Assembly (NCBI RefSeq): GCF_002952775.1
Contig: NZ_CP025066.1
Span: 62,001 to 126,000, forward strand
From: Halalkaliarchaeum desulfuricum
GTDB taxonomy: Archaea; Halobacteriota; Halobacteria; Halobacteriales; Haloferacaceae
Direction: 5' to 3'
Length of the DNA stretch: 64,000 nucleotides
The translations under genes were made by a program, and so were the position numbers. The notes beneath the pieces were generated by a model that was given only the letters and a program-made list of their open reading frames with translations, was not told where the DNA came from and made no database searches. Below are positions 1 through 64,000 of this stretch, one piece after another (the first letter of the stretch is position 1; each line of letters begins with the position of its first letter).

Positions 1-419
1 GCTTCGTCCAGCTGTTCTCCGGCGAGGCGAGCGACCGGGCCGGACAGCTCCCCGTCATCGTTGCGGCACTGACGCTGGCCACGGTCGGGGTCGCTGCGCT
101 CGTGGTGCTCCCGATCGCCGGAACGCCCGGCGGGGCCATCGCTGTTGCCGTTGCGGTCGCCGTCGGCGGGCTCGGAATGCACGGATTCAGGCCGGTGCGT
201 GGCTCGTATCTCATGTTCGTGCTTCCCGACGACATCGCCGGCGGCGCGCTCGGGGTCGTCCGCACCGGGCTGATGGGCGCGGGTGCGGTCGCCCCCGTGA
301 TCATCGGTGTCATCTCTGACGGGCTGGGGTTCCGGCCCGCCTTCGGGCTGCTTGCGGCCGCGATGGCTGCGGCGGCGACGATCGCCGCGGCGCTGTGGCT
401 CACCAGAGAGCGGGCGTGA
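1..419 (+). CDS. MFS-type transporter, C-terminal part
   Basis: Only the last ~138 codons are present, read from base 3 to the TGA at 417-419. The protein is Ala/Val/Gly/Leu-rich with about four hydrophobic segments joined by short loops, ending GFRPAFGLL...LTRERA. This fits the last helices of a 12-helix major facilitator permease. The family is inferred from topology and the loop character; substrate cannot be told. It lies 55 bases upstream of hemC and is probably unrelated to it. Confidence 0.65.
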   Translation, partial: FVQLFSGEASDRAGQLPVIVAALTLATVGVAALVVLPIAGTPGGAIAVAVAVAVGGLGMHGFRPVRGSYLMFVLPDDIAGGALGVVRTGLMGAGAVAPVIIGVISDGLGFRPAFGLLAAAMAAAATIAAALWLTRERA

Positions 420-474
420 TCTCGGCGCCGATCGGAACTGGTGTCCTTTTCACCTCGCGCCGATCACACTCTGT

Positions 475-1569
475 ATGGACGAGGGAACGTTACGGCTCGC
501 GACACGGGGATCGGTACTCGCGCGCCGACAGGCGACGACCGTCCGCGACTCACTGTCGAGTCGACGACTCGACGTGGAACTCGTGGAGATCGAAACGCGC
601 GGGGACCGCATCACCGACGAACTGATCCACCGGCTCGGCCGAACGGGGGCGTTCGTCAGAGCGCTGGACGAGGAGGTGCTCGAGGGGGACGTCGACGCGG
701 CCATCCACTCGATGAAGGACATGCCGACGGAGTTCCCCGGGGACCTGGCCGTCGCCGGCGTCCCGGAACGGGCACCCGCCGGTGACGTGCTCGTCACGCC
801 CGACGGGACGCCGTTCGAGGCGCTTCCCGACGGCGCGACCGTCGGTACGTCGTCGCTTCGTCGGGGCGCACAGCTCTCCAACGCGCGTCCGGATCTCGAG
901 ATCGACCCGCTCCGGGGCAACGTCGACACCCGATTGGAGAAGCTGCTCGCCCCCTCGCTACAGCGGGAGCACGAACGGCGGCTGAACGCCGAATCCGACG
1001 AGGCGTTCGACGAGGACGTCTCGTTCGACCGCACCACCGACGAGTGGTTCGACGACCTGACTGAACTCGAGCGGAACGCGCTGGGGCGGACGGTCGACTC
1101 GGAGTACGACGGAATCGTGCTCGCGGAGGCCGGTCTGCGTCGGAGTGGCCTGTTCGACGACGTCGAGACGGAGCGGCTCGAACGCTCGCGATTCGTCCCC
1201 GCCCCCGGACAGGGGGCGATCGCGGTGACCGCCGCCGATCCGGACGTGATCGACCTGATCCGGTCGCGCATCGACCACCCGCCGACCCGGATCGCCACTA
1301 CCGCCGAGCGGACCGTCCTCGCGGAGCTCGGTGGCGGCTGCATCGCGCCGATCGGCGTCAACGCCATCCTGCAGGGCGAGTACGTCCACACCCGGGCACA
1401 GGTGTCGAGCACAGACGGGGAGACGGTCATAAACGACACCCGGGATCTCCCGGTCGAATCACACGCGGAGGCTGCCGCGGCGTTCGCCGACGACCTCGCA
1501 GACCGGGGCGCAGCCGACCTCATCGAGGAGGCCCGCGAACGCGCCGAGGAAGAGGGGGGAGACGCGTGA
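475..1569 (+). CDS. hemC: Hydroxymethylbilane synthase (porphobilinogen deaminase)
   Basis: Condenses four porphobilinogens to hydroxymethylbilane in heme/siroheme/cobamide synthesis. At 364 aa it starts with the family signature LRLATRGSVLARRQA; HSMKDMP (about 78-84), SSLRRGAQL and RGNVDTRL follow. The dipyrromethane-cofactor cysteine is in LGGGCIAPIG (Cys289). It is longer than the usual ~310 aa because of an acidic insertion at about residues 158-209, between the DTRLEKLL and EYDGIVLAEAGLRR segments. I chose the ATG at 475 because homology begins there; the frame is open further upstream. It overlaps hemD by 4 bases (GTGA), so the two are translationally coupled. Confidence 0.96.
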   Translation: MDEGTLRLATRGSVLARRQATTVRDSLSSRRLDVELVEIETRGDRITDELIHRLGRTGAFVRALDEEVLEGDVDAAIHSMKDMPTEFPGDLAVAGVPERAPAGDVLVTPDGTPFEALPDGATVGTSSLRRGAQLSNARPDLEIDPLRGNVDTRLEKLLAPSLQREHERRLNAESDEAFDEDVSFDRTTDEWFDDLTELERNALGRTVDSEYDGIVLAEAGLRRSGLFDDVETERLERSRFVPAPGQGAIAVTAADPDVIDLIRSRIDHPPTRIATTAERTVLAELGGGCIAPIGVNAILQGEYVHTRAQVSSTDGETVINDTRDLPVESHAEAAAAFADDLADRGAADLIEEARERAEEEGGDA

Positions 1570-2333
1570 GCTCACGGCCACGTGTCGCGGTGTTCCGCCC
1601 GGACGACGACCGCATCCGGACGGCGGTCGAGCTGCTCGAGGAGCTGGGGGCCGCACCGATCGCCGATCCGATGCTTGCAGTCGAGCCGACCGGCGCCGTC
1701 CCGCGGCCGGCGGAGTTCGTCGTTCTCACGAGCAAGACCGGCGTCGAACTCGCTGCCGAAGCGGGCTGGTCCCCCGAAAACGCCGGCCCGGATGGCGAGG
1801 CGGCGATCCTCGTCGCGATCGGCCCGGCGACGGCAGCGGCAGCCCGCGAGGCGGGCTGGTCCCCCGATGTCGTTCCCGAGGAGTACACCTCGGCCGGGCT
1901 CGTGGAGACGCTCGAGGGCCGGGTCGACGGCCGAACCGTCGAGGTCGCGCGCAGCGACCACGGCAGCCCGGTGCTTCTCGAGGGGCTCCGGGCGGCCCGT
2001 GCCGACGTCCACGAGACGATCCTTTATAAACTGGTCCGCCCGCCCGAGTCCGGTCGATCCGCCGAACTCGCCGCGCTCGGCGACCTCGATGCGGCGGCGT
2101 TCACGTCGTCGCTGACGGTCGAACACTTCCTGGAGGCGGCCGAGGATCGGGACGTTCACGAGGACGCCCTCTCCGGGCTCGATCGCGCAATCGTCGGCGC
2201 GATCGGCGATCCGACACGGGACACGGCCGAGTCTCACGGCATCGCCGTCGACGTCGTGCCGGACGAGGCCACCTTCGAGGCGCTCGCCCGCGCCGTGGTC
2301 GAGGCCGCGACGCGCCGGGCGGAGTCCGAATAG
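1566..2333 (+). CDS. hemD: Uroporphyrinogen-III synthase
   Basis: Cyclises hydroxymethylbilane to uroporphyrinogen III, the step after HemC. 255 aa starting from a GTG at 1566 that overlaps the hemC stop. The two-lobed HemD pattern is visible: VAVFRPDDDRIRTAVELLEELGA at the start, FVVLTSKTGVE, AIGPATAAAAREAGW, the linker VPEEYTSAGLVETL, then FTSSLTVEHFLE and AIGDPTRDTAESHG in the second half. Sequence conservation in this family is low, so the call leans on these motifs and on the position after hemC. No uroporphyrinogen methyltransferase gene sits between hemC and hemD here. Confidence 0.9.
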   Translation: MSSRPRVAVFRPDDDRIRTAVELLEELGAAPIADPMLAVEPTGAVPRPAEFVVLTSKTGVELAAEAGWSPENAGPDGEAAILVAIGPATAAAAREAGWSPDVVPEEYTSAGLVETLEGRVDGRTVEVARSDHGSPVLLEGLRAARADVHETILYKLVRPPESGRSAELAALGDLDAAAFTSSLTVEHFLEAAEDRDVHEDALSGLDRAIVGAIGDPTRDTAESHGIAVDVVPDEATFEALARAVVEAATRRAESE

Positions 2334-2350
2334 CTCCCGAAAACAGCGGG

Positions 2351-3004
2351 CTATCGTTCGTTTCGAGCCGAAAGCAGGCCTCGTTCCTCGAACACGCGCG
2401 CGAGCCGGGACATCGAGGCGACGACGACGTCACAGGCCGGGCGGACGGCGTCCTTCGGGAGATACCCCACCGAAAGGCCGGCGACTTCCAGCATCGGGAG
2501 GTCGTTTGCGCCGTCGCCGACTGCGACGGTTCGCGTCATCGGCACGCCGACTTCCTCGGCGAGGTCCTCCAGTGCCTCGTCTTTCGTCCCATCGACCAGC
2601 GGGCCGCCGACGTTCCCGTTGAGCCGGCCGCCGCGGATCGGCAGCCGGTTTGCGATCAGGTGATCGACCTCGACGCCGGCGGATTCGAGTGCGGCCTCGA
2701 CGCCCCGGTCGAAGCCGCCCGTGAGAATTGCTACGTTGTGGCCCTCCTCCCGGAGCCGTTCGATGAGCCGTGCGGCACCCGGGCGCAGGGTCACCTCTCC
2801 GTAGGCTGCCGTCACGTCCTTCTCCGGGAGACCTTCCAGCAGTGCCGCACGCTCGCGGAGGCTCTCGGCGTAGCTCAACTCGTCGTTCATCGCCCGCTCG
2901 GTGATCTCGGCGACGTCCGCTTCGACGCCGGCCCGTCGAGCCAGCAACACGGTCATCTCCGAGTCCGAGAGGGTTCCATCGAAGTCGAACGCGATGAGTC
3001 GCAT
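2351..3004 (-). CDS. serB: Phosphoserine phosphatase (HAD family)
   Basis: Hydrolyses O-phosphoserine to serine, the last step of the phosphorylated serine pathway. 217 aa. HAD motif I is DFDGTLSD at residues 6-13 (nucleophile Asp6, acid Asp8), motif II is AILTGGFD, and motif III/IV is VAVGDGANDLPMLEVAG near residue 170. The cap region RAMNDELSYAESLRERAALL matches SerB. The ATG at 3004 is the first codon of homology; the longer upstream frame is composed of low-quality sequence. It is convergent with hemD and divergent from polX. Confidence 0.93.
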   Translation of the reverse strand: MRLIAFDFDGTLSDSEMTVLLARRAGVEADVAEITERAMNDELSYAESLRERAALLEGLPEKDVTAAYGEVTLRPGAARLIERLREEGHNVAILTGGFDRGVEAALESAGVEVDHLIANRLPIRGGRLNGNVGGPLVDGTKDEALEDLAEEVGVPMTRTVAVGDGANDLPMLEVAGLSVGYLPKDAVRPACDVVVASMSRLARVFEERGLLSARNER

Positions 3005-3155
3005 GATCGATACTGGCGGCCCGGTTCCTTTTATATCGAGGTGATCGCCGTCGGCCCGAGTTGGCCGATCACGACCGGCGAGAACCGCCTCGATGGGGTC
3101 GGAGGAACGGCGAACGGGCACAAAGTGTCTTGGGCCGCAGGAACGAACTGCGAGT

Positions 3156-4907
3156 ATGAGCCGCAACGACGAGGTCGCCCGTCGCCTCGAGGAGTTCGCG
3201 GACCTGCTGGAGGCGCAGGGCGTCGAGTACAAGCCGAACGCCTACCGGCGCGCCGCCGAGAACGTCCGGGAGTACCCCGAACCGATCGAGGCGCTGGCGA
3301 AAGCCGGCGAGGACGCCGTCGCCGAGATCGACCGGGTCGGCGACGCCATCGCGGCGAAGATCGTCGAGTACGTCCAGACCGGCGGAATCGAGGAACTCGA
3401 CGAACTCCGCGAGGAGCTGCCGGTCGACATGGGCGCGCTCACCAGCGTCTCCGGCGTCGGCCCCAAAACCGTCGGCACGCTGTACGAGGAGCTTTCGATC
3501 ACGACGCTCGAGGAGCTGGAGGCGGCTGCCGAAGCGGGAGAAATCCGGGAGGTGAAGGGGTTCGGCGCAAAGACCGAAGAGAATATCCTTGATAACATTC
3601 CGTTCGCCCGGAAATCACAGCAGCGATCACGGCTCGGAAACGCCCGTCCAGTCGCGGACGACCTGCTCGCGACGCTTCGGGAGTCTTCAGCGGTCGAAAC
3701 CGCCGAAACAGCCGGATCGATCCGGCGGTGGCGCGAGACCGTCGGCGACGTCGACGTCCTCGTCGCGAGCGCGGACGGTCCGGCGGTGCTCGAGGCGTTC
3801 GCCGAATGGGACGCCGTCGACGCGGTGATCGAGTCGGGCACCTCGAAAGGGAGCGTTCGCGCCGACGGCATGCGGGTCGACCTCCGGGTCGTCGATCCCG
3901 ACGAGTTCGGGTCGGCGCTCCAGTACTTCACCGGGAGCAAGGACCACAACGTCCACCTCCGCAACCTCGCGATCGATCGCGGGCTCAAGATGAACGAGTA
4001 CGGCGTCTTCGACGTGAGCGACGTCGACGATCCCGACGCGGGTCAACGAGTCGGCGAACGGATCGCCGGCGAGACGGAGGCGGAAATGTACGACGCGCTC
4101 GATCTTCCGCTCGTCCCGCCGGAGCTGCGCGAGGACCGCGGCGAGATCGAGGCCGCACAATCGGGTGACCTCCCCGAACTCGTCGAACCCGACGACCTGC
4201 GGGGTGACCTCCACACCCACACCGACTGGTCCGACGGAAGAGACGATATCGAGACGATGGTCGCGGCGGCAGCTGAACGCGGCTACGACTACTACGCTGT
4301 CACCGACCACGCAGCGGGGCCGGGCGTGTTCGGTAACGCGGGGCTTTCGGACGGCGAGATCCGAGAGCAGGCCGACGCCGTCGCGTCGGTTGCCGAAGAC
4401 GTCGACCTGGAACTGTTCCACGGGATCGAAGCGAACATCGATTCGGACGGTGTCGTCACGACGGACGACGACGTGCTCGCGGAGTTGGACCTCGTGATCG
4501 CCTCGCCACACAGTGCGCTCGATCAGACCGGCGAGACGGCGACGCAGCGGCTCTGTCGGGCAATCGAACACCCGCACGTCGACGTGATCGGTCATCCCAC
4601 GGGGCGGATCATCAACAGCCGCCCCGGCCTCGACGTCGACGTGAGTCGTGTCGTCGAGGCGGCCGCCGACCACGGGGTCGCACTCGAGGTGAACGCCAAC
4701 CCGGCACGCCTCGATCTGGCGGACGAACCGATCCGACGTTGCGTCGAAACGGGCGTCCCGATCGTCGTCAACACCGACGCCCACAGCCCAGGCGAGTTCG
4801 ACTACCTCCGGTACGGGGTTCACACGGCCCGACGGGGATGGGCCGAGGCGGCGGACGTGCTCAACACGTGGGAGGGGTCCGCGATACGGTCGTTCCTGGA
4901 GTCGTGA
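3156..4907 (+). CDS. polX: Family X DNA polymerase with PHP domain (PolX)
   Basis: 583 aa. The N-terminal helix-hairpin-helix part (about 1-150; VSGVGPKTVGTLYEEL and VKGFGAKTEENIL) is followed by a Pol-beta-like nucleotidyltransferase with GSIRRWRETVGDVDVLV (the DVD acidic pair). The C-terminal PHP phosphoesterase has DLHTHTDWSDG, AVTDHA and NTDAHSPGEFD. In bacteria and archaea such enzymes act in gap-filling base-excision repair with a PHP 3'-5' exonuclease; the repair role here is inferred. The ATG at 3156 was chosen because the family N-terminus (EVARRLEEFADLLEAQG) follows directly. It overlaps the next gene by 4 bases. Confidence 0.93.
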   Translation: MSRNDEVARRLEEFADLLEAQGVEYKPNAYRRAAENVREYPEPIEALAKAGEDAVAEIDRVGDAIAAKIVEYVQTGGIEELDELREELPVDMGALTSVSGVGPKTVGTLYEELSITTLEELEAAAEAGEIREVKGFGAKTEENILDNIPFARKSQQRSRLGNARPVADDLLATLRESSAVETAETAGSIRRWRETVGDVDVLVASADGPAVLEAFAEWDAVDAVIESGTSKGSVRADGMRVDLRVVDPDEFGSALQYFTGSKDHNVHLRNLAIDRGLKMNEYGVFDVSDVDDPDAGQRVGERIAGETEAEMYDALDLPLVPPELREDRGEIEAAQSGDLPELVEPDDLRGDLHTHTDWSDGRDDIETMVAAAAERGYDYYAVTDHAAGPGVFGNAGLSDGEIREQADAVASVAEDVDLELFHGIEANIDSDGVVTTDDDVLAELDLVIASPHSALDQTGETATQRLCRAIEHPHVDVIGHPTGRIINSRPGLDVDVSRVVEAAADHGVALEVNANPARLDLADEPIRRCVETGVPIVVNTDAHSPGEFDYLRYGVHTARRGWAEAADVLNTWEGSAIRSFLES

Positions 4908-5407
4908 ACCGACTGTCGAACTCCGGGGACGAACGCCGGCTCCTGCTGGACGCCATGCTCGGCAAGCTGACGACGTACCTCCGGATGTGTGGGTACGACG
5001 CCGCGTACGCCCTCGATCGCGGGATCGAACACGACGGGGAGCTGCTCGCCGTCGCCCGCGAGGAGAACCGGACGCTTCTCACCCGGGATCGCTCCCTCGC
5101 CGACCGGGCGGCAGCCGATCAGCAAGACGACACAGCCCCCGGGTCGGTGCTATTGTCCGAACGCGAGGTGACAGACCAGCTCCGGGAACTTCGGGACGCC
5201 GGCTTCGACCTCTCGCTTTCGGATCCACCGACACGGTGTGGTCGATGTAACGGACGTCTCGAACCTCCGGCATCCGACGACCCTCGTCCCGAGTACGTCC
5301 CCGACCAGGATCCAGTCTGGCGGTGTCGCGACTGTGGGCAGTGGTTCTGGAAGGGAAGTCACTGGGAGGACGTCGCAGCACGGCTCGAGGACGTTCGAAC
5401 CGGTTGA
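4904..5407 (+). CDS. Mut7-C RNase/PIN-like domain protein with zinc ribbon
   Basis: 167 aa from a GTG at 4904 that overlaps the polX stop (GTGA), implying coupled translation. The N-terminal part has RLLLDAMLGKLTTYLRMCGYD and LLTRDRSLADRA, the hallmarks of the Mut7-C (PIN-like nuclease) domain. The C-terminal part has a zinc-ribbon arrangement CGRCNGRL...WRCRDCGQWFWKGSHW. The family is predicted to be an RNase; its substrate is unknown. Coupling to PolX suggests shared expression but does not establish a repair role. Confidence 0.88.
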   Translation: MNRLSNSGDERRLLLDAMLGKLTTYLRMCGYDAAYALDRGIEHDGELLAVAREENRTLLTRDRSLADRAAADQQDDTAPGSVLLSEREVTDQLRELRDAGFDLSLSDPPTRCGRCNGRLEPPASDDPRPEYVPDQDPVWRCRDCGQWFWKGSHWEDVAARLEDVRTG

Positions 5408-5453
5408 TGGGGGTCGGCGTCAGCGACCTCGTTGAGCCAGCGACCTCGTTGAG

Positions 5454-6428
5454 TCACCGACCTCTGGGCGTCCAGTCCTCGCAGGCGTCCATGTCGTCCA
5501 TCCGTTCGTCGTGGAAGTCACAGTACGGCTGCATGCCCTCCGGGGTTCTGACGTACCGGAACTGCGTACACGAGCCGCAGTACTTGTCCGCGGTGGATTC
5601 GGACGCCCGATCGGATCTGCCTTTCGAACTTCCCCCTGGTGATTTCCGCGACCGTTTCGACGTTCCTGTCGGGGAGTCGGTCGAGGACGTGGTGTTCGGA
5701 GAAGACGTATCCAGCGGCGAGGAGATGTCCGCCGCGTCGGCGCCGCCGTCGCTCGAGGGCGCGGTCGTCGGCGACGGCCCGCTGGACGGTCCCGTCGACC
5801 GACCCGACCGGCCGACACCGCCCCGGTTCGTCTGTGTGTCCACGTCGCCGTCCGGGGTCGATCCGAGGAAGCCGATGCCGCCGAGCCCGCGGGAGCCACG
5901 TTCGACCTCGACGATCTTCGTTTCCCCTTTGCGCGTTATCTCCATCGTCACCGTCCCGCCCGGGTCGTTCCGGCGTTTGAAGTTGGCGACGCCGACGAAC
6001 AGACACCAGAACGTCGTCACGGTTCCAAGGAAGTAGATGCTCGAGGTAGCCAGCGTCAGGTCGGCGAGCCCCTCCCCGCAGTTGGAGCCGATCCACTGGC
6101 ACGGGTATGCGTGATAGAACATCGCGACGCCCAGGATCGCGACTGCGGCACCGACGGTCGCCGCGGCGCGGGTCGCCCGACTCGCCGGAAGCACGGCGAA
6201 GATACCCAGAAACACCGCCGGGACGCCGAGCCCGCCGAGCACGCCGCCGTATAGCCGAGCCTCGCCCAGCGAGTACCCTCTCGTGGTGAGGATCTCGGTC
6301 CCTGTCGCGAGTATCCCGGCGACGACGAGTAACACCCCCCCGAGAAACAGCCCGATCCCGAGGTACAGCCGTCGGAGGTCGACCTCCGTCCCCGGCCCAT
6401 CCCCGTACGCCTCCGAGAGACTGGTCAT
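5454..6428 (-). CDS. Conserved haloarchaeal membrane protein with Cys-rich C-terminus
   Basis: 324 aa. Residues ~20-150 carry four or five hydrophobic helices (LGIGLFLGGVLLVVAGIL; VFLGIFAVLPA; ILGVAMFYHAYPC; YFLGTVTTFWCLFVGVANF). A long Ser/Thr/Gly-rich, probably disordered linker (~185-275) ends in a small cysteine module: YCGSCTQFRYV, YCDFHDERMDDMDACEDW. This looks like a metal-binding cap exposed to one side of the membrane. No function is known to me. The ATG at 6428 begins the conserved MTSLSEAYGDG sequence. Confidence 0.8.
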   Translation of the reverse strand: MTSLSEAYGDGPGTEVDLRRLYLGIGLFLGGVLLVVAGILATGTEILTTRGYSLGEARLYGGVLGGLGVPAVFLGIFAVLPASRATRAAATVGAAVAILGVAMFYHAYPCQWIGSNCGEGLADLTLATSSIYFLGTVTTFWCLFVGVANFKRRNDPGGTVTMEITRKGETKIVEVERGSRGLGGIGFLGSTPDGDVDTQTNRGGVGRSGRSTGPSSGPSPTTAPSSDGGADAADISSPLDTSSPNTTSSTDSPTGTSKRSRKSPGGSSKGRSDRASESTADKYCGSCTQFRYVRTPEGMQPYCDFHDERMDDMDACEDWTPRGR

Positions 6429-6537
6429 ACGCGCGAGTACGTAATCGTCCCTCAAAAGGATATGTCAGACGCACGCACGACGGCCAGTGCCGATGCATCC
6501 CGAAAGGACTACTATCGTCGGCAGAAGAGGTGCGGAC

Positions 6538-6825
6538 ATGAGCGACGAGGAATCCGAGGAGCCGGAGGAACCCACCGTCGAACTGGGAGAGGGCCCCGAC
6601 GTCGAGGGGGCGCCGCTTTCGCGTGTCGCCTCCCGGCTGACGTGGCCGCAGACGAAAAGCGACGTCGAGGCCCAGGAGGGCGACGCCGAGATCCGGACCC
6701 CCGACGGACCGACATCCCTCTCGGAACTGCTCGAGGACGTCGACGAGACGTATTTCGACTCCAGACAGGCGTTCGTTGCGGAGATCGAGGCCGCCGCCGG
6801 TCGCGGCCCCGTCGCGACCGAGTAG
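6538..6825 (+). CDS. Small acidic haloarchaeal protein (DUF5789-like)
   Basis: 95 aa, very acidic: an N-terminal DEESEEPEEPTVELGEG stretch, then the compact region PLSRVASRLTWPQTKSDVEAQ with IRTPDGPTSLSELLEDVD. I recognise this as the small haloarchaeal family I know as DUF5789, from memory and without a search. No function is known. The ATG at 6538 fits codon use and composition; upstream sequence in the same frame is not conserved-looking. It is followed 43 bases later by the DUF302 gene on the same strand. Confidence 0.78.
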   Translation: MSDEESEEPEEPTVELGEGPDVEGAPLSRVASRLTWPQTKSDVEAQEGDAEIRTPDGPTSLSELLEDVDETYFDSRQAFVAEIEAAAGRGPVATE

Positions 6826-6868
6826 CCGGCCGACGAAGGCTTTTGCTCGCTCGGCTCTACCGGTCGGT

Positions 6869-7327
6869 ATGTCGTTACCCTTCGATCCCGACGAGATCGA
6901 TCCCGAGGAGTACGGCGAAACGCAAACGACCCTCGAGATGGAACACGAGGCGGCCATCGAACACGTCCGGGAGGTCTGTGAAGAGTCCGGATTCGGGATC
7001 CCCGTCGAGTTCTCGCCGTCGGAACTACTCAACGAGAAGGTCGACGCCGACCGCGATCCCTACTACGTTCTCGGGGCGTGCAACCCGGCCGTGGCCGATC
7101 GTGCGCTGGACGCGACCGACGGCCGGATCGGCGCGCTGTTTCCGTGCAACATGGTCATCTGGGAGCGGGAGCCGGGAGTGCAGGTGGTGTATCACGTGTC
7201 GATCATGCGGATCGCGCGACTGCTGGGAATGGCAGTCGACGACGCGGAGATGGACCGAATCGTCGCCGACACCGGAGAACTCGCCGACGACGTCTTCGAG
7301 AAACTCGAAAACGAACGGGGCGAGTGA
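6869..7327 (+). CDS. DUF302 family protein
   Basis: 152 aa. The DUF302 core is visible: a helix around IEHVREVCEESGFGIPVEFSPSELLNEKVD, then YYVLGACNPAVADRAL, IGALFPCNMVIWE and VYHVSIMRIARLLG. In this family a compact alpha/beta fold holds the ALxAD and PCN-type motifs; the biochemical role is not settled. The ATG at 6869 is the first that precedes conserved sequence. It shares orientation with the small acidic gene upstream and is convergent with the coiled-coil membrane protein. Confidence 0.88.
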   Translation: MSLPFDPDEIDPEEYGETQTTLEMEHEAAIEHVREVCEESGFGIPVEFSPSELLNEKVDADRDPYYVLGACNPAVADRALDATDGRIGALFPCNMVIWEREPGVQVVYHVSIMRIARLLGMAVDDAEMDRIVADTGELADDVFEKLENERGE

Positions 7328-7339
7328 GGGTTCGTAAGG

Positions 7340-7594
7340 TCACGACTCGCTATCAGTTCGCCCTCGTTCGTTCCGTTCTGCGTCGAGTTCCGACTCGAGT
7401 TCGTCGATTCGTCGGTCCTGTTCCTCGAGTTTCGCCCGCAGTTCCGCGTCCGTCTCGGCCGTCGAACTGTTCTCTGTCCCACGGCGCAGGAGGAACACGG
7501 CGACGATAACTGCGACTCCAACGAAGGCGCCGAAAAAGGCGAGCATGAGCAGGACGATGAGTAGTTCCGGTCCGCCGGGAACCTGGAGCACCAT
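7340..7594 (-). CDS. Small single-pass membrane protein with coiled coil
   Basis: 84 aa. One strong membrane segment (residues ~10-36, ELLIVLLMLAFFGAFVGVAV and on) is followed by a charged coiled coil (ELRAKLEEQDRRIDELESELDAERNERG). The layout resembles TatA-like or other scaffold proteins, but there is no amphipathic helix of the TatA type, so I do not assign it. It lies just downstream of nreA on the same strand, with a terminator-like T-run between them. Confidence 0.72.
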   Translation of the reverse strand: MVLQVPGGPELLIVLLMLAFFGAFVGVAVIVAVFLLRRGTENSSTAETDAELRAKLEEQDRRIDELESELDAERNERGRTDSES

Positions 7595-7617
7595 ACCTGG
7601 GACACGGCAGGGAACCT

Positions 7618-7624
7618 AAAAAAA
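7618..7624 (-). terminator. Poly-T terminator of nreA
   Basis: Seven consecutive A on the plus strand, i.e. seven T in the direction of nreA transcription, 31 bases after its stop. Archaeal RNA polymerase terminates at such T-runs. Confidence 0.55.
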
Positions 7625-7654
7625 CCGTTCCGGGGAGCAGACGGCGGCCAGGAT

Positions 7655-8986
7655 TCACGACCGTTGCGATCCGAAATCCGCCAGCGACGTCTGTAATCCG
7701 GCACACAGTCTCGATTTCCGGCGGAGATCTGCGAGGGAAACCGGGAGGTGGGGTGTGATTTCCCGGATTGCCTCGCCGAACGTCTCGGTTTCCCCAGGCT
7801 CGTCGTCGAACGCGTTCCGAACCGTCTCCCGGACTTGCCAGACGCCGACTGGCCCCCAGTAGTCGTCGGAGACGTGTCTGAGCACGAGCGCCTTGGCCTG
7901 ACGATTCCGATCCTGGAGGTGTTCGAGAACTGCCAGTCGGGCGGCGTAGTAGGCGCCGGCGGTCTCTTCGACGTATCCCGTTCGACCGTCCCGGCCTTCG
8001 GCGTCGGCAGCGAGCCAGACGCCGGCCTCGGGATCCGGGTTCCAGATCGATCCCGGCGCTTTCATTTCCACGAGTTCGAATTCCCAGTTCCCCGGCGCGA
8101 GAACGATCCAGAAGGCGTTTCCGAGATAGTCGTTTCGGTGGACTTCCACGGTGTCGATACTCTGTGTGTTCCGGATCGTCCCCCGAAGGAACTGCCCGAC
8201 GGTGTCGTCGACGGCGGTGATCGACCACCGCGTCGGAACCAGCCGGCGGTTCTCCCGCTCGCCGAGCGCGCCTGCCGACAGGATCGTGTTTATTTCGTAG
8301 ACGTCGAACCCCCGGCGATAGAGGTAGTTCATCGCGCCGGTCGCCCGCCAGTCGTCGTCCTCGAGAGTTTTTTGAACCGGCCGGGGGACGTGCGGGTTCT
8401 CCGTGAGGTCCGCGCTGTCGGCGGGCGCCCGCGGTCCGGTCGGCGTCGACACGTCGGCGTCGTTCACGTCGAAATCGAGATCGGGCCGGTCCTCGAGGCC
8501 GATCTCGACTCCGACGGGTCGGTCGGCGATCGCGACCTCCCGCTGGGTGCCGAGAAAGCCGTCCCAGGCGTCGTAGACGGACCCGCACCCATCTCCATCC
8601 CCGGCGGCGGTTCGGTTCCCGAATCCGGTGGCACCCTCGGTGACGTCGACACGATTCGTGGAGTTGAGGAGACTCGTCCGGCGCTGGAATACCCCCTCGA
8701 TCGAGATGTCTTCGTCGTACCACTCGGCGCTGGTCTCGAACCGGGCGGCCTCCTCCTCGCGGCCGACCGGAGAGAGGATTCCAGTCGACACCCGCGGGTA
8801 GTTCGTTCGGCCGACGAAGACGGACGGCGAGACGCTCCCGACGACGGCGTCACCCGAGACCGTCTCCTCGAAGCGGTCCTGGAACGTTTCGAGGTGATCG
8901 AGGATGTCGTAGGACTTCTCCTCGGCGAGCTGTCGCCGGCGGGCCCGCTCGTTCACCTCGAGGTCGAGATACTCGTCCAGCCGCAT
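7655..8986 (-). CDS. nreA: DNA repair protein NreA
   Basis: 443 aa archaeal Nre protein. Recognised by the sequence order: RLDEYLDLEVNERARRRQLAEEK at the start, SPSVFVGRTNYPRVSTGILSP, RRTSLLNSTNRVDV, VHRNDYLGNAFWIVL, WGPVGVWQVRE. The C-terminal PCNA-interacting (PIP) box is QTSLADFG at residues 432-439. Nre proteins take part in resistance to DNA damage together with PCNA in Haloferax; that is family knowledge. The gene stands alone, with TFB upstream on the same strand. Confidence 0.92.
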   Translation of the reverse strand: MRLDEYLDLEVNERARRRQLAEEKSYDILDHLETFQDRFEETVSGDAVVGSVSPSVFVGRTNYPRVSTGILSPVGREEEAARFETSAEWYDEDISIEGVFQRRTSLLNSTNRVDVTEGATGFGNRTAAGDGDGCGSVYDAWDGFLGTQREVAIADRPVGVEIGLEDRPDLDFDVNDADVSTPTGPRAPADSADLTENPHVPRPVQKTLEDDDWRATGAMNYLYRRGFDVYEINTILSAGALGERENRRLVPTRWSITAVDDTVGQFLRGTIRNTQSIDTVEVHRNDYLGNAFWIVLAPGNWEFELVEMKAPGSIWNPDPEAGVWLAADAEGRDGRTGYVEETAGAYYAARLAVLEHLQDRNRQAKALVLRHVSDDYWGPVGVWQVRETVRNAFDDEPGETETFGEAIREITPHLPVSLADLRRKSRLCAGLQTSLADFGSQRS

Positions 8987-9333
8987 TCATCGATGGTTGG
9001 CCGGGGGTACGCTTCAACGTTTCTTCGGTGGCGCTCCCGGTCGGCCGGCGACATTCGGCCTGGTTTCGAAAGAATGGCGAACAGCCGGTGTATTCCCGTT
9101 CCCGCGGCGGCACACCGGACTCCCGCCGAGTCCACTCGACTCACTTCGTTCGTTTCGTTACCTCGCCGACTTCCCCCTCGCTTGCTAGCGCTCGCTCGCG
9201 GGAATCCCGCCGGAACCGCGCGCGGACTGATCGTCAGGTCACGGTTCGGCTGGTTCGCGATCGTATAAAAGCGTGGACGCGGATTCCAGAATCGGGCCGG
9301 GCCGGCGACCGAATGTGACGAGGCGGTGGCCGA
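8987..9333. other. Intergenic region between TFB and nreA
   Basis: 347 bases without a convincing gene. It should hold the nreA promoter, though no clean TATA element is visible close to the nreA start. It contains Ser/Arg-type low-complexity DNA (ACTTCGTTCGTTTCGTTAC; CTCGCTTGCTAGCGCTCGC) and one good TATA-like element, GTATAAAAGCG at about 9264-9274, reading on the plus strand away from nreA. No tRNA-like or other structured RNA was found by eye. Confidence 0.6.
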
Positions 9334-10299
9334 TCAGCTGTGGATGCCCATCGCTTCGATCTGTTCCTGGTAGCGGTTGCGGATGGTGACTTCGGTGACC
9401 TGGGCGACGTCGGCGACTTCGCGCTGGGTTTTCTTCTCGTTGCACAGAAGCGAGGCAGCGTAGATCGCGGCGGCGGCGTAGCCCGTGGGGGATTTCCCCG
9501 AAAGGAGTCCCTTCTCGGCGGTGGTCTCGATGATCTCGTTTGCTTTCCCCTGTACCTCCTCGGAGAGTTCGAGTTCCGAACAGAACCGGGGGACGTACTT
9601 CTTCGGATCGACCGGTTTCATCTCCAGGCCGAGTTCCTGGGAGATGTACCGGTACGTCCGACCGATTTCCTTGCGCTCGACCCGCGAGACCTCCGAAATC
9701 TCCTCGAGCGACCGGGGAATCCCTTCCTTCCTGCAGGCGGCATAGAGGGCGGCGGTGGCGACGCCCTCGATCGAGCGGCCGCGGATGAGGTCTTCATCGA
9801 GCGCGCGCCGGTAGATGACGGAAGCGACCTCCCGGACGGAGCGTGGCACGCCCAGCGCCGATGCCATGCGGTCGATCTCCGAGAGGGCAAACTGGAGGTT
9901 GCGCTCGCCGGCGTCCTTGGTGCGGATGCGTTCCTGCCACTTGCGCAGCCGGTGCATCTGCGAGCGCTTCTTCGAGGAAATGGACCGCCCGTAGGCGTCC
10001 TTGTCCTTCCAGTCGATCGTGGTTGTCAGCCCCTTGTCGTGCATCGTCCGGGTCGTCGGCGCGCCAACCCGCGACTTCTCCTGGCGTTCGGAGTGGTTGA
10101 ACGCCCGCCACTCCGGCCCGGGATCGATCTGCTCTTCCTCGACGATGAGCCCCGTCTCCTCGTGTATGAGTTCCCCGTCAGCCGTTCTGACCAGGTCTTC
10201 CGGATCGACCTCGTCGAGATCGAGTTCCTCCTCGGCGGCCTCGTCTTCTTCCTGCCACGTCTGCTCCCGTTGCTCCCGCTGACGCGTGGGCCGTGTCAT
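9334..10299 (-). CDS. tfb: Transcription initiation factor TFB without zinc-ribbon cysteines
   Basis: 321 aa. Two cyclin repeats of TFB/TFIIB are clear: [20 protein letters not shown]...[16 protein letters not shown], and [20 protein letters not shown]...[19 protein letters not shown] with the recognition helix [19 protein letters not shown]. The B-reader/B-linker region [21 protein letters not shown] is present. The N-terminal zinc ribbon, normally CxxC...CxxC, is replaced by [22 protein letters not shown] with no cysteines. It binds TBP-promoter complexes and recruits RNA polymerase; haloarchaea carry several TFB paralogues with partly specialised roles. Confidence 0.93.
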
Positions 10300-10327
10300 C
10301 GCATTTTTATACTATTCCGGTATACAT

Positions 10328-10341
10328 ACTTAAAGATTGAT
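10328..10341 (-). promoter_or_regulatory. TATA element of the TFB gene
   Basis: On the minus strand the sequence ATCTTTAAGTATG lies about 30 bases before the TFB start codon at 10299. This fits a BRE/TATA pair of a leaderless or short-leader transcript. The whole 10300-10345 stretch is unusually A/T-rich for the window. Confidence 0.5.
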
Positions 10342-10413
10342 TCATGCGGCGAAAAACACCGGATCCGCACCGGCAGACGAACCAGCTAAACGTCCGCGCG
10401 TCCGACGGCAGAT

Positions 10414-11004
10414 ATGCCGGTTATCGAGGCTGATCCGGCCGCCGCCCGCGAGCGTCTCGAGGCGGCCGGCGTCGACGTATCGCCGGGCAACACCGACCAC
10501 GAGGAGTGGCGCGCCGAGCGGGGGGGCGCCGTCGCGGTCGCGTACGCCGACAAGATCGTCGTCCAGGGCGCCTCGCCGACGGATCTCACCCTCCTGCTCG
10601 AGGAGGGAGGTGGCCGGGCACACGTCTACTTCGACGGCGCGAGCCGGGGGAATCCGGGTCCGGCGGCGGTCGGGTGGGTACTGGTCACGAGCGACGGCAT
10701 CGTCGCCGAGGGCGGCGAGCGGATCGGCGAGGCGACCAACAACCAGGCGGAGTATCGCGCCCTCATCAGGGCGCTCGAGGCGGCCCGGGACTACGGGTTC
10801 GACGAGGTCGACGTCCGCGGGGATTCCGAACTCATCGTCAAACAGGTCCGGGGGGAGTGGGACGCGAACGATCCGAGGCTGCGCGAACTTCGGGTCAGGG
10901 TTCGCGAACTCCTGTCGTCGTTCGATCGGTGGTCGATCGCACACGTTCCACGTGAAATAAACGACCGCGCCGACGAACTGGCGAACGAGGCGCTCGATGA
11001 CTGA
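10414..11004 (+). CDS. rnhA: Ribonuclease HI, archaeal type
   Basis: 196 aa. The RNase H fold starts near residue 68: AHVYFDGASRGNPGPAAVGW with catalytic Asp74, NNQAEYRAL with Glu113, VRGDSELIVKQ with Asp137, and NDRADELANEAL with Asp187. A ~65-residue N-terminal extension (IEADPAAARERLEAAGVDVS...) is typical of the haloarchaeal enzyme. It cleaves RNA in RNA-DNA hybrids, for example Okazaki primers. It overlaps the next gene by 8 bases, forming an operon. Confidence 0.94.
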   Translation: MPVIEADPAAARERLEAAGVDVSPGNTDHEEWRAERGGAVAVAYADKIVVQGASPTDLTLLLEEGGGRAHVYFDGASRGNPGPAAVGWVLVTSDGIVAEGGERIGEATNNQAEYRALIRALEAARDYGFDEVDVRGDSELIVKQVRGEWDANDPRLRELRVRVRELLSSFDRWSIAHVPREINDRADELANEALDD

Positions 11005-11608
11005 CGCGGAATCGAACGGAAACGACGGAGGCTCGGCCGAGAAACTTCCCGAGGCGACCGTCGACGAGGTAGAACGGCTCACTCGCCTCGCCAGACGGGC
11101 GTCCGACGACGACGAGGCCGCCCTCTACCGTCGTGAACGAGATCGACTCCTCCAGGAGTACGGGTTCGCGCCGCGATATCGCGAGAGTGACGACACGCTC
11201 GTCTGTTACCCGAGCGAGTGGATGGCGGACGGCACCGCCCAACTGGACCGGATCGAGGATCCGGATCGGGCCAGCGAAATAACGCTTTCCGGACCGGGAG
11301 ATCCCGATCGCTACGACGAGGTGGAGACACACAACGCCGAGATCGTCGAAGCGGTGGCCGACCAGTACGGCGCCGTCCACGGGGCGAACGCCCGCGCGTT
11401 CGCCGACTTCATGGGGAACCACTACGTCAAGCGGGTCGATCGGGCGACGGCAGACGAGATCGCGGAGTTCAGAGAGGAATACTTCCCCAGAAACGCCTGG
11501 CCGAGCGACGAACAGCGCGATCGGATCGCCCAGTCGCTTTCGTACGTGTTCGAGGCCGCCGACGGGTCGCTTCCTCCGGGGACACAGCTCTCGGAGGAAT
11601 TGGAGTGA
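10997..11608 (+). CDS. RnhA operon protein (conserved haloarchaeal)
   Basis: 203 aa, acidic. Conserved-looking features: VERLTRLARRASDDDEAALYRRERDRLLQEYGF, LVCYPSEWMADGTAQLD, and VEAVADQYGAVHGANARAFADFMGNHYVKRV. This protein is known to me only as the conserved partner encoded after rnhA in haloarchaea; no activity is established. Translation is likely coupled to rnhA through the 8-base overlap. Confidence 0.85.
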   Translation: MTDAESNGNDGGSAEKLPEATVDEVERLTRLARRASDDDEAALYRRERDRLLQEYGFAPRYRESDDTLVCYPSEWMADGTAQLDRIEDPDRASEITLSGPGDPDRYDEVETHNAEIVEAVADQYGAVHGANARAFADFMGNHYVKRVDRATADEIAEFREEYFPRNAWPSDEQRDRIAQSLSYVFEAADGSLPPGTQLSEELE

Positions 11609-11680
11609 GTTCGTAGCGAGTCGTTGTCCCGAACCGGCCGTGCCCGAAGCGGCCGGCGTCGACGTCGTTCGTGCCTGAAA

Positions 11681-12040
11681 CTACAGCTGTTCGTCGACGA
11701 GCGCTTCGATCTCCCCGGCGCGCTCCTCGTCGGTGACGAACTTCTCGAAGACCCACTCGAGCTGGCTCAACACGGCGTCCTGCCCCGCACGGGTGAGCTC
11801 GTACTGGTTGGTTCGTTTGTCGAGTTCGCTCTTTTCGATCAGGCCGAGTTCGACGAGGTCGTCGAGGTTGGGGTACAGCCGCCCGTGGTTGACTTCCGTC
11901 CCGTAGTATGCCTCGAGTTCCCGCTTGATCGCGAGCCCGTACATCGGTTCCTTCGCCAGGATGGTCAGTATGTTCTGCTGGAACGCCGTGAGGTCACGCA
12001 CCACGCCTACTTCGTCCTCAACTGTTTGTGCCTCTGACAT
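11681..12040 (-). CDS. PadR-family transcriptional regulator
   Basis: 119 aa. A PadR winged helix is evident: LTAFQQNILTILAKEPMYGLAIKRELEAYY, VNHGRLYPNLDDLVELGLIEKS, NQYELTRAGQDAV, with a C-terminal helix for dimerisation (QLEWVFEKFV). PadR proteins are repressors of small regulons. The upstream 12041-12130 stretch is A/T-rich with several TATA-like strings (GTTTATAGTAGTTTATTATTA), a probable site for its own regulation. Its target genes cannot be told. Confidence 0.88.
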   Translation of the reverse strand: MSEAQTVEDEVGVVRDLTAFQQNILTILAKEPMYGLAIKRELEAYYGTEVNHGRLYPNLDDLVELGLIEKSELDKRTNQYELTRAGQDAVLSQLEWVFEKFVTDEERAGEIEALVDEQL

Positions 12041-12294
12041 ACCCGACCGAAGGACATCCGCATATTTAACGTTTAGTAACTGGGAGTAAGTTTATAGTAG
12101 TTTATTATTATATTCCTGCACTGTGGATGCTGAATACCGTCGAAAGCAACGGATCGTAGAGAATTATCATTGGAAAAAACATCCGTTTTCGATCCGACCG
12201 CTGTCGGTCCCACCGTTTTTCGATCTGAAACGGCTTCCCGACAGGCCCCGCGTGTCGAAAGGACTTTGCTCCCGTTGACGGAAGCGTAGCGTGC

Positions 12295-12828
12295 ATGACG
12301 AACCTCTGGAAAGACCTCGAGACGGGACCGAACCCGCCGGAAACGATCTACGCTGTCGTCGAGTGTCTGAAAGGCGAACGGAACAAGTACGAGTACGACA
12401 AGGACATCCCCGGTGTCGTCCTCGACCGGGTGCTCCACTCGAACGTCCACTACCCCTCCGATTACGGCTTCATCCCGCAGTCGTACTACGACGACGAGGA
12501 CCCGTTTGACGTACTCGTACTCGTCGAGGATCAGACCTTCCCCGGCTGTGTCATCGAGGCCCGTCCCATCGCACTGATGAAGATGGACGACGACGGCGAG
12601 CAGGACGACAAGGTGATCGCGGTCCCCAGCGAGGATCCGCGGTTCGACCACCTCCAGGATCTCGAAGACATTCCCCAGCAGACGGTCGACGAGATCGACG
12701 AGTTCTTCGCGACCTACAAGAACCTCGAGGAGGGCAAGGAGGTCGAGACGCTCGGCTGGGAGGACCGCGAGGCCGCCCTCGATGCGATCGAGCACGCACA
12801 GGAACTGTACGAAGAGCGGTTCGGGTAG
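12295..12828 (+). CDS. ppa: Inorganic pyrophosphatase, family I
   Basis: 177 aa soluble enzyme hydrolysing pyrophosphate to phosphate, which pulls biosynthetic reactions forward. Signature elements: ERNKYEYDKDIPGVVLDRVL (substrate-binding Lys/Glu), HYPSDYGFIPQSYYDDEDPFDVLVL (the DxDPxD metal motif region), then KMDDDGEQDDKVIAVPS and the C-terminal WEDREAALDAIEHAQELY. Length and motif order match archaeal Ppa. Monocistronic. Confidence 0.96.
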   Translation: MTNLWKDLETGPNPPETIYAVVECLKGERNKYEYDKDIPGVVLDRVLHSNVHYPSDYGFIPQSYYDDEDPFDVLVLVEDQTFPGCVIEARPIALMKMDDDGEQDDKVIAVPSEDPRFDHLQDLEDIPQQTVDEIDEFFATYKNLEEGKEVETLGWEDREAALDAIEHAQELYEERFG

Positions 12829-12983
12829 TCGCCGCCCGGCGTGGCGTATTCGATGTACACATCCGAGCCACATATGAAATAACCGCGAGTTTTCTGCATG
12901 CGGTTCAGTTATCGGACGACTGCGACGCATGTGTTATGCGCATGGGTAATTTTTAGGGTGTGGAGAGCGTACCTGTTATCGAG

Positions 12984-13103
12984 ATGGCTACCACTACCTC
13001 CCGCGTCGGTATCGACCACCCGACCGTCGTGCCGACCAATTTCGACCCCGAGGAGGCTCAGCACCTCGTTGACGACGGAAACGGGAACCGCGACAGTGCG
13101 TGA
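12984..13103 (+). CDS. Small ORF, 39 aa, unknown
   Basis: ATG at 12984 to TGA at 13101-13103. The peptide begins MATTTSRVGIDHPTVV, continues PTNFDPEEAQHLVDDGNG and ends NRDSA. Third codon positions are mostly G/C as in neighbouring genes, the peptide is acidic, and a TATA-like TAATTTTTAG stands about 30 bases upstream, as for a leaderless gene. I do not recognise the family. It could be chance; the support is composition and promoter spacing only. Confidence 0.5.
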   Translation: MATTTSRVGIDHPTVVPTNFDPEEAQHLVDDGNGNRDSA

Positions 13104-13187
13104 GCGGCCCGAACGCGGCTTACAGCCGTGACTACCGGCGGCGTCGAGAGGGGAATCCATTTTAGTGTGACCGCGTAATCTTGGGTG

Positions 13188-14129
13188 ATGGCCACCTGTG
13201 ACGAGTGCGGGGAGTACGAGAACCTGCCGTACCAGTGTCATCGGTGTGGGCGGACGTTCTGTGCGAACCATCGGCTCCCGGAGAACCACGACTGTCCAGG
13301 GCTCGACGAGTGGAACGATCCCGGCGGCGTTTTCGACTCGGGATTCGACGACAGCGTCCAGGACCGTGGCGGACCGTCCTCGGGCGGCGGTTCGGGGTTC
13401 GGGACGCGGGTGAAACGGCGCGTCGAACGGGAGACGTCGACCGGCGGGCTGGTGAGTTACTTCCGCGGGAACATGACGTTCGTGTTCCTGGGATTGATGT
13501 GGGTGACGTTTTTCCTGCAGTTCCTGGTCGCGCTCCTCTTCGGGGGGGCGGTCTCGGAGAGCCTGTTCGTGCTCCGCTCGGCGAACCTGGAGTACGTCTG
13601 GACGTGGATCACCTCCATCTTCGCTCACGGCGGGTTCGGACACATCGCCATAAACAGCATCGTGTTGTACTTCTTCGGCCCGCCGGTCGAGCGCCAACTC
13701 GGCACCCGACGATACGTCGGGCTGTTCCTCGGCGCGGGGATCATCGCGAGCGCGGCCCAGATCGGGAGCGGGTTCCTGCTCGGGGATCCGGTCGTGGGCG
13801 TCGTCGGTGCCTCCGGGGCGATCATGGCTGTAATGGGCGTACTCACGGTGCTGAACCCGAAACTGAAGGTGTATCTCTACTTCGTCCTCCCGATGCCGCT
13901 GTGGCTGCTCACCGTCGGCTTCGCGGCGTTTAGCATCTTCGCCGGGCTCGGTGCACTCGACGACAACGTCGCCCACTTCGCGCACCTCGGCGGGCTGGTG
14001 GTCGGCCTCGCGTACGGACAGTATTTGAAGGACGAACTCCGCGCCCCCAACCGGCTCCAGTTCGGCGGCGGGGGCGGTTCGGGGGGATCGGGAGGCCCAG
14101 GTGGACCGGGCGGACCCGGTCGGTTCTGA
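13188..14129 (+). CDS. Rhomboid-family intramembrane protease with N-terminal AN1-like zinc finger
   Basis: 313 aa. Residues 1-36 form an AN1-like finger (CDECG...CHRCGRTFCANH...C). A Gly/Ser linker follows, then a six-helix rhomboid domain: HGGFGHIAINSIVLYFFGPPVERQLG, GVVGASGAIMAVMGVL with nucleophile Ser in GASG, and VAHFAHLGGLVVGLAYG with the catalytic His. The C-terminal tail is Gly/Pro-rich. It cleaves substrates within the membrane; the finger may recruit partners. The ATG at 13188 is preferred over a GTG one codon earlier. Confidence 0.92.
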   Translation: MATCDECGEYENLPYQCHRCGRTFCANHRLPENHDCPGLDEWNDPGGVFDSGFDDSVQDRGGPSSGGGSGFGTRVKRRVERETSTGGLVSYFRGNMTFVFLGLMWVTFFLQFLVALLFGGAVSESLFVLRSANLEYVWTWITSIFAHGGFGHIAINSIVLYFFGPPVERQLGTRRYVGLFLGAGIIASAAQIGSGFLLGDPVVGVVGASGAIMAVMGVLTVLNPKLKVYLYFVLPMPLWLLTVGFAAFSIFAGLGALDDNVAHFAHLGGLVVGLAYGQYLKDELRAPNRLQFGGGGGSGGSGGPGGPGGPGRF

Positions 14130-14139
14130 GGATGGACTT

Positions 14140-15033
14140 GTGAAACCTGTTCGTCCCCAGTTCGTCCCCGAACCCGGCCTCGATCGGGAGGAGATGCTCG
14201 CCCTCCAGCGGGAACTGACGGCGGCCGCAGTCTTCGAAGACGATCTGTCGTTTTCCCCGGCGGAGGTCGCGCTCGTTGAGCCTGTTCAGTCCCGGGGACC
14301 GAATCGATCGGGGGATCACACGCTTGCGTCGTTCTCGAAGGGGGACTCACTCACTCTGGAGGGGGACACACTCGCCTCGAACGGCGACGCGTTCGCGGAC
14401 GTAGATCCGGGCGGCCCCCCAGTCGTCGCGGGCGTCGACCAGGCGTTCATCGACGACCGCGCGATAAGCGCCGTCGTGCTGCTCCAGGGCCGCGACGTCG
14501 TCGGGTGGGCCCACGCGGTCTCGGAACCGCCGATCCCGTACGTCCCCGGACTGCTGGCGTTTCGCGAGGGTGGTCCGATCGTCGACGCGCTCGCCACACT
14601 CGCCGTCGAGCCCGATCTGCTCGTGTTCGACGGCTCCGGTCGCATCCACTTCCGGGAGGCGGGCCTCGCAACCCACGTCGGCGTCGTCTTCGACTGCCCC
14701 GCCGTCGGCGTCGCGAAGTCGCTTCTGTGCGGGACTCCCGACGAGCCGACCGACGGGCGGCCCGAGGGCTGGTCGACCCCCATTCGGGTCGGTGCCGACG
14801 ACGACGTCACTGCCCCCGAGGGGACAGTCATCGGGTACGCGTACCAGTCCAGACAGTACGACGGCGAACCGCGGATCAACCCCCTTTACGTGAGTCCCGG
14901 TCACCGCGCCAGCGCCGAGACGGCCCGGGAGCTCGTCGCGGCGCTTTCGGCGGGATACAAGCTTCCAGAACCCACCCGGCTCGCCGACCGGTTTGCGGAC
15001 GAACTGAAAGGCAAGCTCGCGAACGACACATAG
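14140..15033 (+). CDS. nfi: Endonuclease V
   Basis: 297 aa. Cleaves near deaminated bases such as inosine. The RNase H-like core is visible: VVAGVDQAFIDDRAISAVVLL (catalytic Asp in GVD), PYVPGLLAFREGGPIVDAL (catalytic Glu), LLVFDGSGRIHFREAGLATHVGV and CPAVGVAKSLL, ending INPLYVSPGHRAS. The start is a GTG at 14140, with GAGG ahead of it just after the rhomboid stop; no ATG is in frame nearby. An unusual insertion of about 40 residues rich in GDxLASxGD lies between VALVEP and PVVAGVD. Confidence 0.9.
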   Translation: MKPVRPQFVPEPGLDREEMLALQRELTAAAVFEDDLSFSPAEVALVEPVQSRGPNRSGDHTLASFSKGDSLTLEGDTLASNGDAFADVDPGGPPVVAGVDQAFIDDRAISAVVLLQGRDVVGWAHAVSEPPIPYVPGLLAFREGGPIVDALATLAVEPDLLVFDGSGRIHFREAGLATHVGVVFDCPAVGVAKSLLCGTPDEPTDGRPEGWSTPIRVGADDDVTAPEGTVIGYAYQSRQYDGEPRINPLYVSPGHRASAETARELVAALSAGYKLPEPTRLADRFADELKGKLANDT

Positions 15034-15093
15034 CAACTGTCCGACGAACGCAACGAACGCAACGCTTTTTCAGTGTCCGTCGAACCGACGGAC

Positions 15094-15705
15094 ATGGACG
15101 ACACCCGCCTCGACGAGGGGACGGCCGCCGCCGTTCGCGAGGCAGCTGGAGCGATCGCCGGGGGCGGGACGGCCGTTTATCCCACCGAAACCGTCTACGG
15201 CCTGGGGGCGGACGCGCTCGATCCCGACGCCGTCGAACGGGTGTTCGAGATCAAACGGCGCCCCAGATCCGAACCGCTCTCGCTTGCGGTCCCGACCGCC
15301 GAGGACGCGTCGACAGTCGCCGAAATCGACGACCGCACGGAACGGTTCATGTGCCGGTTTCTCCCGGGGCCGGTGACAGTTGTCGTCCCCCGGACGGCGG
15401 GGGTTCCGGACGTCCTCACTGCCGGCATGTCCCGGGTTGGAATCCGGGTGCCCGATCACGCCGTCGCGCTCGCATTGCTCCGGGAGACACCGCCGCTCAC
15501 CGCGACCAGCGCGAACCGGAGCGGCGCCGGCAGCGCCCGCCGGATCGAGGAGATCGATCCGGACGTACGCGAGGCCGTCGACGCGATCGTCGACGGCGGG
15601 GAGACGCCGGGCGGGGAAAGCACAGTCGTCGATCCCGGCCGAAACGAGATCATCCGTCGGGGGCTGCTCGCCGACGAGATCGAAGCGTGGCTCGACGAGA
15701 ACTGA
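15094..15705 (+). CDS. Sua5/YciO/YrdC-family L-threonylcarbamoyladenylate synthase
   Basis: 203 aa. Makes threonylcarbamoyl-AMP for the t6A37 modification of tRNAs reading ANN codons. Motifs: GGGTAVYPTETVYGLGADAL, VFEIKRRPRSEPLSLAV, RFLPGPVTVVV, VGIRVPDHAVAL, LTATSANRSGAG, STVVDP. It is the short YrdC-only form. The ATG at 15094 is preferred; a GTG at 15073 is an in-frame alternative. A TATA-like GCTTTTTCAG precedes it. Confidence 0.92.
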   Translation: MDDTRLDEGTAAAVREAAGAIAGGGTAVYPTETVYGLGADALDPDAVERVFEIKRRPRSEPLSLAVPTAEDASTVAEIDDRTERFMCRFLPGPVTVVVPRTAGVPDVLTAGMSRVGIRVPDHAVALALLRETPPLTATSANRSGAGSARRIEEIDPDVREAVDAIVDGGETPGGESTVVDPGRNEIIRRGLLADEIEAWLDEN

Positions 15706-15743
15706 CCGGCAGCCGCGGTCGGACGGCTCTTGTGTGTCCCCTG

Positions 15744-16715
15744 TCAGTAGAATTCGGATTCGATCCGGTCGTCGAACAGATGGGCGAGCAGCCGGGTCAC
15801 CGGACCGCCCGGGTAGAGTTCGTGTGAATCCTCCGAAAACGGGCCGCCGCCTCCCGACGGGCCGACCGGCTCGCCGTCGACCGACGCGACGGGCCAGACC
15901 TCCCCGGTCGTGTTCGTGATGAACACCTCGTCGGCCTCGCGGACCTCGGCCGGTGAGAACGTCCCTTCGTCGACCGGGATCCCCTCCTCGCGGGCCAACT
16001 CGATCACCACCTGCCGAGTGACGCCGGGCAGAACCGGGCCATCGAGGCTCGGGGTGTGCAGCGCCTGGTCGTCGACGAAGAAGACGTTGCTCGTCGTTCC
16101 CTCCGCGACGTTGCCCTCGACGTCACACAGGAGCGCCTCGTCGGCGTCGGTTCCCCGAAGTTCCAGTCGGGCCAGGATCCCGCCGAGGTAGTTGTGTGTC
16201 TTCAGATGTGAGGGCATCACGTTCTCGGGGGGTCGCCTGACGTCGACGGTTCGGAGGGATGCTGGTCCGTCCCACCGCGGCTCTCCGCCCCGGTCCGGTC
16301 GGCCTCCGCGGGGCAGCGGCTTCGCGATGACGATGACCGTCGGATCGACCTCCGGATCCGGCGTCAGCTTCCCCGGCTGGACGCCCCTGGTGATCGACAG
16401 CCGGACGTACGCCTCCTCGAGGTCGTTTGCTGCGAGCGTCTCGTCGATCCATGCGCGCAGGTCCGCGTCTTCGAGGCCGTGATCCAGTTTCAGCGTCTCG
16501 CAGGTGTTTGCGAGGCGTTCCGCGTGATCTCCCCACCTGAAGAGGTCGCCCCCGTAGGCGCGAAGCGTCTCGAACGCCGCGTCGCCGTACATGAACCCTC
16601 GATCGTTCACCGCGACCGACGCCTCGTCGGCGGGGACGAGTTCGCCGTCGACGTGGTAGGTGAGCGGTTCCGCCTCGCCGTCCGTTCGCGTTTTCGAGTT
16701 GCCGTTGTCACTCAT
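15744..16715 (-). CDS. pabC: Aminodeoxychorismate lyase / class IV aminotransferase
   Basis: 323 aa PLP enzyme of fold type IV. Motifs: YHVDGELVPADEASVAVNDRGF, YGDAAFETLRAYGG, HLKTHNYLGGILARLEL (PLP lysine in the THN-preceding stretch), EGNVAEGTTSNVFFV, LPGVTRQVVIELA. Sequence alone does not separate PabC from branched-chain aminotransferase; the overlap with pabA and pabB supports aminodeoxychorismate lyase, giving p-aminobenzoate for folate-type cofactors. It overlaps pabA by 8 bases and is the last gene of the operon. Confidence 0.88.
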   Translation of the reverse strand: MSDNGNSKTRTDGEAEPLTYHVDGELVPADEASVAVNDRGFMYGDAAFETLRAYGGDLFRWGDHAERLANTCETLKLDHGLEDADLRAWIDETLAANDLEEAYVRLSITRGVQPGKLTPDPEVDPTVIVIAKPLPRGGRPDRGGEPRWDGPASLRTVDVRRPPENVMPSHLKTHNYLGGILARLELRGTDADEALLCDVEGNVAEGTTSNVFFVDDQALHTPSLDGPVLPGVTRQVVIELAREEGIPVDEGTFSPAEVREADEVFITNTTGEVWPVASVDGEPVGPSGGGGPFSEDSHELYPGGPVTRLLAHLFDDRIESEFY

Positions 16716-17427
16716 TCTCCCACCTCTCGCACAGTTTCAGGAAGTTCCAGATCATCCGTTTGCCCCCCTCGGTGAGAATGCTTTCGGGATGGAACTGCAC
16801 CCCGACGTGGGGGCGCGTCTCGTGTCGAACGCCCATGACGACCTCCCGTTCGTCGTCGGTCCGGGCCGTCTCCACGAGCTCGTCGGGGAGGTCGGTCCGC
16901 TCGACGCACAGCGAGTGGTACCGCCCGACCTCGAACCGTTCGGGGAGGCCGCCGAACAGCCCCTCCCCGTCGTGTGTCACCGTCGAGGGTTTCCCGTGGA
17001 CGACGTCTGGCGCGTGTCCCACGGGTGAGCCGTGAGAGGCACACATCGCCTGGTGACCGAGACAGACGCCGAAGATCGGACGGTCGAGCGCGTCGAAAAG
17101 CGGGATCGAGATGCCTGCCGCCGCCGGCGTTCCCGGCCCCGGTGAGACGACGACGCCGTCGGGGTCGAGGTCGCGGACCTCCTCGACGTCGACTGCGTCG
17201 TTTCGAACGACGATCACTTCCGCTGCGAGTTCGCCGACGTACTGGACCAGGTTGTACGCGAACGAGTCGTAGTTGTCGACGACGAGCACCGTCGCGTCCA
17301 CGTCGCGTTCGTCCGGTTCCGGAAGATACGCGTCTTCGTTTATCGTCTCCGTCGGCTCCCCGCGGGCTGCGGCGGGAACGGTCCCGTCCCGTTCGGGCGT
17401 GGACTCGACGGCGTTCGGTTCAGTCAT
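16708..17427 (-). CDS. pabA: Aminodeoxychorismate/anthranilate synthase glutamine amidotransferase subunit
   Basis: 239 aa class I glutaminase. Motifs: [35 protein letters not shown] (oxyanion hole), [10 protein letters not shown] with nucleophile Cys, [23 protein letters not shown] with catalytic His-Glu. A ~45-residue acidic N-terminal extension precedes the domain. It supplies ammonia to PabB. The 8-base overlaps with pabB upstream and pabC downstream show an operon. Assignment to Pab rather than Trp rests on PabC. Confidence 0.92.
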
Positions 17428-19072
17428 CGCTCACCTCCGGTTCGTCGACGCGCATCCGGCCGGCTGCGAGCGCCTCGTCGATCGCGGTCACGAGCGCGCG
17501 TCCCTTCGCCAGCGTCTCCTCGTACTCGAAGTCGGGATCGGAATCGTGGACGATCCCCGCACCGACCCGGAGGTGATACTCGTCGCGCCACCGCGTCAGC
17601 GTCCGGATCACGATGTTGCTCGTCGCGGTCCCGTCGAAGCCGGCGACGAACATCGAGCCGGTGTACGGCCCGCGACGGGTCTTTTCCACCTCGTCGATGA
17701 TCTCCATCGTCCGGGGTTTGGGGGCACCGGTGATCGTCCCCCCGGGAAACGTCGCGCCGAGCGCGTCGGCGAGACCGACGTCCGGGCGGGCAGTTCCGTC
17801 TACCAACGACACCAGATGCATCACTTCGGAGTAGCGATCGACTCTGCGGTACTCGGACACTTCCACGGTGCCGTACTCGCAGACCTTCCCGAGGTCGTTG
17901 CGCTCGAGATCGACGAGCATCGCGTGTTCGGCGCGCTCCTTCTCGTCGACGAGGAGGTCCCGCTCGAAGTCGGCGTCCTCCGCGAGCGTCTCACCCCGGG
18001 GACGGGTGCCCGCGATCGGTTCGGTGACCAGCCGGCGGCCGTCGCGGTGCAAAAGCAGCTCCGGGGAGGCGCTCACGAGGTCGACGCCGAGCGTCTCGCC
18101 GGGCCCGTCGTCCCGCCCCGTGTTTCCGTTCTCTCCTCTCCCCCGATCGCGGGCGAACTCCAGCAGCCCGGAGTACGGGGCGGGGTTCACCTCCCGGAGG
18201 GCGTCGTACGCCTCGACGGGGTGCACTGCCGCCGGGGCAACCAGCCGCTGGGAGATGTTGGCCTGGAACGTGTCGCCGTCGCGGATGTACGCTTTGACCT
18301 GCCGGACACGGTCGGCGAACGCCGCCGGCCCACAGTCGCTCTCGAACCTGGCCTCGGTCGCGTCGACCGGTGCGGGCCCGACGTCGGGATCGCCATCGAG
18401 CGCCCGTTCGGCCAGGTCGCGGGCGCGTTCGACCGCCGCGTCGTAGACGGCGTCGAGGTCCTCCTCGGAATCGGCGGGAGCGGAATCAGCGGGAGCGGAA
18501 TCAGCGGACCCTCCGACCGTCGGACACGCCGTGACGTGGAGCGTGACGTCTCCCTCGTGGGGTTCCTTCCAGGCGGCCAGTCGGTCGAACAGCGCGGCCT
18601 GGAGCCGGGGGAGCTCCCGCTCGTTGTCGGTTTCCTCGGGCAGCGTTTCCAGTTCGCGGGCGACGTCGTACGAGAGCCAGCCGACGACGCCGCAGGGGTA
18701 CGGCACCGAACAGCCCCCCCGGGCGAGGTCACCGGCGTCGAGAACGCCCGACAGCGCCGACAGCGTCGGAGACGGTCGACGGTAGTCGGCGTACGTCCCG
18801 GCTTCGGCGTCCGCAGCGAGATCGGGATCCGCGACGACGGCGTCGGGACTGACAGTCAGCCGTTCGGCCGGATCGACGCCGAAGTAGCCCCAGCCGGACT
18901 GACCGCCGGTCGTCTCGAGATAGATCCCTCCCGGGCCGTCGCGAGCGCGTCGGTACGCCCCGTAGGGATCCGGAACGGTCACTCGAAGCTCCACCGGAAC
19001 CCGTGCGCCGGGTGGGGCCGCTGCGGCCGTCGCGCGGAACGCGGCTCGATCGGTTTCCACGGCGATGCGCAT
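17420..19072 (-). CDS. pabB: Aminodeoxychorismate synthase component I
   Basis: 550 aa chorismate-binding enzyme. The N-terminal half carries [19 protein letters not shown]; the catalytic half has [78 protein letters not shown] and [12 protein letters not shown]. It aminates chorismate using ammonia from PabA. A short repeated linker ([15 protein letters not shown], 15-base DNA units near 18475-18515) lies in the middle. First gene of pabB-pabA-pabC. Confidence 0.92.
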
Positions 19073-19182
19073 GGCTATCCGTTGTCTGCGGCCGGGGAAA
19101 AGATTGCGACAGTCGGCCGCGGTGTGTCAGTCTACTGTTCATTCCGAGCAAGGTTTATGCCTCAGCACTGTTTCGATTCGTA

Positions 19183-19476
19183 ATGATGGCTGGAACCGAC
19201 TCGGAGGATCTCGAGGATCTTCCCCCGAGCGCCAAACTCGTGTTCAAGGTGCTCGAGTACAACGGCTCGTTGACACAGAAAGGGATCGTCGAAGAATCGA
19301 TGCTCTCTGCCCGGACGGTACGGTACGCGCTGGAGCGGCTCGAAGACATCGGCGTCGTCGACGAAGACGTCTACTTCGCGGACGCTCGGCAGAACCTCTA
19401 TCAGCTGAACGGGGCCGCCGCGGAGTTCACCGGTGAGGACGCCGAAAACGACGCCTGCAGGGCCGACGCGGACTAA
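19183..19476 (+). CDS. Small winged-HTH transcriptional regulator (MarR-like)
   Basis: 97 aa, starting MMAGTDSEDLEDLPPS. The winged helix is SAKLVFKVLEYNGSLTQKGIVEESMLSARTVRYALERLEDIGVV followed by the wing VYFADARQNLYQL. A TATA-like GGTTTATGC lies about 30 bases before the ATG, as for a leaderless transcript. Either of two adjacent ATG codons could start it. Target unknown; it is divergent from pabB, whose promoter region it shares. Confidence 0.85.
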   Translation: MMAGTDSEDLEDLPPSAKLVFKVLEYNGSLTQKGIVEESMLSARTVRYALERLEDIGVVDEDVYFADARQNLYQLNGAAAEFTGEDAENDACRADAD

Positions 19477-19514
19477 ACGAACGGCTTTTCCCGGCGGCTA
19501 CCGCACTCACCAGT

Positions 19515-19829
19515 ATGGCAACCGAGACGTCGTCCAGGTACTCCGACCACACGCGGGGGGTGACGGTCACGACGGTCGCGTGTCTGGCGGGCATCGCGTC
19601 CGCGATCGTCGCCGCGTACCTGTTCGGTACAACGCCGGACGCCGCACAGAACACGTACGCAGTCGTCGTGATGGCGGGGTTCGTGTTGATCCAGTTCCCG
19701 GTACTCAAGCTCATCGGGATCGACATATCGGAGTTCGGCGTGAAGGACAACCTCTACGTCACGTTCATGACCTTCACGCTGTGGTTCATCACGTACACCG
19801 TGCTTCTCACCTCGGAAGTGACGCTGTAG
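19515..19829 (+). CDS. EMC6-like small membrane protein
   Basis: 104 aa with three hydrophobic helices: VTTVACLAGIASAIVAAYLF, YAVVVMAGFVLIQFPVLKLIG, FMTFTLWFITYTVLL. The size, topology and the conserved Asp-containing loop (GIDISEFGVKDNLYV) match archaeal EMC6-like proteins as I remember them; a function in membrane-protein insertion is inference from the eukaryotic EMC6. Its stop lies one base before the RLI start, suggesting coupled translation. Confidence 0.7.
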   Translation: MATETSSRYSDHTRGVTVTTVACLAGIASAIVAAYLFGTTPDAAQNTYAVVVMAGFVLIQFPVLKLIGIDISEFGVKDNLYVTFMTFTLWFITYTVLLTSEVTL

Positions 19830-19830
19830 T

Positions 19831-21642
19831 ATGGCCGACGACAGCATCGCGGTCGTGGACCTGGATCGCTGTCAGCCGGACCGGTGTAACTACGAGTGTG
19901 CAAACTACTGCCCGCCGAACCGCACCGGAAAGGAGTGTATCACGCTCCGCGGCGAGGACACCGAAGCGGGCGATCCCGACCAGATCCGCATTTCCGAGGA
20001 GATCTGTCTGGGCGAAACCTGTGGCATCTGCGTTCAAAAGTGCCCGTTCGACGCGATCGAGATCCGCAACCTCCCCGCCGAGCTCTCGGACGATCCGGTC
20101 CACCGATACGGCGAAAACGCGTTCGCGCTGTACGGGCTGCCGCTGCCCGAACCGGGCCGGGTGACCGGAATCCTCGGTCCGAACGGGATCGGGAAGTCGA
20201 CTGCGGTCCACGCGCTGGCTGGCGAACTCGTCCCGAACCTCGGCGATCACGCGGCCGACGCCGATTGGGACCGCGTTCTCGATCGATATCGGGGGACGGA
20301 GCTGCAGAACTACCTGAAACGGCTCATCGCCGGCGACGTCACGGTCTCGCGGAAGCCGCAGTACGTCGACCGCATCCCCGATCAGTTCTCGGGGCGGACC
20401 CGCGAACTGCTCGAGCGGACCGACGAGCGTGGCGACCTCGATCGGATCGTCGATCGGCTCGGAATCGATCCCGTAATGGAGCAGCCGATCGAATCGATCT
20501 CCGGCGGCGAACTCCAGCGGGTGGCGATCGCGGCGGCGCTGGCCCGCGAGGCGGACTTTTACTTCCTCGACGAGATCACGCCGTATCTCGACATCAGCCA
20601 GCGGATGACCGTCGCCCGGCTGATCAAGGAACTCGCCGAAGACGAAAATCGATCGATGCTGGTGGTCGAACACGACCTGGCCATTCTCGATCTGTTGACC
20701 GACTCGCTGCACGTCGCGTACGGACAGCCGGGGGCGTTCGGCGTCATCACCGATCCCAAATCAGTGCGAAACGGGATCAACGAGTACCTGAAAGGCTACC
20801 TCGAAAACGAGAACATGCGGATCCGTCCCTCCCGGATCGAGTTCGAGGAGCACGCTCCGCGGACGTCGTCGACCGGGAACCCGCTCGTCGACTACCCCGA
20901 CCTGTACAAGTCCTACGGCGAGGGCGAGTTCGAACTGACCGTCGAGGGCGGGACCGTCTACGAGTCGGAGGTGCTGGGCATCGTCGGCCCGAACGGGATC
21001 GGGAAATCGACGCTGGCGAAGCTGTTCGCCGGGCGGCTCGAGCCCGACGAGGGTGATCTCGACTTCCGGCTCGACATCGCCTACAAGCCGCAGTACGTCG
21101 AGATCGACCAGCCGATGCGGGTCGACGCGTTCCTCTCGTCGATCACGGACGACTTCGGCACCTCCTTCTGGAACACCGAGGTCGCCCAGCCGCTCCAGCT
21201 CGAGCGGATTATGGAGCAGAACCTCACCGACCTCTCGGGCGGGGAGCGCCAGCGGGTGGCGATCGCGGCGTGTCTCTCGGAGGAGGCGGATCTCTACCTG
21301 TTGGACGAGCCGTCGGCACACCTCGACGTCGATCAGCGGGTGCAGGCGACGACGGCGATCCGACGGTACGCCGAGAACCACGACGCGACGGTGATGGTGA
21401 TCGACCACGACATCTACATGATCGATCTGCTCTCCGACCGGCTGATGGTGTTCGACGGCGAACCCGCGGTTCGGGGACACGCCTCCAGGCCCCAGGAGAT
21501 GCGTGCGGGCATGAACGACTTCCTTTCGGACCTGGAGGTCACGTTCCGGCGCGACGAACGCACGAGTCGGCCGCGGATCAACAAACCCGGCTCGCAGAAG
21601 GATCGACAGCAAAAGCGGGACGGCGAGTACTATTACGCCTGA
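19831..21642 (+). CDS. rli: Ribosome recycling ATPase RLI/ABCE1
   Basis: 603 aa. The N-terminal Fe-S domain has eight cysteines (CQPDRCNYECANYC...C and CLGETCGICVQKCPFDAIEI). Two ABC ATPase modules follow, each with GPNGIGKST (Walker A) and signatures ISGGELQRVAI and LSGGERQRVAI, plus Walker B FLDEITPYLD and LLDEPSAHLD. ABCE1 splits post-termination ribosomes into subunits. Follows the EMC6-like gene closely. Confidence 0.97.
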   Translation: MADDSIAVVDLDRCQPDRCNYECANYCPPNRTGKECITLRGEDTEAGDPDQIRISEEICLGETCGICVQKCPFDAIEIRNLPAELSDDPVHRYGENAFALYGLPLPEPGRVTGILGPNGIGKSTAVHALAGELVPNLGDHAADADWDRVLDRYRGTELQNYLKRLIAGDVTVSRKPQYVDRIPDQFSGRTRELLERTDERGDLDRIVDRLGIDPVMEQPIESISGGELQRVAIAAALAREADFYFLDEITPYLDISQRMTVARLIKELAEDENRSMLVVEHDLAILDLLTDSLHVAYGQPGAFGVITDPKSVRNGINEYLKGYLENENMRIRPSRIEFEEHAPRTSSTGNPLVDYPDLYKSYGEGEFELTVEGGTVYESEVLGIVGPNGIGKSTLAKLFAGRLEPDEGDLDFRLDIAYKPQYVEIDQPMRVDAFLSSITDDFGTSFWNTEVAQPLQLERIMEQNLTDLSGGERQRVAIAACLSEEADLYLLDEPSAHLDVDQRVQATTAIRRYAENHDATVMVIDHDIYMIDLLSDRLMVFDGEPAVRGHASRPQEMRAGMNDFLSDLEVTFRRDERTSRPRINKPGSQKDRQQKRDGEYYYA

Positions 21643-22070
21643 CGACCGACCTTTTTTAACGAGGGCCTCGGGGACGAGATTCTCGCTTCGCTCACGGGTC
21701 GCTCCGCTCCCCGTTCGCCGTCTCACCGGTATTCCGGCCTTCGAGTGAGCGGTGGCTCCGGCGCGCGAGAAAACGGACATCGCGCTATTTCGGTCGGTTC
21801 GTCGATCGGCGTCCGGAACAGTCACCGAAACATGTGGTCCGTTCGTAGTTATACTGATGCAGAAGAAACAGCCTCAAAAATACGGATAAAACTTCTAAGC
21901 GTTTCTGAAACAGCGATAAACGGTTGGGAAAGTTAACTAAAACGTAGCGTGGGTCTGAAACAGTCGTGAAAACGAGTTCGATCGACGACAAATCGGGCGA
22001 ATCCACGACAACGCTCTGGGGCTTATATGGGAGTGTGGGACCGTGTATCCAGTGACGAAGGTGAACTCCA
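21643..22070. other. Intergenic region between rli and small membrane protein gene
   Basis: 428 bases. After the rli terminator comes ordinary GC-rich sequence, then a more A/T-rich stretch (about 21835-21990) in which TCTGAAACAG occurs twice. Near the end GGGCTTATATGGG (about 22019-22031) is a TATA candidate for the downstream gene. A 63-codon frame at 21745-21936 lacks haloarchaeal protein composition, so I do not call it. No structured RNA was recognised. Confidence 0.5.
21652..21657 (+). terminator. T-run after rli
   Basis: Six T ten bases after the rli stop codon, in the direction of transcription; a plausible archaeal terminator. Confidence 0.5.
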
Positions 22071-22352
22071 ATGTCCGGCAGCACACAACCCTCCACTGAC
22101 CGATTCCCCGTCCCCGGAACCGCGGGGACGATGGCAGAAAGCGCAGTCAGCCGCCTCGGCGAAACAGTCCGCGTCCTCGCGTTCTGGGGCGCTATCCTGC
22201 TTCCGCTGGCGTACGTCCCCGTGTTGCACGAATCCGTCGCCGGACAGCGGGTCGACCTGTTTTTGCTCCTGCTCGTGTTGCACGTCGCCTGCATCCTGGT
22301 GGGCCACGAGCGGGCCCGCAACAGGTCCCCTGGGGCAGGTGAGTCCCGATGA
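22071..22352 (+). CDS. Small membrane protein, unknown
   Basis: 93 aa. Two hydrophobic helices, VLAFWGAILLPLAYVPVLH and LFLLLLVLHVACILVGHE, with a short loop, and Arg-rich ends. I do not recognise the family. The gene overlaps the next one by 4 bases (ATGA), so they are co-translated. An AAGGTG about ten bases upstream may serve as ribosome-binding site. Confidence 0.68.
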   Translation: MSGSTQPSTDRFPVPGTAGTMAESAVSRLGETVRVLAFWGAILLPLAYVPVLHESVAGQRVDLFLLLLVLHVACILVGHERARNRSPGAGESR

Positions 22353-22606
22353 GCGCCCACTCCTCTACGTCCGGAGCGCTCCCCGACTCTCCGAAAGCCC
22401 GCAGACTCGTGAGTCATCTCCGAAAGAAGGCCGCCGACGCGGACGGGGAGCTCTACTTCAAGAGCAAATTCATCGCCGACGACGTCGACCTCTCAGCGAA
22501 GGAAATCGGCGCGTTGATGGTGCAACTGGAGGGAGCCGTCCCCGATCTGACGATCGAACGGTGGTCCTACACGAGCGCGACGACCTGGCGAGTCGAACCA
22601 CGGTAG
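22349..22606 (+). CDS. Small haloarchaeal HTH-like protein (DUF7123-like)
   Basis: 85 aa. The core KARRLVSHLRKKAADADGELYFKSKFIADDVDLSAKEIGALMVQL resembles a small winged helix; the tail VPDLTIERWSYTSATTWRVEP ends in a beta-hairpin pattern. From memory this fits the haloarchaeal family DUF7123; that name is not checked. A role in DNA binding is possible but unproven. Co-translated with the membrane protein gene upstream. Confidence 0.7.
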   Translation: MSAHSSTSGALPDSPKARRLVSHLRKKAADADGELYFKSKFIADDVDLSAKEIGALMVQLEGAVPDLTIERWSYTSATTWRVEPR

Positions 22607-22669
22607 CCGGCGTCCGGTCGGCTGTGCCGACGAAACTAACTTGCTGGGGGGCGGAGTTCACCTGTCACA

Positions 22670-22912
22670 ATGCGCATCGAGTTCGATCGGAACACCTGCA
22701 TCGGGATGTTCCAGTGTGTCGACGAGTGGGACGGGTTCGAAGAGAACGTCGACGACGGAAAGGCCGACCTTCCCGGCGCCGAGGAAACAAAAGATGGGGT
22801 GTTCGTTCTCGAGGTTCCCGACGGCGAGGAGTTCGAGGCGGAATTTTCCGCACGGGTGTGTCCCGTCGACGCCATCTCTGTGTTCGACGACGACGGCGAA
22901 CAGATCGTCTGA
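22670..22912 (+). CDS. Ferredoxin, three-cysteine type
   Basis: 80 aa. MRIEFDRNTCIGMFQC with Cys10 and Cys16, and ARVCPVDAIS with Cys64, give a single-cluster ferredoxin fold. The position normally holding the second cysteine of a [4Fe-4S] site is Met13, so a [3Fe-4S] cluster is likely. The middle is highly acidic, typical of halophiles. It transfers single electrons; the partner enzyme is not evident from the neighbours (rfcL is convergent). Confidence 0.85.
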   Translation: MRIEFDRNTCIGMFQCVDEWDGFEENVDDGKADLPGAEETKDGVFVLEVPDGEEFEAEFSARVCPVDAISVFDDDGEQIV

Positions 22913-22927
22913 CTGCTGCAACGGTCG

Positions 22928-24469
22928 TCAGGTGAAGTCGCCGAAACTCAACTGTCCGTCGTCCTCGCCGTCCGTATTTTCGCCGTCACCGGTCTCTGCC
23001 TCGCGGTTTTTATCCTCACTGGGGTCGCCATCGCCGGGGACGCCATCGCCGGGGTCGCCATCGCCGGGATCCGCGTCGGATTCGCCGTCGGACCCGATGT
23101 CTGACTCGGTGTCGTCGACGTCGGACTCGGTGTCGTCGACCTCCCGGCGGGGTTCGAACGCGCCCCCGGCGTGATCCGCTATCCGCTCTTCGCGCAGGCT
23201 CTCGGCGTCCTCGACGATCGACTGGACCTTGTTGGTCGACTCGCCCGAACCGGTGACGAAAGAGACGTGTTTCTCCTCGAACTCGTAGGCAGCCGCCATC
23301 GCGACCGTGAGCTCCCGCGGCTTGCAGTGGTGGGTGACCGCCGAGAGGTACGGCAGGATCTCGCGGCGGGCCGTCGCCATGCTCGAACCGTTCGCGGCCG
23401 CGATCTTCCGAACGACCTCCTCGGCGGTCGCGTCCGAGGAGCGCCAGAACTGCGGGCGTCCCCACCGCGTCCACCCACCTTTGGTGCCGTCGCGCGAGGC
23501 GGCGACACCGGCGGCGACGTTGTCGGTGACGTACCGCCAGTACGAGTAGTCCTGGGTCGCTCGAACCCGGCCGAGCCAGACGTCGGCGTTCGAGAGGAAC
23601 TCGTAGGCGCGGGCGGCCTCGCCTGTGTCGTACGCCTTCAGGACGTTCCCCTCGACCCACTTGGCGAGATCGTCGGGCGTCTCGTCGACGTCGTACCCCG
23701 ACTGGAGCGCCTCCTCGGGGGTTTCCTCTTTCAATACGGCGTCGAGGAACGGGAAGATTCCGATCGTCCGATCCCGGTCGCCCGTGACGACCGCCTCGAT
23801 GGTGATCCGGTCGCGTCCCTCCGCGATCGCCTGGAGATCGTTTACGGCCCCGCGGAGGTCGCCCGCGTTTTGCTCGGCGATCCGCTGGAGCGCCTCCGAC
23901 TCGAAATCGACGTTCTCCTGCCGGCAGATGTTCCGCAGCACGGGCACGATCGATCGGGGGGAGACGTCCCTGAACTCGATTTCCCGGCAGGCGTTGCGCA
24001 GTCCCCGGGACATCTCGTAGTAGTCGTTCGCGATCAATACGATCGGCTGGTCGGCCTCCTTCACCAGCCGGGTTATCGCCCGTGCGCCCCCGCGATCGTA
24101 GTTGCCGTGGATGTTGTCCGCCTCGTCGAGGATCACCAGCTGCCGCGAGGCGGTGTCGCCGCCGCGTGCGCCCCCACCGGCGGCACTCCCCGCGAGCGTG
24201 GCGTTTTTCGCCGCCCGTCCCGCGAACCGCTCGATGACGTCGGCGGTTCGCTGGTCGGAGGCGTTCAGTTCGACGGTCTTCCACCCCATGTCGCTTGCGA
24301 GCGCGTGCGCCGCCGAGGTCTTTCCGACGCCGGGGCTGCCGTACAGGACGACCGCCTCCCGGTGGTCGTCCCAGTTTTCCGCCCACTCGCGGAGCTTCTC
24401 TCGGGCCTTGTCGTTGCCCCGAACCTCCGAGAGCGTGCGGGGACGATACGCTTCGGTCCAGTCAGTCAT
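22928..24469 (-). CDS. rfcL: Replication factor C large subunit
   Basis: 513 aa clamp-loader subunit that opens PCNA with RFC small subunits. WTEAYRPRTLSEVRGND, Walker A YGSPGVGKTSAAHAL (~43-57), Walker B LVILDEADNIHG and the sensor region IVLIANDYYEMSRGLRN are present. The C-terminal ~90 residues form an acidic, repeated linker (DTESDVDDTESD; GDGDPGDGVPGDGDP) that ends in a PIP box QLSFGDFT (506-513). The ATG at 24469 begins conserved sequence; the frame is open further upstream. Confidence 0.95.
   Translation of the reverse strand: MTDWTEAYRPRTLSEVRGNDKAREKLREWAENWDDHREAVVLYGSPGVGKTSAAHALASDMGWKTVELNASDQRTADVIERFAGRAAKNATLAGSAAGGGARGGDTASRQLVILDEADNIHGNYDRGGARAITRLVKEADQPIVLIANDYYEMSRGLRNACREIEFRDVSPRSIVPVLRNICRQENVDFESEALQRIAEQNAGDLRGAVNDLQAIAEGRDRITIEAVVTGDRDRTIGIFPFLDAVLKEETPEEALQSGYDVDETPDDLAKWVEGNVLKAYDTGEAARAYEFLSNADVWLGRVRATQDYSYWRYVTDNVAAGVAASRDGTKGGWTRWGRPQFWRSSDATAEEVVRKIAAANGSSMATARREILPYLSAVTHHCKPRELTVAMAAAYEFEEKHVSFVTGSGESTNKVQSIVEDAESLREERIADHAGGAFEPRREVDDTESDVDDTESDIGSDGESDADPGDGDPGDGVPGDGDPSEDKNREAETGDGENTDGEDDGQLSFGDFT
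23023..23067. repeat. 15-bp tandem repeat x3 inside rfcL tail
   Basis: Three successive copies of GGTCGCCATCGCCGG, the middle with A for T, encode the Gly-Asp-Pro-type acidic linker of RfcL. Length-variable repeats in a disordered tail are expected to tolerate change. Confidence 0.8.
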
Positions 24470-24521
24470 GCGGACGTACAGGGGGTTTCGAGTGCGGGGC
24501 TCAAAAGACGCGCGGAAACGC

Positions 24522-25829
24522 CTACAGCCGATCGAGGAACGAATCGAACGCCCCGCTTTCGGGGTGGACGTGGGCGTACGTCCCCAGCGACCGGTGTTCG
24601 GTGAGCCCGTCGAGGCCGTCGGCGATGCCGTCGCCTCGCTCGACTTCGAAGACGAAGTTTGCGTCGCCCGCGACGTCGGCACTGGAGTAGTGAAACTCGT
24701 GACCGCGGAGGCGTCCACCCGTCGGCGCGGTGAGCGTTTCGTTCCGGGCGCGCAGCTGGACGTGGTCGAGCGCGCGATACCGGTCGTGCATGCGGACGTC
24801 CGCCGGCAGGATCCCCGCCATGTCGTGTTCGTCCCCCTCGACTGTGGTGAGCGTCTCGGAAAGTGCCATCAGGCCGCCACACTCCCCGAAAACCGGGAGG
24901 CCGTCGGCCGCCCGGTCGGCGAGCTGTGCGACTGCCGGGCTCCCGGAAAGCGCCTCCGCATGGAGTTCCGGGTAGCCACCGGGAAGATACACCCCGTCAC
25001 AGTCGGGTACGTCGTCGCCTGCGGCGGGCTGAAACGTGACGAGTTCGCCGGCGTCGCGGAACCGCTCGATCGTGGCCGGATAGACGAACCGAAACGCCGC
25101 GTCGCGAGCGACGGCGACTCTGGGCCCGTCTCCGGAGGACGGAGAGGGTTCCCGAACTGTTTCAGGCCGGGGTGGCTCCCGTGCGAGTTCGAGGAGCCGG
25201 TCCGCATCGAGGTGTTCGGCGGCCTCGTCCAGTGCCCCCTCCGGGAGCGGGGATTCCTCGCCCATGTGCAAGCCGAGATGGCGCTCCGGAATCTCCAGGT
25301 TCTCCTGTGGCGGGATTCGTCCGAAGTACGTCAGTTCGTCCGGAAGCGCCTCGCGGATGCCTCGCTCGTGTCGGCCGCCGTGGGCTCGCTGGGCGATGAC
25401 ACCGGCGACGTCGACGTCGAGGCCGATCCGGTCGGCGTACTCCCGAAAACCGAGCGCGGTGGCAGCGACGCTCTCCATGCCGGCGCTGGCGTTTGCAACG
25501 AGGACGACCGGGAGGGACAGCGCCTCCGCAACCGCGGCCGTACTGGAGACGTCGCCGTCGTACAGCCCCATCACGCCCTCGACGACGCAGACGTCCCCCT
25601 CGCCCCGGTGGTAGTTTCGTCGGAGCCCGTCTTCCCCTTGCATCCACAGGTCGAGCGTCCGGGAGGGACGACCGGCCACGCGCTCGTGATGACTCGGGTC
25701 GATGAAGTCCGGGCCGGCCTTCGCGGGTTGAACCGCACAGCCGGCGTCTGTCAGCGCCCGGATCACCGAAAGCGTCGCGACGGTCTTTCCGACCCCCGAG
25801 CGCGTCCCGCCGATCACGATTCCGTTCAT
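24522..25829 (-). CDS. cbiA: Cobyrinate a,c-diamide synthase
   Basis: 435 aa. ATP-dependent amidation of cobyrinic acid side chains in cobamide synthesis. N-terminal ATPase: GIVIGGTRSGVGKTVATLSV (deviant P-loop), VQPAKAGPDFIDPSHHE, CVVEGVMGLYDGD. C-terminal glutaminase: DGVYLPGGYPELHAEAL, PVFGECGGLMAL (nucleophile Cys), and GYRALDH-like HDRYRALDHVQL, GHEFHYSS. The start codon lies in a 17-bp threefold repeat; the copy at 25827-25829 is the one in frame. Confidence 0.93.
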   Translation of the reverse strand: MNGIVIGGTRSGVGKTVATLSVIRALTDAGCAVQPAKAGPDFIDPSHHERVAGRPSRTLDLWMQGEDGLRRNYHRGEGDVCVVEGVMGLYDGDVSSTAAVAEALSLPVVLVANASAGMESVAATALGFREYADRIGLDVDVAGVIAQRAHGGRHERGIREALPDELTYFGRIPPQENLEIPERHLGLHMGEESPLPEGALDEAAEHLDADRLLELAREPPRPETVREPSPSSGDGPRVAVARDAAFRFVYPATIERFRDAGELVTFQPAAGDDVPDCDGVYLPGGYPELHAEALSGSPAVAQLADRAADGLPVFGECGGLMALSETLTTVEGDEHDMAGILPADVRMHDRYRALDHVQLRARNETLTAPTGGRLRGHEFHYSSADVAGDANFVFEVERGDGIADGLDGLTEHRSLGTYAHVHPESGAFDSFLDRL

Positions 25830-25870
25830 GGCGTGGTTCCGTTCATGGTGTGGTTCCGTTCATGGCGTGT
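25820..25870. repeat. 17-bp tandem repeat x3 over the cbiA start codon
   Basis: TTCCGTTCATGGYGTGG occurs three times head to tail. Each copy carries the start codon context of cbiA (ATGAACGGA on the minus strand), with starts at 25829, 25846 and 25863. Since 17 is not a multiple of three, the two upstream starts open a six-codon frame (MNGTTP) whose stop overlaps the next ATG. Confidence 0.9.
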
Positions 25871-26018
25871 GTCGGCTCTCCATTACACTGTCGTTTGTAC
25901 AAATGTACTTGAATCAGTCGATAGAGCCGATCGCTCCGGGCGACGCCGGTCCGTGTTTCCCCGAAAACGTGTCACACACCGCAGCAATCCTTTTTATACT
26001 CGAACGAAACCGCGATGT

Positions 26019-26654
26019 ATGTTCCCCGACCGAATCGAAACCGAGCGCCTCCTGCTCGAACCGCGGATCCCGGAGAACGTCGACTATCTCGAACTGTACG
26101 AGTACTGTTCGGACGGCGACGCGATCGAAGAAGTCACCGAGCACGTCACCTGGGAGCCACACGACCATCCAAAGGAGTCCCTCGAGTTCCTGGAGGGCGG
26201 GGTCGACGGCTGCGAGAAGGGGACCGTCGCCGACTATGCGATTCGGCCCCGGAACGGCGAGCCTGGCGCCGGCGACCTCGCCGGCTTTTCCGGACTCAGA
26301 TTCGAGTGGGACCACAGACGGGCGGAGATGGGGATCTGGCTCCGCAAACGCTTCTGGGGTCGCGGCTACTCCGGGGAACGGGCGGGGGCGCTTTTGGATC
26401 TGGCACTCGGACAGTTGGATCTGGAGGTCGTCCGTGTGACCCACCACCCCGACAACGAAAACTCCCGTAACGCCGTCGAACAATACGTCGACCGCTTCGA
26501 CGGTCGGCGGGAGGGGAGGTTCCGAAACGCGATCAAATTCGCCGACGGGAGCGTCCACGATCAGATCGCGTATTCGATCAGTCAGACCGAGTGGCGCGAG
26601 GCCGTCGAGGCGATGGCCGAGCCGCCGGCGGTACACTACGAGTGGGATCGGTAG
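26019..26654 (+). CDS. GNAT-family N-acetyltransferase
   Basis: 211 aa. Begins PDRIETERLLLEPRIPEN, the usual start of RimJ/RimL-like acetyltransferases; the acetyl-CoA site is in AEMGIWLRKRFWGRGYSGERAGALLDLALGQLDLEVVRV and the closing region is HHPDNENSRNAVEQYVDRFDG. Acceptor unknown (protein N-terminus or small amine). TATA-like CTTTTTATAC stands about 27 bases before the ATG, indicating a leaderless transcript. Confidence 0.88.
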   Translation: MFPDRIETERLLLEPRIPENVDYLELYEYCSDGDAIEEVTEHVTWEPHDHPKESLEFLEGGVDGCEKGTVADYAIRPRNGEPGAGDLAGFSGLRFEWDHRRAEMGIWLRKRFWGRGYSGERAGALLDLALGQLDLEVVRVTHHPDNENSRNAVEQYVDRFDGRREGRFRNAIKFADGSVHDQIAYSISQTEWREAVEAMAEPPAVHYEWDR

Positions 26655-26677
26655 CTGCCGGAACCGCGTTCGCCGTA

Positions 26678-27322
26678 TCAGGTTCCGCCGCCGCGCCGGT
26701 GCTCCCAGATCCGGTAGGCGACGACCGCGAACCCGATGACGGTGAGCAGGATGTGTTCCCCGGTTTCGGCGAGATACACCACGCGTTCGGGATCCTCCTC
26801 GGGGCTGGGGGCCGGGGCCGGGTCGACGGCGGTGGTGTAGTGAACGTCACCGGAGCCGCCGCGCTGGGTGGTGCCGTCATCACCGAGGTCGATCACGTCC
26901 TGGACGAACCCCCGCTGGTCGGAAACGAGTAGCTCCCCGGAGAAGTCGTACAGCTGGTCGTGGATCGGCCAGAACAGGTTGACGCCGTTGTAAAAGGCGT
27001 CGAGCAGGATGTGGCCGAACGTGACCGCGACGATCGTCACCCAGCCGACCCGCCAGCCGTACTCTCCCCACCGGGAGAGCACGTACGACTCCGACCGGAA
27101 CTTCACGTCCCACGCGAGCAGCGCGAACGCCCCGATCGGGATCCAGAGGTTGTGCAACGCGGCGCGATGCGTTCCCGACCAGTAGACGGCCAACAGCGCG
27201 TCGAGGTCGAGAGCAGCGCTGGCGACGAGTACGAGTAGTATCGCCTTCGTGTCGAAGTGGTGTTGCAGCAGGGCACAGGCGATCAGCCCCGCGATCGCCA
27301 CGTGTACCGTGGTCGGCGGCAT
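26678..27322 (-). CDS. YdjM/DUF457-type membrane-bound metal-dependent hydrolase
   Basis: 214 aa. MPPTTVHVAIAGLIACALLQHH opens with the conserved His-containing helix; ASAALDLDALLAVYW and VTFGHILLDAFYNGVNLFWP supply the other conserved His/Asp residues. A final helix is HILLTVIGFAVVAYRIW. This matches membrane-bound metal-dependent hydrolases linked to DNA-damage or phospholipid roles in bacteria; the substrate is uncertain. A Pro/Glu-rich linker precedes the last helix. Confidence 0.82.
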   Translation of the reverse strand: MPPTTVHVAIAGLIACALLQHHFDTKAILLVLVASAALDLDALLAVYWSGTHRAALHNLWIPIGAFALLAWDVKFRSESYVLSRWGEYGWRVGWVTIVAVTFGHILLDAFYNGVNLFWPIHDQLYDFSGELLVSDQRGFVQDVIDLGDDGTTQRGGSGDVHYTTAVDPAPAPSPEEDPERVVYLAETGEHILLTVIGFAVVAYRIWEHRRGGGT

Positions 27323-27439
27323 GTCCGGAGATACGGCCGAAGGAATATCCGGGTTTCGGCCGGTTCGAACCGCCGACCACGCCGGATGCCGTCCTCGATT
27401 CCCCCCAATTATTAGTAGAATCCCGTTGAATCAACGAAC

Positions 27440-27544
27440 ATACCAGGGCGTAGTTTATTCCTTTTTACGTACCTTAATATAGATTATTTATAGTCAGATT
27501 TATTTAAATATTATTTTAATATTGCCGGCGGAAGCAGTTCATGT
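27440..27544 (+). promoter_or_regulatory. A/T-rich promoter region of the small membrane peptide gene
   Basis: About 100 bases in which A/T dominates, in strong contrast with the window. It holds several TATA-like strings (TTTATTCCTTTTTACG, TTATTTATAG, TTTATTTAAATATTATTTTAATATT). The last ones stand 20-40 bases before the ATG at 27545. Such composition suggests either a strong or a tightly regulated promoter, or a region of foreign origin. Confidence 0.6.
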
Positions 27545-27682
27545 ATGTCCGAAACAGGCATCAGCGAATACCTGGCACAGCACCCCAAGATGATCGGCGT
27601 CCTCTTCACGATTACCCTGCTGTTGACGCAGGCCGGGAGCGTGGTGGCGAACGGCGGCGGTATGGCTACACCAGGTCCCTAA
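27545..27682 (+). CDS. Small single-pass membrane peptide, 45 aa, beside CHAT gene
   Basis: Peptide MSETGISEYLAQHPKM, then the hydrophobic helix IGVLFTITLLLTQAGSVVA, then NGGGMATPGP. From memory this is like a family of ~45-aa haloarchaeal peptides (I believe DUF7503); the name is unverified. The gene ends at 27682 and overlaps the end of the convergent CHAT gene (27679) by 4 bases. Function unknown; candidates are a secreted or membrane-inserted effector, or a substrate or partner of the CHAT protein. Below the size of most automated gene calls. Confidence 0.75.
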   Translation: MSETGISEYLAQHPKMIGVLFTITLLLTQAGSVVANGGGMATPGP

Positions 27683-29841
27683 ATATTCGATGGCGTAAGC
27701 TCGTTCGACCAGAAGAGTTCACCGTCGACTTCGATCGGCGTTGCCGTATCCGTCAAAAGATCCGCTAATTCTGCACTTGATAGACGATAAGGGTCCTCGG
27801 TACCAGCAACGATATGCATCAATTCTTCTTTCTCGTACATAAACGTCATCATACTTCCTATGCCGTAACCTATCGTTGGATAGGAGACGGACGTAACATC
27901 GAAGCCGTTCTCCCCCGTGCGTTCGATCCGATACAACGTCGGGACCCCATCCGTATTGTAACAGAGCGACGCCCGTCCGTCGCCGATGATGCCGTACATT
28001 CCGCCGCCGATGACGCTGTCGCGCCCCGCCGCGAGCGCCCCGTACAGGTCGAAACCGGCGTCCAGCAGTCGGGCGAGTCGCCGGCCGAACCGAGTGGCAA
28101 GCGAGTTGTACACCTCCGCGAGCGTTACCACGCCGCCGCGACTGCCGGCGTCGACTAACGCCTCCCCCTGAGAGAACGACGTGCATGCGTTGAGGAAGAA
28201 CAGTTCCACGCCGGTGTATTCGAGCTCGTGGAGGTCGAGCCAGCCGTCGTGGCACCGCATCCCGTCATCGTCGACGTGGCCCACGTAGTGGAAGAAGTCG
28301 AACTCCTCGTGGAGGGCATTGCGGAGTTGCTCCGTCGAGAGATCGTACCGTACGTCGATGTCGAACTCGAAGAAGTCACGGAAGCCGTAGAGGTCCTCGC
28401 TCTCCTCGCGCATCTCCGAGTCGTTGCAGACGACCAGGATCCGGATCCATTCCGGATCCTCCTTGTCGGGTTTCGAGTCGAAACGCCGCTCCAGTGACTC
28501 CAGTGTCGGTTTGCCTGCTCGGACCGGATACTGGTCGGCGATCCACATGTGTGTATCCGTGTCGACCTCCGGCGGCGATACCACCTCTCCCGGGCTCCGG
28601 CGACGTCGGTCGGACGTACCGGCCGAACGAGACCCCATTGCGAGCGCAGGCCGCGGGGCGTGGGCGGTCGGTTCCGGAGCGTTTCGGTCGGTCGACCGGA
28701 AAAAGTCACCGGCGTTTGCGCTCGAGGCAGTCAATTCCTCGTCAGCGCCGGACGGATCGTAGCTCCGGATTTGCGAGAGTTCTGCCACTGCGTACGGTAG
28801 GTACTTCGCGAACCGGAACGAGGGCACGATATCAGTGGTCGAGTGCCATTCGAGGAGGTCGTCAATGACGTGTCCGGGGACCTCGAAATACGCGCCGATC
28901 CGATCGGGAAGCGGAAGATCGTACAGGTGCTGGAGATCGACGTCGACGTGTTTCATCAATCGCTGTTTTTCACTGAGATTCACGTCGTAGAGGCCTGCCG
29001 TCCGGACCACGCAGTCGAGCGCGAACTGCCGCTCCAGGGCCGCCGCGGCGCCGTCCATGAGCGCGCGGGCGTTCCGCGGGGCGTCCTCGCCCGTCAACGG
29101 GAACCGCTCCCCGTTCGCGAGGATCGCCGGCTCCGAGCCGGAAACGATCCGCGCACCGAGATAGTACGAAAGTGACGCGACCGTGTACACCGACTTGACG
29201 TCGGGCGGAACCGCGATCTCGATTCCGGTCTCCGGGGGCTCGATACCGGGCGGGGTGGAGAACTCTTCGCCGACCTCGAGCCGCGGCGGATGACCGCGAA
29301 GGGTGGGAAACGACCGCTCCGGCGAGAACGTCTTGACTGCAGAGCCGAACGAAGAGACCGCAGTCATCAGGTCCTCGACCGACTCCGTCGTCGTGATCGT
29401 TCCGGCCGGGCTGGAGTGAAGCGACCGCGCCCCGATCCGGACACGCCGTTTTCCGTCGAATTCGAGTACCGTCCCCGGCTCCGTTCCCTCCGAACGGTGG
29501 GCGACGTCGAACGCCCCCTCGAAAGAGAGGTATATCTTTAGGGGAGTCCCACCGATATCGACGTCATACGTACCATCTGCAACGAAACCGTCCGTCGCCG
29601 GCTTTATCGTGCGAACGAACGACTCATCGTCCCGATCGTACACGAACAGCCCGAAGTACTCCGGTACGACGATCCGGCTCGCCTCCACCTCGATCCCGGC
29701 GGTCACCGGAAAGGCGAACCGGTCCGGCGAAATAGGCTCGACGGCGCCGCGATCGGGGAGATGCAACTCGAAGGTGCGGTCCTCGATGTCGTCGACCGCT
29801 TCGACCCCCCGATTAGTGTCAGCAAATCGTACTTTTTTCAT
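27679..29841 (-). CDS. CHAT-domain (caspase-like) protein
   Basis: 720 aa. The C-terminal third is a CHAT peptidase domain: ILVVCNDSEM (~468), FDFFHYVGHVDDDG with catalytic His522 (HxxGH), a short hairpin, and VELFFLNACTSFSQGEALV with catalytic Cys553, followed by GGVVTLAEVYNS and a lid around FGRRLARLLDAG. The N-terminal ~420 residues are mixed alpha/beta and not recognised. A Ser/Arg/Pro-rich linker (380-425) joins the halves. CHAT proteases act in bacterial immunity and cell death (for example gasdermin cleavage); no gasdermin gene is adjacent here. Confidence 0.85.
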   Translation of the reverse strand: MKKVRFADTNRGVEAVDDIEDRTFELHLPDRGAVEPISPDRFAFPVTAGIEVEASRIVVPEYFGLFVYDRDDESFVRTIKPATDGFVADGTYDVDIGGTPLKIYLSFEGAFDVAHRSEGTEPGTVLEFDGKRRVRIGARSLHSSPAGTITTTESVEDLMTAVSSFGSAVKTFSPERSFPTLRGHPPRLEVGEEFSTPPGIEPPETGIEIAVPPDVKSVYTVASLSYYLGARIVSGSEPAILANGERFPLTGEDAPRNARALMDGAAAALERQFALDCVVRTAGLYDVNLSEKQRLMKHVDVDLQHLYDLPLPDRIGAYFEVPGHVIDDLLEWHSTTDIVPSFRFAKYLPYAVAELSQIRSYDPSGADEELTASSANAGDFFRSTDRNAPEPTAHAPRPALAMGSRSAGTSDRRRRSPGEVVSPPEVDTDTHMWIADQYPVRAGKPTLESLERRFDSKPDKEDPEWIRILVVCNDSEMREESEDLYGFRDFFEFDIDVRYDLSTEQLRNALHEEFDFFHYVGHVDDDGMRCHDGWLDLHELEYTGVELFFLNACTSFSQGEALVDAGSRGGVVTLAEVYNSLATRFGRRLARLLDAGFDLYGALAAGRDSVIGGGMYGIIGDGRASLCYNTDGVPTLYRIERTGENGFDVTSVSYPTIGYGIGSMMTFMYEKEELMHIVAGTEDPYRLSSAELADLLTDTATPIEVDGELFWSNELTPSNI

Positions 29842-30035
29842 GCTCGTTCTGCCTCCCCGCCGGCGTCGCCGGGAGTGGACAGCCCGCGGGATCTGAACCG
29901 TTGTTGGGAACTCTTCTTCGCGGAGTGTTAAGAATCAACCGACGTCGACTCGAAAAATCATCCCAATGTCACTTTCGACGCGCGACGAACATGGGGTTCG
30001 ATACGCTTTTCGGCACCGATTGCGACGTCTCGCGT

Positions 30036-30752
30036 ATGGACAACGGAGATCGGGAGGCGACTCGGGCGGACCTGGCCCGCCGGATCGCAGGCGAGATCAC
30101 CCTGAGCGAGGATCCCGGCGCGACGCTCCGGAAGTGGCGGACCGACTTCGACGTCTCCCAGACCGCCCTCGCAGATCAACTCGACGTCTCCTCGTCGGTC
30201 ATCTCCGATTACGAGAGTGGCCGGCGCAGTTCCCCCGGAATCGGCGTCGTCTCGCGGATGGTCGAGGCGCTGCTCGACATCGACGAGCGACGGGGCGGCG
30301 GACGGATCCGTCAGTACGCCCGGGTCATCTCGGCCGGCTTCGAAAGCGACGTCGTCTACGACCTCCGGGAGTATTCCACGGCGCTGCCGCTGTCGACGTT
30401 CTACGAGGCGATGGGGGCGACCGAAATCGTCCGTGGGGACCGGGACACCGTAAACGGCCACACCGTCATCAACAGCATCGCGGCGATCACGCGGCTCTCC
30501 AGCGAGGAGTTCTACCGGCTGTACGGGCAGTCGACGAACCGGGCGCTCGTGTTCACGGGGGTCACCCGCGGGGAGTCGCCGCTCGTGGCGATGCGTGTCG
30601 TGAATCCGACGCCGAACGCGGTGGTGCTCCACGGGATCGACGAGGATGACCTCTGGGAGTACGCGCCCGATCTGGCCCGGGTCGACGGCTTCTCGCTCGC
30701 CGTCTCGACGCGGGAGATCGAGGAAATCCTCGAGGATCTCGGGGAGCTTTGA
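30036..30752 (+). CDS. XRE-family HTH transcriptional regulator
   Basis: 238 aa. HTH at about residues 33-66: LRKWRTDFDVSQTALADQLDVSSSVISDYESGRRSSPGIGVVSRMVEALLDID. The C-terminal ~150 residues form a conserved sensing domain (STFYEAMGATEIVRG, GHTVINSIAAITRLSSEEFYRLYG, RALVFTGVTRGESPLVAMRVVNPTP). This fits an archaeal regulator family (I believe COG1709). Leaderless promoter CGCTTTTCGG stands ~27 bases before the ATG. Divergent from the CHAT gene, so it could control it; nothing in the sequence proves that. Confidence 0.87.
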   Translation: MDNGDREATRADLARRIAGEITLSEDPGATLRKWRTDFDVSQTALADQLDVSSSVISDYESGRRSSPGIGVVSRMVEALLDIDERRGGGRIRQYARVISAGFESDVVYDLREYSTALPLSTFYEAMGATEIVRGDRDTVNGHTVINSIAAITRLSSEEFYRLYGQSTNRALVFTGVTRGESPLVAMRVVNPTPNAVVLHGIDEDDLWEYAPDLARVDGFSLAVSTREIEEILEDLGEL

Positions 30753-30763
30753 AGATCGGCGAA

Positions 30764-30808
30764 CCGACCACTCGACGACCGACCACCCGACGACCGACTA
30801 CCCGACGA
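30764..30808. repeat. 15-bp tandem repeat x3 between regulator and thioredoxin genes
   Basis: CCGACCACTCGACGA, CCGACCACCCGACGA and CCGACTACCCGACGA follow one another. The third copy contains the stop codon of the convergent thioredoxin gene (30798-30800). Confidence 0.85.
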
Positions 30809-31169
30809 TCGATCCCTCGAGCGTCGCGTTCGGTGGCAGGTTGGATTCGACGAACGAGAGGATCGCCTCGGCCCCCTGGAACCCCTCCGACAGCGTGGCC
30901 AGTTGCTCTCCATCGTAAAACAGCACGAGCGTCGGAACGCTCGTGATCGAAAACCGGTCCACGAGGCCCATGTCCGTCTGTGGGTTGCAGACGCCGACAG
31001 TAACGTTGGTCTCGCGGTGGACGTGCCCCAGGACCGGTTCTATCGACTGACAGATTCCGCAGTTGTTCGTGTAAAACTCCAGCAGGACGATCGGTTCGCG
31101 GGCAACGAGGTCGTCGATGTCGTCGCCGTCCTGCAACTCGATGGGTCGGGAAGACGTATCGGCGGTCAT
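30798..31169 (-). CDS. Thioredoxin-like protein
   Basis: 123 aa. Thioredoxin fold with IVLLEFYTNNCGICQSIEPVL; active-site cysteines 37 and 40 in CGIC, not the usual CGPC, so redox potential probably differs. ITSVPTLVLFYDGEQLATLSEGFQG supplies the cis-Pro loop. A disulfide oxidoreductase; partner unknown. The ATG at 31169 is preceded by a TATA-like TTTTTATTTG on the coding strand. Confidence 0.88.
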   Translation of the reverse strand: MTADTSSRPIELQDGDDIDDLVAREPIVLLEFYTNNCGICQSIEPVLGHVHRETNVTVGVCNPQTDMGLVDRFSITSVPTLVLFYDGEQLATLSEGFQGAEAILSFVESNLPPNATLEGSIVG

Positions 31170-31224
31170 GGGAGACGTAGGTGGGGCACAAATAAAAAGG
31201 CGGCGTGGGGCTGCTCCGTGATGG

Positions 31225-31245
31225 GCCGTCTCGATACGAGACGGC
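31225..31245. other. Perfect stem-loop downstream of HMG-CoA synthase
   Basis: GCCGTCTCG, loop ATA, CGAGACGGC: nine paired bases and a three-base loop in the short gap between the HMG-CoA synthase stop and the thioredoxin start. No T-run follows on the minus strand, so a classical terminator is not shown; it may stabilise the 3' end. Confidence 0.7.
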
Positions 31246-31276
31246 GTCCGTTCGGGGCGGAACTACCCCGAGAAGA

Positions 31277-32614
31277 TCACTCGACGTACTCGTACTTGCG
31301 CTCGTTCATCCGCCCCCAGCCGGTGAAGGCGAACTCGCCCTCCGGCTGAGTGAACGCGTCGACCTCGACGTCCTTGTCGAGGTCGTGGACGTTGTGGATC
31401 TGTTCGTACTCCTCGAACGTCAGATCGTAGCGGTTCTCGAGCTGCTGGTCGATGTCGATCGCCTCGATCTCCTCCTTCCAGCCGGACTGGATCGTCTCCG
31501 CGTGGATCTCCGCCTGGGCGCCCGACCCGTAGGATGCGACCAGCAGGCTCTCGCCCTCGAAGTTCCGGTCCTCGTCGGCAGCGGTCATCAGGGCACTTGC
31601 GCGGGCGATGTGGACGGATCCGGTGTACCAGTTGCCCACCTGCGAGGAGATCGTGAGGGTGGGTTCGATGACGTCGGCGTACCAGCTCCGGTACCGCTCG
31701 GTGCCCTTCAACGCGTCCATGTACTCGCGAATGGCCTCCTCGTACTCGTCGTGGGAGTCGTACTCCTCCTCGCGGGGTTGGCGGCCGATCTCCTCGGCGA
31801 GTTGGTCTTCGATATCCGTGTTGCGGGTGATGTGACGATACGCCAGCAGGCCGGCCTTGCGAACCATCCCCGGGAACGGCGTGTGGAACGGCGCATACGC
31901 GAAGTCCTCCTCGTAGACGCGTCCGGCGACGGACTCGTAGTCCTCCAGCGCCTCCCGCATCCGGGAGAGGTACACCTGGACCGATCGCTTGCCGTCGACG
32001 CTCGGGAACTGCTGGTTCGGTTTCAGGAAGTCAGTCTCGTCCATGCTTCCGAACCCCTGTTCGTCTGAAAGCCCGAGGACGTCCGGGTCCTCGTCGATCA
32101 GCATCGCGACCGCGCCCGCACCCTGTGTCGCCTCGCCGGGATCGCCCCGTTCGTACAGCGCGGTGTCGGTAGCGACCACGAGCGCGGCCCGATCCCGGTT
32201 GCGGCCCGCCCGGATCCAGTTGTACGCGTCGTCGACCGCCTGTGTGCCCGAAACGCACGCGAACTTCCGCTCGCCCTTGTTGGCGTGCCGGAAGTCGTCC
32301 TCGAACACCTGTTCGAGGCAGCCGGCGATGTACGTCGACACCGGCTTGGAGTGGTCGAACGCCGACTCGGTCGCGACGTCGATCCGGCCGATGTCGTCCG
32401 GCTCCAGGCCCTTCCGCTCCATCAGCCGCTTCGAGGCGTTCGCCCCCATCGTGACGATGTCCTCGTACACGTCGGGGAACGAGGATGCTTCCAGGCCCAG
32501 CCCTTTGCGATACTTGTCGGGGTCCTCCCCCTTCACCGACGCGAACGTCTCGGGTAAGTCGAGTTTGAGGTTGCCGCTCCAGATCTCGATGGCATCGATG
32601 CCGACGGCTGTCAT
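31277..32614 (-). CDS. hmgB: Hydroxymethylglutaryl-CoA synthase
   Basis: 445 aa. Condenses acetyl-CoA and acetoacetyl-CoA in the mevalonate pathway to archaeal isoprenoid lipids. Catalytic Glu in VATESAFDHSKP, nucleophile Cys120 in FACVSGTQAVDDAY, then YAPFHTPFPGMVRKAG with the catalytic His, and YTGSVHIARASAL, VASYGSGAQAEIHA. Start at 32614. The C-terminal 60 residues are acidic. Sequence and order match the haloarchaeal HMG-CoA synthase; the gene name used varies among annotations. Confidence 0.94.
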   Translation of the reverse strand: MTAVGIDAIEIWSGNLKLDLPETFASVKGEDPDKYRKGLGLEASSFPDVYEDIVTMGANASKRLMERKGLEPDDIGRIDVATESAFDHSKPVSTYIAGCLEQVFEDDFRHANKGERKFACVSGTQAVDDAYNWIRAGRNRDRAALVVATDTALYERGDPGEATQGAGAVAMLIDEDPDVLGLSDEQGFGSMDETDFLKPNQQFPSVDGKRSVQVYLSRMREALEDYESVAGRVYEEDFAYAPFHTPFPGMVRKAGLLAYRHITRNTDIEDQLAEEIGRQPREEEYDSHDEYEEAIREYMDALKGTERYRSWYADVIEPTLTISSQVGNWYTGSVHIARASALMTAADEDRNFEGESLLVASYGSGAQAEIHAETIQSGWKEEIEAIDIDQQLENRYDLTFEEYEQIHNVHDLDKDVEVDAFTQPEGEFAFTGWGRMNERKYEYVE

Positions 32615-32725
32615 ACTCGGAGGTTCACCGAGCGCCCATAAGGGTGTGTCGATGTGGGTTACGCCGATCGTCGAACTCGGACGAGAGACGTGTCGGCGGT
32701 GGCTCGATAGAAAACGGGGAGCCGC

Positions 32726-32881
32726 TCAGACAGTAAGGGAAAGGACCTGCACGAAGACGCCGAACAGGAGCGCGAAGGCGATCAGCGTCTTCGGATCGAT
32801 CGTGATGGCGTTCCGGTCTTCGGCATCGAAGTACCGAACGAGACCGGCACTCGACATCAGTCCGCCTTGATTACCGCTCAT
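32726..32881 (-). CDS. secG: Preprotein translocase subunit SecG (Sec61 beta)
   Basis: 51 aa with [24 protein letters not shown] at the start and one C-terminal membrane helix, [20 protein letters not shown]. This is the archaeal Sec61-beta peptide that joins the SecYE channel. The upstream in-frame extension to 32950 is not needed; the ATG at 32881 matches the family N-terminus. Expressed from its own promoter. Confidence 0.92.
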
Positions 32882-32950
32882 AAAGATCACTACTGTCCGT
32901 GCCCGCGTAAACGTTTCGTTCCGTTTCCCCTGCGGATCGACGACCACCAT

Positions 32951-32977
32951 AAGTATTGTTTAGTATTCACAATACTT
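32951..32977. promoter_or_regulatory. Perfect 9-bp inverted repeat, probable operator of the HTH gene
   Basis: AAGTATTGT at 32951-32959 and ACAATACTT at 32969-32977 are exact inverted copies with a 9-base spacer containing TAGTATT. It stands 26 bases before the ATG at 33003, overlapping the expected TATA position, as for an autoregulator or the copper/nos-type cluster regulator. Confidence 0.7.
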
Positions 32978-33002
32978 TTCACAACAGTTGCCGTAGACTG
33001 GA

Positions 33003-33479
33003 ATGGATATGTCCGACTCCGTGGCAGAGGTCCTCAGAAACGAACTGGAGTGTGAGGGGTTGCTCGAGTGTTTCCACGGGTTGAACTCGCTGGACGAGCG
33101 GTGTTTCCGGACGATCGCCGAAAGCGACGAGCCGCTCACGGTCGACGAGATAGCCGATCGCGTCGACAGGGAGCGATCGACCGTGTATCGCTCCATCCAG
33201 CGGCTGTACGACGCCGGGTTCCTCCGCAAAGAGCAGATCAACTACGATCAGGGTGGATACTATCACGTCTACAGGCCGGCCGAGCCCGAGCGCATCGCTT
33301 CGAACCTCCGACGGATGCTCAACGACTGGTACGCCCAGATGGGACAGCTGATCCACGAGTTCGAAACGGAGTACGGACGACGAGAAGGGGCAGGATACGG
33401 ACGACGGGAAGAATCAGGGAACCCGGAGGACGGCACCGGTTCCGACCGGGACGTTCGAGAACCATACCAGAGGGGCTAA
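33003..33479 (+). CDS. TrmB/HTH-type transcriptional regulator upstream of nos-like genes
   Basis: 158 aa. Winged helix: LNSLDERCFRTIAESDEPLTVDEIADRVDRERSTVYRSIQRLYDAGFLRKEQI, with a wing YDQGGYYHVYRPAEPERIA. The C-terminal tail is charged and repeats YGRREGAG/YGRREESG. The gene lies 25 bases upstream of the nosD-like gene on the same strand and may be cotranscribed with it, which suggests it controls that cluster. The inducer is unknown. Confidence 0.83.
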   Translation: MDMSDSVAEVLRNELECEGLLECFHGLNSLDERCFRTIAESDEPLTVDEIADRVDRERSTVYRSIQRLYDAGFLRKEQINYDQGGYYHVYRPAEPERIASNLRRMLNDWYAQMGQLIHEFETEYGRREGAGYGRREESGNPEDGTGSDRDVREPYQRG

Positions 33480-33504
33480 CTCCACAGATCCGCGAGGGGG
33501 ACGT

Positions 33505-35511
33505 GTGTCGTGGAGTACTCCCCGGTCGCTCGCGGTGGCCGGGATCGTTCTGGCGCTGCTTTTCGGACTCGGAACACTCGGACTGTTCGTCGTCGACGCC
33601 GGCGCGACCGAAACCGAGCCGGTTCCGTTCGACGAGACAGTTACAGTCGGGCTGACGAGCGAAACCGCCGCGACGCTCGATGAAAACGTCTCCCTTCCCA
33701 GGGTCCAGGTGTTTTACTCGCAGTACCGGTACGTCACCGGCTACTACGGCGTCGGGACGTACGCCGACGTGAGCAGCCAGCCGGGACACGACGCCCAGTT
33801 CGGCTACCCGATGGCCGTCCACGTCACCGATTATGCGGGCACCGGGATCCGCCTCGACGAGGACGGCTATCCCGCACCCATGCGAACGCCGGGATGGGTC
33901 GCCGCCGACGAGGCCGTCTACGTCGTCGAAAGCGACGCCCGAAGCCCCGACGGGGGCGCTACCGTCCCGTTCTCGAACCGGGGTGAGGCGGAGGCGTTCG
34001 TCCACGATCACGGCGGTGAGGTGGTCGACTGGGAAACCGCGCTCGACCGGAGCGAGGAACGATCGGGCGCCGAGAGCGTCCGAAAGTCGGTCGACGATCG
34101 CAGGGTCCAGGCCGACACCGAGGTCGACTCCCGGACCCAATTGCTCGACGAGGAGGCCCGCCCCGTCTCCGTCGTCGTCGGCGAGGACGCCGACACGATC
34201 CAGGCTGCCGTCGACGCCGCCGAACCGAACACGACGGTGGTCGTCCCGCCCGGGACCTACGAGGAGCACGTCGAGATCGACCGCCCGATCACCCTCGTCG
34301 GCGTCGACGGGAACGGCTCGCGGGTTCACCTCAGCGGCGACGGCAACGGAACGGTGATCCGGATCACCGCCGACCGGGCCGCTGTGGCCGGCGTGGCAAT
34401 CTCGGGGGTAGGAAACGAAACCCGGGATCCCGACGCGGTCCCGACGGACGCCTGGGACGCCAACGTGGAGCTGGGGTACGGCCACGGGGACGCCGGGATC
34501 GCCGCCGTGGACGCCGCGGACGTGCTGATCGCCGGAGTCGCCGTCGACACGCCCGCAAACGGGATCCTGCTGCGGGACAGCCCCGGTGCAGTCGTCCGGG
34601 ACGTCGACGTCGTCGGAGCCGACGAGTGGCTCGACGGCTTCATGGGGGTGATGGTGATGCGCTCGCCTGCAGTCGTCGAGAACTCGACGTTCGCCGGCGG
34701 CCGGGACGGCGTGTACACACACCGCTCTCACGGGGCGGTCGTGCGCAACAACTCGATGGACGGGATGCGATACGGCGTTCACCTGATGCACACCGACGAC
34801 GCGCTGATCGCTGACAACGTCGTCAGGGGTGGCGCGTTCGGCGGCATCACGATCATGACTGATCCCGCCGGGAACGCGATCGTCGGCAACGACGTCACGA
34901 ACAGCTCGACCGGGATCTCCCCGTCGGGGAGCGACGTCTACGTCGCCGAAAACGTGCTCGTCGACAACGACCGCGGGATGTCGACGGCGACCCGGACGTC
35001 GCTGTACGAACACAACGTCCTGGCGAACAACGACGTGGGCGCGCGGGTGTCGAGCATTCTCCCGACGAATCGGATCGTCGCGAACGACTTCGTCGGGAAC
35101 GAACGGCACGTGTACGCGAGCGGGATCGGACCGCTCCGGATCTGGACCCACGACGGTGCCGGGAACTACTGGGACGGCGCGCTCGGCGACCTGGACGGGG
35201 TGAACGAGCCCGGTGATGCGACGACGCTTTCACGCGAGTACGTCGCCACGGATCCAGTCGACGAACGACTCGGCCGGACCGCCGGGGCGACGACGTTGGC
35301 TCGCTCCCCGGCTGTTGGCGCGCTGCGGTCGCTTTCCGACGCCGTTCCCGGTCTCAAAACCGGTGGCGTCGTCGACGTCGCTCCGCGTGGCTCCCCTGCA
35401 AACCCGGAGGTACTGGAGAGGGCGAAACTGCTCGAGTGGATCGACGACACGGAGACAGCAGCCGACACCGGGTCGGAGAAAACGGAAGACCGAACCGAGG
35501 AGGAACGATGA
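33505..35511 (+). CDS. nosD: NosD-like periplasmic protein with N-terminal NosL-like region
   Basis: 668 aa from a GTG at 33505. A membrane anchor/signal (LAVAGIVLALLFGLGTLGLFV) is followed by a NosL-like section (about 45-185: RVQVFYSQYRYVTGYYGVGTY, GYPMAVHVTDYAG, WVAADEAVYVVESDAR, VPFSNRGEAEAFVHDHGGEV). The rest is a parallel beta-helix of NosD type (TIQAAVDAAEPNTTVVVPPGTY, GILLRDSPGAVVRDVDVVG, NRIVANDFVGNERHVYASG, NYWDGALGDLDG). NosD with NosF and NosY forms an ABC complex delivering copper to NosZ via NosL; that is family knowledge. Confidence 0.88.
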   Translation: MSWSTPRSLAVAGIVLALLFGLGTLGLFVVDAGATETEPVPFDETVTVGLTSETAATLDENVSLPRVQVFYSQYRYVTGYYGVGTYADVSSQPGHDAQFGYPMAVHVTDYAGTGIRLDEDGYPAPMRTPGWVAADEAVYVVESDARSPDGGATVPFSNRGEAEAFVHDHGGEVVDWETALDRSEERSGAESVRKSVDDRRVQADTEVDSRTQLLDEEARPVSVVVGEDADTIQAAVDAAEPNTTVVVPPGTYEEHVEIDRPITLVGVDGNGSRVHLSGDGNGTVIRITADRAAVAGVAISGVGNETRDPDAVPTDAWDANVELGYGHGDAGIAAVDAADVLIAGVAVDTPANGILLRDSPGAVVRDVDVVGADEWLDGFMGVMVMRSPAVVENSTFAGGRDGVYTHRSHGAVVRNNSMDGMRYGVHLMHTDDALIADNVVRGGAFGGITIMTDPAGNAIVGNDVTNSSTGISPSGSDVYVAENVLVDNDRGMSTATRTSLYEHNVLANNDVGARVSSILPTNRIVANDFVGNERHVYASGIGPLRIWTHDGAGNYWDGALGDLDGVNEPGDATTLSREYVATDPVDERLGRTAGATTLARSPAVGALRSLSDAVPGLKTGGVVDVAPRGSPANPEVLERAKLLEWIDDTETAADTGSEKTEDRTEEER

Positions 35512-36272
35512 CCGAAACGGAACGCGAACAGACCGACGAGCCGGTCCTGGCCGCCGAAAACCTCACCCACAGCTACGGCGACGTCGCCGTCCTCGACGGT
35601 GTCACCCTCGAAATCCCGGAGGGGAGATTCACCGCCCTTATCGGGCCCAACGGCGCGGGAAAGACCACCCTGTTGCGGCTGCTCGTGGGGCTGGAACGTC
35701 CCGATGGTGGGCGGATACGCTACGACGGTCCGGACCGACCGCGCCGGATCGGCTACCTCCCACAGCGACCGGCGTTCCGTCCGGAGTTTACGGCCGCGGA
35801 GACGCTGTACTTTTACGAGTCGTTGCTCGGCGTCCCGGAGCCGCAGCCGCGTGCACACCTCGAACGTGTCGGGCTGGCTGCGGCTGCCGATCGTCCGGTC
35901 GGCGCTCTCTCCGGCGGAATGCGCCAGCTGCTCGGGATCGCACAGGCAGTGATCGGTGACCCACCGGTCGTCGTCCTGGACGAGCCCGCCCACGGGCTGG
36001 ATCCGGGGATGCGATCCCGGATCTTCGGTGCCATCGAAGAGCTCGCGGCGCGGGGGGTTGCAGTTCTCGCGACGACCCACGACCTGAACGCGGTCGAGCG
36101 CAGTGGGGACCGCATCGGGGTGCTCGACCGCGGGCGTGTCGTCCGCGTCGGGACGCCCGCGGCACTGCGGGACGAACTCGGAGTAGAAACGCTGACCGAG
36201 GCGTACGACGCCTCCGTCGCCGGCGCCGCAGGAACCGTCTACGTCGAGGAATCCGGAGGTGAACAACAGTGA
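35508..36272 (+). CDS. nosF: ABC transporter ATP-binding protein, NosF-like
   Basis: 254 aa. LAAENLTHSYGDVAVLDGVTLEI, Walker A GPNGAGKTTLLRLL, Q-loop LPQRPAFRPE, signature LSGGMRQLLGIAQAV, Walker B VVVLDEPAHGLDPG, and switch His in ATTHDLNAVE. The ATG overlaps the nosD stop by 4 bases. It would power the membrane protein encoded next. The NosF role follows from context with NosD and NosY. Confidence 0.92.
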   Translation: MTETEREQTDEPVLAAENLTHSYGDVAVLDGVTLEIPEGRFTALIGPNGAGKTTLLRLLVGLERPDGGRIRYDGPDRPRRIGYLPQRPAFRPEFTAAETLYFYESLLGVPEPQPRAHLERVGLAAAADRPVGALSGGMRQLLGIAQAVIGDPPVVVLDEPAHGLDPGMRSRIFGAIEELAARGVAVLATTHDLNAVERSGDRIGVLDRGRVVRVGTPAALRDELGVETLTEAYDASVAGAAGTVYVEESGGEQQ

Positions 36273-37162
36273 CCGACGAGGCTACTGGAGCCTCCGTTGA
36301 TGAACGTATCCAGAGCCAGGGAGACGGGTCGCCGCCGGCAGGTCGCCGGAGCCTGACGGCACCGATCGCGGCGATCGCCGCACGCGAGCTCCGATCGACG
36401 ATGCGCAGCACCGGCGGCCTCCTGTTTGCCGCGGCGCTTTCGGTCGCGATCGTCGGCGTGGCGTACGCCGGCGGCGGCTATCGGTCGAGCTATCTGGCGA
36501 CGAGCGTGGACCTCCTTGCGGCGCTGGAGGTGTTGTTGCCGGTTGTGGCGGTGGCGTTCGGCTACCGGACGCTGCTTTCTGACGCACGAAGCGGCGAGCT
36601 CGACGTGCTGTTGACGTATCCGGTCGCCGCCTGGCAACACGTTCTCGGCGCGTATCTTGGGCGGGCGATCCCGCTTTCGGCGGTGGTGCTCGTTCCGTTC
36701 CTGGCCGTCGCCGGACTGGTGTCGGTGTCGACGGCGCCGGAGGCATCGGTGTTCGCGACCCACGCGGGGGCCGATTCGCCGATCCTTTTCGCGCGGCTCG
36801 CCGCGTTGAGCCTGTTGTACGCGCTCGTCGCGCTTTCGGTCGGCGTCGCGGTGTCGGCGGTGGCGACCTCGGCCCGTGTCGGAATCGCGCTGTCGGTCGG
36901 TGCCGTCGTCGGGATCGTTCTGGTCGCCGACCTCGCTATCGTCGGCGGCCTCGCGAGCGGAGCCATCGGGGGAGAGTCGATCCACGCCACGCTGGCGCTG
37001 TCCCCCGCGAGCGCGTTCCGTGGGCTGGTGTTCGAGACCGTTATCTCCGTTGCCGGCGGGGCTGGGCCGGAGACGGCGTCGACGACGGCGAGCCTCACCG
37101 GACTCTCGGCCTGGCTCGTCGGCTCTCTCGCCGTGGCGGTGGTGGCACTCCGACTCCGATAA
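36269..37162 (+). CDS. nosY: ABC transporter permease, NosY-like
   Basis: 297 aa. After a cytoplasmic start containing IAAIAARELRSTMRSTGGLLFA come six helices (VALSVAIVGVAYAGG-like first, VLLPVVAVAFGYRTLLSD, ..., AALSLLYALVALSVGVAVSAVA, LSVGAVVGIVLVADLAIVG, AWLVGSLAVAVVALRL). This is ABC2-type; NosY is the closest functional label given nosD-nosF upstream. The ATG overlaps nosF by 4 bases. Confidence 0.9.
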   Translation: MTDEATGASVDERIQSQGDGSPPAGRRSLTAPIAAIAARELRSTMRSTGGLLFAAALSVAIVGVAYAGGGYRSSYLATSVDLLAALEVLLPVVAVAFGYRTLLSDARSGELDVLLTYPVAAWQHVLGAYLGRAIPLSAVVLVPFLAVAGLVSVSTAPEASVFATHAGADSPILFARLAALSLLYALVALSVGVAVSAVATSARVGIALSVGAVVGIVLVADLAIVGGLASGAIGGESIHATLALSPASAFRGLVFETVISVAGGAGPETASTTASLTGLSAWLVGSLAVAVVALRLR

Positions 37163-37190
37163 CGCGGACGGCTCGTCGATTACGGAGATT

Positions 37191-37230
37191 CAAGGAGAAA
37201 GCCTCGCGCTTCAGCGCGCGGAGGATGTCA
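37191..37230 (+). mobile_element. Possible IS200/IS605-type element end (hairpin remnant)
   Basis: AAGGAGAAAGCCTCGCGC, TTCA, GCGCGCGGAGGATGTCA: a near-palindromic hairpin followed by GGATGTCA. Right ends of haloarchaeal IS200/IS605/IS1341-type elements, as I remember them, finish with GAAAGCCTCG, a hairpin and GAGGATGTCAC, which also form the scaffold of the TnpB guide RNA. No tnpA or tnpB gene is near. It may simply be a stem-loop terminator between convergent genes. Confidence 0.5.
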
Positions 37231-38322
37231 ATCGCCCCAGGTCGCAGCCAGCACCCGCCGCCAGTTCCCGTGGGCGAGCAACACACACTCCCGGCGGCTG
37301 TATCCGCGCGCCTCGATCGCGTCGAACAGTCCGGGGAGTCCGGCGACGTCCTCGACGGACGAAAGCACCGTCGCGCCATCGAAGTCCGAACCGAGACCGA
37401 CGTGCTCGACGCCGGCGACGTCGACGGCGTGATCCAGGTGATCGAGGAGGGTCGAAAGCGGGAGATCCCGATCGTCGTCGCCGTCCGGGTGGAGAAACCG
37501 GGTCGCGAACGTGAGCCCGACGATCCCGTCGCGGTCGGCGATCGCCCGCAACTGTCCGTCGGTCAGGTTCCGCGAGGAGGGACAGATTTCGTGAACTCCA
37601 GCGTGGCTCACGACCGGCGGGTGCTCCGTTTCGGCCAATACGTCCCGAACGCCGGCCGCGTTGAGGTGGGCACAGTCGACGATTAGCCCCCGGTCGTTGC
37701 ACGCCCGGACCAGCGTCCGTCCGGCGTCCGTGAGGCCGGGGCCGTGGTCGGGGGTCGATCCGTGGACGAACGGCACCCCGCGAGCGAACGCGTTCGGTCG
37801 GCTCCAGACGAGCCCGACCGACCGGAGCCCCGCGTCGACGAGGACGTCGAGGTTCGACAGGTCGGCTGCGATTCCGCCTGCACCCTCGACGTGCGGGATC
37901 GCCCCCACGCAGTCGCCGGCCAGGCAGGCGTCGAAATCCGCGATCGAATCCACGATCCGGAACCGGTCGTCCGCGGCGGCCCACCGGGAAAGCAAAGCGA
38001 GTTGGGCGCGAGTCGCGCGTGCCGCCACCGCCGGATCCACCGGCGGCGGTACGTCGCCGGCGTCGAAGTCGACCGCGGAGAGATCGAGTGAATCCGGATC
38101 GAGGTCGTTGGAGACGAACGCGGCGAAGAAGCCGGCAGCCAACCCACCGTCGAGCGCGCGAGGGAGATCGACGTGTCCGTCACGACCCTCGAGGAACGAT
38201 CCGACATCGCCGCCGGGAATCGCCGGCTCGTCCTCCGATCCCTCGAGCAGCTCCTCGTAAACGCGCAACAGCACGTCGTTGTGTCCGTCGACGACGCGGT
38301 ATCCGACGGTGTCCTCACCCAT
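37228..38322 (-). CDS. Membrane dipeptidase family (peptidase M19)
   Basis: 364 aa. Metal-site residues of the renal-dipeptidase family: VVDGHNDVLLR (His14, Asp16), AIPHVEGAGGI (Glu), VDCAHLNAAGV, VVSHAGVHEICPSSRNLTDG, HVGLGSDFDGA, and a terminal AHGNWRRVL. This family hydrolyses dipeptides; some members act on other amides. The ATG at 38322 is the family start; it overlaps the upstream peptidase gene by 8 bases. Confidence 0.9.
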   Translation of the reverse strand: MGEDTVGYRVVDGHNDVLLRVYEELLEGSEDEPAIPGGDVGSFLEGRDGHVDLPRALDGGLAAGFFAAFVSNDLDPDSLDLSAVDFDAGDVPPPVDPAVAARATRAQLALLSRWAAADDRFRIVDSIADFDACLAGDCVGAIPHVEGAGGIAADLSNLDVLVDAGLRSVGLVWSRPNAFARGVPFVHGSTPDHGPGLTDAGRTLVRACNDRGLIVDCAHLNAAGVRDVLAETEHPPVVSHAGVHEICPSSRNLTDGQLRAIADRDGIVGLTFATRFLHPDGDDDRDLPLSTLLDHLDHAVDVAGVEHVGLGSDFDGATVLSSVEDVAGLPGLFDAIEARGYSRRECVLLAHGNWRRVLAATWGD

Positions 38323-39496
38323 CGATGACGTTCGACTCGAGATCCCGGGGATAGTAGGTGAGCCATTCGGTCCCCGACTCGGTGATCGCGATGGTGTCGG
38401 AGTGGCGGTATCCCGCGTCGTCGGTGTACAGCCCCGGCTCGATCGTGTAGATCTGTCCGGGCGCGAGCTCGGTTGCACTACCCTCGTACCGTTCGCTCCA
38501 GCCACGGTCGAGGTACGGCGGCTCGTGACCCTCCATCCCGATGTTGTGGCCGACGTGGTGCTGCGCCAGCTCCGTCACCCCCTGTTCCTCGAAGTACTCC
38601 CACACCTGTCGATCGACGTACTCGACGGATACGCCGGGGGAAAGCGCCTCGATCGCGATCGTCTGCGCCTCCAGCATCAGCTCGAAGTAGTGTTCGTCCT
38701 CGTCGGTGTAGTCGCCGACGAACATCGTCCGCTCCAGCTCCGAGTGGTAGCCGTCGACGTTCGCGGAGGCGCCGGTGATCAGCACGTCCCCCCGGGAGAG
38801 CCGTTCGTTCGGGGTGTGGCCGTGGGGAAGCGCCGTCTCCTCGCCGGAGATGTAGCCGGCGTGAACCGGGCCGCTCCCGCGGACCCGCACGGCGTACCGT
38901 TCGCCGAGCGTGTCGAGCATCGCCCGCGAGGCGTCCATGGAGGCGCGCTGGCTGACCGTGGCAGGGTGGGCGCCGACCTCGGTGTACTCCGCGAGATACC
39001 GGTGTCCGAGGTTGGCCCACTTGGCGGACTCCCGAACCAGATCGACCTCCGCGTCGGTCTTCTCCCACCGCATCCGGGAGATCCACTCCTGGGTGTCGAC
39101 CTCCAGGAACTCGGACAGCGCCGGCCCTTCGTATCCCATCACGCCGGGTGCACCGTCCGAGTCGGCCGCGACGCGGTCGACGTCGAGTTCCCGAAGCATC
39201 TCGACTGCGGTCTCGATGGGTTTCCCGCCCGGATAGTCGAAGTAGTGATACACTGCATCGATGCGAGGATTCGGTTCGACGCGCTCGAGTTCGAGTCGCG
39301 GGACCGTGATCGCGACGCGGTCGGACGTCACCGCCAGACAGACAGGACGTTCGGTCTGGATGTGATAAAAGCCGGTGAGATACTCGATGCTCGTCGACCC
39401 GAACCAGACGGCTGCGTCCGCTTCGGCCTCGGACAGCCGGCCGCGGATCTCGGCCAGTCGAGCGCGGAACTCTTCGGGGGGAACGCGGGTCGCCAT
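38315..39496 (-). CDS. M24 family (Xaa-Pro peptidase-like) protein with altered metal ligands
   Basis: 393 aa. The creatinase N-terminal domain is followed by the pita-bread fold: VQLVR-like AEVDLVRESAKWANLGHRYL, GDVLITGASANVDGYHSELERTMFVG, QHHVGHNIGMEGHEPPYLD, YTIEPGLYTDDAG, DTIAITESGTEWLT. In metal-dependent members the second motif reads D-x-G...D-x-T-R-T; here Thr and Glu (SELERT) replace the two aspartates, so a canonical dinuclear site is doubtful. Paired by an 8-base overlap with the dipeptidase gene; together they suggest peptide catabolism. Confidence 0.85.
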   Translation of the reverse strand: MATRVPPEEFRARLAEIRGRLSEAEADAAVWFGSTSIEYLTGFYHIQTERPVCLAVTSDRVAITVPRLELERVEPNPRIDAVYHYFDYPGGKPIETAVEMLRELDVDRVAADSDGAPGVMGYEGPALSEFLEVDTQEWISRMRWEKTDAEVDLVRESAKWANLGHRYLAEYTEVGAHPATVSQRASMDASRAMLDTLGERYAVRVRGSGPVHAGYISGEETALPHGHTPNERLSRGDVLITGASANVDGYHSELERTMFVGDYTDEDEHYFELMLEAQTIAIEALSPGVSVEYVDRQVWEYFEEQGVTELAQHHVGHNIGMEGHEPPYLDRGWSERYEGSATELAPGQIYTIEPGLYTDDAGYRHSDTIAITESGTEWLTYYPRDLESNVIDG

Positions 39497-39578
39497 ACGC
39501 GTGGAATGCGCCCCCGTCGGCAAAAACTATCGGGAGCCGGAACGGAGAAGCTGCACGATCGTCCGCCGGACCGTCGGC

Positions 39579-40190
39579 CTACGTTTTCCGTGCGAACGCG
39601 AGCGTCCCGCTCACGCTTTCGACGTACGCCCGGACGGTTTCGCCCTCGCGCGCGCCCGAGACGAAGATCGTGTATTCGCCCCGTTCGGCGACCCCGTCTC
39701 CCTTTCGACCGGTGCTTATGATCTCGAGTTCGTACGTCTTGCCCGACTCGACGGTTTCCCGCTCCGTCCGGTTCGGTGTGCTCACGTGACCTTTGGCGAC
39801 GGGGCGGAACGCACCGCAGGCCTCACATCGGAGCATCTCCGTCCGGTTTTCGGTGACGAGTCGGGTGTCCGGCAGGCCACACTCCGAGCAGGTGACGTAT
39901 CGGGAGACGTACCCTTCGACGGCCTCGTCGAAGTCGGCTCCGCTGAAGTTCCCGTTGTATCGTGCCCGCCCAGATTCGAACTGACCGGCCGTTCCCAGTT
40001 CCTGCTGGACGTGACTGTGGAGGTGTTCCGGATCGCGCGAGAGCGCATCCGCCACCGCAGAAATGTTCGTAAAGCGCGTGAACGCGCCGTCGGGTTCCGC
40101 CTCCGCGTCCGGTATTCGCAGCCGCGCCTCCTCCCCACCGAGTTCCGGCATGGCATCGATCGCTCGATCCAGGCTCGCTTCGTAATCCAT
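39579..40190 (-). CDS. Translation initiation factor aIF2 beta with C-terminal TRAM domain
   Basis: 203 aa. Residues 1-130 match aIF2-beta: [73 protein letters not shown] and [12 protein letters not shown] (zinc ribbon, four Cys). Residues ~135-203 form a TRAM domain, [22 protein letters not shown]...[16 protein letters not shown], which binds RNA. aIF2 carries initiator tRNA to the ribosome. The fusion with TRAM is usual in haloarchaea. ATG at 40190. Confidence 0.93.
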
Positions 40191-40313
40191 GCCTCGAGTG
40201 AGGGGAAGGAGACGGAAAGCCCTTCCGCGAGTCTCGCTCACACAGGGAAATGACCCGTGCGAGCGGTCGCGACTGACTACCGACAGACACCGACTGACCA
40301 CCGACTGACGTTT

Positions 40314-40327
40314 GACAGACGTCTGTC
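40314..40327. promoter_or_regulatory. Perfect 14-bp palindrome upstream of cdrL
   Basis: GACAGACGTCTGTC, exactly palindromic, ends 15 bases before the TATA element of cdrL. Its half GACAGACG matches the GTAAGACG motif found around cdrS at six of eight positions. A good candidate operator for a ribbon-helix-helix protein. Confidence 0.7.
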
Positions 40328-40342
40328 GGACAGGAAGGAAGA

Positions 40343-40350
40343 TTAAAATA
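40343..40350 (+). promoter_or_regulatory. TATA element of cdrL
   Basis: TTAAAATA, 23 bases before the cdrL ATG at 40373, in the place expected for a leaderless haloarchaeal transcript. Confidence 0.6.
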
Positions 40351-40372
40351 CTGGGGAACGAATTGTGGAACG

Positions 40373-40984
40373 ATGAGCAAGATCACCTTCCGCGCGGACG
40401 ACGACCTCGTCGAGCGGCTGGAGGCGTACGACGCCTCCAAAAGCGAGGTCATGCGGGAGGCACTTCGCACGTACCTCGATGCGTCCGACGGCAGTGAAAC
40501 AGGGGGCGTTTCCTCCGGACCGTCGCCGGAGAGCGCGGCGGACGGCCGGGCCGGCGTAGCGGAGGACGGTATCGACGCACTGATCGCCCAGCGAGTCGAC
40601 GAACTCGTCTCCGAGCGGCTCGACGCCCGATTCGGATCGTTTGCGCCGGCGTCAGCGCCGGAAGTGACCGTAAACGTCAGTCTCGAGGGTGCTGCCGCCG
40701 AAGATGCAGACTCGACTGTCACACACGAAACGGAGAGTGATACGGACGGGGACGCGCGTAAGACGGAGCGCGAAAACGCGGGTGACCAGGCGAAAACGCC
40801 GCGTAAGACGTGCGCGCAATGTGGAGATGAAGTACCGGGAGAGCACGTGTACTGCCCGAACTGCGGCGAAAAGTCGTCGCGTCGCGTGTTCTGTGACTGC
40901 GGAGACGAGCTCCGGTCTGACTGGTCGTTCTGTCCGAGTTGCGGCCGTCGAACGCCGGCTGCGGACGTCCTCGATCCGAGATAA
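40373..40984 (+). CDS. cdrL: Ribbon-helix-helix and zinc-ribbon regulator CdrL
   Basis: 203 aa. The N-terminal RHH domain is [33 protein letters not shown]; a long acidic linker follows; the C-terminus carries two zinc ribbons, [19 protein letters not shown] and [19 protein letters not shown]. Haloarchaeal CdrL is encoded upstream of cdrS-ftsZ2 and regulates that operon. The gene order here is identical. The DNA contains two GTAAGACG sites inside the linker region. Confidence 0.9.
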
Positions 40985-41074
40985 GCAGCTATACCGAACG
41001 TGCAAACGTCGAAAACGAACGCCTCGAGGCTGTTTACGGCCGATATTCTATAATGTCTTACGTTAGCCGGTACT

Positions 41075-41084
41075 TTTAAGTATA
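41075..41084 (+). promoter_or_regulatory. TATA element of the cdrS-ftsZ2 transcript
   Basis: TTTAAGTATA in a locally A/T-rich stretch between cdrL and cdrS. It would place the transcription start at about 41105, directly on the GTAAGACG-GT-CGTCTTAC palindrome. Confidence 0.6.
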
Positions 41085-41106
41085 TCCCATCGGTGGGTAT
41101 GATTGC

Positions 41107-41124
41107 GTAAGACGGTCGTCTTAC
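41107..41124. promoter_or_regulatory. GTAAGACG palindrome, probable operator of cdrS-ftsZ2
   Basis: GTAAGACG, spacer GT, CGTCTTAC. A second, more widely spaced pair follows at 41175-41182 (plus) and 41201-41208 (minus), and a 7/8 match at 41054-41061. The placement around a TATA element is typical for a repressor or autoregulator. Confidence 0.72.
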
Positions 41125-41224
41125 AGCGTGACGCCGTTCCGGGGTGGGTCGTCCACGTCGGGCGGTTTTCGCGTGTAAGACGGGTGCCAACATGGCCGGC
41201 CGTCTTACCGGGGGAACATAAAAT

Positions 41225-41404
41225 ATGGAGCGTGTGACACTTCGCATCCCGAAACAGCAGATCGAGGAGGTCGAACAGATGGTCGAGACCGGCCAGTTCC
41301 CGAACCGCTCGGAGGCGATCCGATCGGCGGTGCGGGAGATGATAAACGAAAACGACGGCGAAGCCGACTCGCGTCGCCGGAACCACAACTGGGCGAAGGT
41401 GTAG
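41225..41404 (+). CDS. cdrS: Short ribbon-helix-helix regulator CdrS
   Basis: 59 aa. [20 protein letters not shown], then [20 protein letters not shown] gives one RHH (CopG-like) domain; the tail [17 protein letters not shown] is charged. In haloarchaea CdrS controls ftsZ2 and cell division and is cotranscribed with it. The stop at 41402-41404 is three bases from the ftsZ2 ATG. The gene is short enough to be missed by automatic callers. Confidence 0.93.
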
Positions 41405-41407
41405 ACG

Positions 41408-42565
41408 ATGCAGGATATCGTCAAAGACGCGATGGAGAACGCCCGGATCGAGCAGCGCGAGATGGACGACGCCATGGACGACGAGGACTTCGGAGATCCC
41501 CGGATCGTCATCGTCGGCTGTGGCGGCGCCGGAAACAACACGGTGAACCGACTGTACAACATCGGCGTCGACGGCGCCGACACCGTGGCGATCAACACGG
41601 ACAAACAGCACCTCAAGATGATTGAGGCCGACACGAAGATCCTCGTCGGCAAATCCCTGACGGCCGGGCTCGGCGCGGGTGGCGACCCCGACGTGGGCGA
41701 GCGCGCGACCGAAATGGCTCAGGGCACGATCAAGGAGGTACTCGGCGACGCCGACCTGGTGTTCGTCACCGCCGGCATGGGTGGCGGCACCGGGACCGGC
41801 GCGGCGCCGGTCGTCTCGAAGATCGCCAAAGACCAGGGCGCGATCGTCGTCGGCATGGTGTCGACGCCGTTCAACGTCGAGCGCGCCCGCACAGTGAAAG
41901 CCGAGGAGGGGCTCGAACACCTCCGCGGCGAGGCCGACTCGATCATCGTCCTCGACAACAACCGACTGCTGGATTACGTTCCCAACCTGCCGATCGGGAA
42001 AGCGTTCTCGGTGATGGACCAGATCATCGCCGAGACGGTCAAGGGAATCTCCGAGACGATCACCCAGCCGTCGCTGATCAACCTGGACTACGCGGACATG
42101 TCCACGATCATGAATCAGGGCGGCGTCGCGGTGATGCTGGTCGGCGAGACCCAGGACAAAAACAAAACCCAGGAGGTCGTCAACGACGCGATGAACCATC
42201 CGCTCTTGGACGTGGATTATCGCGGCGCGTCCGGCGGGCTCGTCCACATCACGGGCGGCCCCGACCTCACGCTGAAGGAGGCCGAGGGCATCGCGGACAA
42301 CATCACCGAACGGCTCGAGGCGAGCGCCAACGTGATCTGGGGTGCCCGGATCCAGGACGAGTACAAGGGCAAGGTCCGCGTCATGGCGATCATGACCGGC
42401 GTCCAGAGCGCGCAGGTGCTGGGCCCGTCCACGCAAAAGCAGGCCGACAAGTCCCGCGCGAGCATCGACGACGAGTCGTTCGACGCCGCCGACCGCGCGT
42501 CCTGGGAGTCCGACGGCGGACGCGAACCGCAGGAGACGAACAACGGTCTGGACGTCATCCGATAG
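41408..42565 (+). CDS. ftsZ2: Cell division GTPase FtsZ2
   Basis: 385 aa tubulin homologue. [21 protein letters not shown], the GTP signature GGGTGTG at 125-131, [40 protein letters not shown], and the T7 loop [15 protein letters not shown]. The N-terminal extension and the C-terminal NNGLDVIR motif are characteristic of haloarchaeal FtsZ2, which acts at midcell with FtsZ1 and in constriction. Cotranscribed with cdrS. Confidence 0.97.
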
Positions 42566-42577
42566 CGTCGGGATCGA

Positions 42578-42594
42578 ACGCAGTTTTCGTCTTT
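42578..42594 (+). terminator. T-rich terminator of ftsZ2
   Basis: TTTTCGTCTTTTT begins about 12 bases after the ftsZ2 stop, just before the convergent ncsA stop. Fits archaeal T-run termination. Confidence 0.55.
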
Positions 42595-42595
42595 T

Positions 42596-43600
42596 TCAGA
42601 CGCCCTCGACCGCCTCGAGCAGCCGGCATTTCCGACAGACGTCGCCGCTGGTCGAGGAGCCACAGCGCTCACACTCGGAGAGTTCCACGCGGTCACCCCC
42701 GGCGCCGCCGTATCGCTCGGCCGCGAGCGAGGCGAGCTCCTCGTAGCCCGAGAGGATCGAGTGGCGAGTTCCCGGGTGGTTCTCCTCGAGCTCCTGGAGC
42801 AGCGACTGGATCTCACCGCGGTACGCCTCGTTCGCGTGGGGACACTCGGTGATGTGGGCCGGCAGTTCGCGCAGGTGGGCGTACAGCGCAACCTCCTTTT
42901 CGGGGACGTCCCGGAGCGGCTTCGCCCGGGGGACGAACGTCTCCTGCTTCTCGCGCCGCTGCCGGTCGTCGACGTCGAGGGAGGTGCGTTCGTCGAACGG
43001 CCCCAGCGAGGCGTCGAAGTGTTTGGCGATCTGTCGGACGTCGCCCTCGAGGACGTTCATCATCGCGGTTTGCGCCTCGTCGTCGAGGTTGTGGCCCGTG
43101 AGTAGTTTGTCGGCATCGAGTTCCGCGGCGTACTTCTCCAGCAGATCCCGACGGAAGACCCCACAGTAGGCACACGGCGACATCCCCAGCGGGTCCTTCT
43201 CGGCGACGTCGTCCATCCGGACGTCGAACTCCTCCTCGTAGTGGACGACCTCGTGGCGGATCCCGAGTTGCTCGGTGAGATCCTGCGAGGCCGACAGCGA
43301 CTCGTCGCGATAGCCGTCGATCCCCTCGTGAATCGTGAGCGCCAGCAGTTCGATTCGGGGGTCCTCGCTGAACGTCTCCGAGAGGATCTGGGTGAGCACG
43401 ACGCTGTCTTTCCCGCCCGACAGTCCGATCAGCCACCGGTCGGGCTCTTCCGGCGTCGCACCGTCAGGAACGAGCCCGTCCTCGCGGATCCGTCGCCGGA
43501 CGCGCCGCTCGACGGATCGGCGGAAATGTTCCCCACACAGGTGCGATCCGCTGTAGGCGGCGTGCATCACTGCCTCGCGGTCACACTTCGAACACTCCAT
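42596..43600 (-). CDS. ncsA: tRNA 2-thiolation protein NcsA (TtuA/Ncs6 family)
   Basis: 334 aa. N-terminal zinc finger MECSKCDREAVMH...LCGEHF, PP-loop LIGLSGGKDSVVLTQIL, catalytic cysteines in SPCAYCGVFRRDLLEKYA, LLTGHNLDDEAQTAMMNVLEGDV, and a C-terminal zinc finger CERCGSSTSGDVCRKC. It thiolates the wobble uridine of tRNAs with the ubiquitin-like sulfur carrier SAMP2. I chose the ATG at 43600; a GTG at 43609 is also in frame. Confidence 0.94.
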   Translation of the reverse strand: MECSKCDREAVMHAAYSGSHLCGEHFRRSVERRVRRRIREDGLVPDGATPEEPDRWLIGLSGGKDSVVLTQILSETFSEDPRIELLALTIHEGIDGYRDESLSASQDLTEQLGIRHEVVHYEEEFDVRMDDVAEKDPLGMSPCAYCGVFRRDLLEKYAAELDADKLLTGHNLDDEAQTAMMNVLEGDVRQIAKHFDASLGPFDERTSLDVDDRQRREKQETFVPRAKPLRDVPEKEVALYAHLRELPAHITECPHANEAYRGEIQSLLQELEENHPGTRHSILSGYEELASLAAERYGGAGGDRVELSECERCGSSTSGDVCRKCRLLEAVEGV

Positions 43601-43648
43601 CACCGTCACGTACGTGCGAGCGCCGATACGGGTTTCGGCACGCGTTCG

Positions 43649-43655
43649 AAAAAAA
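43649..43655 (-). terminator. T-run terminator of the thermosome gene
   Basis: Seven T on the minus strand, about 33 bases after the thermosome stop at 43688 and before the ncsA start. Confidence 0.55.
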
Positions 43656-43687
43656 TAGATCGTTGCTGCGAGTGGTTCGGCCGGCCG

Positions 43688-45355
43688 TTACATCGCGCCG
43701 CCCATGCCACCCATACCGCCCATGCCGCCCATGCCGCCGGCACCGCCGGGTCCACCCTCGTCGCCGTCGCCTTCGGTGGAGAGATCACCGGCGGCGATGA
43801 TGTCGTCGATCTTCAACACGAGGTTGGCGGCCTCGGCGGCGGAGGCGATCGCCTGCTCCTTGGCGTGGGCGGGCTCGACGACGCCGGCGTCGAAGGAGTC
43901 GTCGATGTCGCCGGTGTAGGCGTTCAGTCCGACGGCCTCGTCGCCGGATTCGTGGGCTGCACGCAGGTCGACCAGCAGATCGATGCTGTCGAGCCCGGCG
44001 TTCTCCGCGAGCACGCGGGGAACCAGCTCGAGGGCGTCGGCGAACGACTCGACGGCGAGCTGCTCGCGGCCGGAGACGGAGTCGGCGTAGTCGCGCAGCC
44101 GTCGGGCGAGTTCGACCTCGATCGCGCCGCCGCCGGGGAGCACGCGGCCGTCCGAAACCGTCGTCGAAACGACGTCGATCGCGTCGTTGATCCCGCGTTC
44201 GAGTTCGTCGACGACGTGGTCGGTCGAGCCGCGCAGCAGGAGCGTGACGCCGTGGGAGTCGGGCCCCTCGACGTAGAACAGTTCGTCGTCGTCGTCGCGC
44301 CGGACCGTCCCCTCCGCGACGTCCGCCTCGCTCGCAGCGTCGAGGTCGGTGACGATCGTGGTGTCGAGAACGTTCTTGAGGAACTTCAGGTCGGACTTCT
44401 TCGTCCGGCGGACCGCCAGGATCCCCTCCTTTGCGAGGTAGTGCTGAGCGAGGTCGTCGATCCCCTTCTGGCAGAAGACGACGTTGGCACCGGTCTCGGC
44501 GATCTGGTCGACCTTCTCGCGCAGTTGCTGTTCCTCCTTGTCGAGGAACTTCTGGAGCTGGTCGGGCGACTCGATGCTCACCTGGGTATCGACGTCGGTT
44601 TCCTCGACCTCGATCGGCTCGTTCACGAGCAGGATCCGGGCGTCCTCGAAGTCGGTTGGCATGTCGTCGTGGACTGGATCCTTGTCGATGACCGCACCCG
44701 TGAGCAGTTCGGACTCGCCCGCCGACCGTCCCGTCTGGGTCTCGATCTTGAGGTTCTGCAGGTCGACGACGTGAGAGCCGTCGTCGGCCTCGACGGTGAC
44801 CTGCCGGACCGCCCGGACGACCAGGTCAGCGAGCACTTCCTTCTCGAGTTCGGCGCCCTTGCCGGTCATTGACGTCTCGGCGACCGACTTGAGCAGCTCC
44901 TCGTCGTCGGGGTCGACCTCGGACGCGACGGCGTCGACTTCCTCGCGGGCGCGCTCGCTCGCGAGATTGAATCCGCGGATGATCGCGGTCGGGTGGATGT
45001 CCTGCTCGAGGAGGTCCTCGGCGTTCTTGAGCAGTTCGCCCGCAATCGCGACCGCGGTCGTCGTGCCGTCGCCGGCCTCGTCCTCCTGGGTTTCGGCGAC
45101 CTCGACGATCATTTCGGCGGTCGGGTTGTCGATGTCCATCTCGGTCAGGATGGTCACCCCGTCGTTGGTGACGGTGACGTCGCCGAGCGAGTCGACGAGC
45201 ATCTTGTCCATCCCTTTCGGCCCGAGCGTGGAGCGTACCGCCTCCGCCACCGCACGCGCGGCGGAGATGTTGTACTCCTGGGCGTCCTTGTCCTTGACGC
45301 GCTGGGAATCCTCTCCGAGAATTATCATCGGCTGGCCCTGCATTCGCTGGCTCAT
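43688..45355 (-). CDS. Thermosome (group II chaperonin) subunit
   Basis: 555 aa. QGQPMIILGEDSQRVKDKDAQ start, VRSTLGPKGMDKMLVDSLGDVTVTNDG (nucleotide loop), VEVAETQEDEAGDGTTTAVAIAGELL, GGGAIEVELARRLRDYA and DAGVVEPAHAKEQAIASAAEAANLVLKIDDII. The tail is a Gly-Met repeat (GGMGGMGGMGGM). Forms a two-ring chamber for protein folding. Only one subunit type is in the window; haloarchaea carry two or three. Confidence 0.97.
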   Translation of the reverse strand: MSQRMQGQPMIILGEDSQRVKDKDAQEYNISAARAVAEAVRSTLGPKGMDKMLVDSLGDVTVTNDGVTILTEMDIDNPTAEMIVEVAETQEDEAGDGTTTAVAIAGELLKNAEDLLEQDIHPTAIIRGFNLASERAREEVDAVASEVDPDDEELLKSVAETSMTGKGAELEKEVLADLVVRAVRQVTVEADDGSHVVDLQNLKIETQTGRSAGESELLTGAVIDKDPVHDDMPTDFEDARILLVNEPIEVEETDVDTQVSIESPDQLQKFLDKEEQQLREKVDQIAETGANVVFCQKGIDDLAQHYLAKEGILAVRRTKKSDLKFLKNVLDTTIVTDLDAASEADVAEGTVRRDDDDELFYVEGPDSHGVTLLLRGSTDHVVDELERGINDAIDVVSTTVSDGRVLPGGGAIEVELARRLRDYADSVSGREQLAVESFADALELVPRVLAENAGLDSIDLLVDLRAAHESGDEAVGLNAYTGDIDDSFDAGVVEPAHAKEQAIASAAEAANLVLKIDDIIAAGDLSTEGDGDEGGPGGAGGMGGMGGMGGMGGAM

Positions 45356-45379
45356 AGTACAGCGGTTCGTTGTTTGTGA

Positions 45380-45392
45380 TTCTATATAAACG
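45380..45392. promoter_or_regulatory. Shared TATA region of thermosome and divergent small gene
   Basis: TTCTATATAAACG reads as CGTTTATATAGAA on the minus strand, 25-37 bases before the thermosome ATG at 45355, and as TATATAAAC on the plus strand, ~35 bases before the ATG at 45422. Chaperonin genes of halophiles are heat-inducible from such promoters. Confidence 0.6.
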
Positions 45393-45421
45393 TTGTGCTA
45401 ACGGCGCGAGTACGGTGTTCG

Positions 45422-45748
45422 ATGAAGCGAGCGATAGCGGAAGAAAACGCCGGACTGAAAGCCGATGATCCGACATTTGTGGTAGCTACTCACATGGGAG
45501 GGGCCTCGGTATTGGCCGCTCTTTTGAGGGAAAACGTCCCGGTTTGTGAGGTCGAGTGGGAGCAACAGCCGCAAAGGACTTGCATCCGTATCGAGAACTC
45601 CCGATACATGGGACACGGGATACTCGTCAGTCACCTCGTCGAGAAGTTCCGGGACGACGAATCCGACGACGACGGGAACGGATCCGACGATGACGGGAAC
45701 GAATCCGACGACGACGGGAACAGTTCCGACGACGACTCGACGGCGTGA
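45422..45748 (+). CDS. Small protein with acidic DDDGN repeat tail, unknown
   Basis: 108 aa. The first 75 residues (EENAGLKADDPTFVVATHMGG, SVLAALLRENVPVCEVEWEQ, TCIRIENSRYMGHGILVSHLVEKF) look like a small folded domain; the rest is an acidic repeat SDDDGNG/SDDDGNE/SDDDGNS. Not recognised. It is divergent from the thermosome gene and shares its promoter region. Base composition is lower in GC than its neighbours. Confidence 0.58.
   Translation: MKRAIAEENAGLKADDPTFVVATHMGGASVLAALLRENVPVCEVEWEQQPQRTCIRIENSRYMGHGILVSHLVEKFRDDESDDDGNGSDDDGNESDDDGNSSDDDSTA
45661..45736. repeat. 21-bp tandem repeat encoding the acidic tail
   Basis: ATCCGACGACGACGGGAACGG and two variants follow head to tail, then a partial fourth copy, all in the reading frame of the small acidic protein (unit Ser-Asp-Asp-Asp-Gly-Asn-X). 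Confidence 0.85.
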
Positions 45749-45830
45749 ACTGACCGAAGAAATCGGCTGGACGACTTTTGAGCGGAGAGGAGGTCAACGG
45801 CAGTCTGTACTCGCGAGAACAGACGCAAGC

Positions 45831-45843
45831 TATTTATTTATAT
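45831..45843 (+). promoter_or_regulatory. TATA element of the small Cys peptide/arsR operon
   Basis: CTATTTATTTATA, about 20-30 bases before the ATG at 45862. The clear TATA supports that ATG and a leaderless start. Confidence 0.6.
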
Positions 45844-45861
45844 CGAGATAACTCGATTTGT

Positions 45862-45996
45862 ATGAGTTCCACGTCGATCATCGGTCGCCTGGTAAACGCG
45901 TTCAAAAGCGAGGGATCGGACGGCAATGACGGTTGTTCGTGTGGCATGAAAATCGAGGAAATAGAATCCGAACCGACCGAAACGGACGGAAAGTGA
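45862..45996 (+). CDS. Small Cys-containing peptide upstream of arsR
   Basis: 44 aa: MSSTSIIGRLVNAFKSEG, then SDGNDGCSCGMKIEEIE and SEPTETDGK. An N-terminal amphipathic helix is followed by a CSC motif that could bind a thiophilic metal or arsenite. It is the first gene after a strong TATA element, 34 bases before arsR on the same strand. Small metal-binding peptides occur in such operons, but I cannot name a family. Confidence 0.68.
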   Translation: MSSTSIIGRLVNAFKSEGSDGNDGCSCGMKIEEIESEPTETDGK

Positions 45997-46030
45997 GGGA
46001 GACGCGAATGAGAGCGCTGGAGGAATGCAG

Positions 46031-46432
46031 ATGAGCGGCAACGGGAGCACGGAGTCGGTCAGTCACTCGCTCGGTCGCCTCGGCGAGTGTGGCTGTGACG
46101 ACGAGTCACTGATCGACGCCAGGCGTGCAGACGGTGAGACCACCGCCGAACAGCTCGCGGTGTTCAAGGCGCTCGCGAACGAAAACCGGATCCGGATCCT
46201 CGAAGCGCTGCGCGACGGGGAGCTTTGTGCCTGCGAACTCGAAGAGGTCCTCGATGCGCCCCAGTCGACCGTGGCGTCGCATCTCTCGACGCTCCGGGAC
46301 GCGGGGCTCGTTTACACCCGAAAGGAGGGAAAATGGACCCATTACCGGATCGCCGACACCGCAAGCCTGCAGCTGCTCGATCTCGCCGCAGCGATGGGTA
46401 GAAACGCCGGTGAAACGGGGGACGACGAATGA
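46031..46432 (+). CDS. arsR: ArsR-family metalloregulator
   Basis: 133 aa. Winged helix: [65 protein letters not shown]. Cys66 and Cys68 (ELCACEL) are at the classical ArsR metal-sensing helix; an additional pair, ECGC at Cys20 and Cys22, lies in the N-terminus. GGAGGA at 46019-46024 is well spaced for the ATG at 46031 and too close to the ATG at 46025, so I chose the former. Overlaps the permease gene by 4 bases. Confidence 0.92.
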
Positions 46433-47466
46433 TCCCGACGGGATACGAGACCGCGCTGGCCGAATCGCTGGATTACTTCGTCTACCTCGCGGTCAGGCTC
46501 GGACCGCTTTTCATCGGCGCGTCGTTCCTGGTCGGCCTCGCCAAGGAGTATCTCCCGCCCGAACGGGTCGAGGCGACTCTTCGGTCCCACGACGAGGGGA
46601 CCGGAAACGTCGCGGCTGCCGGATTCGGCGCGGTGACCCCCTTCTGTTCGTGTTCGACGGTTCCGATCCTCGCGGGACTCATCGGAGCGGGCGCACCCCT
46701 CGGGCTGGCGTTTTCGTTCCTGCTGGCGTCGCCTCTGGTCAACTGGATCGCGGTGGTGTTACTGTTCGGGCTGTTCGGGCCGTTCATCACGATCGCGTAC
46801 GTCGTCACGACGCTTTCCGCGGCGATCGTGGGCGGCGTCATCATCGGACGGCTCGACCTCTCGATGTACGTCAAGGACGTCCGCATCACTGCCGACGGAC
46901 GGGAGGTCACGACCACCGCCGGGACGGGCGCCACGGAGGGACCGGCCGAAGCGACCACCGACGGCGGGACGCCAAAGCCGGCAGCCGGCGGAGCGTCGGA
47001 GACGACCGCTGACGGCGGCTGTGGCTGCAGTTCCGGCGGGAACGACACCCACCGGAAACGGTTCGCCACCGCCGGAGTCGGAGCCCTGTCGTTCTTCTGG
47101 AGCACGCTCCCGTACCTCATCGCCGGGATCGCGATCGGGGCACTGATCCACGGAGCAGTGCCGACGAACGTGCTCCACTGGATCGCCGGCCCCGAGAACC
47201 CGCTTGCCACGCCGCTTGCCGCGGTCGCCGGCGCGCCGATCTACGTCGGAATGAGCGGGATGCTCCCGATCGCCGCGGCGCTTTTCGATCAGGGGATCCC
47301 GATCGGAACAGTGCTCGCGTTCGTTGTCGGCGGCGCCGGGATCAGCATTCCGAACCTGATCCTGCTGAACAAACTGTTCGAACGGCGGCTGCTCGCTATC
47401 TACGCGGGGACAGTCGTCGGAATCGGGATCGCGGTGGGACTGCTGTTCAACGTACTATTTATCTGA
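46429..47466 (+). CDS. arsP: ArsP/DUF318-type permease
   Basis: 345 aa, eight to ten helices. The family signature [19 protein letters not shown] (Cys73, Cys75) is followed by [19 protein letters not shown]; the second half repeats the fold with [19 protein letters not shown] and [14 protein letters not shown] central soluble linker (~165-205) holds GGCGCSSGG, a further Cys cluster. ArsP-like proteins export trivalent organoarsenicals; related permeases handle other metals. Coupled to arsR by ATGA. Confidence 0.88.
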
Positions 47467-47480
47467 GATAGCTGTCGCCA

Positions 47481-47885
47481 CTACTCGGTGTCCGCTTCCT
47501 CGACCGGTTCCTTCCAGTGAACGGTCACCGTTCCGACGGCGAAGGCGTCCCGGCTTTCGGCGTCGCGGGCGATCTGCATAGTGTTGACGCCCTCGACGAG
47601 CGACGTCCCGGTGAGGGTGTCGACCCAGTACTGCCACCCGTCGTTCGGCGGGATGTCGAATCCGGACATCGCCTCGCCGTTGACGATGATCTCGTGGCCG
47701 TACGCGTCGACATCGAACGCCTGGACGCCGACGTACGCGTCGCGCGGATCGGCCGTCGGTACCTCGAACTCGTGGGTGTCGGTTCGGTCCCCGACATCGG
47801 TTGCCCAGTCGAGATCCAGCTTCCGCTCGTCGGGCGCGAGCTGTGCGCCGACGTAGATCGTCGCGTAGTTGGCGCGGGCTCTCAC
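47481..47885 (-). CDS. Conserved haloarchaeal beta-rich protein, unknown
   Basis: 134 aa, acidic, with a beta-sandwich-like pattern: ANYATIYVGAQLAPDERKLDLDW, HEFEVPTADPRDAYVGVQAFDVDAYGHEIIVNGEAMSGFDIPP, GWQYWVDTLTG, VNTMQIARD, FAVGTVTVHWKEPV. No signal peptide. I recall similar haloarchaeal proteins with the GFDIPP and WQYW motifs but not their function. Followed downstream by the permease gene in convergent orientation. Confidence 0.78.
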   Translation of the reverse strand: MRARANYATIYVGAQLAPDERKLDLDWATDVGDRTDTHEFEVPTADPRDAYVGVQAFDVDAYGHEIIVNGEAMSGFDIPPNDGWQYWVDTLTGTSLVEGVNTMQIARDAESRDAFAVGTVTVHWKEPVEEADTE

Positions 47886-47939
47886 GTTCTCCCGTTCGGG
47901 GCGGAGTACAAAAAGAACGACGTGTTCGGGACGGCGCTG

Positions 47940-48143
47940 TCAGCCGTCGATCCAGTCGAAGCTGTCGGTCCCGTCGAACTCATCGAGGTCGGAGGGATCT
48001 ACCAGATACTCCGAGTCGATCTCCTCGGGGCGCATCGCCGGCGGTTCCTCGTCGGCGCGAAGCTCTCGTTCCGCCAGGTGCCGCTCGAGCTGTCTCCGCT
48101 TGTTACGACCAGTTCGTTCGCGGCCTGTCTTCGTATCTGGCAT
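47940..48143 (-). CDS. Small haloarchaeal protein, unknown
   Basis: 67 aa: basic N-terminal half (DTKTGRERTGRNKRRQLERHL) and acidic C-terminal half (YLVDPSDLDEFDGTDSFDW). The bipolar charge suggests binding to RNA or an acidic partner. A TATA-like CTTATTACC lies about 30 bases upstream of the ATG at 48143. Not a known family to me. Confidence 0.62.
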   Translation of the reverse strand: MPDTKTGRERTGRNKRRQLERHLAERELRADEEPPAMRPEEIDSEYLVDPSDLDEFDGTDSFDWIDG

Positions 48144-48304
48144 CGTCACCTGTGTTAACTATTCCCACGGTAATAAGCTTTCCCGAAAGAGAGATCCACG
48201 ATCGGCTGTCCCAGTCGTTCGTGTCGTCCCCGTCCGACCACCGCCTGTGCCGCCGTCACACGAAAAGAAGGACTTAACAGTCTCAGCGGAGTAAATTGGA
48301 ACGA

Positions 48305-48386
48305 GCCGGGATGGCCGAGTGGAAAGGCGCACGCCTGGAAAGCGTGTTCCCTCACGGGATCGAGGGTTCGAATCCCTCTCCCGGCG
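48305..48386 (+). tRNA. tRNA-Ser (anticodon GGA)
   Basis: 82 nt. Acceptor GCCGGGA/TCCCGGC, anticodon stem CACGC/GCGTG with loop CTGGAAA (anticodon GGA), a class II long variable arm, T arm GAGGG-TTCGAAT-CCCTC, discriminator G. CCA is not encoded. Reads UCC and UCU codons. A run of six T follows at 48388-48393 as terminator. Confidence 0.95.
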
Positions 48387-48387
48387 C

Positions 48388-48393
48388 TTTTTT
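48388..48393 (+). terminator. T-run after tRNA-Ser
   Basis: Six T directly after the tRNA 3' end. Confidence 0.6.
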
Positions 48394-48515
48394 GCGGCAC
48401 TCAGTCGTCGAGTGCCGCGTACAGCGGTCACTGGAGGGGATTCGAACGAAACGACACGCAGCCCTGACCGGAGAACCACACGATATTTCCCCTCGCTCGT
48501 CGGAATAATAGTCGA

Positions 48516-49301
48516 ATGGACGAGCCAGTCCTGTTGACGGGCGCGGGAGGCCGGGTCGGACAGGCCATCCTGGACGGGATCGGCGAGCCGTACGACTGGC
48601 GACTGTTCGACCGGGAACCGCTGTCGGCCGAGGAGCGTCCACCCGGAGTTAGCCGCGAGGACGTCGTCGTCGGGGACGTCACCGACGAATCGACGGTCGC
48701 GGAGGCGGTCGACGGCTGCGGTGCGGTGATCCACCTCGCCGGCGACCCCCGGAAGACGGCGCCGTGGGACAGCGTCCTCCGGAACAACATCGACGGCACG
48801 CAGGTCGTGATGAACGCGTCGGTCGAGGCAGGCGTGGAGAAGTTCGTGTTCGCCTCTTCGAATCACGTCGTCGGCGCCTACGAGACCGACGACCGGACCC
48901 CCGGAATGTACCGGACAAGCGACGAGTTTCGACTGGACGGCACCGAGCTCCCGCGCCCGGGGAACCTCTATGGGGTCTCGAAGGCGACCGGCGAGTTCCT
49001 CGGCCGGTACTACCACGACGAACACGATCTGTCGGTGGTGTGCGTCCGGATCGGCAACCTGACTCGGGAGCATCCGCCGCCGGAGTACGAGCGCGGCCAC
49101 GCGATGTGGCTCTCCCACCGGGACTGTGCTCACCTGTTCGATCGGTGTCTCCGGGCCGACTACGGCTTCGAGATCGTCTACGGCATCTCCGACAACGACC
49201 GCAAGTACTACTCCATCGACCGAGCGCGGGAGGTTCTGGGGTACGATCCGCAGGACAACTCCTCGGAGTACCGGTTCGACGGGACGCCGAAGGGCGAATG
49301 A
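48516..49301 (+). CDS. azf: NAD-dependent SDR, Azf-like glucose-6-phosphate dehydrogenase
   Basis: 261 aa extended SDR. VLLTGAGGRVGQAILDGIG (NAD motif GxxGxxG), HLAGDPRKTAPWDSVLRNNIDGTQVVMNA, FASSNHVVGAYE, and the active-site YGVSKATGEF (Tyr-Lys). Length and sequence fit the haloarchaeal Azf enzyme, the archaeal zwischenferment of the oxidative pentose phosphate route; uronate dehydrogenase is a close alternative. Gene symbol given at moderate confidence. Confidence 0.8.
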   Translation: MDEPVLLTGAGGRVGQAILDGIGEPYDWRLFDREPLSAEERPPGVSREDVVVGDVTDESTVAEAVDGCGAVIHLAGDPRKTAPWDSVLRNNIDGTQVVMNASVEAGVEKFVFASSNHVVGAYETDDRTPGMYRTSDEFRLDGTELPRPGNLYGVSKATGEFLGRYYHDEHDLSVVCVRIGNLTREHPPPEYERGHAMWLSHRDCAHLFDRCLRADYGFEIVYGISDNDRKYYSIDRAREVLGYDPQDNSSEYRFDGTPKGE

Positions 49302-49320
49302 CGATCGACGGGACGCCGAA
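49276..49320. repeat. 29-bp duplication of the azf 3' end
   Basis: TCGACGGGACGCCGAA occurs at 49276-49291 and again at 49305-49320. The copy repeats the last codons of azf (DGTPKGE then stop; in another frame DGTPKNE then stop). Confidence 0.85.
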
Positions 49321-49365
49321 AAACGAGTAACAAGGGATTTACTCACCCATCCCGTTATCGCGGAT

Positions 49366-50538
49366 ATGCACGGCACCGCCCCCGGATCAATACCCCCGCC
49401 GGCCAGCCTCCTCCAGGTCGGCCCGGACGGGCTGTTCGAGGTCGGCCCCGTTTCCGACGGGCTGGCGTGGCTCTCGATCGGCCTGTTCGTGCTTGCGGCC
49501 CTACTGGAGTGGCGGCAGCGCCGGCGAGCCGGGACGAGCGGTAGCCTCGCGTCCGGGGCGTCGATCGGGAAACCAGTCCGGGTGGTCGCGTTCGCGGCGT
49601 GGCTCGTCTTCGCGGCGTTCTGGCTCAACCTGGTCCCCCACTTCGCGTTCGTCCACCAGTCGTACGTCGAGGGGATATTGAGCCTCGTCGCGGTTCCGGC
49701 GTCCGCGTACGTCGGCTGGCTCGTCTACTCCGGCCGGGACACGCTGTTCGTTCTCACCCGTGCGGTCGCGGTCATGGGCGTCGTCTACCTCCCGTTCGAG
49801 ACGATCCCCGCGCTGTCGATCGCGGGGGTTGCACTCCCCGCACCGAGGCAGGTGTTGATCGAACACACCGCCGTCATGACCGCATTCGTGATGGAGGCGG
49901 TCGGATACACGCCCGAGATGATCGAGAGCAGCGAGGGCTACGACGCCACGTTCCGGTGGCTCTACGCCGACGGCGGCGAGGAACACGCCATCTACGTCAC
50001 CGTCGTGCTCGCGTGCACCGGAATCGGGAGCATGTCGATCTTCGCGGGACTGATCGCGGCGGTTCGGGCGCCGCTGGTCCGCAAACTCCGTGCGCTCGCG
50101 CTCGCGATCGGGATCATCTACGTGCTTAACGTGCTCCGCACCTCGTTCATCACGATTGTGACCGGCAACCAGTACATGCGCTGGTTCCCCGAGGCAGTGC
50201 TGTTCCTGTTCGGCGAGACCAACCCGTACCGCGTCTCGTTTCTGGTCTCCGATCGGATCATCAGCCAGGTGCTTGCAGTCGTCGCCTTGATCGGCGTCAC
50301 CTATCTGGTGGTCCGACAGCTTCCGGAACTCCTGATCGTTCTGGAGGACGTCCTCTACGTGCTCACCGGCGAGGAACACGACCTCCAGGAGGTAATCGAC
50401 CTCCCGCGGGAACCGACGAACCTCGAAGACCGCGGACGACCCGCGACCACGGCGTCAGTGGACACGGCCGGCGGGGGGGCAACGGAGGCAACTGGGGGCG
50501 AGGTGGGCGAGGCGAGTGATCCCGACGGGGTGGACTGA
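49366..50538 (+). CDS. artA: Archaeosortase A
   Basis: 390 aa, seven to eight helices. Catalytic Cys217 in VVLACTGIGSMSIFAGL and Arg258 in LNVLRTSFITIV match the exosortase/archaeosortase signature; HIYVTVV-like AIYVTVVLACTG gives the helix context. ArtA processes and lipid-anchors surface proteins with a PGF C-terminal signal, such as the S-layer glycoprotein. The C-terminal ~60 residues are acidic and disordered. Its stop abuts the convergent dph5 stop. Confidence 0.92.
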   Translation: MHGTAPGSIPPPASLLQVGPDGLFEVGPVSDGLAWLSIGLFVLAALLEWRQRRRAGTSGSLASGASIGKPVRVVAFAAWLVFAAFWLNLVPHFAFVHQSYVEGILSLVAVPASAYVGWLVYSGRDTLFVLTRAVAVMGVVYLPFETIPALSIAGVALPAPRQVLIEHTAVMTAFVMEAVGYTPEMIESSEGYDATFRWLYADGGEEHAIYVTVVLACTGIGSMSIFAGLIAAVRAPLVRKLRALALAIGIIYVLNVLRTSFITIVTGNQYMRWFPEAVLFLFGETNPYRVSFLVSDRIISQVLAVVALIGVTYLVVRQLPELLIVLEDVLYVLTGEEHDLQEVIDLPREPTNLEDRGRPATTASVDTAGGGATEATGGEVGEASDPDGVD

Positions 50539-51336
50539 TCACTCCCCGAGGAGTTCCGCAGGGGCGCCCGCCAGTCCGGCCAGCGCGTCGGCCTCGACGT
50601 GATGGAGATCACCGGGGACGACGAGCAGGTGGAGCGGATCCCCGAACGACCGGTCTGCAAGGGCCGACAGCCGATCGGCTGCGACGACCGGATCGGGACT
50701 CCCGGCCCGGGCGACGACGACCCCCAGTTCGTCGCGCCACGCCGACGCGAGCAGGTCGGCGGCGACGTCGGCAGTCATGTACTCCTCGTGATCCGGATCC
50801 GGTCCCCGCGGACCCGTGCCGACCTTGATGTCGAGATACACCAGGGTGTGGAGACCCCGATCGCGATTGGCCTCGACCGAATCGAGCACGCTGTCGGGGA
50901 CCCCCTCGCCGCCGTGAGCGTACGGAAACGGGAGCGTGACTGCCTTCCCGAACCGGTAGTTCTGCAGGCCGGTGAGCCCCGCGGCGGCCGACTCGGCGGT
51001 TACCCCGTGGATCACTCGGGTATCGATCCCGCGTTCGTGGGCGCGCAGCCGGAGGTCGACGTGCGTCGTCGAGATCATCGTGTCGCCGGCCGTGAGAAAC
51101 GCCACATTTCCTCCGGCTGCCGCCTCGAGAATCGGCTCCGGATCCCGTTCGACCCCCTCCCGGTCCCGGACCTCGATCTCGGTCCCGTGGTACGCCTCCA
51201 GCGTTTCGATGTCGGTCCCGATCAGTCGGCTGGTGTAAAACTCGGCGAAGGCGCGGTCCGCCGACCGGAGCGCCTCCTGTCCCTCGACGGTGACGGACCG
51301 CTCGTCGTAGAGCCCGAGCCCGATGAACGTGAGCAT
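50539..51336 (-). CDS. dph5: Diphthine synthase
   Basis: 265 aa SAM-dependent tetrapyrrole-methylase-fold enzyme that methylates the diphthamide precursor of aEF2. MLTFIGLGLYDERSVTVEGQEALRSADRAFAEFYTSRL, GNVAFLTAGDTMISTTHVDLRLRA, GLTGLQNYRFGKAVTLPF, TLVYLDIKV, VARAGSPDPVVAADRLSAL. Start at 51336, as the conserved MLTFIGLGL. Convergent with artA. Confidence 0.95.
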   Translation of the reverse strand: MLTFIGLGLYDERSVTVEGQEALRSADRAFAEFYTSRLIGTDIETLEAYHGTEIEVRDREGVERDPEPILEAAAGGNVAFLTAGDTMISTTHVDLRLRAHERGIDTRVIHGVTAESAAAGLTGLQNYRFGKAVTLPFPYAHGGEGVPDSVLDSVEANRDRGLHTLVYLDIKVGTGPRGPDPDHEEYMTADVAADLLASAWRDELGVVVARAGSPDPVVAADRLSALADRSFGDPLHLLVVPGDLHHVEADALAGLAGAPAELLGE

Positions 51337-51618
51337 ACCGGCGGAAGGCAGACTGGGAAGATAAGCCCCCGGCATCCCGGTCGAAGGTGGACACTCCCGC
51401 GAACGATCGCTCGAAAGATACCACGCAACAGTAATATAATGTAAAAACATGATAGAGTCCTCATAGTTCGAACCACTCCCACCAATTGGCGGACAGTTCT
51501 CCGATACCCCCATTATCTTTCATCAACATTACAACGATCTGATATGATATAGTCCCCCAACATAGCGGGAATACGTTGACCGGGATCGGTTCCCTACAGT
51601 CAGCTGGGAGACGCTCGT
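51337..51618. other. Intergenic region upstream of the por operon
   Basis: 282 bases. It serves dph5 (minus; TATA-like GGGGGCTTATC) and the por operon (plus). The A/T-rich strings TGATATGATATAGTC at about 51539-51553 and CAGTAATATAATG further up are TATA candidates. GGAG lies 8-12 bases before the porG ATG as a ribosome-binding site, implying a leadered transcript. No RNA structure recognised. Confidence 0.5.
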
Positions 51619-52158
51619 ATGCAGGAAATCAGAATTCACGGTCGCGGAGGACAGGGGTCGGTGACGCTGGCTCAGCTCATCGCGGGTGCTGCCTTCGAGG
51701 GATCCAGTTGGGCGCAGGCGTTCCCGGCGTTCGGCGTGGAGCGCCGGGGCGCGCCGGTCGAGGCGTACGTCCGGCTCGACGAGAACCGCATTCGGGTGCG
51801 GAGCCAGGTCACCGCACCCGACTACGTGATCGTCCAGGATACGTCCCTACTCGATATCGTCGACGTGGCCGACGGGATGAGCGAGGAGGGATTGCTCCTG
51901 GTAAACAGCACGGACTCCATCGAGGAGCTCGGCCTCGATCTCGACGTCGAGGTCAAAACGATTGACGCCACCGCGATCGCCCGCGAGCACCTCGGAGTTC
52001 CGATCGCCAACACCGCTCTCATGGGCGCGTTCGCGGCAGCGACCGGGCTCGTCGAGCCCGATTACGCCAAGGCTGTCGTCCGAAAGAAGTTCGACGAGAA
52101 AATCGCCGAGAAGAACGCCGCCGCGATCGACGCCGCGGTGCAGGAGGTGTCGGCATGA
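51619..52158 (+). CDS. porG: Pyruvate-type 2-oxoacid:ferredoxin oxidoreductase, gamma subunit
   Basis: 179 aa. IRIHGRGGQGSVTLAQLIAGAAF and the conserved FPAFGVERRGAPVEAYVRLDENRIRVRSQV are the gamma-subunit signature; IANTALMGAFAAATGLV follows. With the next three genes it forms the complex that oxidatively decarboxylates pyruvate (or another 2-oxoacid) to acyl-CoA with ferredoxin. Overlaps porD by 4 bases. Confidence 0.93.
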   Translation: MQEIRIHGRGGQGSVTLAQLIAGAAFEGSSWAQAFPAFGVERRGAPVEAYVRLDENRIRVRSQVTAPDYVIVQDTSLLDIVDVADGMSEEGLLLVNSTDSIEELGLDLDVEVKTIDATAIAREHLGVPIANTALMGAFAAATGLVEPDYAKAVVRKKFDEKIAEKNAAAIDAAVQEVSA

Positions 52159-52427
52159 GCGCCGACGAGCAGCTGACGCTGGGGGGGGTCGTCGAGCCCC
52201 GAACGAGTCTCGCAAACGAGACGGGCAGCTGGCGCTCACAGCGTCCGGTGTTCGACGCCGAGACCTGCATCGGCTGTGGGCTCTGCGAGCGGTTCTGTCC
52301 CGACGGGGTCGCACAGGAGGTCGAGGGGGGCGCGTACGACGTAGATCTGACCTACTGCAAGGGCTGTGGCATCTGTGCCGGGCAGTGTCCGGTGGACGCC
52401 ATCGAGATGGTACCGGAGGTGAAATGA
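52155..52427 (+). CDS. porD: 2-oxoacid:ferredoxin oxidoreductase, delta (ferredoxin) subunit
   Basis: 90 aa with two [4Fe-4S] motifs, CIGCGLCERFCPDG and CKGCGICAGQCPVDAI. The N-terminal TSLANETGSWRSQRPVF is the usual PorD lead-in. Transfers electrons from the TPP centre to soluble ferredoxin. Stop overlaps the start of porA. Confidence 0.94.
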   Translation: MSADEQLTLGGVVEPRTSLANETGSWRSQRPVFDAETCIGCGLCERFCPDGVAQEVEGGAYDVDLTYCKGCGICAGQCPVDAIEMVPEVK

Positions 52428-53644
52428 TGACGCGGGAGATCATAAAAGGCACCGACGCCGTCGCGAAGGCCGTCGTCGGCGCGGACCCGGACGTCGTCTC
52501 GGCGTACCCGATCACACCTCAGACGGGGATCGTCGAAGGGATCGCCGATCTGGCCGCTGACGGCCACTACAACGGAGAGTTCCTGCGCATCGACAGCGAG
52601 TTCAACGCCGCCTCGTCGGTGATCGGCGCGAGCGCCGCCGGCGCGCGGACGTTCACCGCCACCTCCTCGAACGGGCTGAAGCTGATGAGCGAGCCGCTTT
52701 TCACCGCCGCGGGGATGCGGCTTCCCCTCGTTTTGGCGGTCGCGAATCGCAGCATCTCCGCACCGCTTTCGATCTGGAACGACCACACCGACACGATGGC
52801 CGAGCGTGACTCCGGGCTGATTCAGCTGTACGCCGAGGACGTCCAGGAGGCAGTCGACAACACGCTGATCGCGTTCCGCGTCGCCGAGGAACTGAAGCTG
52901 CCGGTCATGTCGAACCTCGACGGGTTCGTCCTCACGCACGTCCAGGAGCCGGTCGACGTGCCCGAACCCGAGCCGGTGGAGGAGTTCCTGCCGCCGTACG
53001 AGCCCGAACAGACGCTCGATCCCTCGGAGCCGAAGACGATGGGCGCGTACGCCCGACCCGAACACTGGACCGAGGCGAAGTACGTCCCCCACGAAGTGTT
53101 GCTGCGGGCCGGCGACGCCATCGAACGTGCCACCGCCGAGTTCGAGGAGGTGTTCGGCCGCTCGTACGGCGACGCAGGCGGGCTTGTCGACACCTACCGG
53201 CTCGACGACGCCGACGTCGCGTTGCTCACTCTCGGCAGCCTGGCGGGAACCGCAAAGGACGCTGTCGACCGGGCCCGAGAGGACGGGATCCGCGTCGGGG
53301 TTGTCCGGCCGCGAGTGTTCCGGCCGTTCCCGGGCGAGGCGCTGCGCGAGGTGCTCGGAGGCGTCGAGGCTGTCGGCGTCCTGGAGAAGGCGATTTCGCC
53401 GGGATCGGGGGGGCCCCTCTCGATGGAGCTCAAGTCCGAACTGTACAACCTTCCGGACCGCCCCCTGGTCCGCGACTTCGTGATCGGTCTGGCCGGCCGT
53501 GACATCACCGTCGAGGACGTCGTCGGCATTGCCGACGAGCTGTACGTCGACGCCGACGTCTCTCCCCACGAGTTCGCGCCCGACGAGGAGGAGGTCTGGC
53601 CGCAGCTCCGCGAGGAGATCCTGCCCGAGGAGGTGTCCCACTGA
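52427..53644 (+). CDS. porA: 2-oxoacid:ferredoxin oxidoreductase, alpha subunit
   Basis: 405 aa. KGTDAVAKAVVGADPDVVSAYPITPQTGIVEGIAD is the alpha-subunit signature, followed by SSNGLKLMSEPLFTAAGMRLPLVLAVANRSISAP and WNDHTDTMAERDSG; EKAISPGSGGPLSMELKSELY lies near the C-terminus. Two ATG codons stand in tandem at 52424 and 52427; GGAGGT at 52415-52420 favours the second by spacing. Confidence 0.93.
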   Translation: MTREIIKGTDAVAKAVVGADPDVVSAYPITPQTGIVEGIADLAADGHYNGEFLRIDSEFNAASSVIGASAAGARTFTATSSNGLKLMSEPLFTAAGMRLPLVLAVANRSISAPLSIWNDHTDTMAERDSGLIQLYAEDVQEAVDNTLIAFRVAEELKLPVMSNLDGFVLTHVQEPVDVPEPEPVEEFLPPYEPEQTLDPSEPKTMGAYARPEHWTEAKYVPHEVLLRAGDAIERATAEFEEVFGRSYGDAGGLVDTYRLDDADVALLTLGSLAGTAKDAVDRAREDGIRVGVVRPRVFRPFPGEALREVLGGVEAVGVLEKAISPGSGGPLSMELKSELYNLPDRPLVRDFVIGLAGRDITVEDVVGIADELYVDADVSPHEFAPDEEEVWPQLREEILPEEVSH

Positions 53645-54600
53645 TGTCCACAGAGCAACTCGATGAGAAACTCGACGACGTATCTGAGTTCGACTACGAC
53701 GACGCCGGCTTCGCGCCGGGTCACCGCGCCTGTTCGGGGTGTGGGCCGGCGCTGGTCGCGAGACACGTCGTCGAGGAGGCGGGCGAAAACACGATCGTCG
53801 TCAACCCGACCGGCTGCATGGAGGTGGTATCCTCGCCGTTCCCCGAAAGCGCCTGGGGGGTCAGCTGGATCCACAACGTGTTCGCCAACGCCCCCGGCGT
53901 CGCCTCGGGGATCGAGGCGGCGTACCGGTCGTTCTCCCGCCAGGGGCGCGAAGAGTTCGAGGACCACGAGGACGTGAACTTCATCGTGTTCGCCGGCGAC
54001 GGCGCCACCTTCGACATCGGGATGCGCAGCCTCAGCGGCATGTTCGAACGTGGACACGACGTCCTGTACGTCTGCTACGACAACGAGGCGTACATGAACA
54101 CCGGCGTCCAGCGCAGCGGTTCCACCCCGCCGGGAGCGCACACCACCACGACCCCCTCCGGCGCGTACAGCACCGGGGAAGACAGCCCCAAAAAGGATAT
54201 GCCCGCGATCGCGGCCGCCCACGGCGTGGAGTACGTCGCGACCGCGAGTATCTCCGACCCAATCGATTTCCGGAAGAAGGTCAGCGCCGGCCTGGAGATC
54301 GACGGTCCCGCCTACGTCCAGGTGCTCTCGCCGTGTCCGGTCGGCTGGGGATTCGACGCGGAGGAGACGATCGATCTGGGCGAATTGGCGGTCGAAACCG
54401 GCGTCTATCCGATCTACGAGATGGAGAACGGCGAGGTGACGGACGTGAAGACGGTCCGCGATCGGAAACCGATCGAGGAGTATCTCGAGCGACAGGACCG
54501 GTTTTCGCACCTGTTCGACGGCGAGGAGGGCGAGGAGACGATCGAAACGATACAGGCCGAAATCGACGCACAAGCCGAAGCACTCGACATCGACGGCTGA
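53644..54600 (+). CDS. porB: 2-oxoacid:ferredoxin oxidoreductase, beta subunit
   Basis: 318 aa TPP-binding subunit. HRACSGCGPALVARHV and NPTGCMEVVSSPFP hold cluster cysteines; the TPP motif is FAGDGATFDIGMRSLSGMFERG with YVCYDNEAYMNTGVQRSG; APYVQ-like GPAYVQVLSPCPVGW follows. C-terminal tail acidic. The ATG overlaps the porA stop by one base. Completes a gamma-delta-alpha-beta order. Confidence 0.94.
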   Translation: MSTEQLDEKLDDVSEFDYDDAGFAPGHRACSGCGPALVARHVVEEAGENTIVVNPTGCMEVVSSPFPESAWGVSWIHNVFANAPGVASGIEAAYRSFSRQGREEFEDHEDVNFIVFAGDGATFDIGMRSLSGMFERGHDVLYVCYDNEAYMNTGVQRSGSTPPGAHTTTTPSGAYSTGEDSPKKDMPAIAAAHGVEYVATASISDPIDFRKKVSAGLEIDGPAYVQVLSPCPVGWGFDAEETIDLGELAVETGVYPIYEMENGEVTDVKTVRDRKPIEEYLERQDRFSHLFDGEEGEETIETIQAEIDAQAEALDIDG

Positions 54601-54626
54601 TCGGCCGGCCGACGTCAGGGGCGGTT

Positions 54627-56009
54627 TCACCGACTGGCACGGGCGACCGCGTCGGCCGCATCGTCCCCCGAATCGTCCGTTGCCGCATCGTCCGTTGACG
54701 GATCGGCGTCGGACGGCACGACCGTCCGGTCGGGAAGCGTCGGGTTCGGCTCGCGGCCGAGTGTCAATAGTCGCTCCGTGAGGGTGAGCTCTTCGGAGAC
54801 TGGGCTCGGTTTTTCGATCCCCTCGTACTCCACGGCCACGCCCTCCGGATCGGACTCGATCCGGACAGCACACAGCTGGTAGGAAGGATAAAAGACCGGG
54901 GGGAGTCGTCCGGCGATGACCTCCCGTCGGTGGAGTCGCTTCAGCCAGGTCCCGGTGTTGACCAGCAGGCCACCGTCGACCTCCCGTACTTTCGGCCGGT
55001 GGGTGTGGCCATAACAGAAGATCGCTGTTTCGGGGTTCTCAGAGAATATCTCCCGGGCAGCCTTGCGGTACGGCCGCTCCGGGTCGACCGTGATCTCGGT
55101 CTCGAAGACGCCGAACCGGTCGATCGTCTTCCGGGCGTCACGCAGGAAGAGGTAGGCAGGAATCCCAACGAGCAACAGCAGCCCGGCGATCGCGACGTTC
55201 ACCGAAAGCAAGAGGTGGGCGGCCGCGCCGGCCAACCCGAACTCGCCGAGGAACGCCTCGGTGCGGTCGACCGGCATCGACCAGATCCCCGCCAGGTCCA
55301 GCCCCGCCAGCACCGCCAGCACGAGGCTGATGTTGAACAGGAACAGAAACGGGATCGCGGCGTACCGCAACAGGGGGTTCATCTCCCGATAGAAGTACTT
55401 CGAGACGAGCCAGTTCGGCATGCGCTCGGTGGGGGTGACCGCCTGGACGTCCTTCAGCCAGTTGAACCGGCCGCGGTCCGAGAGGTGGCCGGCACGGCTC
55501 ACGACGTGGGTGTTGTAGAAGTAGCCGATCGGCGTCATGTGCGGGTTGCCCCAGTCTTCGATCCGGTTGTTGGGATCCTGCTGGTGGCCGTGTTCGAAGT
55601 GGATCACCCGATCGCCGACAGGGCGGGTGATCGATCGATCCTGCACGATCTCGACGTTGTACTCGGCGAACCGGTCGACGTACTCCTCGTAGGCGGCGAG
55701 TTCGTGGTCGTGGTTGCCGGGGAGCATCGTGATGGGGACGTTCTCGCCAGTGTCCCGGAGCTGCTCGAACAGCTCCGGATACGTTTCCTCGAGGACGTCG
55801 AACTTCTCCGGACCGTCGATACCGGTGAACTCCCAGAGCCCGAACGCGTCGCCGTTGATGATCAGCTCGACGTTCTCGTCGGTCTCTTCCAGTCGCCCCA
55901 GGAACTCGAGCAGTTCCTCGATGAACTCGATTTCCTCGAGCTGTTCGTCGCCACCGATATGGAGATCGCTGATCACGTAGTAGACCGGATCCTCGCCCTC
56001 GGCAGCCAT
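54627..56009 (-). CDS. Membrane-associated metallophosphoesterase (LpxH-like)
   Basis: 460 aa. Calcineurin-like metal motifs DLHIGG (Asp15, His17), IINGDAFGLWE, MLPGNHDHELA, HFEHGHQQD and CYGHTHRPKVREVDGGLLVNTGTW. Between the fourth and fifth motifs lie two hydrophobic helices (FLFLFNISLVLAVLAGLDL; LLLSVNVAIAGLLLLVGIPAYLF), so the enzyme is anchored. It resembles UDP-diacylglucosamine hydrolases; the archaeal substrate is not known. The last 60 residues are acidic. Confidence 0.87.
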   Translation of the reverse strand: MAAEGEDPVYYVISDLHIGGDEQLEEIEFIEELLEFLGRLEETDENVELIINGDAFGLWEFTGIDGPEKFDVLEETYPELFEQLRDTGENVPITMLPGNHDHELAAYEEYVDRFAEYNVEIVQDRSITRPVGDRVIHFEHGHQQDPNNRIEDWGNPHMTPIGYFYNTHVVSRAGHLSDRGRFNWLKDVQAVTPTERMPNWLVSKYFYREMNPLLRYAAIPFLFLFNISLVLAVLAGLDLAGIWSMPVDRTEAFLGEFGLAGAAAHLLLSVNVAIAGLLLLVGIPAYLFLRDARKTIDRFGVFETEITVDPERPYRKAAREIFSENPETAIFCYGHTHRPKVREVDGGLLVNTGTWLKRLHRREVIAGRLPPVFYPSYQLCAVRIESDPEGVAVEYEGIEKPSPVSEELTLTERLLTLGREPNPTLPDRTVVPSDADPSTDDAATDDSGDDAADAVARASR

Positions 56010-56142
56010 ATCGGGTGCTCCGGTTCCGGCGTATTAGGGATTGTCTTCGAGAGTGGACATCGGAGGAGTCTCCGAGATGTCGGTGATATTTGGCCGGTAC
56101 GACAGGAACAGTTCTTTAGAACCCCTGTATTATCGTAGTTCG

Positions 56143-57798
56143 ATGTCTCAAAAAGACGAACGGACGGTTCGACGACGCAACGTGCTCCGTATCGGTGCCG
56201 GTATTACTGCGCTCACGCTGGCGGGGTGTCTCGAGGACGCCGAACCCGCCGACGGGGAGGCGGATCCGGACGATGGGAGCGACGGGACCGACGGAGAGGA
56301 CGCATCCGAGGAACCACGCGATGGGGGCGAACTGATCTTCGCACAGCAGCAGACGCCCCTCCAGCTGGATCCCATCGAGATCAACGACATCTACTCACAG
56401 CAGATCGCCTCACAGCTGTACGAGCCACTGTTCGACTTCGACGAGGGGACCGAACCCGTCCCGAAGATGGCAGCGGAGTTGCCGACGGTCGAACGCGACG
56501 GCGAACGGTACATCGTCGAACTCCGCGATGGCCCACGGTTCCACAACGACGAACCGGTGACCGCGACCGACGTCAAACACTCACTGGAGGCGCCCCTCGA
56601 AGAAGAAACCGCCAACGCCGCCGACGTCGAGATGATCGAATCGATCGATCTCGTCGACGAACAAACCGTCCAGATCGACCTGGAGTTCGGCTACGGCCCC
56701 TTCTTCACGCTGGTGCTCACCCGGAACATCGTGCCGCGGGACGCCCGGATCGAAGACCGGACGGCGTTCAACAACGAAACGCCGATCGGCTCCGGCCCCT
56801 ACGAACTCGTCGACTGGACGGAAGGCGAGTTCGTCGAACTACAGCGGTGGGACGACTACTGGGACGAACTCCCCTACGCCGAGCGCCTCCGGTTCGAACC
56901 GATCGAAGAACAGACCACCCGCGTGACGGTGCTTGAAACCGGCGACGTCGACGTCATCGGCGGGATCCCACCGCAACTGTGGGAAACCGTCGAAAACAAC
57001 CAGCAGGCGACGATCGACGACGCCCCCGGCATCTCCTACTTTTATCTCGCCTTCAACACGAACGAGGGGCCCGCCGCCGACCCGCAGGTCAGGGAGGCGA
57101 TCGACTACGTGTTCTCCATGGATCAGGCCGTCGAAAACTTCGTCGAACCCGCCGGCGTCCGAAACTACGGGCCCGTCCCGGTGCCCGTGGCCGAAACCTG
57201 GGACTTCCCCACCGACCAGTGGGCCCAGATCCCCCACGACCGCGACCTCGATCGCGCGGCCGATCTGCTCGAGGACGCCGGCGTCTCGGAAGATTACGAG
57301 TTCACTATCCTCACGCCCCCCGACGACATCCGCGAACAGATCGGCGTCAGCGTCGGCAACGGCCTCGAAGAAATCGGCTACAGCGCACAGGTCCAGCGGC
57401 TCGACTGGGGGACCTTCACCGACACCTACAACACCGGCAACGAGGACGACTGCAACATGTACACCCTCGGCTGGCTCGGCGGTCCCGATCCCGACAACTA
57501 CGTGTACAATCTCTTTCACGAGAGTCAGGAAGGCAGCACCAACGGCGTGTACTACCGCGACGGCGACCTGATGGAGCAGATCCTCGAAGCGCGGCGGGGC
57601 GGCAGCATCGAGGAGCGCCGGCCGCTGTACGAGTCGGCCATCGAGACGATCCTCGACGAGCGGTTGCACCTTCCGGCGTACAGTCTCAGCGTGTCGCTGG
57701 GTATCCGGGATCGCGTGAACGATCTGGTCGCCCACCCCCGCGAACAGCGCAACCCGCGGATGGTCAGCGACTACAACAACGTCTGGCTCGACGAGTGA
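56143..57798 (+). CDS. Family 5 (peptide/nickel-type) ABC solute-binding lipoprotein
   Basis: 551 aa. Tat-type signal with lipobox: VRRRNVLRIGAGITALTLAGC, Cys as anchor. Acidic linker, then the DppA/OppA fold: GGELIFAQQQTPLQLDPIEIND, LYEPLFDF, FHNDEPVTATDVKHSL, GSGPYELVDWTEGEFVELQRWDDYW, VREAIDYVFSMDQAVENFV, YTLGWLGGPDPDNYVYNLFH. Captures peptides or another ligand for an ABC importer. No permease or ATPase genes are next to it. TATA-like TTCTTTAGA precedes the ATG. Confidence 0.92.
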   Translation: MSQKDERTVRRRNVLRIGAGITALTLAGCLEDAEPADGEADPDDGSDGTDGEDASEEPRDGGELIFAQQQTPLQLDPIEINDIYSQQIASQLYEPLFDFDEGTEPVPKMAAELPTVERDGERYIVELRDGPRFHNDEPVTATDVKHSLEAPLEEETANAADVEMIESIDLVDEQTVQIDLEFGYGPFFTLVLTRNIVPRDARIEDRTAFNNETPIGSGPYELVDWTEGEFVELQRWDDYWDELPYAERLRFEPIEEQTTRVTVLETGDVDVIGGIPPQLWETVENNQQATIDDAPGISYFYLAFNTNEGPAADPQVREAIDYVFSMDQAVENFVEPAGVRNYGPVPVPVAETWDFPTDQWAQIPHDRDLDRAADLLEDAGVSEDYEFTILTPPDDIREQIGVSVGNGLEEIGYSAQVQRLDWGTFTDTYNTGNEDDCNMYTLGWLGGPDPDNYVYNLFHESQEGSTNGVYYRDGDLMEQILEARRGGSIEERRPLYESAIETILDERLHLPAYSLSVSLGIRDRVNDLVAHPREQRNPRMVSDYNNVWLDE

Positions 57799-57856
57799 GC
57801 CCCTCTCCCCCCCGCCCCCGGAAAGGATTATTTGGCCGCCGTCGGTAGACGGGCGT

Positions 57857-58261
57857 ATGTCCCTGCGAACTGCCCTCCTGGCCGTCGGCATCCTCGTCGT
57901 CGGCTACGTGTTGTTCGTGACGGTGCTCGCGATGGGTCCCCTCGGCTGGATCGTGGTCGGAACGATGCTACTGATCGGGATGATCCAGGTGTATCGAAAG
58001 CGGCGTGGCCTGAATCGCGATGGAGAGACCCCTCCGCGGTTTTGCGCCAACTGCGGGGCGGAACTCGCCCCCGAATTCGGAGAGGGGGACGTCGAAGGCG
58101 AGGACAGTGAGTTCGGCGTCAACTACTGCAGTTCCTGCGGGGCGCCGGTGCCGTCGGCCGCCGACACCGCCACGGAGAAGCGACGGTGCAACTGCCCCGA
58201 CTGTGGCGCACGGAACGACGCCGATCGATCCGAGTGTGACTACTGTGGGGCAGTGTTGTGA
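57857..58261 (+). CDS. Two-helix membrane protein with two zinc ribbons
   Basis: 134 aa. Two helices, TALLAVGILVVGYVLFVTVL and LGWIVVGTMLLIGMIQVY, then two cytoplasmic zinc ribbons: FCANCGAEL...YCSSCGAPV and CNCPDCGARN...CDYCGAVL. Double zinc ribbons of this kind often mediate protein or nucleic-acid contacts. Function unknown. The stop at 58261 lies 51 bases before the 156-bp repeat array. Confidence 0.8.
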   Translation: MSLRTALLAVGILVVGYVLFVTVLAMGPLGWIVVGTMLLIGMIQVYRKRRGLNRDGETPPRFCANCGAELAPEFGEGDVEGEDSEFGVNYCSSCGAPVPSAADTATEKRRCNCPDCGARNDADRSECDYCGAVL

Positions 58262-58285
58262 GGTCTTCCAGGAACGAGCGTAGCG

Positions 58286-58302
58286 CGGCCGGTGACCGGC
58301 CG
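58286..58302. other. Perfect palindrome at the left edge of the repeat array
   Basis: CGGCCGGTGACCGGCCG, eight-base arms around a single G. It lies between the zinc-ribbon gene and the first 156-bp unit and could be a terminator stem or recombination-related mark. Confidence 0.65.
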
Positions 58303-58312
58303 TCTAATAAAT

Positions 58313-58972
58313 GGTTGCGAAGTGCGGAAAAGTGGGCCGGCGCAGATGTCGAACCGGAACCAGAGGTTCCTGCTCGTCGCTTCGCTCCTGTGCGGGCTGC
58401 CTCTGGTAGGGTTCGAATCTGCTTGGCAGAGGACTTTTCACGCACTACGGACCGTTCGCTCCGCTCACGGTTGCGAAGTGCGGAAAAGTGGGCCGGCGCA
58501 GATGTCGAACCGGAACCAGAGGTTCCTGCTCGTCGCTTCGCTCCTGTGCGGGCTGCCTCTGGTAGGGTTCGAATCTGCTTGGCAGAGGACTTTTCACGCA
58601 CTACGGACCGTTCGCTCCGCTCACGGTTGCGAAGTGCGGAAAAGTGGGCCGGCGCAGATGTCGAACCGGAACCAGAGGTTCCTGCTCGTCGCTTCGCTCC
58701 TGTGCGGGCTGCCTCTGGTAGGGTTCGAATCTGCTTGGCAGAGGACTTTTCACGCACTACGGACCGTTCGCTCCGCTCACGGTTGCGAAGTGCGGAAAAG
58801 TGGGCCGGCGCAGATGTCGAACCGGAACCAGAGGTTCCTGCTCGTCGCTTCGCTCCTGTGCGGGCTGCCTCTGGTAGGGTTCGAATCTGCTTGGCAGAGG
58901 ACTTTTCACGCACTACGGACCGTTCGCTCCGCTCACGGTTGCGAAGTGCGGAAAAGTGGGCCGGCGCAGATT
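58313..58972. repeat. 156-bp tandem repeat, four full copies and a partial fifth
   Basis: Units start at 58313, 58469, 58625, 58781 and 58937, each with GGTTGCGAAGTGCGGAAAAG. The four full units look identical base for base. Each carries TGGGCCGGCGCAGAT, the 3' part of tRNA-Pro in reverse orientation; the fifth continues directly into the real tRNA gene. Within a unit, AGTGCG-GAAAAGT pairs with ACTTTTCACGCACT, and CCAGAGG pairs with CCTCTGG. It is not CRISPR: no variable spacers. The frames open through it are automatic consequences of the 3-divisible period. Confidence 0.95.
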
Positions 58973-59029
58973 CGAACTGCGGTTACGGCCACCCGAAGGC
59001 CGAAGGATACCAAGCTACCCCACCGGCCC
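58957..59029 (-). tRNA. tRNA-Pro (anticodon CGG)
   Basis: 73 nt. Acceptor GGGCCGG/CCGGCCC, anticodon stem CGGCC/GGCCG with loop TTCGGGT (anticodon CGG), T arm CGCAG-TTCGAAT-CTGCG, discriminator A. No intron; CCA not encoded. ACTTTTCC follows the 3' end. The 3' 16 bases and the downstream flank are the sequence repeated in the adjacent 156-bp array. Confidence 0.94.
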
Positions 59030-59202
59030 GCATATTGATACAGTTCCGTTCGTCGTTTAAGGCTTCCGGATCGACGGGGGGCGGCGGCCTGCGAGGCGCG
59101 AAAGACACCGGCCCTGTCGGTCGAAATATTAAACACTTCGCCAGTTTTCTCCACGGGAAAAGCCACGGGGGATTATTACAAGAAGTGAGTGAATTTTCTC
59201 AC

Positions 59203-59826
59203 ATGGGATCGGGAACCTCCATCGACAAGCTGCTCGGCGATTCCCGCGAGTTATGCGCCAAACTCTCCGTCCGCTTGCCCGAAGATCACCCCTGCCCGCT
59301 CACGGACGCGTGTCCGTGCGTGACCGATATCGAAAAGGCGAGCCTGAACGGTGACTGTCACCTGATCACGAAGGCGTCACCCGTTCGATCGTCGAACGAC
59401 TCGGTCCGATACGTCAGAACCGAGATCGAGGAGTCGTGTTTCTGCAACGCCTTCACCGAACACGACTCCGTGGCGGTGATCGCCGACCGGAAAAAGGGCG
59501 AACTGACCGTCGAGACGTATCCCCCGGACCGATTCACCCTGATGGACATCGTGCAGGATCTCTCGGAGATCGCCGACGTGGAGGTCCAGCAACTCTCTTT
59601 GGTCTCGGGCAGCGAAAACCTCCACGAACTCCAGACAGTGAACGTCTCCCGACTGACCGACCTCGAGCGCGAGACCGTCGACTGGGCGATCGAACACGGC
59701 TACTACGAGCGCCCCCGCGAGGTCGGCCTCGACGAGATTGCCGACGAGTTCGGCGTCTCGAAATCATCCATCTCTCAACGACTGCGCTCCGCCGAGCGAA
59801 AGCTCGTTCTCGACGCGATGAGATAG
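59203..59826 (+). CDS. Bat/HTH-10-type regulator with Cys-rich N-terminus
   Basis: 207 aa. The C-terminal HTH is LTDLERETVDWAIEHGYYERPREVGLDEIADEFGVSKSSISQRLRSAERKLVLDAM, the HTH-10 pattern of Bat/DmsR regulators. The N-terminal half has CPLTDACPCVTDIEKA, GDCHLI and ESCFCNAFTEHD, i.e. six cysteines in three groups, which could hold a metal or Fe-S cluster or sense redox state. It directly precedes the molybdoenzyme operon, as DmsR precedes dms in Halobacterium. The open frame continues upstream only through the repeat array and tRNA; the true start is ATG 59203. Confidence 0.86.
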   Translation: MGSGTSIDKLLGDSRELCAKLSVRLPEDHPCPLTDACPCVTDIEKASLNGDCHLITKASPVRSSNDSVRYVRTEIEESCFCNAFTEHDSVAVIADRKKGELTVETYPPDRFTLMDIVQDLSEIADVEVQQLSLVSGSENLHELQTVNVSRLTDLERETVDWAIEHGYYERPREVGLDEIADEFGVSKSSISQRLRSAERKLVLDAMR

Positions 59827-60094
59827 CAAAAAGGGATCGGAGGCAGACCTCTCTCCCGACTGTCCAACCGACTGTTCCCCCCGACCGTCCCTATCCGAGA
59901 ACCCACGGTTTGACACAGGTATACACCCTTCACACGTCCTCAGTTTAAAAAGACAGTATATCCGCAACAACCGGGATCAGGATCCAATCCGTATTCTCAC
60001 CTGTGGTGGTCACCGTGACATCGAACCAGGTGCCGACACGGCGTAACGCCGGAGAGATGCCGGCGTCCGCCGTATACGAACGGAGGGAGCACTG
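59827..60094 (+). promoter_or_regulatory. Promoter and leader of the molybdoenzyme operon
   Basis: 268 bases without a supported gene. TTTAAAAA at 59944-59951 is a strong TATA element; transcription would start near 59975, leaving about 120 bases of leader. GGAGGGAG at 60082-60089 is a ribosome-binding site for the ATG at 60095. A short frame (ATG 60057, 12 codons) ends in TGA overlapping that ATG and may be a leader peptide. The ACACAGGTATACAC stretch upstream of the TATA could bind the HTH-10 regulator. Confidence 0.6.
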
Positions 60095-62419
60095 ATGAGT
60101 GAACGCGTCGGACCGTCCGAAAGCCAGGCAGTCGAACCGACCGGCGGCGGGCGCGTCAGTCGCCGAAACTTCCTGAAGACCAGCGCGGCAGCCGGGGCCG
60201 CCGCCGCCGTCGGCGGTGGTGCCATCTCGACGGAAACGGATACGGTCGCCGCCCAAGAGCAGACCGACCGCGAGATCGTCCACGGAAACTGCTGGATCTG
60301 TCGGGCCTCCTGCGGCCAGGAGATCGCGGTTGAGGACGGCAGAGCCATCGACCTCACCGGCGTCGACGGTCACCCGAAGGCCAGCGGCGGCCAAGGTCGC
60401 GAGGGGACACTCTGCTCGAAGGGCGTCGCCCAACTGGACAAGACCTACAATCCCAACCGGATCCGGCAGCCGTACATCCGGAAAGACGGCGAACTCCAGT
60501 CGGCCTCCTGGGAGGAGGCCATCGAATTCGCCGCCGAGCGGCTCGAACAGTTCCGCGAGGAACACGGCGCCGAGAAGATGCTCCGCTACCAGGGCTACCC
60601 GCTTACCGACACACACGACAAGCTCTTTCAGCGGATCTACGGCGCCGCGATCCAGGTCGGCCGGAAGACGACGTGTCACGGACCCTTCTCGGATAGCTGG
60701 GGCTGGATGGGCGGCTACGGTCGCGAGTGGCCCGACTGGCAAAACTCCGAGTACATCATCGCCTGGGGTCGCAACCCCATGGAGTGTTTCCGCGGGCAGT
60801 GGGAGCCCAAAGGCATCCTCGATGCACAGCAGAACAACGACGCGACCCTGGTGACGATCGACCCCCGATACACCAAGACCGCCGAGAAGTCGGACCGGTG
60901 GCTCCCGATCGAGCCCCGGACCGACGGCGCGCTCGCGCTCGCGATGGGCCAGGTCATCATCGAGGAGGGTCTCTACGACGAGGAGTTTGTCGAGGAGTGG
61001 ACCTACGGCTTCGAGGCGTACCGCGAGAACGTCGCCGACAAAACGCCCGAGTGGGCCGAGGAGATCACCGACATCGACGCCGAGGAGATCCGCGAAATCG
61101 CGATCGGCTTCGCGAAGGCCGCCCCGAAGGCGGTGGCGTTCCCGTGGACGGGAATCGCCTACCAGGGTAACGGCTTCAAGAACGCCCAGGCGATCCATGC
61201 GCTCAACGGGCTCGTCGGAAGCATCGACACCGAAGGAGGCACCCGCCACTACGGCGGACCGGGCCTGAACGATCCCCACGCCGAGCGCGGGATCGACCTG
61301 CCGGACGCTCACGAGGACGCCGACCTGCCGGACTACGACGACTACCCCTTCCAGCGGCACATCCGGAACTACTGTCACAACTACGTGCCGACGATGGTCG
61401 AAAAAGGCGACATCAAGGGGTACGTCTCCAACTGGTCGATCTCGCCCAAGAGCGGCAACACCCAGGAATGGATCGAGGCGCTCGAGGAGATGGAGCTGGT
61501 AATCGTCGTCGACGCGTTCTGGACCGCCGTCAGCGAGAACGCCGACGTCGTCTTCCCCGAGTCGTCACAGATCGAACAGCCGTTCCTCGACAGCGGCGGG
61601 GACAGCTGTTACCCGACCCAACAGTGGGTCACCGCGTCCCCCGCCGCGATCGATCCGCTGTGGGACACCAAACCGTCGTTCGATATCTACAAAGAACTCG
61701 CCGAGGAGATGGGCTACGGCGAGTACTTCCCGTGGGACTCCGAGGAAGAATACCTCGACGAGAAGCTCGACGCGATCGACATGAGCTTCGACGAACTCGC
61801 CGAACAGAGCTACGCGCTCGTCGACGAGTACGGCTACCAGCAGTACCGCGAAGACGGGTTCAACACCGAAACGGGGCTGTTCCAGTTCGACCTGGAGCCG
61901 CACGAGAGCTACGCCGCCCTGGCCGACGAACTCGGCGTCAGCACGGCCCCCGAGTGGCAGCCGGTCGACGACGACCTCTACGGCGAAACGACCGACGACG
62001 AGTACCCGCTGCTGTTCACCGACGTGTTCGTCGAGCAGATGTCTCGCGGACACTGTCAGGCGCTGCCCCAGTCAGTCGAAGAGTACCAGGACCGTTACGG
62101 CTTCGACAGCTCCGATTACGGGGGCAACTTCCTTCACATCAACCCCCAGGACGCACGTCCGCGGAACATCCAGAACGGGGATATGGTCCGCGTGGAGTCC
62201 CGCGACGACGCCATCGAGCTCCCGGCGAACGTCTACGAGGGCGTCCGCCCCGGCTGGGTCGGCACCGAGAACGGCTTCGGAGAGGGGTCGTCCCATCCCG
62301 AGGAGGCAGGTGCGAACTCCATGATGCTCAACAGGGAACGACACGTCGAACCGGTGTCGGGCCAGGTCGACAGGAACCATCCTGTCGAAGTAACGAAGAT
62401 CGGAGGTGACGGCGCATGA
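60095..62419 (+). CDS. Psr/Phs/Dms-type molybdopterin oxidoreductase catalytic subunit
   Basis: 774 aa, exported by Tat (SRRNFLKTSAAAGAAAAVGGGAIS, twin Arg 23-24). The [4Fe-4S] site is C66-x2-C69-x3-C73...C107 (NCWICRASCGQE; GTLCSKG). KTTCHGPFSDS places Cys194 at the Mo-ligand position, as in polysulfide/thiosulfate reductases and Nap, while DMSO reductases use Ser. Further signatures: AWGRNPMECFRGQW, LVTIDPRYTKTAEKSDRWLPI, GTDGALALAM-type RTDGALALAMG, and YHGGPGL-like GGTRHYGGPGLND. Substrate is probably a sulfur compound or similar acceptor; not decidable here. Confidence 0.9.
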   Translation: MSERVGPSESQAVEPTGGGRVSRRNFLKTSAAAGAAAAVGGGAISTETDTVAAQEQTDREIVHGNCWICRASCGQEIAVEDGRAIDLTGVDGHPKASGGQGREGTLCSKGVAQLDKTYNPNRIRQPYIRKDGELQSASWEEAIEFAAERLEQFREEHGAEKMLRYQGYPLTDTHDKLFQRIYGAAIQVGRKTTCHGPFSDSWGWMGGYGREWPDWQNSEYIIAWGRNPMECFRGQWEPKGILDAQQNNDATLVTIDPRYTKTAEKSDRWLPIEPRTDGALALAMGQVIIEEGLYDEEFVEEWTYGFEAYRENVADKTPEWAEEITDIDAEEIREIAIGFAKAAPKAVAFPWTGIAYQGNGFKNAQAIHALNGLVGSIDTEGGTRHYGGPGLNDPHAERGIDLPDAHEDADLPDYDDYPFQRHIRNYCHNYVPTMVEKGDIKGYVSNWSISPKSGNTQEWIEALEEMELVIVVDAFWTAVSENADVVFPESSQIEQPFLDSGGDSCYPTQQWVTASPAAIDPLWDTKPSFDIYKELAEEMGYGEYFPWDSEEEYLDEKLDAIDMSFDELAEQSYALVDEYGYQQYREDGFNTETGLFQFDLEPHESYAALADELGVSTAPEWQPVDDDLYGETTDDEYPLLFTDVFVEQMSRGHCQALPQSVEEYQDRYGFDSSDYGGNFLHINPQDARPRNIQNGDMVRVESRDDAIELPANVYEGVRPGWVGTENGFGEGSSHPEEAGANSMMLNRERHVEPVSGQVDRNHPVEVTKIGGDGA

Positions 62420-63036
62420 GCCGCCAGTGGGCCTTCTACTTCGACACCCAGAAGTGCATCGGCTGTCACGCCTGCTCGCTGTCGTGTCGCGTCCGCAACG
62501 ACATCGACGCCGACGGGCCGAAGTGGCGCCGGATGGAACACGTCGCCGAGGGGTCGTTCCCCGACTACGAAGAGACGTCGGTGTCGATGTCGTGCTTCCA
62601 CTGTGCGGAGTCGCCGTGCCGGCAGGTCTGTCCCACCCACGCGATCGAAAAACGCGAAAGCGACGGGATCGTCACCGTCGATCGCGACAAATGTATCGGC
62701 TGTCACTACTGTGCGTACGCGTGTCCGTTCGGCGCCGCCCTGTACGACGACGAAGGGCTGCTCTCGAAGTGTCACCTCTGTCTGGGCGAGGGCGCCGGCG
62801 ACGGACACGGCAAGCCTGCGCGGCAAAAGCCCGAGGACGGCGGCGCCACGCCAGCGTGTGTCGACAACTGTGTCGGCGACGCACTGAAGGCCGGCCCGAT
62901 CAACGAGATCCTCCGGGAGGCTTCCAAGGAGGCGGCCAACCGCTACAGCGAAAGCGATGTCGGGCCGGCGCTGGTCGTCGAACCAGTGACCCAGGAATCG
63001 CACGACTCGATCGAAACCACCGACCCGACCGGGTGA
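62416..63036 (+). CDS. DmsB/PsrB-type four-cluster ferredoxin subunit
   Basis: 206 aa. Cysteine groups KCIGCHACSLSC, CFHCAESPCRQVCP, KCIGCHYCAYACP and KCHLC...CVDNC supply four [4Fe-4S] clusters. It passes electrons between the membrane anchor and the molybdenum subunit. The C-terminal tail has the usual EILREASKEAANRYSESDVGPALVVEP. ATGA overlap of 4 bases with the catalytic gene. Confidence 0.94.
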   Translation: MSRQWAFYFDTQKCIGCHACSLSCRVRNDIDADGPKWRRMEHVAEGSFPDYEETSVSMSCFHCAESPCRQVCPTHAIEKRESDGIVTVDRDKCIGCHYCAYACPFGAALYDDEGLLSKCHLCLGEGAGDGHGKPARQKPEDGGATPACVDNCVGDALKAGPINEILREASKEAANRYSESDVGPALVVEPVTQESHDSIETTDPTG

Positions 63037-63042
63037 CACCAC

Positions 63043-64000
63043 ATGCCCTACCACCCTGACGGGTTGATCTGGATACTCGAGCACCACTGGGACCTGAAGA
63101 TCGCGATCTACCTCTTCTTCGGGGGCCTGGCCGGTGGTGCCTACCTCACCGGCTTTGCCGCAGACGTGTTGAGCCGGCGGGAAGACGGGACAAAAGCCGA
63201 AGCACTGCGGGCCACGAGCCGGTGGGGGATGATCGCCGCAGTCGTCGGTATCGCCGTCGGCGGGGTCATCCTGTTTACCCACCTGGGTGCGCCCCTGCGC
63301 GCGCTGCTGTTCCCGATCCTGTTCGTCAACTTCGAGTCCTGGCTGGTGATCGGCACCTGGACGATCGTGCTGTTCACCCTGGTGGCAATGATACAGGCGT
63401 TCTGGCAGATCTGGGGCCAGGAGACCGACGACGATCCCAGCACCTTCGCCCGGTGGATCACCCGCTGGATCGAGACACGGTTCGAGGTACCCCTCGAACA
63501 CTGGCTCACCAGGCTGGGCCGGCTCACCCGTCCCGGAGAGCGTCTCCGGCTGGCGGTCCACGCCGGAGGCGCGTTTCTGGCGGTGTTGCTCGTGGTGTAC
63601 ACGGCGCTGTTGTTGAGCGAGGTAGCGTGGCTCTACCCCGCCTGGGACGGCACCCTTCTGCCGTTCCTGTTTCTCGCCAGCGGCCTCTCGATGGGCCTTG
63701 CCGCCACCGCCGGCCTCACGGGCATCTTCGAGGGCGTCTTCGGCACCGGCGTCCACGAGTTCAGCCTCGTCGACGACCTCGTGATCCTCGCGGAGATTGT
63801 CATCCTCGGATCGCTCGTGTGGACCCTCTCGCAGGGCGGCCCCGCAGCCCAGGCCACCTTCGAACTGCTGAGGACCGACATGGCACTGCTGTTCTGGGGC
63901 GGCGTCGTCGCCCTGGGACTCCTCGCGCCGCTGGTCCTCTCGGCGGCGCTCCTCGTCGCCGAGTGGCGCATCGACCTCCAGGCGACCCCGAAACTCCAGC
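63043..64000 (+). CDS. NrfD/PsrC-type membrane anchor, 3' end cut off
   Basis: 319 codons present, open to the window end. Begins MPYHPDGLIWILEHHWDLK; helices include IAIYLFFGGLAGGAYLTGFA, GMIAAVVGIAVGGVILFTHL, WLVIGTWTIVLFTLVAMIQA, AGGAFLAVLLVVYTALLLSEV, LLPFLFLASGLSMGLAATAG. This is the quinol-interacting NrfD/PsrC protein of CISM enzymes, so electrons come from menaquinol. Starts 6 bases after the preceding stop, in the same operon. Confidence 0.9.
   Translation, partial: MPYHPDGLIWILEHHWDLKIAIYLFFGGLAGGAYLTGFAADVLSRREDGTKAEALRATSRWGMIAAVVGIAVGGVILFTHLGAPLRALLFPILFVNFESWLVIGTWTIVLFTLVAMIQAFWQIWGQETDDDPSTFARWITRWIETRFEVPLEHWLTRLGRLTRPGERLRLAVHAGGAFLAVLLVVYTALLLSEVAWLYPAWDGTLLPFLFLASGLSMGLAATAGLTGIFEGVFGTGVHEFSLVDDLVILAEIVILGSLVWTLSQGGPAAQATFELLRTDMALLFWGGVVALGLLAPLVLSAALLVAEWRIDLQATPKLQ

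Follow-up and report, generated by a model that had tools for sequence, protein, structure and literature searches.

The window analyzed here, a 64-kb stretch of the Halalkaliarchaeum desulfuricum genome, carries cdrL immediately ahead of the cdrS operon, which includes ftsZ2:

40373..40984, plus strand: cdrL, 203 aa, with an N-terminal ribbon-helix-helix (RHH) domain (residues 4-36), the CdrL middle region (62-134) and a double zinc ribbon (147-191)
41225..41404, plus strand: cdrS, a 59-aa RHH protein (Pfam RHH_1, 33.3 bits)
41408..42565, plus strand: ftsZ2, in the cdrS operon, above the TIGR00065 (ftsZ) cut-off (G000:103480-104451)

CdrL is reported only from Halobacteria (PMC7439475). CdrL scored 22.8 bits against RHH_1 (cut-off 20.5), 34.2 against CdrL_M and 31.2 against DZR; CdrS likewise exceeds the RHH_1 cut-off, so that the initial annotation was right to call both local regulators RHH proteins. 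The strand residues are K3-T5-R7 in CdrL and R3-T5-R7 in CdrS, and these were invariant in nearly all sequences compared. Strand residues at such positions in RHH proteins contact DNA bases.

A single eight-base word recurs within and between these genes. The six exact copies and the one 7/8 copy listed in the initial annotation were all located at the positions it gave; that the copies at 40758 and 40803 lie inside the cdrL coding sequence is a point it did not make. The sites and the promoter element of cdrS-ftsZ2 are as follows:

40758..40765, plus strand: site S1, exact GTAAGACG, within the cdrL codons CGT-AAG-ACG (Arg-Lys-Thr)
40803..40810, plus strand: site S2, exact GTAAGACG, within cdrL codons CGT-AAG-ACG, 45 bp past S1
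41054..41061, minus strand: site A, GTAAGACA (7/8 match), immediately 5' of the BRE/TATA of cdrS
41074..41080, plus strand: TATA-like element of cdrS-ftsZ2 (TTTTAAG; aligned consensus TTTTATA in 50 genus representatives)
41107..41114, plus strand: site B, exact GTAAGACG, first palindrome arm, at the predicted transcript start
41117..41124, minus strand: site C, exact GTAAGACG, second palindrome arm, its core centre 11 bp from that of B
41175..41182, plus strand: site D, exact GTAAGACG, in the presumed leader of cdrS-ftsZ2
41201..41208, minus strand: site E, exact GTAAGACG, in the presumed leader, immediately 5' of the GGGGGAA...ATG translation start region

Sites B and C (41107/41117), described earlier as a near-perfect palindrome at the predicted start of the cdrS-ftsZ2 transcript, proved to be a perfect 8+8 dyad with a spacer of 2 nt, of the form GTAAGACG-NN-CGTCTTAC. 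Because the TATA-like TTTTAA lies ~30 bp 5' of 41107, the start is predicted to fall within a few bases of that position. When the promoters of 50 genus representatives were aligned on B, the TTTTATA consensus was centred ~29.5 bp 5' of B, which would place the cdrS-ftsZ2 start no more than a few bases from B.

The whole genome (3,313,120 bp) contains 21 copies of GTAAGACG, six of them inside 451 bp near cdrL-cdrS, and the word is not clustered elsewhere. The background is therefore ~1 copy per 158 kb, rather than the one per 32 kb assumed in the initial annotation. Shuffling the window gave an expectation of 1.6 copies, and six were reached in 1 of 100 shuffles; for six copies within 451 bp the corrected Poisson probability is ~1e-15, which places the cluster beyond chance.

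The earlier proposal depended on the sites being conserved 5' of cdrS in relatives. We sampled cdrS loci from named genomes and from whole genomes spanning ~95 genera of the order, and added loci from ~40 genera, one per genus, as well as genomes without the strict palindrome. The sites were found at near-fixed positions throughout the haloarchaea. Sites A-E occupy matching places in Halorubrum, Halobellus, Haloquadratum, Haloplanus, Haladaptatus, Natrialba, Haloterrigena, Haloarcula, Halovenus, Natronomonas and Halorussus, among others, with single sites lost in some, and a presumed congener (G392) retains all seven sites. The 220 bp 5' of cdrS in 52 genus representatives contained 217 GTAAGAC cores, compared to 1.2 in shuffles. 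Of 392 haloarchaeal genomes, 355 contained a single palindrome of the form GTAAGACR-N1-4-YGTCTTAC, with none listed as having more, and a reversed-pattern control gave ~0. It lay 60-160 bp 5' of cdrS in 48 of the 51 genomes examined, and many genomes that lack the strict palindrome carry, in the same place, a version with no spacer or one that differs by a single base. In H. desulfuricum itself, the sole palindrome of this type (A-type, for the A in GTAAGAC) with no mismatch is that of the cdrS promoter. Two near-identical cdrS loci were also seen on a single complete chromosome record (CP132292.1), close to its opposite ends, possibly an assembly overlap.

Over the 217 sites the conserved unit is YGTAAGACR, with flanks that are almost unconserved; this 9-bp unit is a quasi-palindrome with symmetric outer bases (YGT...ACR). 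The spacer between B and C is 2 nt in 38 of 44 genus representatives, 3 nt in four and 0 nt in two, and the spacing of this inverted pair, with core centres 11 bp apart, fits a general RHH operator on which adjacent dimers occupy one face of the DNA. Site A, in the minus orientation, is exactly 53 bp 5' of B in most genera having it and is flipped, at -65, in another group of genera. Site D lies 62-68 bp 3' of B where present and is absent from several genera; in nearly all genera, site E starts 21-33 bp 5' of the cdrS ATG.

The two sites within cdrL encode Arg-Lys-Thr (RKT) in the linker that joins the middle region of CdrL to its zinc ribbons. Among 125 RKT tripeptides in the sampled cdrL genes, 110 are written CGT-AAG-ACR and 14 are written CGT-AAA-ACG (CGTAAAACG), and CGT makes up 15% of the other Arg codons in the same genes. 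The Arg codon of RKT was CGT in 24 of 24 genus representatives (P=1.4e-20, a figure inflated by shared ancestry). The constraint on synonymous codons at RKT is clear, and since the tripeptide is almost always spelled CGT-AAG-ACR, selection acts on the DNA. Site S1 is missing from many genera, notably the Natrialba group; S2 is kept in the congener, and several genera have GTAAGACG or GTAAAACG there. Chance, a repeat family or a need for Arg-Lys-Thr in CdrL has a negligible probability of accounting for the cluster. Two sites do encode the tripeptide in a conserved gene, but the codon choice, the lack of clustering elsewhere in the genome and the fact that most sites are non-coding and kept across genera all argue against such an origin, which the conservation data already contradict.

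Sites B, C, D and E could instead act as RNA, forming hairpins in the ~115-nt cdrS leader that affect translation or mRNA stability. Folding of the leader does exceed that of shuffles (z -4.2), and cdrS-ftsZ2 of Halobacterium salinarum has been reported as probably regulated post-transcriptionally (PMC8303175). However, the fold score follows from the presence of four complementary words, and pairing ends at the edge of the word: the next outward pair forms in 7 of 44 cases for B/C and 2 of 31 for D/E, and position 8 pairs in just 13 of the 31 D/E cases. The invariant core is uninformative for covariation and the flanks pair inconsistently, which is not the pattern of an RNA leader element. 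In addition, D is often missing, and three sites lie outside the cdrS transcript, A preceding the TATA box and S1 and S2 lying in cdrL. We therefore consider a role as RNA improbable; the leader structure may be a by-product.

The array is, with high confidence, a candidate operator. The initial annotation had interpreted the cluster as operators of the local RHH regulators, and the conservation of the sites, their near-uniqueness in each genome and the RHH_1 matches lend support to this. The best explanation overall, to which we assign a probability of about 0.72, is that an RHH regulator, most likely CdrL, uses the cluster as its operator array. ChIP-seq of CdrL in Hbt. salinarum gave a single reproducible peak, 5' of cdrS-ftsZ2 (PMC7439475), and the occurrence of one palindrome per genome mirrors this single binding region. 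At the level of the promoter the sites are where CdrL binds in vivo, as they flank or overlap the cdrS promoter, and in 355 of 392 genomes, as in H. desulfuricum, the palindrome is unique. CdrL is thus predicted, with good confidence, to be the main binder.

Both the binder and its stoichiometry are what we infer from these properties. One RHH dimer would occupy each YGTAAGACR, whose symmetric outer bases fit a two-fold dimer, and two dimers would sit abreast on B/C, one helical turn apart, covering the predicted transcription start. CdrL bound there would interfere with the initiation of cdrS-ftsZ2 transcription or with escape from the promoter. Site A adjoins the TATA box on its 5' side, D and E would lie in the leader, and S1 and S2 are ~300-350 bp 5', inside cdrL; all five could strengthen or nucleate a larger or looped complex. 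Repression of cdrS-ftsZ2 by CdrL is somewhat favoured, by position only. A positive correlation between the expression of cdrL and that of cdrS-ftsZ2 has been reported for metal stress (PMC7439475); activation or co-regulation would account for it no less well than repression.

The sites are not confined to genomes that have CdrL. CdrL was undetected in six haloarchaeal genomes, yet these keep GTAAGAC sites. In these genomes the tRNA-Tyr gene adjoins cdrS; elsewhere it lies just beyond cdrL. The number of cores was 1-4 where CdrL was undetected compared to a mean of 4.4 (P=1.5e-4, a comparison confounded by phylogeny). Exclusive dependence of the array on CdrL was therefore dropped, and binding by CdrS or some other protein may occur as well. 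Seven of the sampled loci retained GTAAGAC with no cdrL between tRNA-Tyr and cdrS, and in the Actinarchaeum-like CdrL-less group a GTAAGAC site persists even at -473.

Retention of the sites without CdrL would be explained if CdrS regulated itself through the A-type sites, alone or together with CdrL, with CdrL binding secondarily. ChIP-seq of CdrS in Haloferax volcanii identified ftsZ1 as a target, with a motif 50 nt 5' of its start (PMC8406309), and the regions upstream of ftsZ1 in relatives carry GTCAGACG-NN-CGTCTGAC or close forms. Across 16 ftsZ1 loci we counted 18 copies of GTCAGAC (C-type) and one of GTAAGAC. The best C-type palindrome of the H. desulfuricum genome is at ftsZ1, as is the top C-type match in a Haloferax-like genome (G196, the genus being a guess). 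A C-type match was also found at a PRC-barrel gene of H. desulfuricum, which may be the counterpart of the PRC-domain gene in the published list of CdrS targets (PMC8406309). The word of the array is thus not the one common to published CdrS targets. Upstream of psmB and pan, also published CdrS targets, there was no convincing C-type site in relatives under the start codons chosen, so these two count neither for nor against the assignment. Given the C-type word at ftsZ1 and other CdrS targets, we take C-type to be the word of CdrS and A-type that of CdrL; CdrS appears, by prediction, to use GTCAGACR, one base from GTAAGACR.

The 220 bp 5' of cdrS contained 36 copies of GTCAGAC and one of GTAAGAC in 20 genomes from the phylum that are not haloarchaeal, suggesting that CdrS autoregulation is ancestral and that this promoter exchanged one word for the other on the line leading to haloarchaea. 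That origin, and a difference of one base between the two words, would suit continued autoregulation by CdrS. But the CdrS ChIP-seq table from Hfx. volcanii lists 18 sites and its own promoter is absent (PMC8406309), the known or likely targets of CdrS bear the C-type word, and an A-type palindrome that occurs once per genome is too rare for a regulator with 18 sites. CdrS as the primary reader of the array is therefore unlikely, though it is the most serious of the alternatives, and CdrL remains the preferred binder.

Several further CdrS-type sites were noted. At 6464-6481 of the window, a site with three mismatches lies 35 bp 5' of the gene for a DUF7139/DUF7140 predicted membrane protein, and the Haloferax-like genome has a comparable site ahead of the gene for a comparable protein, ~16 kb from ftsZ1; the protein possibly belongs to the HVO_0739 family, which falls strongly on CdrS repression. 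A palindrome with two mismatches, GCCAGACGGGCGTCCGAC, is present at 11090-11107 of the window. In both H. desulfuricum and the Haloferax-like genome, a CdrS-type palindrome lies between divergent genes for a DUF7093 zinc-ribbon protein and a DUF6432 protein; the pair is apparently the same in both and is a candidate conserved CdrS target. An intein-bearing HerA-like ATPase gene (L272:1558-3018) adjoins a CdrS-type palindrome with one mismatch. Many genomes of the Natrialba group have a C-type half-site, CGTCTGAC, between D and E, and there CdrS may touch its own promoter.

CdrS-type units also precede cdrL, next to its promoter element:

40270..40331, no strand assigned: six CdrS-type GWCNGAC units, centred at 40274, 40285, 40295, 40306, 40317 and 40328
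40341..40350, plus strand: TATA-like element of cdrL (gattaaaata), read from the sequence and identical in the congener G392

Successive units are 11, 10, 11, 11 and 11 bp apart and the last is ~18 bp before the cdrL TATA. This is the longest such phased array in the window, with at most two units in phase in 60 local shuffles, and the congener has four phased units. GTCAGAC or GTCGGAC occurred 35-110 bp 5' of cdrL in 77 of 112 loci, compared to 2.4 in shuffles. The units are probably CdrS sites that control cdrL, as predicted from their word, and a feedback loop is implied: CdrL would set cdrS-ftsZ2, and CdrS would set ftsZ1, other division genes and cdrL. A fuller picture, in which a single base per arm (A or C) separates CdrL from CdrS, the two regulators are looped, the cdrS promoter switched from C to A and the operator is written partly in synonymous codons of cdrL, is one to which we would give even odds.

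The operators of Arc and MetJ are familiar examples of short inverted sites recognized by RHH domains. The operator of NikR, GTATGA-N16-TCATAC (PMC7055735), is likewise made of short inverted sites of RHH type, and its half-site GTATGA resembles GTAAGAC and the variant GTATGAC. In NikR, however, the half-sites are 16 bp apart and are bridged by a tetramer, whereas the arms of the haloarchaeal palindrome are 0-3 nt apart and the other sites of the array are distributed over 450 bp. Close precedents also come from the two regulators themselves. The CdrS motif of Hfx. volcanii (Liao et al. 2021, PMC8406309) is symmetric and is read by the other local RHH protein; judged from ftsZ1 promoters, it shares the two-arm layout of the array and has ftsZ1 as a target, and the ftsZ1 form differs by one base per arm from the cdrS-promoter palindrome. 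The CdrL region of Hbt. salinarum (Darnell et al. 2020, PMC7439475) involves the same regulator, promoter and single genomic target, so the action of CdrL on cdrS-ftsZ2 is already known. The text of that paper gives no motif or palindrome; the word, its layout, the coding copies and their conservation are defined here. In openly available papers we found no prior report of the word, its class-wide layout or its uniqueness to a single locus, nor of the coding copies, the one-base split from the CdrS word or the probable CdrS sites before cdrL; a literature search for GTAAGAC in haloarchaea returned nothing relevant.

Few transcriptional controllers of cell division are known in archaea, and CdrL and CdrS are two of them. 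With the exact word, its place in the promoter and the single discriminating base in hand, point mutations can be used to test their network. The locus also offers a clean case of related regulators diverging in specificity, and of operator sites kept in coding sequence through the choice of codons.
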